Source: a virus
Direction: 5' to 3' (one strand)
Virus record (IMG/VR): IMGVR_UViG_3300030116_004806
Coordinates: 5,361 to 45,325 of that record
Length of the DNA: 39,965 nucleotides
Shown here: piece after piece, positions 1 through 39,965 of the stretch
How positions within the stretch are numbered: the stretch's first letter is position 1
How the letters are laid out: every line of letters starts with the position of its first letter
Position numbers and translations under genes: made by a program
Notes under the pieces: model-generated
The model's input: only the letters and a program-made list of their open reading frames with translations
The model's database searches: none
Told to the model about the DNA's origin: nothing

Positions 1-1
1 G

Positions 2-106
2 GGCATAGTTCTATTCAAAATTTCACAACAGATTAACAGAAATACAGCAAAGGAATCGTTGAAACATGCCCGATTTTATAATATGGAGAGAAGAGTGTGC
101 CTTTAG
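2..106 (+). CDS. 3' end of an unidentified gene (partial, left edge)
   Basis: One frame is open from the left edge to a TAG at 104-106, giving at least 34 residues that end in ERRVCL. The other two forward frames hit stops early in this stretch. It overlaps the GTG start of the next gene by 10 bases, in keeping with the tight packing elsewhere. The tail is basic and Asn/Lys-rich, with no domain I recognise. It could be a chance open frame, because 34 codons is short; the sequence left of the window would settle it. Confidence 0.4.
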   Translation, partial: GIVLFKISQQINRNTAKESLKHARFYNMERRVCL

Positions 107-438
107 TCTACTACGTAGCAACAATAGTTATGTGTTTCCACGGTGTCTGTACACAATTTGAATCTGTACCCTATGCCAAGAACATATCAGCTGACAACTG
201 CCAAAGAATGTTGGTGTACACGTTTAAAACACAGGTAGGCCCATATTACGACAAGATTATAGACTTTGAAAAAGACAGTCCGGAGGACATTAAGATAGAA
301 TATGCAGGTTGTGATACAACAAGAAGAACACCAGAGGACAGCAACGAATGGAAAATAACACCAAATGTCGATCCAGAGTTACTTGTACCTCATCAGCATG
401 ATCTTCGTTGGCAACAGGAGCAGGGAGATAAAATATAG
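97..438 (+). CDS. Small hypothetical protein with hydrophobic N-terminus
   Basis: This encodes 113 residues from a GTG start with a GGAG ribosome binding site at 85-88; no in-frame ATG lies nearby. Residues 3-19 are hydrophobic and look like a short signal peptide or membrane anchor. The rest is soluble, polar and rather acidic, with Cys at 13, 18, 35 and 72, which would suit disulphides if the protein is exported. It ends in TAG, whose last G begins the next gene's GTG (TAGTG), so the two are probably translationally coupled. I do not recognise the family. Its position upstream of the small terminase places it in the late region. Confidence 0.65.
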   Translation: MPLVYYVATIVMCFHGVCTQFESVPYAKNISADNCQRMLVYTFKTQVGPYYDKIIDFEKDSPEDIKIEYAGCDTTRRTPEDSNEWKITPNVDPELLVPHQHDLRWQQEQGDKI

Positions 439-1259
439 TGGGTAAATCTTGGAATTATGGTAATCTTCCTAAAAAAAGAAAGAAAAGAAAAAAATATAAT
501 AAGGGTGGTAAAGCAAAAGAATGGACACAAGAACAAATTAATATTTTAAGTATGGCAGATACTGAATTAGCTGCAGAATTGTATCCTTATTTAGAAAATA
601 ACCCTGTAGCTAAATTAGGATTAGATTCCTATCTTTTTGAACAAGGAAAAATAGATCCAGATAATTTTAACCAAAAGTTATTAAAAATTAGAACTGATCC
701 TAATATTGTAAAAATATATAAAGCTTTACAAGAAGGTAGAACAGATGTACGTGTAAGTCCAGCAGCAGCTAAATATAATAGGAAAACTGATCAAATAACA
801 ATGAATATGCTAGGTGGTTGGTATAAAACAAATCCTGAAATTACAGGAAAAATACCACAGAAGGAATTTATATTTACACAAGGAGAGTATGGTCCAGAGA
901 CTGTTTGGGCAGGAGCTCATGGTAAAAAAGGGCAAATATCAAATTTAATACATGAATTAACTCATAGAGGTGCTAACTATTTACAGCAAAATTTGCCAGA
1001 GTATAGCAGGGAATCTATAGATAAAGCTATAAAAGAAAACAAACCTATTCCTATTTATAAACAAATGCTTGATGATCATCCAGCTATGGAGGTAGGGGAT
1101 AGAGAAGTAGCTGATAAATTAGGTATACAGTTTCAAGGTGTAGATTACCGTAATTCAAAAAAAAGAGCTGAATGGAGAAAAAAGGCTATAAAAAGAACAT
1201 GGAAAGCAAAACCTTATTTAAGTAAAAGATACCCTAGTACAAAAACTTGGAATTACTAA
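438..1259 (+). CDS. Putative zinc metalloprotease-like protein (HExxH)
   Basis: 273 residues from a GTG start that shares its first base with the previous stop. Residues 11-28 are very basic (KKRKKRKKYNKGGKAK). The centre has a clear HELTH motif, with H172, E173 and H176, preceded by the hydrophobic segment ISNLI as expected for the active-site helix of zincin metalloproteases. A third zinc ligand would be expected downstream; E217 or D220 near EVGDREVAD are candidates but cannot be assigned by eye. The protein ends in a basic tail. The stop overlaps the start of the terminase small subunit (TAATG). A role in processing a virion or host protein is inference. The HExxH pattern can occur by chance, but its helix context here is good. 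Confidence 0.6.
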   Translation: MGKSWNYGNLPKKRKKRKKYNKGGKAKEWTQEQINILSMADTELAAELYPYLENNPVAKLGLDSYLFEQGKIDPDNFNQKLLKIRTDPNIVKIYKALQEGRTDVRVSPAAAKYNRKTDQITMNMLGGWYKTNPEITGKIPQKEFIFTQGEYGPETVWAGAHGKKGQISNLIHELTHRGANYLQQNLPEYSRESIDKAIKENKPIPIYKQMLDDHPAMEVGDREVADKLGIQFQGVDYRNSKKRAEWRKKAIKRTWKAKPYLSKRYPSTKTWNY

Positions 1260-1675
1260 TGCAGCACAACGGAATACTAGCTGAAAAGAAAAAAGAATTA
1301 ACAGACAAGCAGAAATCATTTCTTTCTCATTTGTTTGAAACTGGTGGAAACATCAATGTAGCTCTTGATAAAGCAGGATATAGTAAGACTTCACGAAGCA
1401 TGGTGTTAAAAGCATTATCGGATGAGATAATAGAAGCAGCCAAAACAGAAATGGCTGCACACTCAGTAACAGCAATAAATAGAGTAGTAGAAGGAATGAA
1501 TGATGTGGGTGAACATCCACGAGCAGAGTTGAGATTGAAGGCTGCCCAGACTTTGTTAGATAGAGTAGGACTGGGAAAGCAAGAAAAAGTAGAAGTAGAA
1601 GGCAAGATGTTGCATGGTGTAGTTCTTATGCCAGCAAAAAAAGCTATGCCAACTGTAACAATCAACGAGGAGTAA
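1259..1675 (+). CDS. Terminase small subunit
   Basis: 138 residues starting at the ATG that overlaps the previous stop (TAATG); a TTG four codons upstream is also in frame but less likely. The order of features fits small terminases: an N-terminal 'LTDKQKSFLSHLFE' segment followed by 'GGNINVALDKAGYSKTS', which is the helix-turn-helix pattern of the Terminase_2-like families, then a helical 'AELRLKAAQTLLDRVGLGKQEKV' region for oligomerisation (split here as AELRLKAAQTLL and DRVGLGKQ). The family recognises the packaging start on viral DNA and recruits the large subunit. The large subunit gene lies about 3.8 kb downstream, separated by small accessory genes, so the two are not adjacent as they often are. 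Confidence 0.8.
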   Translation: MQHNGILAEKKKELTDKQKSFLSHLFETGGNINVALDKAGYSKTSRSMVLKALSDEIIEAAKTEMAAHSVTAINRVVEGMNDVGEHPRAELRLKAAQTLLDRVGLGKQEKVEVEGKMLHGVVLMPAKKAMPTVTINEE

Positions 1676-1679
1676 CAAC

Positions 1680-1754
1680 ATGTGGAAATCACCATCTATT
1701 AAAGAAATATCTGTAGGTCTTGAAATCAATTGCTATGCATGTGCAGAAATTTAA
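1680..1754 (+). CDS. pqqA: PqqA-like precursor peptide (PQQ biosynthesis)
   Basis: A 24-codon gene, ATG to TAA, with an excellent GAGGAG ribosome binding site at 1667-1672, seven bases from the start and overlapping the end of the terminase small subunit gene. The peptide has the PqqA layout: W2, K3 and P5 near the start, G13, then E15-I-N-C-Y19. In PqqA the Glu and Tyr of the ExxxY motif are cross-linked by the radical SAM enzyme PqqE and become the skeleton of pyrroloquinoline quinone. Length (usual 22-24 residues), the Glu-Tyr spacing and the flanking W-P and G residues all match. C18 and C21 flank the Tyr. No pqqB-E genes are in the window, so host enzymes would be needed. It could also be a relative of PqqA used for another purpose. 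Confidence 0.75.
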   Translation: MWKSPSIKEISVGLEINCYACAEI

Positions 1755-1757
1755 ATA

Positions 1758-1967
1758 ATGTCTGACATAAAATTACCTCATAACATAGATTTAGCAAAAA
1801 CTATGAAAGCTATTAAAAAAGCCGGAGAAGATAGACCATATTTTTCTCTTAGTGCAGCTGAACAAAATGCATTATTAAATAAATATGCAGTATATAAAAC
1901 TGAACCAACAGGGCCCGGTAATAAAAAATATGCACGAGGTGGTGGAGTACGAAAGGTCAGATATTGA
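1758..1967 (+). CDS. Small protein with C-terminal KKYARGGG tag
   Basis: 69 residues. It starts three bases after the pqqA-like stop with no strong ribosome binding site, so coupling to that gene is likely. The N-terminal two thirds is helical-looking and polar. The last 14 residues, from K56, carry KKYARGGGVRKVRY, a basic glycine-rich tail also found at the ends of the proteins at 37122-37355 and 37359-38015. No enzymatic motif is visible. The tail suggests a common binding or targeting signal (inference). The next gene's TTG start overlaps the TGA stop. Confidence 0.65.
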   Translation: MSDIKLPHNIDLAKTMKAIKKAGEDRPYFSLSAAEQNALLNKYAVYKTEPTGPGNKKYARGGGVRKVRY

Positions 1968-2536
1968 AAAATAAACGGAGAGGAAATGTTTTTATACTAA
2001 GCTGTTTAGCATTGTGTCTAGTGCTATTATTTTCAGCCTGTGCTTTAGAAACACATGCTGCAGATACTGTAACATCAACTTCCTCTACCGTTTCAGGAAC
2101 AACTACTGTTGATAGAACCCCAAATACAGCCTCGGCTCCATCAGTAGTTGTAAACAACCAAGATGTTTGTAGTTTTGCTGCTACAGGAGCTTTACAAACA
2201 CAGATATTTGGTTTAGCTGGTGGAACAGCTGTAAGAGATATGAATTGTGAAAGGTTAAAGTTATCAAGAGCTTTATACCGTATGGGAATGAAAGTAGGAG
2301 CCATAGCTATGCTCTGTCAAGATGCAAGAATATTTCAAGCTATGGATATGGCAGGCACCCCCTGCCCTTACAAAGGAAAAATAGGACTTGAAGCTGCAAA
2401 AGAATGGGCTAATAATCCTGAGAAACGACCAGATTACGAAGAATGGAAAAAAGAGAATGTTAAAACAGAAGAAGTCGTCAGTGATGAAGGTGCTCTTGGC
2501 ATCTTCTCTATTCTTCTCATGTTACTCTTTATCTAA
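1964..2536 (+). CDS. Secreted or lipoprotein-like hypothetical protein
   Basis: 190 residues from a TTG start overlapping the previous TGA (TTGA); the only nearby ATG, at 1986, is out of frame and quickly stops. Residues 2-6 are basic, residues 8-25 hydrophobic, ending in FSACALETHA. This could be cleaved by signal peptidase I after ALETHA or be a weak lipobox at C26. A Ser/Thr-rich linker follows, then a compact region with Cys at about 68, 93, 117 and 133 that could form disulphides in the periplasm. The last 16 residues (LGIFSILLMLLFI) are strongly hydrophobic. That hydrophobic end is encoded by the same DNA as the signal peptide of the next gene in another frame. Function unknown; I infer a role at the cell envelope. 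Confidence 0.65.
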   Translation: MKNKRRGNVFILSCLALCLVLLFSACALETHAADTVTSTSSTVSGTTTVDRTPNTASAPSVVVNNQDVCSFAATGALQTQIFGLAGGTAVRDMNCERLKLSRALYRMGMKVGAIAMLCQDARIFQAMDMAGTPCPYKGKIGLEAAKEWANNPEKRPDYEEWKKENVKTEEVVSDEGALGIFSILLMLLFI

Positions 2537-4022
2537 TGCTCAAATGCTCGATGAGGGCACAACTGTAACTCAAGAAACAGAAGTACAGGGAGATATTAGA
2601 GAGGTAACAGAAACAACGACAACTGTTGAACACAAAACAACAGGTGATATTCTCGATGGAGATACAGGCATCGTAACCAGCAAGTACGAGGGAGATATGG
2701 ACATTGACTGGGGTGGGGTTGGTCCAATTCACGGTATGGTTGATTGTACAGCCATATTTGGTGAAGATACTGGAAAGTGTGGTAAAGCCAGATCTTCCAG
2801 TTTAACAACATTTCAACAGTATGTTGATATATCACAGTTTCACATCTCCGATGGAGGTGCACTAGAATGGGAATTAGATTTAGCTAATGCTGCAAACAAT
2901 ACATACGGAACGTATTTTGAAACAAAAGGATATAATGATAATATTCTTCAATGGGAAACAGGGCTAATAAGTTTAGATAACGATGGTACAGCACAGCATT
3001 ATTCTGGTGAGTATGATTTTGCAGGAGATTTAGACAAGGTATTTATAAGTATTGGTGGTTATAATGACTATTATATGGATAATGTACAGTATACAGTTAA
3101 TTATAATGTTGTAACAACAACTGTAGAAACATGGGTAGAAATAGTACAGCCTATGCAGTTTGAAGACATAATAACTTATGATATAATAGAAACATTTGAT
3201 GCAGCACCGATAGAACCTGAAGCAGATATGGATATGCCAATAGAAGGTTTTGACATGGCTATGCCGATAGAGATAGAAATGCCAGATCTTGCTCCAGACA
3301 TGGGTATGAACGACATGTTTTCAGATATGCCACAAGAAATGGAAACAATGGAAGTTATGGTACCAGACATTGAGATAGAAGCTGTAACATTTGAAGAAGT
3401 TATGCAAGAGGTAGAAGTAGCTGTACAAGATATGAGTGCAAATGAACCGATGCCAGAAACAATGCCAGAACCAGAAGTTGTAGAGGTAGAAGTAGAGCAG
3501 CCGGTAGAAGTTACAGAAGTAGAGCAACCTGCAGAATCTGAAGCAGAACCTGTAGAAGTAGCAGCAGAACAGCCAGAGCCAGTAGAAGTAAAGGAAGAAG
3601 TAAAAGAAGAGGTTGCACAAGAGGAAACACCAAAAGAAGAACCAAAAGAAGAAGTAGCTGAAAAAGAAACAGAGGAAGAAGCTCCTGTAGAAAAAGTAGA
3701 AAAGACTGAAGAGCCAAAAGAAGAAGTAGCTGAGAACAAACCTACAAAAGAGCAGATAGCTAAAAATGAAAAAGCAAAAAGAATAAGAATAGCTATGGAC
3801 AGTGCATATGATTCTGTAGCACAAATGACAACATTAGCTCTTGTAAATGCTTTAGGCCCAGATATATCTACTTACAGTAATCAACAACCTGTGATACAGC
3901 CTTCTTGGTACGAAACAAAAGATATATACCAAAACAATGTATTGCCAGATCCATTAGGTAATTACATTTCTGTTAGATCAAGCTTACAAATGGAAGAAAT
4001 GATACAACAACAATATGAGTGA
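2484..4022 (+). CDS. Secreted protein with Glu/Pro/Val-rich low-complexity region
   Basis: The frame is open from 2388, but the ATG at 2484 gives a textbook signal peptide (MKVLLASSLFFSCYSLSNA, then Q), so I place the start there, for 512 residues and a 53-base overlap with the previous gene. Residues about 20-225 are Thr/Gly/Asp/Tyr-rich and probably form a beta sandwich. A long Met/Asp/Glu stretch follows. From about 330 to 430 is an extremely acidic region built from PxPVEVxEE and KEEVAEKE-like units. The C-terminus, from about 435, is helical and basic before a mixed tail. It resembles surface or periplasm-spanning proteins, but I do not recognise the family. The next gene overlaps by 8 bases. 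Confidence 0.65.
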   Translation: MKVLLASSLFFSCYSLSNAQMLDEGTTVTQETEVQGDIREVTETTTTVEHKTTGDILDGDTGIVTSKYEGDMDIDWGGVGPIHGMVDCTAIFGEDTGKCGKARSSSLTTFQQYVDISQFHISDGGALEWELDLANAANNTYGTYFETKGYNDNILQWETGLISLDNDGTAQHYSGEYDFAGDLDKVFISIGGYNDYYMDNVQYTVNYNVVTTTVETWVEIVQPMQFEDIITYDIIETFDAAPIEPEADMDMPIEGFDMAMPIEIEMPDLAPDMGMNDMFSDMPQEMETMEVMVPDIEIEAVTFEEVMQEVEVAVQDMSANEPMPETMPEPEVVEVEVEQPVEVTEVEQPAESEAEPVEVAAEQPEPVEVKEEVKEEVAQEETPKEEPKEEVAEKETEEEAPVEKVEKTEEPKEEVAENKPTKEQIAKNEKAKRIRIAMDSAYDSVAQMTTLALVNALGPDISTYSNQQPVIQPSWYETKDIYQNNVLPDPLGNYISVRSSLQMEEMIQQQYE

Positions 4023-4626
4023 AGTAGAATATCAAGGTATTAAAGTTAAAGGTGGTAAATTATTATTAATTTTCCCATTGTTAGGAACTCTAGCTGGTGC
4101 TATATGGGCAGGCTTTGAGGGATATGCACGATGGGTAGCTATGGAGAAAAAGATAAATGCATACGTTGCTCCTGATCTTTCTGGTTTTAATTTAGAATTA
4201 AATGTACTAGAAGAAAAACTAAACAGTATTGAAACAACTGTAAGCACAGAGTTAAATGCTGTAAAAGAGTTAGTAGATGTTGCACAAGATGATGCAAGAA
4301 CTATTAAAACCGATTTGAAAAATGATATGTATAAGTTACAAGATAGCATGGATCAAATTATAAACGACAACAGAGAATTAAATAGAAGTGTACACAGTAA
4401 AATATCAGACTTAGAAACAAGCACTCAGTATATGATAGGAGATGCTGGAAAGAATCTTAATAATCTTATACAGCATGCTTCAGACAGATTTGATGCAAAA
4501 CGTACATCTATAGAAGAAAGTGCACAAAGAAGACAAGACTTTTTAACAGATGAAATGAAAAATTTAGAAGACCGATTTGATACAAAGCTACAAAGAGCTT
4601 TATCAAATCCGTTAGCTGGACAATAG
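4015..4626 (+). CDS. Membrane-anchored coiled-coil protein
   Basis: 203 residues, overlapping the previous stop by 8 bases (ATGAGTGA). One transmembrane segment lies at about 15-35 (LLLIFPLLGTLAGAIWAGF). The rest, from about 55 to 195, is an almost unbroken polar helix with heptad-like Leu/Ile/Val spacing and few Pro or Gly, predicting a long coiled coil. With the holin-like gene just downstream and two secreted proteins upstream, an envelope or lysis role such as a spanin-type protein is possible. There is no second overlapping spanin gene of classical type, and the length is above usual i-spanins, so this is speculative. Confidence 0.7.
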   Translation: MSEVEYQGIKVKGGKLLLIFPLLGTLAGAIWAGFEGYARWVAMEKKINAYVAPDLSGFNLELNVLEEKLNSIETTVSTELNAVKELVDVAQDDARTIKTDLKNDMYKLQDSMDQIINDNRELNRSVHSKISDLETSTQYMIGDAGKNLNNLIQHASDRFDAKRTSIEESAQRRQDFLTDEMKNLEDRFDTKLQRALSNPLAGQ

Positions 4627-4636
4627 GGAGAGAAAA

Positions 4637-5074
4637 ATGCTTGCTGGCTTACCTGTAGAAATGCTTACGATGCTTGGCTCAAGTTTACTAGGTGGTGTTA
4701 TGACTATCTGGGGACAGAAAGCTAAAGAAAAAGCTAATCAACAAAAGATGCTTCTTGCCAGAGGTAAATTTCAAATGGATGAGATTGACAAAGCAAGAAA
4801 GTATGAGAACAAAGGATTTCAATGGACACGAAGAATTATTGCTTTAACTGCTGTGTTCATGATTATTGCTTATCCAAAACTTGTTCCTGTATTCTTTGAT
4901 ACCAATGTAGTTCTTACATGGACAGAGTTTGAACCCGGATTTTGGTTTCTTGTAGATAAAAAAGAAGTGGTTATGGATAAGATATTTACAGGTGTTGTTA
5001 TTACACCGTTAGATACACATTTAATGTCTGCAATTGTAGGATTATACTTTGGAGGAAGCTTAGTTCAAAAATGA
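4637..5074 (+). CDS. Putative three-TM holin
   Basis: 145 residues with a GGGAGAG ribosome binding site just upstream. Hydrophobic segments lie at about 8-24, 67-88 and 125-142. Between the first two is a basic, Lys/Gln-rich stretch (about 27-65). This arrangement resembles the 'holin of 3TMs, for gene-transfer release' family (GTA_holin_3TM), which form inner-membrane lesions that let endolysin reach the wall. Residues 87-120 contain acidic and aromatic residues, probably exposed. The gene sits beside envelope-type genes. The stop overlaps the ATG of the cysteine-rich peptide gene. Two other small membrane proteins in the window (26806, 36929) compete for the holin role. Confidence 0.55.
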   Translation: MLAGLPVEMLTMLGSSLLGGVMTIWGQKAKEKANQQKMLLARGKFQMDEIDKARKYENKGFQWTRRIIALTAVFMIIAYPKLVPVFFDTNVVLTWTEFEPGFWFLVDKKEVVMDKIFTGVVITPLDTHLMSAIVGLYFGGSLVQK

Positions 5075-5196
5075 TAGAAAAGTTAGTAGTAGAAGATGGC
5101 TGGAAAGTTACTTGGGAAAAATGTGAAGATTGTACCTGTGAAAACTGTACTTGTACAGAGGAAGGTCAATGTGAGGATTGCTCATGCAAAGAGTAA
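5071..5196 (+). CDS. Metallothionein-like cysteine-rich peptide
   Basis: A 41-residue gene whose ATG overlaps the previous stop (ATGA), suggesting coupling; a GGAGG lies about 15 bases upstream. The C-terminal 24 residues hold eight cysteines: C18, C21, C23, C26, C28, C34, C37 and C39. The run CTCENCTC is the CxCxxCxC pattern seen in bacterial SmtA-type metallothioneins, and CEDCSC adds a second cluster. The residues between are Asp, Glu, Asn and Thr. Such Cys density predicts thiolate binding of Zn, Cu or Cd, probably in the cytosol. The N-terminal part (VVEDGWKVTWEK) has two Trp and looks like a short beta hairpin. There are no His ligands. The next gene begins 13 bases before this one ends. 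Confidence 0.7.
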   Translation: MIEKLVVEDGWKVTWEKCEDCTCENCTCTEEGQCEDCSCKE

Positions 5197-5414
5197 ATAG
5201 AAGTTCTAGTACTATACCTTTTGGGTACAAGTTATCAGAAGATTCAAAAAGTTACGAACCTGTAGAAAAAGAATTAGAATTATTAGACAGAGCTTTTGAA
5301 TATGTACGAACTGTTGGTCCAGCAAAAGCTGCAAGATGGTTAAGTACAGCTTCAGGTAGAAAAATATCTAATCCCGGATTAACAAAACGTATGAATAAAG
5401 GATTATACCTATAG
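5184..5414 (+). CDS. Small DNA-binding-like protein (recombinase-domain-like)
   Basis: 76 residues from the ATG at 5184, with GAGG at 5173-5176; a TTG two codons earlier is also possible. The sequence has 'IPFGYKLSEDSKSYEPVEKE' near the start and 'AARWLSTASGRKISNPGLTK' later. This resembles the middle (Recombinase) DNA-binding domain of large serine recombinases, here without any catalytic N-terminal domain. Small relatives of this kind are familiar beside terminase genes of marine phages. A role in DNA recognition during packaging is inference. The stop TAG at 5412 is embedded in the reading frame that continues into the large terminase, so it may be translationally linked to it or historically part of it. 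Confidence 0.55.
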   Translation: MQRVNRSSSTIPFGYKLSEDSKSYEPVEKELELLDRAFEYVRTVGPAKAARWLSTASGRKISNPGLTKRMNKGLYL

Positions 5415-5491
5415 AAGAAAAAAAGAAAAAACGAGGCAGACCAGTTAAGAAAGACGGAGAGCCAAAATCCGAATATAACTGGTCTTCCCGA

Positions 5492-7087
5492 ATGAGAGCA
5501 AAGTTAGCTACACAAAAACAGCTTTCGGAAAAAAGAAAAAGAGCAGAGAAGCTTACGAAGCAAGCAAAGAAAGCTAGGGCAACAGCTAAACGAGCTCAAG
5601 AGGCAACAAAAAAAGTAGATGATGCGTTAAAAGGTAGAAGTCAAACTGTTGTAACAACAGATGATTTAAAACACATACCAAAAAAGTTACGAGATCATTT
5701 AAAAGACCATGATGTTGTGTTTAGACCAAACGAAGGGCCTCAAACTACTTTTTTAGAATCTCCAGAAAGAGATATACTTTATGGTGGTGCAGCTGGTGGT
5801 GGTAAATCTTATGCTCTTTTAGCTGATGTGTTACGAGATGCTTCTAATCCTAATCATAGAGGGTTACTACTAAGAAGAACACTTGCTGAACTAACAGAGT
5901 TGATAGATAAAAGTAGACAAGTGTACACCAAAGCTTTTCCCGGTGCTGTATTTAAACAAGCTAAATCAACATGGGAGTTTCCATCTGGAGCAAAGATATG
6001 GTTTTCGTATGTAGATGATGACAGAGATGTAACACGATACCAAGGACAAGCTTTTAATTGGATAGGTATAGATGAAATAACACAGTATCCTACACCTTAC
6101 GTTTGGAATTATTTACGATCTCGTTTAAGAACAACCGATCCAAATCTTAATATGTACATGCGTTGTACAGCTAACCCCGGTGGTGTTGGAGGTTGGTGGG
6201 TAAAGAAGATGTATTTAGATCATGCACCTCCCGGTGAACCTTTTTGGGCTAGGGATTTTGACAGTGGAGAAATATTACGTTATCCAACTAGGCATACAAA
6301 ATCAAATGAACCTTTGTTTTTACGTAAGTTTGTACCAGCAAGATTAACAGATAATCCTTACCTATTTGATGACGGTCAATATGAAGCTATGTTGATGTCG
6401 TTACCAGAAGTAGAAAGAAAAAGATTATTAGAAGGAGATTGGGATGTAGCCGAAGGTGCAGCCTTTACAGAGTTTAGTAAAAGTATGCATGTTGTAGAAC
6501 CTTTTGATATACCAGAAGGTTGGGCTAGAATAAGATCTGGAGATTATGGATACAGCAGTCCTTCCTGTATACTTTGGGGTGCTATTGATTGGGATAACAA
6601 TATTTGGATATACAGAGAACTTTATGTTAAAGGGTTTACGGGAGAAAGATTAGGAGACACTATTGCTGAGATGGAACGTGAAGATCCACAAATGCAACAT
6701 GCAGTATTAGACTCATCATGTTGGAATAAAACAGGGTTAGGACCTAGCATAGCAGAGACAATGATACGAAGAGGAGTAAGATGGATACCGGCAGATCGGA
6801 ATCGTATGGCAGGAAAGATAGAAGTACATCGAAGGTTAGCTTGTGATGACTACGGAAATCCTCGTGTTCGTATTTTTTCCCATTGTAATAATCTTATTAG
6901 AACTTTACCTACATTGCCCTTGTCTAAAACAAACCCTGAAGACGTTGATACAAAAGCTGATGACCATGCGTATGATGCGTTGAGGTATATGGTGATGAGT
7001 AGAACTTTAGTAAATGTACACAGTCCTCATAGAATGACTCGGTACACACAGAAATATGAACCACAAGATCAAGTATTTGGATATTAA
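5492..7087 (+). CDS. terL: Terminase large subunit
   Basis: 531 residues from the first ATG. It is the ATP-driven motor and nuclease that packages DNA through the portal. Walker A is GGAAGGGKS at 98-106 (K105), Walker B is WIGIDE with D194 and E195, and the C-terminal RNase H-like nuclease has likely metal ligands D351 (SGDYGY), D407 (LDSSCW) and D491 (ADDHAYDALRY). The first 50 residues are a basic helix. The ATG has no ribosome binding site. The frame is open back to 5399 and encodes a KKRGRPVKK AT-hook-like stretch, so the true product may be about 27 residues longer, starting at a non-standard codon (ATA at 5411) or by frameshift from the preceding gene. Confidence 0.95.
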   Translation: MRAKLATQKQLSEKRKRAEKLTKQAKKARATAKRAQEATKKVDDALKGRSQTVVTTDDLKHIPKKLRDHLKDHDVVFRPNEGPQTTFLESPERDILYGGAAGGGKSYALLADVLRDASNPNHRGLLLRRTLAELTELIDKSRQVYTKAFPGAVFKQAKSTWEFPSGAKIWFSYVDDDRDVTRYQGQAFNWIGIDEITQYPTPYVWNYLRSRLRTTDPNLNMYMRCTANPGGVGGWWVKKMYLDHAPPGEPFWARDFDSGEILRYPTRHTKSNEPLFLRKFVPARLTDNPYLFDDGQYEAMLMSLPEVERKRLLEGDWDVAEGAAFTEFSKSMHVVEPFDIPEGWARIRSGDYGYSSPSCILWGAIDWDNNIWIYRELYVKGFTGERLGDTIAEMEREDPQMQHAVLDSSCWNKTGLGPSIAETMIRRGVRWIPADRNRMAGKIEVHRRLACDDYGNPRVRIFSHCNNLIRTLPTLPLSKTNPEDVDTKADDHAYDALRYMVMSRTLVNVHSPHRMTRYTQKYEPQDQVFGY

Positions 7088-7092
7088 TTATT

Positions 7093-8718
7093 ATGGGTAA
7101 AAAATTATTAACAATAGAACAGGCTTATAATGAAATTATAAAAACCGGTGGGTTACAAAATGTGCAAACCAAAGGATTAGGTTATAAAGATCTTTTAAAT
7201 ATGGGTTTTAAACCTACGGATTCTGTAAAAACATTAACAACAGAAGCTAATGTAAAAAAGTTAGAAGCTAAAAATTTTGTTACTAATAGGTATCAAACTA
7301 TCAGACAACTTATTAGAGCTGGGGGTATTGGGGATACAGAAAATCCGTTTATTGGTGGAGATGCTGACGTTAAAGCAAGAAGAGCCGAAACAGGATTAAA
7401 AGACGTATCAGCAGCAGGTAAAAAAATAACTCATACTCCTAATCTACGAGGTTATATAAATTCTATTAATCAAGCTATTACAGGATTGACTAAAAAAGGA
7501 GATCCTAAATCTTTAAGTTTAAAAAATTATTTAATAATGATGACTACAGCTGGGTTACGTCAAGAGCATTTAGTGCAAGGAGTATCAAGACATAATTATA
7601 ATGTAGATGAAGGTGTTTTTAGAAATATAATTACAAAAGGAACAGGAGAACAAGCAGCAAAAGTTTATCAAAATTATGATTTAGGAGACGTTCATAGAAG
7701 AGTAATAAATCAACAAGTAGAATTAGCTAAACAACAAGGGTGGCAAAATAAATTATGGCATACAAATACAGCAACAATGGCTAACCAACTTACAGCAATT
7801 TTAAAACCGATTTTTAAAAAAAATAATGTAAATTGGATACATAATAATACGGGTAATCCTAAAAGTTTTACTATAGGTGATTTAAGAAATCAAACATCTC
7901 GAATATTTATTACTTTTAATAATTCTGAAAAATTATCTAGATTTTTAGGTCATGCTGTAAAAACAGTAGGTGAAAAATTTTATGGAAGTCAAGGATTAAC
8001 TAAAACAGAATTATCAACATTAGGAAAAAACATACCTAAAGTACTTACTACATTAGCTGATGATTTAGATAATATGTACAAAGTAGTTTTTGGAGATCTT
8101 GCAGGACATAACATTATAGACAATGCTAAAAAACATGGGATAAATCTATCAGGTACAGCTATAGGCAATACTCCTAGAACTTCTCAAGCAGCTTTAAAAG
8201 GACATGTTGATCATTTATCTGGTAGAAATCTTGCATTAGATATACAGTTAGATGAAGTTGAAGAAAATGTAGATAAAAAAATTAAACAGATAGAAGAAAA
8301 AGAAAAAGTATTAGATGAAAAAATAAGTAAAAAAGAAAAAGTAGTAGAAAAAGCTAGGCCTAAATCTATAATTTCTAAAATATTATCTAATATAGGAAAA
8401 GGTAGTGCAAAAGCTCTTCCTTTTACACAGGTTTTAGAACCTTTTAGATATGGTAGAACAGCAGAACAAAGAACAGGAGAATTGCTTGGCCAATATGCTG
8501 TATTTGCAAATGAAGTTCCAGAAGATTACTATACTGATGATAGAGCTAAACAAATGGAAACAGACGAGTTTTGGAAAGTTACTACAGAAAGCTATACTGG
8601 AACAGAACCGGAACCTATGGATCAAAAATTATTACAGTTAAAAAAAGAAGAGGGATCATATCTATCCCCAGAAGAAGAAATTTTGCTGATGGATATGCAA
8701 AATATACCACATGCTTAA
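7093..8718 (+). CDS. Tyrosine recombinase-like protein with C-terminal extension
   Basis: 541 residues. Residues about 115-300 match the tyrosine recombinase catalytic domain: box I AGLRQEHLV with R156, a beta-hairpin Lys at K182 (IITKGTG), box II TIGDLR with R265, LGH with H287, and Y297 in EKFYG. Spacings (R-K 26, R-R 109, R-H 22, H-Y 10) are close to XerD (24, 99, 23, 9). The usual His of HxLR is Gly262. The last 240 residues are an extension with a Lys/Glu coiled coil at about 390-420 and an acidic tail. Family members break and rejoin DNA through a 3'-phosphotyrosine. Sitting between terL and portal is unusual for an integrase. No ribosome binding site is evident; it follows terL by five bases. 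Confidence 0.65.
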   Translation: MGKKLLTIEQAYNEIIKTGGLQNVQTKGLGYKDLLNMGFKPTDSVKTLTTEANVKKLEAKNFVTNRYQTIRQLIRAGGIGDTENPFIGGDADVKARRAETGLKDVSAAGKKITHTPNLRGYINSINQAITGLTKKGDPKSLSLKNYLIMMTTAGLRQEHLVQGVSRHNYNVDEGVFRNIITKGTGEQAAKVYQNYDLGDVHRRVINQQVELAKQQGWQNKLWHTNTATMANQLTAILKPIFKKNNVNWIHNNTGNPKSFTIGDLRNQTSRIFITFNNSEKLSRFLGHAVKTVGEKFYGSQGLTKTELSTLGKNIPKVLTTLADDLDNMYKVVFGDLAGHNIIDNAKKHGINLSGTAIGNTPRTSQAALKGHVDHLSGRNLALDIQLDEVEENVDKKIKQIEEKEKVLDEKISKKEKVVEKARPKSIISKILSNIGKGSAKALPFTQVLEPFRYGRTAEQRTGELLGQYAVFANEVPEDYYTDDRAKQMETDEFWKVTTESYTGTEPEPMDQKLLQLKKEEGSYLSPEEEILLMDMQNIPHA

Positions 8719-8751
8719 TATTAATAACAACCAACTAAAAAGGAGGCAACT

Positions 8752-8988
8752 ATGCCAAAAGGAGTAGAAGGAGCTTACAAATCTGGCTATATTATGGGCC
8801 AAATGAAAAAGCAAGGTGAAATGAATGAAGCTAATGAAAGTTCATTACACCGTGAAGGACTAGATTCACACGTAATGGGTGAAAATAGTGGTGCTTTTGA
8901 GCAGTCTGTAACATCATCTTCTGGCAAAGGTAGTGGACACACTGCACAGCTAGGTATGATTATGGGCCAATCAAAATCTCATAAATAA
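8752..8988 (+). CDS. Small hypothetical protein upstream of portal
   Basis: 78 residues, very strong AGGAGG at 8741-8746, five bases from the ATG, suggesting high expression. It is polar and Gly/Ser/Met-rich, with a short repeat: GYIMGQMK near residues 12-19 and GMIMGQSK near the C-terminus. There is no membrane segment or catalytic motif. Its position between the recombinase-like gene and the portal, and its strong translation signal, suggest a structural or assembly role. I do not recognise the family. Confidence 0.6.
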   Translation: MPKGVEGAYKSGYIMGQMKKQGEMNEANESSLHREGLDSHVMGENSGAFEQSVTSSSGKGSGHTAQLGMIMGQSKSHK

Positions 8989-9005
8989 TAATAAAGGATA
9001 AACAT

Positions 9006-11120
9006 ATGAGTGATCCTGTTGACGTTTCAGGTGAACTTAATCCAGATGATGCACCCGGTCTTATATCTTTAATAAAAGGAAGACAAAAAGAAGCAGAAGA
9101 TGGAAGAGAAGTTCATGAAGAACGATGGTTAAAAGCTTATAAAAATTTTAGAGGTATCTATGATAGTACTACACAGTACACATCAACAGAAAAATCTAAA
9201 GTATTTATAAAAATAACCAAAACAAAAGTATTAGCTGCTTATGGGCAGATTGTAGATATACTGTTTGCAAATAAGAAGTTTCCATTAACAGTAGAATCTA
9301 CTCCTGTGCCTGAAGGTGTAGCTGAATATGCACATTTACAAACACCTTTAGATCAACAAATGATGCCACAAGATCCTTATGGTTTTGCTGGAGATGGTCG
9401 AGATTTACCACCCGGAGCTACAGAAGCTACAGGTAGTTTAGATTATTTAGGAGGAATAGCACCTGAATTTGAAGGTGCACCAATAGCTCAAGGCCCATCT
9501 AAAATGGGTGAACCTCAAATATCTCCTGCTCAAGAAACAGCAAGACGTATGGAAAAAGTTATTCATGATCAATTGACAGGAACTAATGCTGTTACAACTC
9601 TTAGAAACTCGATATTTGAATCTGTATTACTTGGTACAGGAATAGTAAAAGGACCTTTCACTCATACAAAAACAGTGCATAAATGGGTAAGAACAGGAGA
9701 AGAAAAAGAATATCAACCTTACTATAGAGATATTCCTAAAATAGAAACTGTATCTTGTTGGGATCTTTATCCTGATCCTATGGCTACAAACATGGAAGAT
9801 TGTGATTATGTAATACAAAGACACAAAATGAATCGAACACAAATTCGTAATCTTATGGATATGCCTATGTTTGATTCAGATGCTATTGGAGAAGTATTAT
9901 CTGGTGGAGGAAATTACCAAGATAAATACTTTGAAAGTGTTATACGTGATGACAACCATTTAGATAGAAGTGCTTCAGAACGATATGAAGTACTTGAATA
10001 CTGGGGATGTGTAGATTCATCATTTATGAGAGAAATAGGAATGGATGCTCCGGAAGATGATTTAGGACAAGTTCAAGTTAATGTTTGGATTTGTGGTAAT
10101 CAAATTTTACGAGCTGTTATGAATCCATTTACTCCAATGCGTATACCTTACCAAATATTCCCTTATGAAATAAGTCCATATCAAATATGGGGTATTGGTG
10201 TACCAGAAAACATGGAAGATGCACAATTACTAATGAATGGTCATGTACGTATGGCTATAGATAATTTATCTTTAGCTGGCAATCTTGTATTTGACGTAGA
10301 TGAAACTTCTTTAGTACCGGGCCAGAACTATGAAATATTTCCCGGTAAAGTATTCCGAAGACAGTCTGGTGTTACAGGAACTGCTGTAAACGGTATAAAA
10401 TTTCCAAATACAGCAGGTGAAAACATACAAATGTATGATAAAGCAAGGCAACTTGCAGATGAAGAAACTGGTATACCCAGTATAATGCATGGGCAGACAG
10501 GTGTTACTGGCACAGGCAGAACAGCTGCTGGCTTATCTATGTTACTTGGATCAGCCGGCTTATCTATTAAGACTGTTATAAAGAATCTTGATGATCATCT
10601 TCTCAAACCTATAGGAGAAGCTTTCTTTCAATGGAATATGCAGTTCAACATGGAGAATCCTGATATAGAAGGAGATCTTGAAATTAAACCTAAAGGTGTA
10701 GCTTCGGTTATGCAGAAAGAAGTTCGTTCACAACGACTTATTGGTTTATTACAAACAGTCTCTAATCCTATGCTTGCTCCATTTATAAAGATACCAAATC
10801 TTATAAAAGAACTAGCTATTTCTCAAGATATAGATCCAGACAGTCTTGTTAATGATATGAACCAAGCACAGATCTATGCTGAAATGTTAAAAGGAATAAT
10901 GCAGAATGTCCAACCAGAACAACAACCAGAATCAGGAAGCCCTCAAAGCCCTAGCACCGGTGCTGGGCAACCCACAGACATGGGAACCCCTCAGCAACCT
11001 GCTCAAGGCACTCAACCTACAGACCTTACAGGCTCTGGTAACGGCACAATCGGAGTTGGAGGTGTACCGGCTGCAGGGGAAGGCCAGTTTGCTGGCAATG
11101 CTCCTCAATTTGAGGAATAA
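9006..11120 (+). CDS. Portal protein (head-tail connector)
   Basis: 704 residues with an AAAGGA ribosome binding site. Order, size and composition fit a podovirus portal, the dodecameric ring through which DNA is packaged and ejected. Characteristic parts are an N-terminal helical region, 'SCWDLYPDPMATNMEDCDYV' near 255-275 typical of portal wing segments, 'PENMEDAQLLMNGHVRMAID' near the stem and clip, and a helical C-terminus. Residues about 635-704 are low-complexity Pro/Gln/Gly/Thr. This tail is exactly where another gene (10906-11157) is read in a different frame, so the tail's composition is partly a by-product of that overlap. Confidence 0.85.
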   Translation: MSDPVDVSGELNPDDAPGLISLIKGRQKEAEDGREVHEERWLKAYKNFRGIYDSTTQYTSTEKSKVFIKITKTKVLAAYGQIVDILFANKKFPLTVESTPVPEGVAEYAHLQTPLDQQMMPQDPYGFAGDGRDLPPGATEATGSLDYLGGIAPEFEGAPIAQGPSKMGEPQISPAQETARRMEKVIHDQLTGTNAVTTLRNSIFESVLLGTGIVKGPFTHTKTVHKWVRTGEEKEYQPYYRDIPKIETVSCWDLYPDPMATNMEDCDYVIQRHKMNRTQIRNLMDMPMFDSDAIGEVLSGGGNYQDKYFESVIRDDNHLDRSASERYEVLEYWGCVDSSFMREIGMDAPEDDLGQVQVNVWICGNQILRAVMNPFTPMRIPYQIFPYEISPYQIWGIGVPENMEDAQLLMNGHVRMAIDNLSLAGNLVFDVDETSLVPGQNYEIFPGKVFRRQSGVTGTAVNGIKFPNTAGENIQMYDKARQLADEETGIPSIMHGQTGVTGTGRTAAGLSMLLGSAGLSIKTVIKNLDDHLLKPIGEAFFQWNMQFNMENPDIEGDLEIKPKGVASVMQKEVRSQRLIGLLQTVSNPMLAPFIKIPNLIKELAISQDIDPDSLVNDMNQAQIYAEMLKGIMQNVQPEQQPESGSPQSPSTGAGQPTDMGTPQQPAQGTQPTDLTGSGNGTIGVGGVPAAGEGQFAGNAPQFEE

Positions 11121-11157
11121 TTACGAAGATATGAAAAAGGAAAATTCTAAAAAATAA
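10906..11157 (+). CDS. Overprinted helical protein in portal 3' end
   Basis: 83 residues read in a different frame, with 215 bases inside the portal gene. Evidence it is real: AAGGA ten bases before the ATG; a TAATG overlap between its stop and the next gene's ATG; and a protein-like sequence. After an Asn/Gln-rich start come NPQTWEPLSNLL, LNLQTLQALVTAQS and ELEVYRLQGKASLLAMLLNL, which match a pattern of small post-portal phage proteins in which a 'YRLQG+' motif precedes a Leu-rich helix. It should be an all-helical, probably oligomeric accessory to head assembly. The function is not known to me. Confidence 0.65.
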   Translation: MSNQNNNQNQEALKALAPVLGNPQTWEPLSNLLKALNLQTLQALVTAQSELEVYRLQGKASLLAMLLNLRNNYEDMKKENSKK

Positions 11158-12917
11158 TGGCTACTAATCTTTCTCAAGTATTCTTTTCAGATGCTATATC
11201 TAATTTAAATAAACCTAAAATTGGAGTAGAAGCAGATCCGTTTGCAACACAGTTTGCTGCTTCTATGTACGATCCAGATTTAACAAAGCCAGAAGGATAT
11301 GCTGTACCTGAAATAGAACAAAAAGAACAGGTACTTGATGTACCCGGAGGTAGTGAACCTTTAGAATCAGATATATCTGAAGCTGTTATGTTATTTCCTG
11401 AAGAGGAGAAAGAAAAAGAACGTAAAAAACTTGGTACGTATGTAGATCCAGTAGCTGCACAGTTAAGAGAATTACAAAAATTTCAAGGGCCAACAACTAA
11501 ACTATCAGCTACAATGCCTCAACACAGAGGTATTTCTTTAGGAGATGCACCATCAGCTTCTACTTTTACAGGACAAGCCGATAAAGGTTTAGAGCCTGTA
11601 TCTTTAGCTGGGGAAGATATAGCCGATCTTCCTTCAGACTACATAGGAGAAACAGGTTTTGATACATTAGCCGATGTAGCTTGGGAAAAAGGTAAAGACT
11701 ATTATGCTCAAGCCAAAGACTATTTATTTGGACCTGATGCTGTACAAGCCCAAGCCGGTGTAGGAGGTTACACAACACCTTCTGCAGCTTTTGCCCAAGG
11801 AGGAATGGATTTAGCTACATATGCTGCACCTTTTGCTACAGGATTAGCTACAAAAGCTACTCAAGCTAGTATAGGATTAAGTGGAGCACCTACTTGGTCT
11901 TTAGCCGGACAGGGACAAGTAGCAGCAGATACTACAGCATCAACAGCAGGACAATTTGCTGGAACTGCAGCAAAATATCTAGGTCATGCAGCTTCTTTAT
12001 ATGGTATTTACAAAGGATTAAAATCAGGTACTCCAGAAGGACAATTTGATGCAGCTGTACTGGCAGGTGGTATGTTAACAGGAGCAGGAATACCTGCAGC
12101 AGTGTTGTTAGGAATGAAAAGTATATTAGGTATAGCTTTAGGACATGGTAAAAGAAAACCTTCTTTTGGTGGTGCAGAGTTTAAAGCTGAAAAGAATAGG
12201 CTAACAGCAACTGGAGGATATGGTTACAATGGATATAATAAAGCTGCTGGACAGGCAATGGTGGGAACCATTTCTGATTATGTAAATCAATATGTAAAAC
12301 ACTTTGGTTTACAATTTAATGGTACTCGTTGGGCTAATGCAATAGCTAATGATCCACGAATGAATAGATATGATACTATGGATGACAGTGGGTATGCTGA
12401 TCCTAGTGTCATTACTCGTAAAATATTTGAAACAGATGGACTCATAACTGGAACTCCTTCTGTAGGAGGTGTGCCAATAGCAAGTCAACAAGATTATGAA
12501 AATAAGTTAGCATCTTTTAATCAATGGTATCAAAAAACAGCTCTAGAACGAGGAGGTCTTGTAGATGCCGAATCTGTAGGAATAGATCCAAACGTACTAT
12601 CTAACGAATGGACAAAAGTTCCTTTTGCAGAAGGTAAAACTGTTACTCCTTCTGGAGGAGGTCAGTATACAACCAGACAAGTTGGTGGAGGCCGAGGTGG
12701 TGGTGGTACTACACAAACAGGGTATTATGTTAGTACCGGTAGAGGTACTCAAACTTGGGTGCCAGCTCCAAGTAATGTTTCTGTTGAACAAACATATTCA
12801 GGTCCTGTAGCAACATCACTAAAAACATGGGAAGAAGATGCTACACCATATGACATGCTTTATAAAAACCTTGTAGGAATGTTTCCTAGAGGAAGAGGAG
12901 GTACAAACTACGGATGA
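11157..12917 (+). CDS. Large virion protein, Ala/Gly-rich centre
   Basis: 586 residues, start overlapping the previous stop (TAATG). Residues 1-170 are polar and proline-containing. About 200-330 is rich in Ala/Gly/Thr with hydrophobic runs (AAPFATGLATKA, GGMLTGAGIPAAVLLGM), which could insert in membranes or pack inside the virion. About 340-480 is a mixed soluble domain, and 500-530 is a Gly-rich linker (GGGRGGGG) before an aromatic C-terminus. There is no enzyme motif. Placed between portal and scaffold, it is probably a structural or ejection protein. The following gene overlaps by 4 bases (ATGA). Confidence 0.6.
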   Translation: MATNLSQVFFSDAISNLNKPKIGVEADPFATQFAASMYDPDLTKPEGYAVPEIEQKEQVLDVPGGSEPLESDISEAVMLFPEEEKEKERKKLGTYVDPVAAQLRELQKFQGPTTKLSATMPQHRGISLGDAPSASTFTGQADKGLEPVSLAGEDIADLPSDYIGETGFDTLADVAWEKGKDYYAQAKDYLFGPDAVQAQAGVGGYTTPSAAFAQGGMDLATYAAPFATGLATKATQASIGLSGAPTWSLAGQGQVAADTTASTAGQFAGTAAKYLGHAASLYGIYKGLKSGTPEGQFDAAVLAGGMLTGAGIPAAVLLGMKSILGIALGHGKRKPSFGGAEFKAEKNRLTATGGYGYNGYNKAAGQAMVGTISDYVNQYVKHFGLQFNGTRWANAIANDPRMNRYDTMDDSGYADPSVITRKIFETDGLITGTPSVGGVPIASQQDYENKLASFNQWYQKTALERGGLVDAESVGIDPNVLSNEWTKVPFAEGKTVTPSGGGQYTTRQVGGGRGGGGTTQTGYYVSTGRGTQTWVPAPSNVSVEQTYSGPVATSLKTWEEDATPYDMLYKNLVGMFPRGRGGTNYG

Positions 12918-14704
12918 TGGATTTTGCACAATTAGACCATGAAGTGTTGACTGCCGGAAGTCCTGCTGCTGAAGGAGAACAAATTGCTGGTCTTATTCAA
13001 GAAAATTTAACTCCTGAAGAACAGAATAGACTAAAAGAAATCTACCCTGTACTTATAGAGTTTAATGAATTGATGTTTAAAGCTGAAACTGGCAGATTTC
13101 CAGAAGCTCCCGGAGAAATGGCCTCCATAAATGAGCAAGGAGTGCCTATAGAGCAAGCTTCGGAGGGTAGGGTACCTCAAGACATGCAAAGTGAAGCTAT
13201 GGTACCTTCTAGGCCCATAGAAGGGCAAGTGCCTCAAAATGCTCCGGAAATGATGAGTGGAGGAGGAAAAGTTGATAGATTTGATCCTGAAGGTAAGGGG
13301 TATGATGAGGAAACTTATAGAAGAATAGGTTCTCCAAAATTTTTTGATGAAAGAACACAAGAAATGCATGGACCTAGTGCAAGTCCTATATCTGAATTAA
13401 TTGAAAAAGGAGTTCTTACAGAAGAAGAAGTAAAAAAATATAGCATACCTATGAAAGGCTCATTATTATTAAAAGGTATGAATCATGAAACGACTGCTTT
13501 AGAACTAGAGGATATAAAAGGAGAGTATACCTATAAAAAAATGCCTACTCCTTTAGGAGAAAGATATATAGCTTTTCCTGTAAAAAAACATTATGGTATG
13601 GCAACCGGAGGAGGAGTAGCAGCTGGTCCAATAGGTGTTGTAGATAAACCCGGTGCTGATAACTCTGGTGTAGCTGATGATGTACCTGCTGAAAGTGACG
13701 GATTTGTAATAAATGCTGCAGCTGTACGACATGCAGGATTACGAGATATAAACGACATGATACAAGATGCTGTAACATATGCAGAAAAACAAGGTATGAA
13801 ATTAAATTTTGGTAAAACACCTGTAGATGCTGAACAAATACTTGTATCAAACGGTGAAGTTGTTATTCCTGATGTGATAGCAAATATAATAGGGTATGAT
13901 AGATTAGAAAAAATAAATAACCGAGGTAAAAAAGAAACAGAGGAAAAAATACAGCAACAGGAACAGCAACCAGCTCCAACTAGACAGCCAGCACAACCTG
14001 TTATGCAAGCAGCTGAAGGAGGAAACATAGAAGAAATTATAGGAAGGTATGCTGGTCCATTCCCAGCCGAAGATGCAGCAATACAAGAAGAAGTAATAGA
14101 ATCAACTACACCATATAGTTCAGAAAATGCTGATTATGTAGATATGGATAGAGTAAAACAAGTATATTCTTTATATTGGAATCCTGAAACAAAAGTAAAA
14201 AAACGAGGTCAAAGACAAAGAGATTATACTTCCGGCAGTAATTGGATGACACATTTAGATAAAGGTGAAAAATATAAACTGCAACCGGGTATAGCAGAAG
14301 CTATTCGAGAAGTCATGCCAGCTTTTGATTATGAATTAAAAGAAATAGGTTTCTATAATCCAGAAGCACTAGAATACTTTGCAAAAATAGAAAGCAAAGG
14401 GGGTAAAGATTTAATAAATGAAAAAACAAAAGATTATGGAGTTTTTCAAGTAAATATGGCTAATGCTAAAAAATATTTTACTAAAGATACTGAATTTAGA
14501 AATTTTGCAAAATTCTATGGTAAGAAAGCTGCAGCACTTACCGGAGTATCTGCACACACATTACGAGAAATATATTTAGACAATCCAGACGATTTTAAAG
14601 AATTAATGTTGCAAAGTCCTAAAACAAACTTAGCTGTAGGATTAGCAATGACTCTTCTTCCTAATATGTGGGAAACGGAGAGAAAAAAGAATTTAGACAA
14701 TTAA
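12914..14704 (+). CDS. Virion protein with lytic transglycosylase-like C-terminus
   Basis: 596 residues. The first 120 are acidic and Pro/Gly-rich. Near 245-275 and 310-335 are two segments, 'ADDVPAESDGFVINAAAV' and 'VSNGEVVIPDVIANIIGYDR', that resemble the 'DxVPAxLxxGEFVI' motif common in phage tail and tape-measure proteins. The C-terminus holds a lysozyme-like fold: catalytic Glu candidate E493 in FAKIESKGG followed by YGVFQVNMANAKKYF, the ES-x-G...YGxxQV pattern of soluble lytic transglycosylases. These cut the glycan strands of peptidoglycan during DNA entry or release. Since it is in the late block and has structural motifs, it is more likely carried in the virion than used as endolysin. 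Confidence 0.65.
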   Translation: MMDFAQLDHEVLTAGSPAAEGEQIAGLIQENLTPEEQNRLKEIYPVLIEFNELMFKAETGRFPEAPGEMASINEQGVPIEQASEGRVPQDMQSEAMVPSRPIEGQVPQNAPEMMSGGGKVDRFDPEGKGYDEETYRRIGSPKFFDERTQEMHGPSASPISELIEKGVLTEEEVKKYSIPMKGSLLLKGMNHETTALELEDIKGEYTYKKMPTPLGERYIAFPVKKHYGMATGGGVAAGPIGVVDKPGADNSGVADDVPAESDGFVINAAAVRHAGLRDINDMIQDAVTYAEKQGMKLNFGKTPVDAEQILVSNGEVVIPDVIANIIGYDRLEKINNRGKKETEEKIQQQEQQPAPTRQPAQPVMQAAEGGNIEEIIGRYAGPFPAEDAAIQEEVIESTTPYSSENADYVDMDRVKQVYSLYWNPETKVKKRGQRQRDYTSGSNWMTHLDKGEKYKLQPGIAEAIREVMPAFDYELKEIGFYNPEALEYFAKIESKGGKDLINEKTKDYGVFQVNMANAKKYFTKDTEFRNFAKFYGKKAAALTGVSAHTLREIYLDNPDDFKELMLQSPKTNLAVGLAMTLLPNMWETERKKNLDN

Positions 14705-14804
14705 GTCTAAAACAATTCCAGCCACCTAGTAGCCAACTAGCACTGGATTAATCAACCAACAACGGCCACCCTCATTTTTTGAGGCACTGTAAAGGAGGAA
14801 TAAC
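14705..14804 (+). promoter_or_regulatory. Intergenic region before the capsid block
   Basis: The longest non-coding gap seen (100 bases). It contains a small hairpin, CCTCA at 14770-14774, five T, TGAGG at 14780-14784, followed by a strong GGAGG ribosome binding site for the scaffold gene. The stem is only 5 bp and has no following T-run, so it is a weak terminator at best. It may separate or regulate expression of the capsid genes. No convincing sigma-70 boxes were found. Confidence 0.35.
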
Positions 14805-15704
14805 ATGGCAAAAAAGAAAACTAGCATGCACAATAAAGCTGCTGCACTTGAAGAAGATCCAAGAACAAATATGTTTAAGGGTAAAGATAGAGTAGATGCA
14901 GCTAAAGAGGAAGTAACTGAAACTGAGGACACTAACATCGAGGCCACGATGGAAGCCACTCCGGAAGTAGAAGGTTTTATGGACTCAAAGACTTCAAGCC
15001 CAGAACCAGAAGGAATTATGGGTGGAGATACAGAAGTACAGTATAAGAAAAGATATGATGATCTTAAAACGTACTATGATAAGAAACTGTCCGAATGGAA
15101 GCAAGAGAAGGAGACTTTGGAAGCACAAGCTAAAGTTGCTGAAAAACAGACTCCTAAATATGCTCCACCAAAGACAGATGAAGATCTAGATCAGTTTAAA
15201 GACAAGTATCCAGATGTATACCAAGTAGTTGAAACTATCTCTCACAAGATGGCAAGTAAACAGGTAGAAGATTTACAGGCTGAAATAGGTCGTATTTCTG
15301 AACGTGAACAAAAGTTAAAAGTTCAATCTGCTTACAAACAGCTGTTACATACTCATCCTGATTTTGAAGATATTAAAAGCTCTCCGGAGTTTTTACAATG
15401 GCTTGAACAACAGCCCAAAAGCATTTCTGAAGGTATTACGAAAAATAATACTGATCCTGTCTGGGCAAGTAGGACTGTTGACTTGTATAAAGTAGATGCT
15501 GGTATAGGCAGAAAACCGAAAGCAACCAAAACTAAAGATGCTGCTAAAGCAGTTACTAAGGCTACTAGCCGAGATGTAAATGTTGGGCAGAATGATAAAG
15601 TTTGGAAGGTTTCGGATATTCAACGACTCAAACCATGGGAGTTTGAGAAGTATGAAGCAGAGATTGATCAGGCTATGAAGTCTGGTCGTGTTATTAACGA
15701 ATAA
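14805..15704 (+). CDS. Capsid scaffold protein
   Basis: 299 residues, strong AAAGGAGG site. It is highly charged and helical with an acidic N-terminal half, coiled-coil segments near 80-125 (YDDLKTYYDKKLSEWKQEKE) and 145-180, a basic linker near 235-265 and a conserved-looking end (LKPWEFEKYEAEIDQAMKSG). Together with its place directly before the major capsid gene, this is the standard picture of a podovirus scaffold that directs procapsid assembly and then leaves. No protease motif is present, so release without cleavage is likely. Confidence 0.85.
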   Translation: MAKKKTSMHNKAAALEEDPRTNMFKGKDRVDAAKEEVTETEDTNIEATMEATPEVEGFMDSKTSSPEPEGIMGGDTEVQYKKRYDDLKTYYDKKLSEWKQEKETLEAQAKVAEKQTPKYAPPKTDEDLDQFKDKYPDVYQVVETISHKMASKQVEDLQAEIGRISEREQKLKVQSAYKQLLHTHPDFEDIKSSPEFLQWLEQQPKSISEGITKNNTDPVWASRTVDLYKVDAGIGRKPKATKTKDAAKAVTKATSRDVNVGQNDKVWKVSDIQRLKPWEFEKYEAEIDQAMKSGRVINE

Positions 15705-15722
15705 TAGTAAAGGAATATTATT

Positions 15723-16682
15723 ATGGCAACAATGGGATTGGCAGCCGGTTATCAGAATTTACCTTCAGGTAATTGGGCACCAGCTATTTACAGTCAGAAA
15801 GTTCTTAAATATTTCCGTAGAGCATCTGTGGCAGAAGCAATTACTAACACAGATTATACTGGAGAGATTGAGAATTTTGGTGATACTGTAAACATTCTTA
15901 AAGAGCCATCAATTACTGTTGCTTCCTATGCTCGTGGCCAAACTGTAAATACGCAAACACTTGCTGATGATCAAATTCAATTGACTATTGATCAAGGCAA
16001 CTATTTTGCATTTAAGGTTGATGACATCGAGGAAAGGCAGTCTCATGTAAATTGGGAAGCTCTAGCTACATCTTCAGGTGCATATACCTTGAAGAAAGCT
16101 TACGACTACAATGTACTTAAAAACATTTATGATAATGCATTGACACCTACAGGTGAAACACTTGCTACACAAGCAACATCAGCTAACACTGGTGATGAAG
16201 TGTCTAATCTTGTAGCTCAAGCAGCACGTATCTTAGATGAAAATGACGTACCTGAAGAAAACCGTTGGCTTGTTGCTCCACCTCAGTTTTATGAAGTGTT
16301 AAGAGGAGCAAGTTCTAAAATTATGGATGCATCTGTAATAGGTCAAGCTTCACCATTATTAAATGGTAGAGTAACTGACAGACCACTACATGGCTTTGAT
16401 TTATACCAATCAAATGCTATTGCAGTAGGTTCAACTGGTTCAGCTGCAACACATACTTTTGGTTCTTCAAGTACTTCTGGACAAACAGCAATTCTTTTTG
16501 GGCATATGTCTGCAGTAGCAACTGCTTCACATATTGCTAAAACAGAAGTAATTCGTGATCCAGATAGTTTTTCTGACATAGTTCGTGGTCTACACGTATT
16601 TGGAAGAAAAGTACTTCGTGGTGAATCAACAACTGGATTCAAAGGTGTATTTAAAGGCCTTATGGATCTAAATTCTGACTAA
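15723..16682 (+). CDS. Major capsid protein
   Basis: 319 residues with AAAGGA upstream. It follows scaffold and precedes the decoration-like gene. The sequence shows the typical HK97-fold coat pattern: 'YSQKVLKYFRRASVAEAITN' near residues 23-42 in the N-arm, a Thr/Gln beta-rich E-loop region (VASYARGQTVNTQTLADD), a helical spine near 105-130, and 'PEENRWLVAPPQFYEVL' near 178-195 in the P/A domain. The C-terminus has an 'RDPDSFSDIVRGLHVFGRKV' segment characteristic of coat proteins. There is no large extra domain and the length is usual for T7-like coat proteins. Confidence 0.9.
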   Translation: MATMGLAAGYQNLPSGNWAPAIYSQKVLKYFRRASVAEAITNTDYTGEIENFGDTVNILKEPSITVASYARGQTVNTQTLADDQIQLTIDQGNYFAFKVDDIEERQSHVNWEALATSSGAYTLKKAYDYNVLKNIYDNALTPTGETLATQATSANTGDEVSNLVAQAARILDENDVPEENRWLVAPPQFYEVLRGASSKIMDASVIGQASPLLNGRVTDRPLHGFDLYQSNAIAVGSTGSAATHTFGSSSTSGQTAILFGHMSAVATASHIAKTEVIRDPDSFSDIVRGLHVFGRKVLRGESTTGFKGVFKGLMDLNSD

Positions 16683-16702
16683 TTAGAAGGGAGTAAGTAA
16701 TC

Positions 16703-17137
16703 ATGGCAACACATGATAAAACCGGTAAAGGTGGTACTACAGGTCATCCTTCTAATGGAAGGACACCTTATTTAGTTGAGAATACAGTTGACTTCTCATC
16801 TTTTGATCCTGCAGCAAATGATGTTGTGCAAATGCTAGACATTCCTGCTGAAACTTTAGTTATTAATGCTGGTATAGAAGTATTAACTGCTTCTGCTAGT
16901 GGTGTTACACTAGACGTAGGTGACGGAGGAGATGTTGATAGTTATGTAGACGGTTACGATTCTACTTCAACTGGATTTGCAGGCTTAGTGGAAAATGTAT
17001 CTAACTCAGGAACTGTTTACGGTTCTGCAGATACACTTGACGTTAAAGTTCTGGGAGCACAAGACACTTCAGGCAAAGTTAGAGCTTGGGCTGTAATGTG
17101 TGACATTTCTGGTGTAGACGAAACTGACCACAACTAA
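16703..17137 (+). CDS. Putative capsid decoration protein
   Basis: 144 residues, GGGAG-type site. An N-terminal flexible Gly/Thr/His stretch precedes 'NTVDFSSFDPAANDVVQMLD', then a beta-rich, Asp/Gly/Ser-rich body with almost no Lys or Arg. Directly following the coat gene and closed by a hairpin, this looks like the small beta proteins that decorate or stabilise marine phage heads. I have seen similar sequences described only as virion structural, so the decoration role is inference. Confidence 0.6.
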   Translation: MATHDKTGKGGTTGHPSNGRTPYLVENTVDFSSFDPAANDVVQMLDIPAETLVINAGIEVLTASASGVTLDVGDGGDVDSYVDGYDSTSTGFAGLVENVSNSGTVYGSADTLDVKVLGAQDTSGKVRAWAVMCDISGVDETDHN

Positions 17138-17150
17138 AATATAACCATTG

Positions 17151-17181
17151 GGTAGGGGGGTTATAGGCTCCCCTGCCTACC
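17151..17181 (+). terminator. GC-rich hairpin after the capsid block
   Basis: GGTAGG (17151-17156) pairs with CCTACC (17176-17181), and GGGG (17157-17160) with CCCC (17170-17173), leaving a 2-base bulge and a 9-base loop. This is by far the most GC-rich hairpin noticed in an AT-rich genome. There is no downstream T-run (ATAAGGAT follows), so it may attenuate transcription, as the terminator after gene 10 in T7 does, or protect capsid mRNA 3' ends. Confidence 0.5.
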
Positions 17182-17194
17182 ATAAGGATAAACT

Positions 17195-17374
17195 ATGACA
17201 GTTTGGAATAAACGATCAACACAAAAAATTGTATCTCTAGCACCAAGTAAGACTAACGGTGATGCAAGTAAAATAGAGGACATGGAAATTCGTATGAACT
17301 CTATAGAACAAAGTTTAAATTTAATATTACAAAAATTAAATAAAGATAATGAAAGTAAAGATAACAATGGCTAA
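17195..17374 (+). CDS. Small coiled-coil protein
   Basis: 59 residues with an AAGGA site six bases from the ATG. Basic start (VWNKRSTQK), then from about residue 24 a helix with heptad-like spacing (IEDMEIRMNSIEQSLNLIL), then an Asn/Asp/Lys tail ending NNG. No known family was recognised. Its stop lies within the ATGGCTAA overlap with the next gene, so the two are probably coupled. Confidence 0.6.
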   Translation: MTVWNKRSTQKIVSLAPSKTNGDASKIEDMEIRMNSIEQSLNLILQKLNKDNESKDNNG

Positions 17375-17546
17375 AAAACCCGGATTATATGCAAACATTC
17401 ATGCTAAGAGAAAAAGAATTGCAGCAGGTTCTGGAGAAAAAATGAGAAAAGTAGGAGCTAAAGGAGCACCAACTGCTGCTAACTTTAGACGATCTGCTAA
17501 AACTGCTAAAGTAAGACATGGTGGAAAGATAAAAAAACGTGGCTAA
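17367..17546 (+). CDS. Basic small protein (marine phage 'PGLYANIHAKRKRI' family)
   Basis: 59 residues starting at the ATG inside ATGGCTAA (17367); an ATG at 17349 is in frame but would deepen the overlap. The protein begins MAKKPGLYANIHAKRKRI and continues with SGEKMRKVGAKGAPTAANF, a conserved-looking small phage protein type I know from marine phages. It is extremely basic and ends in RHGGKIKKRG. DNA or capsid-interior binding is a reasonable inference from charge. No catalytic residues are evident. Confidence 0.7.
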   Translation: MAKKPGLYANIHAKRKRIAAGSGEKMRKVGAKGAPTAANFRRSAKTAKVRHGGKIKKRG

Positions 17547-17820
17547 AACTCCAGCTTGGCAAAGAAAAGAAGGTAAGTCTAAATCCGGTGGATTAAATAA
17601 AAAAGGAGTAGCTTCCTATAGAAAAGCTAACCCCGGATCAAAGTTAAAAACAGCTGTAACAACCAAACCATCCAAATTAAAAAGAGGATCAAAAGCAGCT
17701 AAGAGAAGAGCAAGTTTCTGTGCAAGAATGAGTGGAATGAAAAAGAAACTAACAGGAGCTAAGAAAAAAAGAGATCCTAATTCAAGAATTAATAAATCAT
17801 TACGTAAGTGGAATTGTTAG
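17539..17820 (+). CDS. DUF6321-like basic protein
   Basis: 93 residues from a GTG in the GTGGCTAA overlap with the previous gene. It has the pattern AWQRKEGKSKSGGLNKKG...SYRKANPGS...KRRASFCARMSGM, which I recognise as the DUF6321-type family of small basic proteins in marine phages. About a third of residues are Lys or Arg, with two Cys, at 61 and the C-terminus. The family has no established function; its charge suggests nucleic-acid binding in the head. The adaptor gene follows immediately with no gap (TAGATG). Confidence 0.7.
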   Translation: MAKTPAWQRKEGKSKSGGLNKKGVASYRKANPGSKLKTAVTTKPSKLKRGSKAAKRRASFCARMSGMKKKLTGAKKKRDPNSRINKSLRKWNC

Positions 17821-18909
17821 ATGGCAACAACATACCTAGTATTAGTAAATAACGTACTAAACGAATTAAACGAAGCAGAATTAACATCTTCTACATTTTC
17901 TAGTAGCAGAGGTGTACAAACATCTGTAAAGAAATTTGTGCTAAAAGCTATGCATGAAGTGTACAATTCATTATCTGAAATTCCTGACTTATATAAATCA
18001 ACTGTACAAGTAACACACACTGGGCAAAGAACATATTCTTTACCATCTTCAAATTCACCTCAAACTGGTGATCTTGCATACAGAAAAATAGATTGGGATA
18101 CATTTAGACTAAGACCAAAAGAACTTGTAACCAATGGAGAGTTTACATCTAATATAACTGGATGGACTACAGGAGATGGTTCTCCGTCTTATACCAGTAG
18201 TGGTAACGGTAGATTAAACTTAAACGATGCAGCAGCATATCAGTCTATATCAACGGTAAAAAATACAACATACAGATTACAAGTTAGGGTTATGAGTCCT
18301 AACAGTTCTACAAGTACTTTAGCTATAAAGGTAGGGACTACAGCAAGTGGAGGAGAAGTTTTAGACACAACAAAGTCTGTAGAAAATTTTGGTGAAGGTG
18401 CTATTTTAGATACAACATTTACAGCAACAGCTCAAACAACATATATTTATTTTGAAACTGCATCTGGGGTACAATTAGATGTAGACTATGTAAGAATATC
18501 TGAGGATATACCTGTAAAAAAATTAACATACATATCTTATGACGATTGGAACACTAATTTTTTGACAACAGATTTGGCTAACTCTGAATCTCATTTAGGA
18601 GTACCTGAATATGTATATCCAACACAAGATAAAAAATTTGGTTTATCTCCTGTACCAGATCAAAGCAACTACTCTATAGAGTATGAGTATTGGAAAGTGC
18701 ATACAGATTTATCTGCTCATGGAGATACTATGGATTTAGATGACAGATTTAAAGATGTAATTACAACCAGAGCTAAGTACTATGCTTACATACTTCGTTC
18801 TGATCCACAAGCTGCTCAAATGGCTTACGAAGAGTACAAAAATCAAATGCAGATTATACGTACAGAATACATAAACACAAAAAGTTATATGAGGGATACA
18901 AGAATATAA
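17821..18909 (+). CDS. Head-tail adaptor (tail tubular A-like) with inserted CBM-like domain
   Basis: 362 residues. The N-terminal 1-100 and C-terminal 228-362 parts form the adaptor, T7 gp11-like by position and by helices such as 'VKKFVLKAMHEVYNSLSEI' and the C-terminal 'AQMAYEEYKNQMQII'. Between them, about residues 101-227, is an inserted beta-sandwich: 'ELVTNGEFTSNITGWTTGDG', a carbohydrate-binding CBM_4_9 signature, followed by alternating strands rich in Ser/Thr and ending in VDYVRISED. The insertion probably projects from the tail collar and may bind host surface sugars (inference). It starts at the base after the previous stop. Confidence 0.7.
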   Translation: MATTYLVLVNNVLNELNEAELTSSTFSSSRGVQTSVKKFVLKAMHEVYNSLSEIPDLYKSTVQVTHTGQRTYSLPSSNSPQTGDLAYRKIDWDTFRLRPKELVTNGEFTSNITGWTTGDGSPSYTSSGNGRLNLNDAAAYQSISTVKNTTYRLQVRVMSPNSSTSTLAIKVGTTASGGEVLDTTKSVENFGEGAILDTTFTATAQTTYIYFETASGVQLDVDYVRISEDIPVKKLTYISYDDWNTNFLTTDLANSESHLGVPEYVYPTQDKKFGLSPVPDQSNYSIEYEYWKVHTDLSAHGDTMDLDDRFKDVITTRAKYYAYILRSDPQAAQMAYEEYKNQMQIIRTEYINTKSYMRDTRI

Positions 18910-20448
18910 ATGCCTGATACTTCTTATACAAAACCGTTTACTGCCAGTTGTGCTGGTGGACTAATACTTAATAAAGATGTGTTTACCATGCATCCGGGTG
19001 AAGCATTACAGCTATCTAATTTTGAGCCTGACATAACAGGTGGTTATAGAAGACTTAATGGTACAACAAAATATAATTCAACTATTGTGCCTCAAGTATC
19101 TTCTGCTGATGAAAGAGTTTTGATGTCTGCAATATTTAATGATATAATAGTTGCAGCAAGGGGAGGAACAGTATATACTGGAACAACAAGTGGTAGTTGG
19201 ACAAGTAGAGCTACAAGTAAAGGCACAACATACACATACGATTTTGATAAGTATAATTACAATGGTACAGATAAAATAATCATTGCTACTGGAGCAGCTG
19301 CAGCTTTTACACTTGACACAAGCTACAGTGAAGATATAATAAATGCTACAGGTGGAGGTACAGCTCCTACTAATCCTAAATTTGTAAAATCTTTTGCTAA
19401 TCATATGTTTTATGGAGGTATGTCTAACTCTACACATTCTGTAATATTTTCTGGACCATTTACAGAAGATGATTTTGATACAAATGCTGGTGAAATAAAA
19501 GTTGGTGACGTAGTTACAGGCCTTAAAGTTTTCCGTGACGAGCTTTTTATATTTTGCCAAACAAGTATTTATAAAATAACAGGTACCAGTTCAAGTAACT
19601 TTGCATTAGCTGAAGTTGCTAAAAACGTGGGTACTATTGCAAATCATTCTATCCAAGAGCTTGGTGGTGATATTATATTCTTATCAGCTGACGGTATTAG
19701 AACAATTGCTGGTACTACAAGAATTGGTGACGTAGAATTGGGTACTGTATCAAAACAAATACAAGATAGAATTAATGATATTGGTTATGATAATGTTACA
19801 TCATTAGTCGTAAGAGATAAATCACAGTATCGTTTGTTCTATCCTGTAACAGGAGGTTTAGAAGGATCACAAAAAGGAATAATTGCAACGATTAAAGTCA
19901 ATCCAAATTCACAGCAAATGGGCTATGAGTATGCTGATATAAAAGGATTAAAAGTTTCTTGTTGTGATTCTGATTATATAAGTAACACAGAAACGATTGT
20001 GCATGGTGGGTATGATGGGTATATCTACAAACAAGATTCAGGCAATGTGTGGACAAGAGCTGGGGGAACAGCAAACATTGATGCAACATACCGATCACCA
20101 GACATAACAATGGGAGATCCGGGTGTTAGAAAAAATATGCAAAGAGTAAATCTTAATTGGAAGCCAGAGGGTGAAGTTAGTGCAAATATGTATTTAAAAT
20201 ATAATTATGATGATATAGAAACACCACAGCCAAGTGTATTTACTTTAACAACATCTGGTAGTGGTGCTAATTATGGTGCTGGTATATACGGTACTTCAGC
20301 ATATGGACAAGGAGATTTACCTATAACGAGACAAGCTGTAGAAGGCTCTGGCTTTGCTGTAGCATTAAAGATAACAGATACAAGTAGTAACATTCCTTTT
20401 TCTATAAAAGGTTTTGAACTAGAATTTACACCGGGAGGGAGAAGATAG
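18910..20448 (+). CDS. Tail nozzle (tail tubular B-like) protein
   Basis: 512 residues, ATG directly after the adaptor stop. It starts with 'GGLILNKDVFTMHPGEALQL', as is typical of podovirus nozzle/tail tubular B proteins, then 'NFEPDITGGYRRLNGTTKYN'. The middle is a series of short beta-strand units with many Thr/Ser/Gly (beta-propeller-like), including GDVVTGLKVFRDELFIFCQ and ELGGDIIFLSADGIRTIAG. This protein forms the distal tail tube and anchors fibres. Assignment rests on order (adaptor, nozzle, fibre) and sequence style. Confidence 0.75.
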   Translation: MPDTSYTKPFTASCAGGLILNKDVFTMHPGEALQLSNFEPDITGGYRRLNGTTKYNSTIVPQVSSADERVLMSAIFNDIIVAARGGTVYTGTTSGSWTSRATSKGTTYTYDFDKYNYNGTDKIIIATGAAAAFTLDTSYSEDIINATGGGTAPTNPKFVKSFANHMFYGGMSNSTHSVIFSGPFTEDDFDTNAGEIKVGDVVTGLKVFRDELFIFCQTSIYKITGTSSSNFALAEVAKNVGTIANHSIQELGGDIIFLSADGIRTIAGTTRIGDVELGTVSKQIQDRINDIGYDNVTSLVVRDKSQYRLFYPVTGGLEGSQKGIIATIKVNPNSQQMGYEYADIKGLKVSCCDSDYISNTETIVHGGYDGYIYKQDSGNVWTRAGGTANIDATYRSPDITMGDPGVRKNMQRVNLNWKPEGEVSANMYLKYNYDDIETPQPSVFTLTTSGSGANYGAGIYGTSAYGQGDLPITRQAVEGSGFAVALKITDTSSNIPFSIKGFELEFTPGGRR

Positions 20449-23181
20449 ATGGCTGTTTATACTAGGCAGAGTTCATCAGGAATAGTAGATGGTGGTACAA
20501 TTGAAGCATCAGATTTAAATGCTGAATTTGACCAGCTGGCCTCAGCATTCCTTGCACCAACATTTGGGGTAGGAACTGCTGGTACAGATATTGTAATGAC
20601 ATTTGATGGAGAAACATATGATGGTGTGATTACATGGATGGAAGACGAAGATCATTTTAAATTTTCTGATGATATATTATTAAATACTACCGAAAAATTA
20701 AAATTTAATGATAGTGGAACATACATCTATTCTAATGCAGATGGAGATTTAGATATTGTATCAGATGGTACAGCAGTTGACTCTATTAATTTAGAATCAG
20801 CTGGTGGTATTACACTTGATGCAGGTACAGCAGGAAGTGGTATTGTTTATGAAGACGATGGTACAGAAGTTCTTCGTATATTTAACTCATCTAGTGACGT
20901 TACAATACAAACTAAAGTATCAGATAAAGATTTATATATTAAAGGTAATGATGGTGGCTCTGATGTTACAGCTTTAACTTTTGATATGTCAGATGCTGGT
21001 AAAGCTACATTTGGTGGTAATGTAGTTGTAACTGGAGATTTAACAATTTCTGGTGATGATTTAACAATGGGTACTAATACTTCAGGATATGTATTAGTTG
21101 CAGATGGTACAAACTATAATCCAGTTGCAATATCTGGAGATGTTACATTGGCTTCTAATGGAGCAGTAACAATTGCTGCAACTTCAGTAGAAAATTCTAT
21201 GTTAGCAGGATCAATTGCTGATAGTAAATTATCTACAATCAGTACAGCAGATAAAGTTGCAGGTGGTGCTATTCAAATTGATAGTGGAACTGATGGTACA
21301 AGCATTACTATTGCTGACACTGATAAGTTTTTAATAGATGACGGTGGTACAACAAAGTACATCAATGCTTCTCAAATTAACTCTTATGTAAGTGCTGCTG
21401 TTGCTGCAGATGACATAGCTACTGGTGATTCTGCTGTAACAATCGCAACATCTTCTGGTAATATAACTATAGATGCTCAAGCTGGTGATGCAGACATTAT
21501 ATTTAAGGGAACAGACAGCAGTTCAGATATTACAGCTTTAACATTAGATATGAGTGAAGCTGGAAAAGCAATTTTTAACAGTGATGTAACAGTAGGTGGA
21601 GACTTAACAGTTACCGGTGATGACATTACTATGGGTACCAATACAAGTGGTGCTGCTTTAATTGCTGATGGAACAAACTTTAATCCTGTTGTAATTTCTG
21701 GAGATGCTACTATAGCAACAAATGGTGCTTTGACAATTGCTAATGATGCTATTGATTCACAACATTATGCTGATGGTTCTATAGATACAGCACACATTGC
21801 TGATGATCAAGTTACATTGGCAAAGATGGCAGGTCTTGCAAGAGGTAAGATTATCTATGGAGATTCAAGTGGTAATCCAGCTGCTCTTGCTCTAGGTTCA
21901 AATGGACAGGTATTAAAATCAGATGGAACAGACATATCTTGGGGTGCCCAGTCTGTATCTAGTCTTGCAGCTGATGATATATCAACCGGTGATGCTGCTG
22001 TAACTCTTGCAACTTCTGCCGGTAACATAACTATAGATGCACAGGGCAATGATACAGATATTATATTTAAAGGAACTGATGGAAGTTCTGATACAACATT
22101 TTTAACTCTTGATGGTAGTGATGCAGGTACAGCTATATTTAATCATGATATTAAAGTAGCTGATGATGGTCAAATAGGTTCTGCTTCTGCTGCAGATGCA
22201 ATGATAATATCTTCAGGTGGTATTGTAACATTTAAAGACGACATACTTATCAAAGACGGTGGTACAATAGGCTCTGCTTCTGATGCTGATGCAATAGCTA
22301 TAGCTTCAGACGGTGTAGTAACCATGAATCAAATACCTGTATTTAGTGCAGGTATTAACGTATCGGGTGGCAATATAGCTGGTACACTGTCTACTGCTGC
22401 ACAAGCTAACATAACAAGTTTAGGCACACTAACAGCATTGACTGTAGATGATGTAGCTATTAACGGTAAAGTTATGACTATGACAGGATCTACAGATGAT
22501 ACTGCTGTATTTACTGTAGGCACAAACGGTACACTAACAATAGAAACAACCGACACAGCTGCAGCTGCTGCTAACATGCAATTAACAGCTGATGGTACAT
22601 TTGAAGTAGATGCAACGACTATTACTTTAGATTCTGGGGCAGACATTGTACTAGATGCTGCTGGCAATAATGTAACATTTAAATCAGCCGGTACATCAAT
22701 ACTTGACTTTAGCAACAGCTCTTCTGATGCTGTAATAACTGCTAGTGTACAAGACAAAGACATTATATTCAAAGGTGATGACGGTGGTAGTGCTGTAACA
22801 GCCTTAACAATGGACATGTCTGCTGCTGGTAAATCAATCTTTGGTGCTGGTGCTGTAGGAGCTACACAAACAGCCAATGCAACAGGTAGTACAACATTAG
22901 ATTTTGACACCTACCAAAACTTTGTACTAACAGCAACAGGAAATGTAACTTTAGCTAATCCAAGCACAGAAAGTGTTGGACAAAGTGGTGTAATTGTGTT
23001 AATACAAGATGGTACAGGTAGTAGGACTTTATCAACAGGCAGTGACTATGAATGGCCTGCAGGAACAGCCGGAACAATATCTACAGCTGCTAGTTCTGTT
23101 GATGTTATCCCATATTTCGTAGATGCTTCAAATAGTATATTATTAGGAGCACCTCAACTAGCATTTGCAACACCTTCATAG
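20449..23181 (+). CDS. Tail fibre built from repeats
   Basis: 910 residues, ATG directly after the nozzle stop, with GGAGGGAG before it. The N-terminus (AVYTRQSSSGIVDGGTIEAS) is the likely tail attachment part. The rest is Asp/Thr/Gly/Ile-rich beta repeats with units of the type D-I-I-F-K-G-x-D...TALTLDMSxAGKAxF and GDLTVTGDDITMGTNTSG. The repeat phase gives a 188-residue period twice, then a longer spacing. It probably forms a trimeric beta-helical shaft. The C-terminus near residues 800-910 (GSTTLDFDTYQNFVLTATG) is more like a generic fibre tip. Ala/Asp/Thr content resembles other marine phage fibres. Confidence 0.8.
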   Translation: MAVYTRQSSSGIVDGGTIEASDLNAEFDQLASAFLAPTFGVGTAGTDIVMTFDGETYDGVITWMEDEDHFKFSDDILLNTTEKLKFNDSGTYIYSNADGDLDIVSDGTAVDSINLESAGGITLDAGTAGSGIVYEDDGTEVLRIFNSSSDVTIQTKVSDKDLYIKGNDGGSDVTALTFDMSDAGKATFGGNVVVTGDLTISGDDLTMGTNTSGYVLVADGTNYNPVAISGDVTLASNGAVTIAATSVENSMLAGSIADSKLSTISTADKVAGGAIQIDSGTDGTSITIADTDKFLIDDGGTTKYINASQINSYVSAAVAADDIATGDSAVTIATSSGNITIDAQAGDADIIFKGTDSSSDITALTLDMSEAGKAIFNSDVTVGGDLTVTGDDITMGTNTSGAALIADGTNFNPVVISGDATIATNGALTIANDAIDSQHYADGSIDTAHIADDQVTLAKMAGLARGKIIYGDSSGNPAALALGSNGQVLKSDGTDISWGAQSVSSLAADDISTGDAAVTLATSAGNITIDAQGNDTDIIFKGTDGSSDTTFLTLDGSDAGTAIFNHDIKVADDGQIGSASAADAMIISSGGIVTFKDDILIKDGGTIGSASDADAIAIASDGVVTMNQIPVFSAGINVSGGNIAGTLSTAAQANITSLGTLTALTVDDVAINGKVMTMTGSTDDTAVFTVGTNGTLTIETTDTAAAAANMQLTADGTFEVDATTITLDSGADIVLDAAGNNVTFKSAGTSILDFSNSSSDAVITASVQDKDIIFKGDDGGSAVTALTMDMSAAGKSIFGAGAVGATQTANATGSTTLDFDTYQNFVLTATGNVTLANPSTESVGQSGVIVLIQDGTGSRTLSTGSDYEWPAGTAGTISTAASSVDVIPYFVDASNSILLGAPQLAFATPS
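20929..22850 (+). repeat. Tail-fibre internal repeats, 564-nt period
   Basis: The unit beginning D-[LI]-x-I-[FI]-K-G, then Asp/Ser, then TxLTxDxSxAG, occurs with its first Asp at residues 161, 349, 537 and 771 (nucleotides 20929, 21493, 22057 and 22759). The first three are spaced exactly 564 bases (188 residues) apart. Copies 1 and 2 share long stretches including GDDxTMGTNTSG and ADGTN; copies 3 and 4 keep only the front part. Confidence 0.75.
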
Positions 23182-23199
23182 TAACGGAGTAAGTAATTT

Positions 23200-25776
23200 A
23201 TGAGTGGACCTCTCTCTAATCCTTATATGTTTAAATCTGCAGCAGGTGCAGCTAGTTTTTATGATTACGAAATAGCAAATTCAATTAGAATGAGTAATGA
23301 TAATGATAGCACTTTAAAAATAACAGCAGGTACTCCTACAAGTAATAAAACCTTTACTTATTCTTGGTGGATGAAAAAATATACACAAGACAATAATACC
23401 ACTCAAGATTCTAATGTATTTACAGCAGGAACAGGTGGTGGTACATATGTATTTTTTGCTTTTACAGGTGCAGGTGAAGGTAATGATATGTCTAACTTTA
23501 ATTTTACAGGTGGAGGATATGGAGATACTCGTTTAAGAACAGATATGAGATTTAGAGATCCTGCGTCTTGGTATCATTGTGTAATGAGATTTGATAGCAC
23601 TCAAGCATCATCTTCAAATAGAGTTCGTTTATATGTAAATGGTGAAGAACCTACATACGATAGTGCATCTGTTCAAGGTGCTATATCACAAGATGAAGAT
23701 TTTTCTTTTTTAAATGCAAGTGGAGTAGTACAATCTTGGGGTGGTATTAGTGGTGTAGGTACAGGTCAAGAAGGTTGTGATATATATTTAGCAAACGTAG
23801 TATTTTGTGATGGGCAAAGCTATGGCCCAGATTCTTTTGGTGAAACAAAAAATGGTGTGTGGATTCCTAAAGATCCATCTGGATTAACCTTTGGTAATAA
23901 TGGTTACCATCTTAAATTTACTAACAGTAGTGATTTAGGAGAAGATTTTTCTGGTAACGATAATGACCTTACAGCATCAGGTATAGCAACACACGATCAA
24001 ACAACTGATACTCCTACTAATAATTTTTGTACTATAAATCCTGTATATAGAGGAGATCAAACAGCTGATGCAAAGTATGGAACTTTATCTGAAGGTGATT
24101 TAAAACATAGTTATTCTTCAAGTTCAGATGCACAAAGACCTTGCACAATTAAAACACCTGCATCTGGTAAATGGTATTTTGAATATTTAATAAATGGTGG
24201 TGGAGGAACTGGAGATTATTCTCCCGGTGCTGGCATTATGGACCCTAATACATATACTATGAATGGTGGTAATTATAATGATACTGGTTCTATTAACTAT
24301 CTTAATAATACTAATACAGTTAGAAAAAGTGGATCTGAAACAGGAGATTATAGTGGCTCAAGAGGTTCTAATGGTGATGTTATGGGTATTGCTGTAGACA
24401 TGGATAATGGTGCTTTTTATGTTAGTAAAAATGGAACATTCCAAACAATAGATGGGGGTTCTCAAGGTGATCCTACTTCAGGTTCTAGTAAAACTGGAGC
24501 AGGTGCAACATGGACACCAGCTAGTGAATTTACTTCTGGCATGGTTCCTTTATCATCTCCAAATGGAGGAAGCCAACCAATAATAACAATGAATTTTGGA
24601 CAAGATGGAACTTTTGCTGGACAAAAAACAGCAGGTGGAAATAGTGATGGTAATGGTTATGGTAATTTCTTTAGTGCTGTACCATCTGGATATTTAGCAA
24701 TATGCACAGCAAATTTATCTGTAGCAGAGGAAATCGATCCTGCAGAAACTGATGACAATTATCCACAAAAATTATTTTTTATGTCTAAATATACTGGTAA
24801 TTTAACTAATAGAACTATAACTACAGAAAGCCAACCAGATTTAATAGTTAATAGACAGAGTAATTATAGTCAAAATTGGTATACAGTAGATTCTACCAGA
24901 GGAATAACAGCTAATAAATATATACTATGGGATACAAATGGTGCTGAAGCAACTTTTCCTCAAAGTAATTATACCTCTGTAGGTTCTACTTCTTTTGGTA
25001 TATCAAGTGGAACTTGGTTGAATAGTACAGGTTCAGAGTATGTGCAATGGATGTGGAGAGCAAATGGTGGAACAACAAGTTCTGGCTCTGGAGATTTAAC
25101 ATCTACACATCAAGTTGATCCTAGTGGTGGTTTTAGTATTGTTAAAGCAGTAGGTGATGGTTCTGGTTCTGGAGATAAAACAGTTACACATGGTATGTCA
25201 GCAGCTCCAGATTGTATTTTAGCTAAAAATTTAGATTCAACTTTTAACTGGGATACTTACTGGTCTAGTGGTTTAACAAGTGGTTATGGATTACGATTAA
25301 ATACGAATGATAATGAATTATCTGGTCGTTGGGGTACTGTTAATTCTTCTATATTTACCTGCAAATATAATTATACTTGGGTGGGTTCAGATAACTTTAT
25401 TTATTATTGCTTCAGAAATATAGAAGGATATATCAAAGTGGGGAAATACGTTGGTAATGGAGAGGGCTCTGATGGTACTTTTGTTTACACAGGATTTAAA
25501 CCTGCATTTTTAATGATAAAACGTACTGATGGATCAAAGTCTTGGTTAGTGCAAGACAGTCAGAGAGATCCATATAATCCTGTATACCATTTGCTAAAAC
25601 CTAACAGTAATGCAGCAGAAGAAGCATATACAGATGGTACAGATTATAATGATTTTCTTTCAAATGGATTTAAGGTTGCTAGAGGAGGAGATGCAGCAAA
25701 CTTTAATAATGATGGATCAACTTATGTATTTTTAGCAATGGCACATAACCCATTTAAATACGCAACAGCAAGATAG
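23200..25776 (+). CDS. Tail protein with LamG-like, SPRY-like and C-terminal beta domains
   Basis: 858 residues, GGAG site upstream. Residues about 25-205 look like a LamG/concanavalin-type sandwich (NKTFTYSWWMKK, DPASWYHCVMRFDS, NRVRLYVNGE). About 318-470 resembles a SPRY domain (ASGKWYFEYLING, then NGDVMGIAVDMDNGAFYVSK). About 520-858 is a beta-rich region (GITANKYILWDTNG, SEYVQWMWRA, GFSIVKAVGDGSG, GFKPAFLMIKRTDG) of the kind labelled DUF7483 in marine phage tail proteins. It is probably a receptor- or glycan-binding tail appendage partnered with the fibre. Confidence 0.65.
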   Translation: MSGPLSNPYMFKSAAGAASFYDYEIANSIRMSNDNDSTLKITAGTPTSNKTFTYSWWMKKYTQDNNTTQDSNVFTAGTGGGTYVFFAFTGAGEGNDMSNFNFTGGGYGDTRLRTDMRFRDPASWYHCVMRFDSTQASSSNRVRLYVNGEEPTYDSASVQGAISQDEDFSFLNASGVVQSWGGISGVGTGQEGCDIYLANVVFCDGQSYGPDSFGETKNGVWIPKDPSGLTFGNNGYHLKFTNSSDLGEDFSGNDNDLTASGIATHDQTTDTPTNNFCTINPVYRGDQTADAKYGTLSEGDLKHSYSSSSDAQRPCTIKTPASGKWYFEYLINGGGGTGDYSPGAGIMDPNTYTMNGGNYNDTGSINYLNNTNTVRKSGSETGDYSGSRGSNGDVMGIAVDMDNGAFYVSKNGTFQTIDGGSQGDPTSGSSKTGAGATWTPASEFTSGMVPLSSPNGGSQPIITMNFGQDGTFAGQKTAGGNSDGNGYGNFFSAVPSGYLAICTANLSVAEEIDPAETDDNYPQKLFFMSKYTGNLTNRTITTESQPDLIVNRQSNYSQNWYTVDSTRGITANKYILWDTNGAEATFPQSNYTSVGSTSFGISSGTWLNSTGSEYVQWMWRANGGTTSSGSGDLTSTHQVDPSGGFSIVKAVGDGSGSGDKTVTHGMSAAPDCILAKNLDSTFNWDTYWSSGLTSGYGLRLNTNDNELSGRWGTVNSSIFTCKYNYTWVGSDNFIYYCFRNIEGYIKVGKYVGNGEGSDGTFVYTGFKPAFLMIKRTDGSKSWLVQDSQRDPYNPVYHLLKPNSNAAEEAYTDGTDYNDFLSNGFKVARGGDAANFNNDGSTYVFLAMAHNPFKYATAR

Positions 25777-25788
25777 AGGAGAAAAACA

Positions 25789-26478
25789 ATGTGGGCTAAA
25801 CTAAATTCGGATAAAGATACAATAGAAGAAATTATTGTAAATCCGAAAATAATGACAGTAGATGGGATAACCCATCCTAGAACTTTATTTTCTCTGTGGA
25901 CAGATGCAGAAAGAAAAGCTATTGGTATAGTACCAGTAACAACAAGTGGCACATCTCTTGATAGCAAATATTACATAGAACAAGATGAATCATTTGCCAT
26001 AGCTGGAGATAAAAACTCTGTAGTTAGAACTATAGGACAAAAAGCAGCAGATAAAAACCTAGCCGATGTAAACGAAGTATGGACACAATCAGAAATTGAT
26101 GATGGACAAGCTCCGGGTGGCACATCTGCTAACGATCCAAAGTTAGACGATGATGGAAATCAAATTGTTACAAAAGGTTTAAAAACTTTAGCAAAACAAA
26201 AAGCCGATGTAGATGCTAATAGTCTATGTCAAGGTTTTAACTGGCTAATACAACGAAAGGTTACTGCTGATACAGCCATACCTTCAGCAGTGGTCACCTA
26301 CATGGCAGCAGTGAGAACAGCACATGCTTCTATCTGTACAGCCATAGATAATGCCAGTGACATAGATGCATTTAAAGTTCTTCACACAACTGAATACAAC
26401 GAGGATGGTTCTGTAAAAACTATAGCTAAAGTTGACGATTGGCCTGATGACAGTGGAGTAGAAGGATATAGAAGATGA
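25789..26478 (+). CDS. Putative tail-fibre-associated protein
   Basis: 229 residues, GAGGAG site. It starts 'MWAKLNSDKDTIEEIIVNPK' and ends with a helical domain 'PSAVVTYMAAVRTAHASICT' then 'AIDNASDIDAFKVLHTT', and a C-terminal 'DWPDDSGVEGYRR'. Proteins of this layout follow tail-fibre genes in many phages and are thought to assist fibre assembly or form small tail components. No trimerisation or enzyme motif is visible. The next gene overlaps its stop by 4 bases (ATGA). Function is inferred from neighbours. Confidence 0.55.
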   Translation: MWAKLNSDKDTIEEIIVNPKIMTVDGITHPRTLFSLWTDAERKAIGIVPVTTSGTSLDSKYYIEQDESFAIAGDKNSVVRTIGQKAADKNLADVNEVWTQSEIDDGQAPGGTSANDPKLDDDGNQIVTKGLKTLAKQKADVDANSLCQGFNWLIQRKVTADTAIPSAVVTYMAAVRTAHASICTAIDNASDIDAFKVLHTTEYNEDGSVKTIAKVDDWPDDSGVEGYRR

Positions 26479-26822
26479 AATGGATACTAGTAATAGGATC
26501 AATTATAGTAATCTATGTACTCTTTGCTCCGTTTGTAAAAGCACAAGATGTAACCGGTGAGGTAGAAATGAGAGCATCTATGCGTAACATGGTCTGTGCA
26601 AAAGATTTTGATTTTGCCCATAGGGATGTGACAGAAATACATGGAGAAGAAGTTATTTGGGAAGGTGCTGTAGTTGATGGAAAGAAATTAGTAAGACTTT
26701 ATATGAACAAAGAAAATGGCAAATGGACAATTTTTGAGTTATACCCTGATGGAAGTGGCTGTGCTGCCCACGGTGGAAACGAATCAATATTGAGGGAGGA
26801 AACAAGTGGCATCATCAACTGA
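26475..26822 (+). CDS. Small secreted or anchored protein
   Basis: 115 residues with N-terminal hydrophobic segment at 4-22 (ILVIGSIIVIYVLFAPFVKA), then Q24; this may be a cleaved signal peptide. The rest is a small beta domain with Cys at 41 and 94 that could pair in the periplasm. Residues 73-105 contain RLYMNKENGKWTIFELYPDG, repeated strand-like spacing. It overlaps the following gene by 17 bases in another frame. Placed between fibre-associated and holin-like genes, it may act at the envelope during lysis or superinfection; this is unproven. Confidence 0.6.
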   Translation: MKWILVIGSIIVIYVLFAPFVKAQDVTGEVEMRASMRNMVCAKDFDFAHRDVTEIHGEEVIWEGAVVDGKKLVRLYMNKENGKWTIFELYPDGSGCAAHGGNESILREETSGIIN

Positions 26823-27015
26823 CGTAGATCCTGTAAAGATAGGAAAGTTAATACAGGCTGTAGAGACACTTTCAAAGGATGTGGAACGACTATCGAAACG
26901 ATTAGATTCACTAGAGAGCCAGTTAGACAAGGGCAAAGGACTTTTTATAGGAGTTCTGTTAGTTGCCAGTGGAGCTGGTGCAGCAATATCAACATTAATG
27001 AATAAGTGGTTTTAG
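26806..27015 (+). CDS. Putative holin (XhlA-like)
   Basis: 69 residues from a GTG start with a strong GAGGGAGGA site at 26792-26800. The N-terminal two thirds is a coiled-coil-type helix (LIQAVETLSKDVERLSKRLD, then SLESQLDKGKG) and residues 47-64 form one transmembrane segment (LFIGVLLVASGAGAAIST), with a short basic end. This coil-then-TM architecture is that of haemolysin XhlA/holin-type proteins that make inner-membrane lesions. No endolysin is adjacent. Confidence 0.6.
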   Translation: MASSTDVDPVKIGKLIQAVETLSKDVERLSKRLDSLESQLDKGKGLFIGVLLVASGAGAAISTLMNKWF

Positions 27016-27018
27016 ACA

Positions 27019-28509
27019 ATGGCAAGATTACCTATTATAAAAAGATTACAACAAGGAGGAACTGCTACTGAAGATTTACCTGCACAAACAGGTGGAGCAG
27101 GAGTTTTTCCCGGTACAACAAATGTAGATGAAGAAGGTACAACATTTGTAAAACCTTTAAGTGGTGTTACTCCAGATCAAAAAGTAGGATTAACTACAGG
27201 AGAAAAATTAACCCCTCAACAAATGGCAATGCAAACGGGGGAAGAAATTGGAGATATTTCCGTAGCTGCACAAACAGCAGCACCAACGGTAACGACAGGA
27301 CAGGCTAGTACAACAGGATTAAATGTGGCTACACCTACAGCAACAGATGCTGTTGATTTTAAACAATCTGCAGATACTTACTCAGCATATGTAGATGAAA
27401 ACTCTCCAACAGCAACTGCAGCACAAGGTAATTTATCGGCACAGTCTATAATTGGTGATCCTTCTACTATGGCCTATACAAATGCTATACAAGGAACAGT
27501 TTCAGAAGGCTCTCAAGCTACAGCTGCACAAGGAACAGTGTCTAATTTAAGTACAGTTAAAGGACAGCTGGAGTCTTTGTTTACAGCAATAAAAGAAGGA
27601 GAAGAGTTGCCTGCATGGGCTGCTCCTGCTGTACGTAAAGTAAATGCAATCATGCAACAAAGAGGGCTTGGTGCTTCTTCTATGGCAGCTGCTGCTATTA
27701 CTCAAGCTGTATATGAATCTGCTATACCTATTGCTGCACAAGATGCTAAAACCTATGCCACTGTAGATTTACAAAATTTAAATAATCAACAACAGACTGC
27801 ATTACAAAATGCTACAGTTTATGCTGCTATGGATAAGCAGAATTTAGATGCTCGTTTACAATCTGCCGTAAACAATGCTCGTTCATTTCTTTCTATAGAT
27901 ACTGCTAACTTGACAAATCAACAGCAATCAAATACAATAACTCATCAATTAGCTATGCAAAAGCTATTCAACGATCAAGCTGCAGAAAATGCTGAAAGAC
28001 AGTTTAATGCTAAGTCTAACAATCAGGTTATGGAGTTCTTTTCTGAATTAGGTACACAAGTCGAAAATGCTAACATGACTAGAGAAGCTGCTATGAGACA
28101 ATTTAATGCAGATCAGGCTAATGCTACAGGAAGATTTGTAGCACAGATGGAAGATTCAAGACAAAAGTTTAATGCAAACATGGCTGTACAAATAGATCAA
28201 AGTAATGCTGACTGGAGAAGAAACATAAATACAGCTAACACTTCTTTAATCAACGAAACAAATAGAGTAAATGCACAAAACTTATTAGGGCTGTCAACTC
28301 ATGCACAAAATCAGTTGTGGCAAAGATACAGAGATGAAGCATCTTGGGTTTTACAAAAAGCAGAGTCTGCAGCCGGAAGAGCCCATGCTTATGCTATGAC
28401 TTCTCAGCAGAATGAATTTTCAAGAGATACGTATGAACAAGAGTTTAAAGATAATACTTATGCTGAAATGGGAAAAACAGTTTTGTATAAAGTATTTGGT
28501 TTAATTTAA
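27019..28509 (+). CDS. Internal virion protein, Asn/Gln/Ala-rich coil
   Basis: 496 residues. The N-terminal 150 are Thr/Gly/Ala-rich and disordered-looking, with repeated AAQGTVS-like units. After 'PAWAAPAVRKVNAIMQQRGL' and 'GASSMAAAAITQAVYESAIP' comes a long Asn/Gln/Ala helix with repeated NQQQ and DxxNADxRxxxN patterns (about 250-450), which predicts a coiled coil. Very similar proteins are common in marine podo- and myoviruses as internal or ejected virion proteins. By order (after holin, before two more large proteins) it may correspond to T7 gp14-16-type core proteins, but no sequence relation is claimed. Confidence 0.65.
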   Translation: MARLPIIKRLQQGGTATEDLPAQTGGAGVFPGTTNVDEEGTTFVKPLSGVTPDQKVGLTTGEKLTPQQMAMQTGEEIGDISVAAQTAAPTVTTGQASTTGLNVATPTATDAVDFKQSADTYSAYVDENSPTATAAQGNLSAQSIIGDPSTMAYTNAIQGTVSEGSQATAAQGTVSNLSTVKGQLESLFTAIKEGEELPAWAAPAVRKVNAIMQQRGLGASSMAAAAITQAVYESAIPIAAQDAKTYATVDLQNLNNQQQTALQNATVYAAMDKQNLDARLQSAVNNARSFLSIDTANLTNQQQSNTITHQLAMQKLFNDQAAENAERQFNAKSNNQVMEFFSELGTQVENANMTREAAMRQFNADQANATGRFVAQMEDSRQKFNANMAVQIDQSNADWRRNINTANTSLINETNRVNAQNLLGLSTHAQNQLWQRYRDEASWVLQKAESAAGRAHAYAMTSQQNEFSRDTYEQEFKDNTYAEMGKTVLYKVFGLI

Positions 28510-28520
28510 GGAGATAAAAT

Positions 28521-29231
28521 ATGAGTGCACTTTCAGATTTATGGCATGGCATAAGAAGTGGTTTTGATATTAATAAAATGAAAAGAGATCCATTAGGAGC
28601 TGCCGGCAAGATTGCAATGATTTATGGTATAGGTAGTACAGCATATGGAGCTTTTGATCCTGCAGGTGCTAAAAAAGTTGGTGATTGGATGAGAGGTGGA
28701 TTTGGATTATACCCTAATAATTTACAATCTGCCACATATCAGAATTATCAAAAATCTGTAGGACAAGGATTTCTTGAAAGAACAGTAAAAGGAGTGGGAG
28801 GATTTCTTGCAAGTCCTTTTGAATTTGGTAGAGATTTAAGAGGATGGTACAACGGGAAGTTGTCTTGGACTAATGTTAAAGATAGAAATTTTGGTTGGCT
28901 TAATACCAAAACTGCAGCAGATACTGCATCAAGAATACTAGCAGGTAGAGGCTCTGGAGGAGGTCCTGCAGGTTCTCCAAAAACTACCCACAAAGATTTT
29001 AGAGGAAATGTATTTCCTACCCAATCAGCTAATATATCAAACTTTGGAGCAGGCCAAACCAGTGCTTATAAACCCGGAGGATACTCTCAAGGTCTTATAA
29101 CAGCAGGTATAACTCCTGAAACTTTAGCTATGCTGGGTTATAGGGCTGGACAAGTAGCTGGATCTGGAGGACAAACTGTAGATTTAGAAGACGTAGCACC
29201 TATTAAAACAACATTAACATCAGCAGTATAG
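28521..29231 (+). CDS. Hypothetical virion-region protein
   Basis: 236 residues with a GGAG site. Gly- and aromatic-rich, with no Cys and no clear membrane segment, though residues 27-45 (AGKIAMIYGIGSTAYGAF) are mildly hydrophobic. It contains basic and Trp-containing stretches near 105-125 (FGRDLRGWYNGKLSW). Residues 145-205 are Gly/Ser/Asn-rich and probably flexible. It is flanked by internal virion proteins, so a structural role is likely. The family is unknown to me. Confidence 0.55.
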   Translation: MSALSDLWHGIRSGFDINKMKRDPLGAAGKIAMIYGIGSTAYGAFDPAGAKKVGDWMRGGFGLYPNNLQSATYQNYQKSVGQGFLERTVKGVGGFLASPFEFGRDLRGWYNGKLSWTNVKDRNFGWLNTKTAADTASRILAGRGSGGGPAGSPKTTHKDFRGNVFPTQSANISNFGAGQTSAYKPGGYSQGLITAGITPETLAMLGYRAGQVAGSGGQTVDLEDVAPIKTTLTSAV

Positions 29232-29240
29232 GATAAAAAC

Positions 29241-29846
29241 ATGTTATTAAAACCAAAAAAAGAAGGAGATATGCCTCCAGAACAGGGCTCTATAGAAGCT
29301 TTAGATCCTTTTGATCACCCTATACCCGGACAGTCTTTAACAGATGAACCCGGTAAATGGTCTTTTGAAAAACCTCCAGAGTTTGTTGACGTAGACGAAG
29401 CTGTAGCTTATGTGGTAGATAAAATAGAGAATAGCAATGGGGGTAAAGAAGAATTACAAAAACATATGTTAGCTGGTATACCTATAGAAAGTATTGTAAA
29501 CACTATAGCTTTTACAGGATTTACAGATGGGCAGTGGAATCCTGACGTAGCAGAATTAATAAAATTACCTTTATCAGCCTATTTTATGATGATGGCACAA
29601 GAAGAAAACATTCCAGCTATTATGTTTAATAAAGATCCATCAGAAGATCAAGGTATAACTGATGAGCAGGTATTGGCAGGTATGCAAGAAAGCAATCCTG
29701 AAGCTTTTGCTCATTTACAGCAACAAGCAGCTATGATGCCAATGGAAGAAGAACCTATGCCAGAAGGATTTTTAGCTATGCCTCCACAAGAAGAGCTTAT
29801 GGAGTTAGAAGAACAACCAGTAATTGAAGGGGAGGGAATGATATAA
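29241..29846 (+). CDS. Marine phage protein ('FDHPIPGQSLTDEPG' type)
   Basis: 201 residues, acidic. It has the pattern 'DPFDHPIPGQSLTDEPGKWS' near residues 22-41 and then a helical domain (LAGIPIESIVNTIAFTGFTD, PDVAELIKLPLSAYFMMMAQ). This type recurs in marine myoviruses and podoviruses in the same late region without an assigned role. The C-terminal 50 residues are Met/Glu/Pro-rich and disordered-looking. The stop overlaps the next start (TAATG). Confidence 0.6.
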   Translation: MLLKPKKEGDMPPEQGSIEALDPFDHPIPGQSLTDEPGKWSFEKPPEFVDVDEAVAYVVDKIENSNGGKEELQKHMLAGIPIESIVNTIAFTGFTDGQWNPDVAELIKLPLSAYFMMMAQEENIPAIMFNKDPSEDQGITDEQVLAGMQESNPEAFAHLQQQAAMMPMEEEPMPEGFLAMPPQEELMELEEQPVIEGEGMI

Positions 29847-31948
29847 TGCCTATATCTCCATTTTTAGCTTTTACTAGAGGTGCTTTTGAAGGATATAATT
29901 TAATATCGGAAGAAGAAAGAGCCTCTAAAGCTGCAGAAAATTTAGAAAGATATAAAAAATCTTTAGAGCCTGATACAACACGTTATTTTCAAGCTATGGG
30001 ATCTAATGGTTTGGTTAAATTATTTCCATTAGCTGACGCAGGAGATTATACAGAAGAGGAACTTCTTAGATTTGATATGAATACAATTAGTGAACAGTTA
30101 ATACCAGAGAATAGAATATATATAGATCCTTATGGCATTACAAGAAATATAGATGACGATCCTGTTTTATCAAACAATGTAGATAAACGAGTTCGTTCCT
30201 ATATGAGAGCATGGTTCGATGCAAATGCTATTGAAAAAGGAGGTGAAAAAAATAAGTATACACAGTTGCCTTATGATTGGCAAAATGAGGCTTTTTTTCA
30301 ACATCCTTATTATGGTACAATGTTTACTGATATAGTAATGAATGGTATGTATGAAAAATTACCTCCACCACCTAATAACAATGCTGCTCCAGTTGTATCT
30401 ATGGATGACAATAAAAATATAAATGGTGCATATGCTACTTACAGCAATGAAACTATAGGGCCAGCATATAATAGAACTACTCAACTGTATGAAAACATGA
30501 CTCCAGATGTATTTAATAATATATTGGTTAAAAAATTTAATAAAATGAGAGGAGCACCTTCTACAGCTGCTGATTATACCCGTAAATTTGGTCTTCCTGC
30601 AATTCGTTTACACAATACTCCTGTAATAACAATGGATATTACGGAACAAGAGTATCTGCAAAATGCATTTGGGTTTCTTCTTGGTCCTAATGAACAAGTT
30701 ACTTATGGTCATATTATGCATGCATTTGTTAATCAACGTGTTCCTGATAATACAATGTTGCAAATATTTAACAATTCTTTACGAGTATACAAAGATCAAG
30801 TTGGTGACATATCTAACAGAGATATATTTAAAGCTTTTCAATTATCATCACCTGTTAGAGCAGAACATCATGGTGCCTCTGGCAGAATAGTTTATGATGA
30901 TGCTGCTAGTTATATTCAAAACCATTTTGAAATAAATTTAGAACAATTAGCAGTAAGGTCCGGTGCAGGAAAAAGTGTTGTAGAAACTGTATCTTATATG
31001 AAAAATAATTTAGCAGATTTTGAAGAAGACAATGGGTATTTTCCTCCTATTAGTAAACTTTTATCAGGACCTTTAAGTTTTCTTTCTGGTATATCAAAAG
31101 CACCGGGTGGTGCAGATTTAGTTTCTCAAACTATGTCTTTATTTACCAGTGTAGGTGAAAATTTAGGAATAAGACAAGATTCAAAAATATCAGACAAAAT
31201 GACTCGTTTAGCTAAGGCTGCTCAGTTAGAAACTCAAGGTTTGACTGGAGATAACCTTGGTGAAAAAGCAATATTGACAGCAGCAGCTACAGCAGCTAGA
31301 CATGAATATTATAAGTATATGTTAGCTTATCAACTTGCTGTAGCTATACAAGGTGGTACCGGTGGTAGAACCGTGTCCGACCAAGACGTAGAAAATATGT
31401 TAAATGCTATAGGTGATAGACTGTTTGCTAATGGAAGAGTACAAGTAGCTGTACTAAATACTATTGAAAAATTTGCTCAAGATATTGTGGATAAAAACCA
31501 ATATTGGTCTAACTCTAAGATGGGTATAGATTATGCCTATGCTGCAGATGCAATGGATAGATTTATGTATGGAGGTGTGTCTGTAAATACAGAATATGGT
31601 ACAGCTCGTACAGAATATGCAGGAGCAATGCTTTCAAATGAAATAAATAAAGTTGGTGAAGAGGAACTTTTACCTGAAATAGCAGGTCTTAGAGATAATA
31701 TTTTAAATGATGCTTTAATAGCTAAAGGTATTATTAAACCTGATGAAATTATTAGCTACAGAAGGGGAGTAGATTTTAATTTAAATTTAGAACATCATAT
31801 GAAAGTTAATGATTTTTTAACTAGAGACCAGTATGGAATGCTTGTAGATAGGCATTACTCTGGTAATAAACAAGCTCAAAAGCAATATAAATCAGATAGG
31901 GCTTATGAAAATTACGTAAAAACCCATAAGGCATATAACGAAAATTAA
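29846..31948 (+). CDS. Large internal virion protein candidate
   Basis: 700 residues, start in the TAATG overlap. Largely helical and soluble, with Tyr/Asn-rich sections and no clear enzymatic motif. Residues about 395-440 (LLSGPLSFLSGISKAPGG) are more hydrophobic. The C-terminal third is rich in charged helices ending in HKAYNEN. It lies in front of the giant 1635-residue gene, suggesting the two form the internal core ejected into the host (as gp15/gp16 do in T7). This rests on order and size only. Confidence 0.6.
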   Translation: MPISPFLAFTRGAFEGYNLISEEERASKAAENLERYKKSLEPDTTRYFQAMGSNGLVKLFPLADAGDYTEEELLRFDMNTISEQLIPENRIYIDPYGITRNIDDDPVLSNNVDKRVRSYMRAWFDANAIEKGGEKNKYTQLPYDWQNEAFFQHPYYGTMFTDIVMNGMYEKLPPPPNNNAAPVVSMDDNKNINGAYATYSNETIGPAYNRTTQLYENMTPDVFNNILVKKFNKMRGAPSTAADYTRKFGLPAIRLHNTPVITMDITEQEYLQNAFGFLLGPNEQVTYGHIMHAFVNQRVPDNTMLQIFNNSLRVYKDQVGDISNRDIFKAFQLSSPVRAEHHGASGRIVYDDAASYIQNHFEINLEQLAVRSGAGKSVVETVSYMKNNLADFEEDNGYFPPISKLLSGPLSFLSGISKAPGGADLVSQTMSLFTSVGENLGIRQDSKISDKMTRLAKAAQLETQGLTGDNLGEKAILTAAATAARHEYYKYMLAYQLAVAIQGGTGGRTVSDQDVENMLNAIGDRLFANGRVQVAVLNTIEKFAQDIVDKNQYWSNSKMGIDYAYAADAMDRFMYGGVSVNTEYGTARTEYAGAMLSNEINKVGEEELLPEIAGLRDNILNDALIAKGIIKPDEIISYRRGVDFNLNLEHHMKVNDFLTRDQYGMLVDRHYSGNKQAQKQYKSDRAYENYVKTHKAYNEN

Positions 31949-31958
31949 AGGAATTAAA

Positions 31959-34900
31959 ATGGCTGAAGAACAAATAATAACTGATGCTAACAATCAAGAA
32001 ATACGTAAAGATGACAGTGGTGTTAAGGATAAAGTCCTTGTAGGCAACCCTATAGAAGGATTTAGATGGGTAGACCAATCTGAATATAGTTTTACAGGAG
32101 TTGAAGAAGGATTGCCTGTATCTTCAAGTGGAATTACTTCATCTCTTCCCGGACAGCCGGCTTATATTCCTCCAAGAGATCCTGTATTTGGACCTAATGT
32201 TCCGTTACAAAGAGCACAAAAAATGGCTTTAGAAGATCCTGATGCTGCTACAAGAATGTTTTCTTCTCCAGAAATTATAGCACAAGTTGAAGAGGCTGAA
32301 AAACAAAGGCTGCAAAGATTAGAGACTGCAGAAGAATTTTTAGAAACTATAACTTCTAAAAAAGATTACGATTTGTTTCTTCCAGAAGAAATACCTGAAA
32401 ATTTTCTTAAAGATGAAAATGGAGAAATTAAATATAAAACTGTTATAATAGAACATCCTTGGAAAGGAACAAAAACTGCAGTTAAGGAACCTTTATTTAA
32501 AAGAGTAACTTTTAGACATTATTTAGGATCTGCAGGAACAAGTGAATTAGGATCTCCTGAAAAAGGAGAAACTGTTGTATTAGAAGGTATAACAAAATCT
32601 GAAGCTATCAGAGCATCTCATCTTTACACAGATATTATGAAAAGACGAGGAACAACTAAACCTGTGTGGTCTACAGGTAGATGGTGGGAACGTATTCCCG
32701 GATATACAGCAGAAGGTCCTTTAGGATTTATGAAACATCCAAAATCTGGAGAAACAGCTTCTTTTATGGAATTGTTGTATGGTACACCTATATTGGGAGA
32801 TGTGGCAGCAGGGGTAACAGCTATTCCTCGTCTTATTACTGACACAGGTACTGTAAGTGCTTTAACTTGGGCTATGAATAAAGAAAAAGAATTTACAGAT
32901 TGGATACGTACAGGAGGAGATGAAGAAGAATATTTTCATGAACAGGAAGTTTTAAACAAGCAATACTTGTGGTCAAGAAATGTTTCAGCAAGACAGATTA
33001 AGTATATGTTAGACAAACCTGAAGCAGAAGGTTTAGATCTATATGTGCATCTATTAGGAGAAAATGTTGCATTTACTTTAGGTGCTTTAAGAGCTACAAG
33101 ATTTTTAGGAAAATCTAAAACTTTTTATGCAGATATAAACAATGAAGTTTTTGAAAATTATAGGAAAGAAATTGTAGCCCGACTTAAAAAGGCTGGCATA
33201 AAACCTACACAAAAAAGAATTGATAAAGAAATGGATAAAATTTCTGCTACTGAATTTCATTTGGATGCCAATAAACTTATAAGAAATAAAATTTTACCAA
33301 ATTATGCAGGAGAAAATGCTAGATCTGTAGACAAACTTAGATTAGCATATAATAATGCTAAATATAAAGTAGGTGCAAATCCGGGATTATTTGCAAGAGA
33401 TGTGGGAGTTACAGAATTAACTTTTGGAGGAGGTCAGTATCTTGGTATAGATCTATGGGGTGATGATGAAATGTTCGGTCAGTTAGCTTTAGGTTTAGGC
33501 TTTGCTGTACTTACTCCCGGTGCATTAGATTCAGCTATACGAACTGGCCAATGGCTTGGTCTTAAAGCTATTGACGTAGTAGATCAAGCCCATACTTTAA
33601 TAGGCATGGACTGGCAATTTGGTCAAAAATTAATACAATCAATAGAAGGTACAGGAGACAGTGCTTTTTTACAAAGTATGTTAATAAATGGTGAAATAAA
33701 TAAAAAACAATATCAAAGTGGTTTAAAGTTTTTTCAAGCTTTATCACAAATGCCTGATAATTTTAGACAAAATGCCATAGCTTCTTTCAAAAGAACACAG
33801 AAAGTTAAAGGGGAATTAGAAAGTTATGTAAGATCTTTAACATCTGTAGGTGTAGATGGTACTGCTTTACAAAAAGGCCAAGGATTGGCAGACAGTAAAT
33901 TTGGGCAACAATTTGAAGTTGATCCAAGTTTACCAGATGAAGTTAATATTAAAAATGTTATAGATGATTTTAATGTAACATTAGGTGCAACATTAGATAT
34001 AAAACTTTTAAGTTTAGCAGAAGCTAAATTAATGGATCAAGCTCAAGCAGGAATGACTCTTGATTATAATTTTCTTATGCAAGCAAAAATGGCAGAAGAT
34101 AAATTTAAAGCAGCTTCAAAATTAAATAGACTTTTAGATACGTTAGGTGCATCTTTTCCAAAAAATTTAATATCTGATGATTTACAAGCTTTTTTAAAAG
34201 AAGCTACAACTCAAGTCAATTCTGTATATGCTGAAACAGCAGAAAATATAAAAATATTAAAAAATACAGTAGGGTATCAGTTGGGAGCTGAATTTTCTAG
34301 TAAGTCAAGAGACTTGGCTAGACTAGACCATTTAATAGACGGTTATCATGATCTTCGTCTATTAGAGTTAGAAGTTGATGGAAAACCTATTACTACAGAA
34401 GATATTAATAGAATAAGAAAAGAAGCAAGCAACGAAAAGTATATAATACGTAGAAATATTATTGCAGATGAAATGAAAAATTCTCATGCAGGTCCTGCAA
34501 ACAGGTTTACTGCTTCTGAAAATAGTGCTGTACACTATGTTCAATCTTGGGAAGATGTAAAAAGTATTGGTGGTCGAAAGTACAAAGATGCATTAGAAGA
34601 TGTAGATGTAGTTTCAGAAGATGCCTACCCTCTTCTTAAAGAATTAGTTGAAGAAGCAAAAGCTACTCCGTCTGAAGTATTTATAGGTGCTAGTGCAGAT
34701 GATGTAGGTACAGTATTAAATAATATAATAGATCCTTTGGTAAATAAAGAATTAGATAAATTTTATAGTCAATTTGTAGGTAAAGAAATAGAAGGAATAG
34801 AAGGAGGCTTTAAAAATGTTGATGAAGTTAGAAATTATTTTGAAGAAGAATATTTATCTGCTTTTGGATCTTTAAATGGTTTAGGAAAATTTGAAAAAGT

Positions 34901-36866
34901 TAAAGAAGCATTACCTGCATTTGCTGATGAAATGAAAATAGCCATAGACGATTTTGGTTTAAAGCTTACAATGGATGATTTAGATCATCTTATACAAGGA
35001 TTAAATAGCAGAATATTTGACGGAATAGCTAACTCTAATATACTTACACGATCTGATCCAGAATCTATGGCTCAAGTGAGAAAGTTAAATGCAATAAAAG
35101 GTAGATTGGATAGTGAATTAGCCGAAGGTGAAAACATAATAAAAACAGAATACAAAGCTAATTGGAAAAATTATAAACTTGCAAAAGAATTTTGGAAAAA
35201 TAATGTTTCTCCTGTGTTGTATAATAATGATATTACTGATTGGGTAATGAAACTTAATTCACCAACTAGAAAAAAGATAACACCTAAAAATAGAACACAG
35301 TATGATCATGCCAACTCTTTATCAGGTAAAGGAAATAAAGATGGATTTTTAGACTATGTATGGAAATCTCTTCAAGATGATCCTGATAAAGCTATGAAAA
35401 ATGTAAATAAAACTTTTGGGATTTGGGATGGAGTAAAAGGTAGTGATAATTTTATTCCTGTAACTGATGATATGATTAGGCAGGCTGAGACAGGTCCTAC
35501 AGGACAAGGAGCTGGTCGTTATTTAGGATATACTGCCGATGAGTTAAGAACAATAAAACTGAGACGAGAAACTTTTGGAGCAAATCTCAATGATTATTAT
35601 GTAGCAAGGTTTCAAGATGGTTTGGCTAAAGCAGGAGAAAAAGCTGGGATACCTTCTAGAGAATTAAGAAAATTAAAAGATGGTAGTGTAGATTACGACT
35701 ATTACATAAGTGTTCTTGATGATGTTAGAAAAGGAGTAGTTGATCCAAAGACTAATCTAGCTAAAATGGCTTTAATAGCACAAAGAGGTTTGTTTAAAGA
35801 AGCCCATATGATAGACAATTTAAATACAGATATTTTTAATTCAAAAAGAGCTTTACAATTAAGAAAAAAATTAGAAGCTGCTGATCTTACCGATGCAAAA
35901 ATAGCAAAAAAATTATATGATGCTGACACTGCTTTAAAAAATTCTAAAAATTCTTTAACAGATGTAGAAACTATTATAGCCCATCAAGAATTGATTCAAG
36001 GTGCTGTACAAAATATAACTGGCAAGTCAGTCAATGTAGATCAATTATTTAATCATCTTATATTAGAAGCAGCTGGTGAAGATAGAATAAAAGCATTGGA
36101 AGATTTTTTAGTTCATGGAAAAGTGTCTGAAGAATTAAGAATGCCTACAGGTTCAGCAGGAACTACAACAGTAGGAAAAGGTTATACAACTATGACAGGA
36201 GGACAATTATCTCAAAAACAATTTGATGATGCTATGTCTAAAATTCTTGCTGCAGGAATTAGACGAGCTTCTACTACAGAAATTAGAGTAGGAAGTCCAA
36301 CAGGAGTTGGTAGGTTAGATTTAGGAATTGGTACTCGTATGGAAACAACTGTTGATTATATAAAGATGATGTCTATTTTAAAAGAAAATGAAAAAGCTTT
36401 AGCACCATATGTAAATGTAAAAGCTATGGAAGTAATAGGTGCTATGGGCCAAATAATGGACCCCGGATCTATATCTTCTATTGGTGTAAGTATTGCAAAT
36501 CCACAAGCAGGACTAGCTAGATTTACCCCGGCATCTTGGATAAGTAGATTTTATGCAGCTCAATCAGGCAGAACATCTTATAGATATATAGGTGCTGAAG
36601 CTCTAGTGGCTGCTTTATTAAGAAATAAACATAACGTAACTTTAGCTTTACTTGAAAATAAAGGTGCTCAAGAAGCTTTAGCAAATATGCTTATTTCTGG
36701 AAAAGTACCCAGTAAAATAATAGGTTCTCCAGCTTATGCTTGGCTACCAAATTTAGTAGCTAGAACAGAACAACTATCAATGGGCATTGGAGAAACTATA
36801 TACACAACTGTAATAGGAGGAAAACCTGAAGATGAACAAATGGAAGATTTAGGTATAGTAAATTAG
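31959..36866 (+). CDS. Giant internal or ejection protein (1635 aa)
   Basis: The largest gene in the window, AAAGGA site. The product is mostly long charged helices (Lys/Glu/Asp/Leu). Two hydrophobic stretches, about 275-300 (GDVAAGVTAIPRLITDTGTV) and 505-527 (GQLALGLGFAVLTPGALDSA), might insert into a membrane. I found no transglycosylase, peptidase or nucleotide-binding motif. By size and place it is the likely counterpart of giant ejection proteins such as T7 gp16 that form the trans-envelope conduit. Its C-terminal 60 residues return to a soluble helical pattern. Confidence 0.65.
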   Translation: MAEEQIITDANNQEIRKDDSGVKDKVLVGNPIEGFRWVDQSEYSFTGVEEGLPVSSSGITSSLPGQPAYIPPRDPVFGPNVPLQRAQKMALEDPDAATRMFSSPEIIAQVEEAEKQRLQRLETAEEFLETITSKKDYDLFLPEEIPENFLKDENGEIKYKTVIIEHPWKGTKTAVKEPLFKRVTFRHYLGSAGTSELGSPEKGETVVLEGITKSEAIRASHLYTDIMKRRGTTKPVWSTGRWWERIPGYTAEGPLGFMKHPKSGETASFMELLYGTPILGDVAAGVTAIPRLITDTGTVSALTWAMNKEKEFTDWIRTGGDEEEYFHEQEVLNKQYLWSRNVSARQIKYMLDKPEAEGLDLYVHLLGENVAFTLGALRATRFLGKSKTFYADINNEVFENYRKEIVARLKKAGIKPTQKRIDKEMDKISATEFHLDANKLIRNKILPNYAGENARSVDKLRLAYNNAKYKVGANPGLFARDVGVTELTFGGGQYLGIDLWGDDEMFGQLALGLGFAVLTPGALDSAIRTGQWLGLKAIDVVDQAHTLIGMDWQFGQKLIQSIEGTGDSAFLQSMLINGEINKKQYQSGLKFFQALSQMPDNFRQNAIASFKRTQKVKGELESYVRSLTSVGVDGTALQKGQGLADSKFGQQFEVDPSLPDEVNIKNVIDDFNVTLGATLDIKLLSLAEAKLMDQAQAGMTLDYNFLMQAKMAEDKFKAASKLNRLLDTLGASFPKNLISDDLQAFLKEATTQVNSVYAETAENIKILKNTVGYQLGAEFSSKSRDLARLDHLIDGYHDLRLLELEVDGKPITTEDINRIRKEASNEKYIIRRNIIADEMKNSHAGPANRFTASENSAVHYVQSWEDVKSIGGRKYKDALEDVDVVSEDAYPLLKELVEEAKATPSEVFIGASADDVGTVLNNIIDPLVNKELDKFYSQFVGKEIEGIEGGFKNVDEVRNYFEEEYLSAFGSLNGLGKFEKVKEALPAFADEMKIAIDDFGLKLTMDDLDHLIQGLNSRIFDGIANSNILTRSDPESMAQVRKLNAIKGRLDSELAEGENIIKTEYKANWKNYKLAKEFWKNNVSPVLYNNDITDWVMKLNSPTRKKITPKNRTQYDHANSLSGKGNKDGFLDYVWKSLQDDPDKAMKNVNKTFGIWDGVKGSDNFIPVTDDMIRQAETGPTGQGAGRYLGYTADELRTIKLRRETFGANLNDYYVARFQDGLAKAGEKAGIPSRELRKLKDGSVDYDYYISVLDDVRKGVVDPKTNLAKMALIAQRGLFKEAHMIDNLNTDIFNSKRALQLRKKLEAADLTDAKIAKKLYDADTALKNSKNSLTDVETIIAHQELIQGAVQNITGKSVNVDQLFNHLILEAAGEDRIKALEDFLVHGKVSEELRMPTGSAGTTTVGKGYTTMTGGQLSQKQFDDAMSKILAAGIRRASTTEIRVGSPTGVGRLDLGIGTRMETTVDYIKMMSILKENEKALAPYVNVKAMEVIGAMGQIMDPGSISSIGVSIANPQAGLARFTPASWISRFYAAQSGRTSYRYIGAEALVAALLRNKHNVTLALLENKGAQEALANMLISGKVPSKIIGSPAYAWLPNLVARTEQLSMGIGETIYTTVIGGKPEDEQMEDLGIVN

Positions 36867-36928
36867 AAAGCTCATATAAGAGCATATGACAAGAAGACTT
36901 CCAATAACCAACAACAAAGGAGGATAAA
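36867..36928 (+). promoter_or_regulatory. Short intergenic region with weak hairpin
   Basis: 62 bases. GCTC (36870-36873) can pair with GAGC (36880-36883) around ATATAA, a 4-bp stem with no T-run. A strong AAAGGAGG ribosome binding site for the next gene lies at the end. The hairpin is too weak to call a terminator; no promoter was identified. Confidence 0.25.
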
Positions 36929-37129
36929 ATGGAAGAAGTAAGTATGATGAGTTATATTATGAGCAATTGGTTTTCATGGCTAGGTATGTTAGTAACTATC
37001 GTTGGCTGTGGAGCATTGATTGCTACTGTAACACCTAACAAATCTGATGATCGTATAGTACAATGGATACTTGACATCGTGAATTTTGTAGGAGCAAACA
37101 TAGGAAAGGCTAAGAACAACGATGGCTAA
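36929..37129 (+). CDS. Small membrane protein (holin-like)
   Basis: 66 residues, strong AAAGGAGG site. One clear transmembrane segment at about 14-33 (WFSWLGMLVTIVGCGALIAT), then 'TPNKSDDRIVQWILDIVNFV', probably an amphipathic helix, and a basic end 'GANIGKAKNN'. This composition is common in small marine phage proteins suggested to be holins. It overlaps the next gene by 8 bases (ATGGCTAA). Confidence 0.55.
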   Translation: MEEVSMMSYIMSNWFSWLGMLVTIVGCGALIATVTPNKSDDRIVQWILDIVNFVGANIGKAKNNDG

Positions 37130-37355
37130 TCCTTACGAACAAAATAAAAAAAATAATAACACTAATAAAAGTGGGGTAACAAATATCGGGGGAGACATGT
37201 CTTCCCCAACCCCTGTAACAGATGCAATGAACTTGGAATCATTACGTAAACCTTTAGAAGCTTTTGATGACAGCAAACAACCATTAAAGATGATGGGTGG
37301 TGGACACGTTAAAAAGTATGCTAGAGGTGGTGGTACAAGGCCGGTGAGGAGATAG
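37122..37355 (+). CDS. Small protein with C-terminal KKYARGGG tag
   Basis: 77 residues, start within the ATGGCTAA overlap. The Asn/Lys-rich N-terminus (about 6-16) is followed by a short 'PTPVTDAMNLESLRKPLEAF' region. The end, from K64, is KKYARGGGTRPVRR, closely matching the ends of the proteins at 1758-1967 and 37359-38015. No other motif is visible. A ribosome site (GGTGAGGAG) for the following gene overlaps this tail. Confidence 0.6.
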   Translation: MANPYEQNKKNNNTNKSGVTNIGGDMSSPTPVTDAMNLESLRKPLEAFDDSKQPLKMMGGGHVKKYARGGGTRPVRR

Positions 37356-37358
37356 AGT

Positions 37359-38015
37359 ATGGCAAGAGGAACAGGTCCTAAACCTAATAAAATGTCTGAT
37401 AGAAAAATTAAGTTAAAAAGAATTTATCCTGATAGACCTAGCTTAGTTGACTCTGGAAGTGATAGGCTAGGGATGTTAAGGCAAAGTCCTGTACGATATG
37501 AGCTTGTGCTAGATAAAAGTGGAGTAAATATTGTAGATTCTGAAACTAAAGAAAAAGTAGATCCTGTTACAGCTACAAAAATTACAGATGGTATACTTGC
37601 TACTCGGTTAGCTAATGAAAAAATGGAAAGAATGAGAAGTTCTGATTACACAGGTATACCACGAGTATCTGGAACAGATGTAACTAATAGATTACGAAGA
37701 CAAACCTTTCCAAATTATATAAACAGACAAAATGTAAACCAACAAAATCGTTTTGTTCCTTTAGATATACGATCTGAACCTCTAGAAAGAATAGATGCTC
37801 CTGTACCTCTTGTAAACACAATGGAAAAACCTGTAAGACGTAGGAGTGCCTACGAAGATGATCCTAATTTTTATTCTTTAGGAGCTGACACTGAAGGTTA
37901 TTTCTACATGGGAGGCCCTGTAAAAAAGAAGAAGAAGAAAAAAAGAATGGGGTATGGTGGTAAGATGAAAAAGTATGCTAAAGGTGGAGGCATTCGTAAA
38001 CCTAAATACTCTTAA
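37359..38015 (+). CDS. Basic protein with KKYAKGGG C-terminal tag
   Basis: 218 residues, the last rightward gene. Basic and Arg/Pro-rich, with a run of seven Lys at 189-195, then GYGG and KKYAKGGGIRKPKYS from K204. There is no transmembrane segment. Residues 44-80 contain a plausible beta-rich domain (PVRYELVLDKSGVNIVDSET). The tail is shared with two other proteins in the window. The TAA stop overlaps, by the palindrome TTAA at 38012-38015, the stop of the convergent minus-strand gene. Confidence 0.6.
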   Translation: MARGTGPKPNKMSDRKIKLKRIYPDRPSLVDSGSDRLGMLRQSPVRYELVLDKSGVNIVDSETKEKVDPVTATKITDGILATRLANEKMERMRSSDYTGIPRVSGTDVTNRLRRQTFPNYINRQNVNQQNRFVPLDIRSEPLERIDAPVPLVNTMEKPVRRRSAYEDDPNFYSLGADTEGYFYMGGPVKKKKKKKRMGYGGKMKKYAKGGGIRKPKYS

Positions 38016-38233
38016 CGTAGTATTTTATATATGTCTCTCTCAAGCTGTACAGAATGATTGGACAAGTAGTTTAACAAAGCCACAATAACTTCTGTGTTTT
38101 GATATTGATCGTTCCACTTGTCCATCACCTCTTTAAACTCTTCCGGCTTGAGGCATTCATGTTCTACAGCAACATGTCCTGCCTGTGTAAGCTTTACCGA
38201 AAAGTTAAACAACTTAGCTTCTTCATCATACAT
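38012..38233 (-). CDS. Small hypothetical protein downstream of RNR
   Basis: 73 residues on the minus strand. Its ATG overlaps the TAA of the ribonucleotide reductase gene (TAATG on the minus strand), so the two are coupled. The sequence is soluble and acidic (MYDEEAKLFNFSVKLT, then PEEFKEVMDKWNDQYQ), ending in a basic helix. No known motif. A role connected with nucleotide metabolism is suggested only by the operon. Confidence 0.6.
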   Translation of the reverse strand: MYDEEAKLFNFSVKLTQAGHVAVEHECLKPEEFKEVMDKWNDQYQNTEVIVALLNYLSNHSVQLERDIYKILR

Positions 38234-39965
38234 TAAATATCCACTAATTCACACACTCCAGCTGTACAAGCTAATTCTTGAGAACCTTTAGTGTTATCTT
38301 CCTTCTCATAGTCTTGTAATTTTTGCCAATCAATTGAGGTTGGCATTTTTTTTACGAGTTTTTTATATTCTTTTTCATCTATATCTTGATAGGGAGCCTG
38401 TTGATATGTGTGGTCGGAGAAGGGAAGAAAGGAAACACCACTCAAGTACTGGAAGTTATCCCAGCACCATGCACCAACAGGCACCCACTCGTCTTCTTTT
38501 ACCGAGATGGTAACAGAAGGTTTGTGTTCACACCAATGTTTTGCATAAATTTTCCATATCTCTAGCTGTTCTATAGCAGTCATATCATGCCTGCACACAG
38601 AACCTTTTGGTGCCATCATAGGAAAAGAAAACACTGTTGTGTGATCTGGTTTTAGATAGTCTGGCTCGTTAGGTATACCAGATTCTCTCATAAATTCTGT
38701 AAGAGGATCTTTGTTATCTCCTCGTACTGTTCTAATATAATAAGGATTGTGTCTTGCATGTATGCCACTTGCACTGTCTACTAACTGACTAACAGTACCA
38801 GAGGGTTTAACACAAGTGATTGCTGTACTTTGGTTAATACCAAACTTCTCTGCCCAATACTTATTAGCTTCTACAGCAACACTACGTAATGTTTCTAACC
38901 GTTTTTCTAAACCGTCTTCTCTACCATTCATCAACGGACTATCCATAATACCTGTAAGAGACACACCGAGTAACCTCTCTTCTTCGGTGTTGTTCTGCCA
39001 TCTCTTTCTTAGGTATCCAAAATTAGTAAACGTAGATTGTACTGTACCAAGAAAAGTTGCAATCTGTATCTTCTTAGTTAGTGATTTCATAGTATCTGTA
39101 GATCGTACAACAACTTCTGTAAGATTACAAAATTGATTAGGTCGTAGTATAATCTCACTACAAGGATTTGTACCAAAATCCCAAGATGCATCTCTCCTAC
39201 CATTCTCAGCAGCTTTTGCCTGTGCAGAAGATCTACTAAATATACCTCTCTCTCCAGATTTACTTTCATACAAGGACAGCCACTCTTTCATAAAGATACC
39301 GACATCTGGCTTTTCTGTATAGGCTACAGAGTTGTTAGCCAATGCCCTTTGTGGATTATCATTCCACCATTCACCCATCTTTGCTTTACGTATTCTTTGA
39401 TCGGATAAGTTAGATAAAGATATTAGAGCAGATCGTCTTACACCACCAACTACTACTACCTCACCTGTCTTACAAACTATATCATGGCATTCCATAGAGG
39501 ACAGCTTTCTGCCTTTTGCATCTTTAAACTTTGTAATCGTAAAGTCAAACAAATCTACCAATGGCTGTGGCCCACTAGCTCTACCACCAAATGTTTTTAA
39601 CCTTGCACCTGCAGGTCGTAGTTTAGATACGTTTATCTTTGGTATCCTTGCTGTGTACAGGTAAGATATTAAATCTCTAAATCCTTTTGCCCAACCTTCC
39701 TTAGAATCTACCACAGATATAACATCTTCTGTGTGTTCAAATTCTCTGTCTGGTACTGTAGGTAACTTATCTGCATACTGCCTCTCTACAGAAAAACCTA
39801 CCCCCGTACCATTCATGAGTATGTACAGCACTTCATCAAAAGCTTTAGGATTATCTATCGGTATATACGAACAGTTATAGCCAGCAATGTGCTCTTTCTC
39901 TAATGCTTTTCCTGCTGTCATTAAAGCTCTCATGCTAGGCATTACTTGTAAAGAAAGAATAGCCT
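38233..39965 (-). CDS. nrdJ: Class II ribonucleotide reductase (B12-dependent), partial
   Basis: At least 577 residues, continuing past the right edge; the ATG at 39942 lies inside 'LQVMPSMRALMTAG', which is a conserved interior stretch, so it is not the true start. The protein reduces ribonucleotides to deoxyribonucleotides using adenosylcobalamin. Numbering from that Met, C24 in YNCSY is the likely partner cysteine, C261 in NPCSEI the thiyl radical cysteine, C272 in FCNLTEV the second reductant; the spacing of 11 equals Lactobacillus RTPR C408 to C419. C559 and C564 in the tail CTAGVC are the shuttle pair. The monomeric RTPR-like layout fits marine phages. It is on the opposite strand from the structural genes. 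Confidence 0.92.
   Translation of the reverse strand, partial: AILSLQVMPSMRALMTAGKALEKEHIAGYNCSYIPIDNPKAFDEVLYILMNGTGVGFSVERQYADKLPTVPDREFEHTEDVISVVDSKEGWAKGFRDLISYLYTARIPKINVSKLRPAGARLKTFGGRASGPQPLVDLFDFTITKFKDAKGRKLSSMECHDIVCKTGEVVVVGGVRRSALISLSNLSDQRIRKAKMGEWWNDNPQRALANNSVAYTEKPDVGIFMKEWLSLYESKSGERGIFSRSSAQAKAAENGRRDASWDFGTNPCSEIILRPNQFCNLTEVVVRSTDTMKSLTKKIQIATFLGTVQSTFTNFGYLRKRWQNNTEEERLLGVSLTGIMDSPLMNGREDGLEKRLETLRSVAVEANKYWAEKFGINQSTAITCVKPSGTVSQLVDSASGIHARHNPYYIRTVRGDNKDPLTEFMRESGIPNEPDYLKPDHTTVFSFPMMAPKGSVCRHDMTAIEQLEIWKIYAKHWCEHKPSVTISVKEDEWVPVGAWCWDNFQYLSGVSFLPFSDHTYQQAPYQDIDEKEYKKLVKKMPTSIDWQKLQDYEKEDNTKGSQELACTAGVCELVDI

Follow-up and report, generated by a model that had tools for sequence, protein, structure and literature searches.

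Solitary pqqA genes in an HMO-2011-like marine phage and in unrelated phages: candidate suppliers of the PQQ precursor during infection

The pqqA locus and its phage context

We analyzed a stretch of 39,965 nucleotides (the window) that is part of the 45,325-base IMG/VR record IMGVR_UViG_3300030116_004806, and found a 24-codon open reading frame (ORF) directly downstream of the gene for the terminase small subunit, terS (Table 1). The stop codon of terS (1673-1675) is separated from the ORF by a gap of four bases. The encoded peptide carries W2, K3, P5, G13, E15, and Y19, the last two in E-x3-Y spacing (translation of 1680-1754). The original prediction for this DNA had named these residues, the length of 24 codons, and a GAGGAG motif seven bases away, and all of them are present in the sequence. 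It had described the product as a PqqA-like peptide, which is borne out by two profile models: the ORF scored 25.8 bits against PF08042 (Pfam PqqA; curated cut-off 21.1) and 29.8 bits against TIGR02107 (NCBIfam PqqA equivalog; E 4e-7, cut-off 20). An HMM built exclusively from PqqA sequences of the bacterial pqqABCDE operons found in this analysis gave 62.2 bits for the ORF, compared with 11.2 bits for the best of 100 dinucleotide-shuffled windows, and PqqA matched only once in the 45,325-base record. The window peptide has in common with bacterial PqqA (PF08042/TIGR02107) its length, W2-x2-P5, G13, E15-x3-Y19, and the C-terminal stretch. As read from the DNA, the ORF also has a length typical of PqqA (about 22-29 residues), its own start codon, and its own ribosome binding site, and purine-rich equivalents of this Shine-Dalgarno sequence precede the homologous ORFs in the phages examined. 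On these sequence matches, the ORF almost certainly encodes PqqA, whose counterpart in the host belongs to a metabolic pathway (bacterial pqqABCDE).

Table 1. Positions of the features discussed (window coordinates unless a locus is named)
Feature	Position	Strand	Description
273-residue ORF	438-1259		HELTH (zinc-peptidase-like) motif; just 5' of terS
terS, terminase small subunit	1259-1675	+	PF03592, 29.1 bits; PHROG terminase small subunit; 5' of pqqA
Shine-Dalgarno sequence GAGGAG	1667-1672	+	7 bases 5' of pqqA ATG; overlaps 3' end of terS
pqqA	1680-1754	+	predicted 24-residue PqqA precursor peptide MWKSPSIKEISVGLEINCYACAEI plus stop; Glu15 and Tyr19 are the predicted cross-link residues
69-residue ORF	1758-1967	+	function unassigned; starts 3 bases past pqqA
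190-residue protein	1964-2536	+	PHROG 20531 (unknown function); hydrophobic N terminus
terL, terminase large subunit	5492-7087	+	shares 48-54% identity with HMO-2011-type isolates across most of the protein
Class II (B12-dependent) ribonucleotide reductase	38233-39942	-	runs open at the record end
Two-piece tmRNA, T4-like pqqA phages	L127:7154-7486; record behind L162:5045-5355; L103		
346-residue radical SAM/SPASM protein, T4-like group	L127:8650-9690; L102:1538-2578		about 1.2 kb 3' of pqqA

The window pqqA is flanked by viral genes, with terS upstream and terL, portal, and capsid genes downstream, and the same holds for its relatives. Of the original placement between terS and a structural gene, the terS side stands; the structural side does not, as the 190-residue protein encoded downstream matches only a PHROG of unknown function. 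This protein (cluster c11) is a conserved downstream neighbor in close relatives too. The nearest relatives of TerL are those of HTVC115P, CRP-x, and HMO-2011, representatives of a phage type that infects SAR11, Roseobacter RCA, and SAR116, and the portal and capsid PHROGs of the window agree with this type; HMO-2011-type phages thus share the terminase, portal, and capsid families of the window (Qin et al., 2022; PMC9038755). By these sequence comparisons, the window virus is an HMO-2011-like marine phage. Unlike the window phage, four HMO-2011-type records (HTVC115P, HMO-2011, CRP-13, and HTVC033P) contained no PqqA when searched over the whole genome. Just upstream of terS lies an ORF with a zinc-peptidase-like motif that matched nothing in Pfam or PHROG, and a search of the record for tRNA genes as a clue to the host found none. 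The phage also encodes a B12-dependent ribonucleotide reductase, a kind that is common in HMO-2011-type phages and belongs to nucleotide metabolism (PMC9038755). The original prediction had read this gene as a second cofactor link; we found it to be an ordinary nucleotide-metabolism gene that is uninformative for PQQ.

In contrast to the bacterial pqqABCDE operon, the phage pqqA is solitary and lies in the packaging region without pqqB-E nearby. A genomic link to pqqB-E is usual for PqqA and not obligatory, as orphan copies are known; it is absent from the phage record. Radical SAM enzymes gave zero matches across the 45,325 bases, and the record therefore lacks PqqE. The absence of pqqB-E, already part of the original prediction, extends to other viruses: tblastn queries for PqqB, PqqC, PqqD, and PqqE, all from one marine alphaproteobacterium, matched none of 198 viral contigs, while the same queries matched about 25-26 of 38 bacterial loci. 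Enzymes with PQQ repeats were likewise found in none of 43 related viral records.

Conservation and selection in related phages

Scans based on PqqA select for its core, so the only unbiased measure of conservation comes from 43 relatives that we fetched by TerS, that is, without selection for PqqA. The ORF was intact with E15 and Y19 in 25 of these 43, and in distant ORF-bearing relatives (TerS about 74%) it lay some 500-1,200 bases past terS. Together with the window, this TerS-anchored set comprises 26 loci and 17 distinct DNAs, in which pN/pS was 0.023 for residues 12-23 and 1.7 for residues 2-11, marking a free N terminus. The frozen core and free N terminus recurred in the other groups of phages, and bacterial copies showed them in a weaker form. 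None of the 53 distinct phage DNAs departs from Glu15, Tyr19, or the spacing between them. Purifying selection acts on the PqqA core, and the original expectation of an intact ORF with a conserved Glu/Tyr pair in related phages is in line with these data. The gene was missing in 18 of the 43 relatives, some of whose loci are incomplete, and it is therefore dispensable or host-specific. No broken copy followed terS in the ORF-less relatives examined; other genes were found there instead.

These observations bear on two other readings of the gene. The first is that pqqA is a fragment of the host genome that was acquired passively and is unused, as its small size, its differing loci, and its absence from many relatives might indicate. 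We consider this highly improbable, given a core pN/pS of 0.01-0.02 with high synonymous change, retained ribosome binding sites, and the fact that three or more unrelated phage backbones, and methylophages as well, carry the gene. The second is that the peptide acts as a decoy, which would occupy PqqD/PqqE, lower host PQQ, and divert electrons or carbon from periplasmic oxidation. A lone substrate homologue could indeed compete in this way, and the phages carry no other pqq gene; yet a competitor needs neither both cross-link residues nor a C terminus more constrained than the N terminus. Both are observed, and the pattern of constraint is that of the bacterial gene, which makes a decoy quite improbable.

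Breadth among viral contigs and cultured methylophages

To this single locus we can add a large number of viral contigs. We scanned IMG/VR with an alignment of phage PqqA sequences and found at least 353 contigs that bear the PqqA type of the window, of which the best 80 of the 353 confirmed contigs were fetched; their viral status is taken from IMG/VR. At least three unrelated phage backbones, and smaller groups besides, carry this type: HMO-2011-like phages with the order terS-pqqA, phages of a portal-pqqA-groES type with a portal closest (40-42%) to those of HTVC027P, HTVC023P, and CRP-901/902, and T4-like phages with a two-piece tmRNA (ssrA), pqqA, gp33, and gp59. Mosig and Melnitz, two T4-like phages in culture, have no pqqA between ssrA and gp33. 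An exact IUPAC pattern matched viral contigs once; ORF and HMM checks found no PqqA there, and the match is probably due to chance. A second PqqA type, with the pattern G[FLM]E[VI]T.Y, matched at least 120 IMG/VR contigs, and all 120 of those listed read as complete small PqqA ORFs (23 residues in one example).

In the T4-like pqqA phages, the permuted tmRNA lies directly 5' of pqqA or slightly overlaps it. It is of the alphaproteobacterial type, with the tags ANDNFASQEYALAA and ANDNFAYEGYALAA; these are unlike the tags of candidate hosts (ANDNSRGVALAA and similar), and therefore do not name the host. This group also has a radical SAM/SPASM gene downstream of pqqA (Table 1), which we considered as a viral PqqE and rejected, since its PqqE score was 26.7 bits, with the cut-off at 381. 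Its proximity could suggest that the peptide is the substrate for a different RiPP, such as a signal or a lysis-timing peptide, made by radical SAM enzymes of host or phage. Beyond its low PqqE score, the enzyme is absent from the record of the window and from the other phage types searched, and the PqqA equivalog model itself recognizes the viral peptides, so that we regard a different RiPP as very improbable and retain the reading of the peptide as a PQQ precursor.

Among 50,697 phage records, tblastn with the window peptide and a close marine-type variant gave zero matches, and the PqqA type of the window is therefore absent from GenBank phages at that sensitivity. The second PqqA type matched 12 of these records. 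Methylophilales (OM43/LD28) are methylotrophs, and nine of the 12 records are Methylophilales phages: Venkman (MT375522), MEP301 (MW452941), MEP401 (OP830906), MEP402 (OP830907), four Melnitz isolates (Melnitz, MZ577097), and Methylophilaceae phage P19250A (KX815270). The other three are the uncultured podovirus ctXG6705 (Manatee Spring) and two Acinetobacter 'phage' contigs; besides the nine Methylophilales records, pqqA is almost absent from the phage records searched. In the record of Acinetobacter phage MD-2021a (CAKLQF020000010.1, L319), which we rejected as a pqqA phage, the matching stretch is a bacterial ppk-pqqABCD(E) locus and therefore looks like host DNA. Venkman, MEP301, and Melnitz represent three distinct groups and MEP401/402 another (PMC10580990), and P19250A belongs to the genus of Venkman (PMC8163748), such that the nine records span about four viral groups. 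NCBI taxonomy holds further Methylophilales phages outside these matches, and the gene can therefore not be claimed for all of them. All pqqA ORFs in the Methylophilales phage records are complete, and the site is unannotated in five GenBank records. In the Melnitz record examined, as in that of ctXG6705, a hypothetical ORF on the wrong strand covers pqqA; gene callers thus miss a conserved gene.

The original prediction concerned one locus; the wide distribution of solitary pqqA over unrelated phages, and its occurrence in methylophages that are in culture, go beyond it. As a kind, viral pqqA is already known, since it has been reported in the Lake Baikal virus VP_266, where it was proposed to support methanol oxidation by the host (Coutinho et al., 2020; PMC7678222), and pqqA, pqqE, and pqqD were listed among the viral genes of reservoir sediment in 2026 (PMC13188868). 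VP_266 is a virus of a freshwater methylotroph and also encodes methanol dehydrogenase, whereas the window belongs to an HMO-2011-like phage with a marine alphaproteobacterial peptide. The main texts of the papers on HMO-2011 (PMC9038755), Melnitz, MEP301, MEP401/402, Venkman, and pelagimyophages do not mention pqqA. Within the open-access literature, what appears to be new is how widely the gene is distributed, that it stands alone, and that HMO-2011-like, portal-groES, and T4-like marine phages as well as cultured methylophages carry it.

Candidate hosts and a proposed role in PQQ synthesis

The core VGLEINCYACA of the phage peptide also occurs in uncultured marine Alphaproteobacteria, and the identity between phage and bacterial peptides reaches 24 out of 24 residues. 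Several marine alphaproteobacterial genomes have a second, solitary pqqA outside the pqqABCDE operon (L047-L049, L070, L072, and L078-L082), and the gene upstream of this copy reads as a LysR regulator. Most peptides of the HMO-type phages are closest to this solitary bacterial copy, and one is identical to it. Orphan pqqA genes are also known from the methylotrophs Methylovorus MP688 and Methylorubrum extorquens AM1, in which extra solitary copies feed one PqqB-E set (PMC6520949). Those copies are chromosomal, whereas that of the window is viral; the marine bacteria studied here have a similar, LysR-adjacent solitary copy. In the candidate host genomes, PqqE was above its cut-off in 22 out of 24 and PQQ alcohol dehydrogenase in 17 out of 24; PqqD was present as well, and the gene order pqqA-B-C-D-E was found. 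We searched 28 genomes from the candidate order for related TerL sequences as a link to the host and obtained zero matches, so that we infer the host of the window phage by peptide similarity only. The original prediction had also stated what would speak against it, namely a broken ORF or loss of the Glu/Tyr pair in related phages, a lack of PqqA profile matches, and hosts without PqqD/PqqE; we encountered none of these, the last as judged in candidate hosts only.

PqqE, together with PqqD, joins a Glu and a Tyr within PqqA, and the peptide is then cut to release PQQ. One PqqA peptide is consumed per PQQ, while PqqB-E are reusable enzymes. We consider it likely that phage pqqA is a functional auxiliary metabolic gene that supplies only the consumable substrate of host PQQ synthesis, and viruses probably use it to sustain the PQQ enzymes of the host during infection. 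When infection shuts off host gene expression, PqqA would be exhausted before any other component of the pathway. The phage would encode this 24-codon consumable alone, translated from a ribosome binding site of its own; the existing PqqD/PqqE of the host would then cross-link Glu15 and Tyr19 of the phage peptide, and PqqB/C would complete PQQ. Periplasmic PQQ-dependent alcohol dehydrogenases would thereby stay loaded, allowing electrons to reach respiration during infection. That these phages carry pqqA alone and never pqqB-E would be explained by the peptide running out while the enzymes turn over. We infer expression of the gene, maturation of the peptide by host enzymes, an increase in PQQ, and a gain in fitness.

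Several observations in bacteria bear indirectly on the effect of pqqA supply. In Acetobacter, PQQ increased by 29% with plasmid-borne extra pqqAB, in favor of such an effect, but the increase was far larger, eightfold, with the whole operon (PMC7936290). Disruption of pqqA in M. extorquens lowers PQQ without abolishing it, where other copies may substitute, and the multiple pqqA genes of Methylovorus respond to different stimuli (PMC6520949). As for timing, late expression of the window pqqA, which the original prediction had put forward, is a guess from its position; the region of ssrA in phage Melnitz has been described as early (PMC9004378), and pqqA of the T4-like phages adjoins ssrA. The PQQ derived from the phage peptide might also serve a non-respiratory end, for instance by protecting the infected cell against redox stress or by being released when the cell lyses, given that PQQ is soluble and that many Gram-negative bacteria are reported to import it (PMC12124388). 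The link to methylotroph phages and the dehydrogenase-rich hosts point instead to the loading of dehydrogenases, and we think a non-respiratory end unlikely.

With somewhat less confidence than for the supply of substrate as such, we favor a more general proposal: that phages of PQQ-dependent bacteria have repeatedly and independently taken only the gene for the consumable precursor, that pqqA, with its 23-24 codons and skipped by gene callers, ranks among the most frequent auxiliary metabolic genes in viruses of methylotrophs and marine Alphaproteobacteria, and that the supply of PqqA is the control point of PQQ synthesis during infection. The cultured phage-host pairs of MEP301, MEP401/402, Venkman, Melnitz, and P19250A allow a clean test of whether PqqA limits PQQ synthesis. 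If the proposal is true, this tiny and usually unannotated gene would mark viruses whose hosts depend on PQQ. PQQ-dependent oxidation of methanol and other alcohols is an important one-carbon route in the sea and in lakes, and if viruses routinely top up the PQQ precursor, infection may raise or sustain the flux of one-carbon compounds through it.
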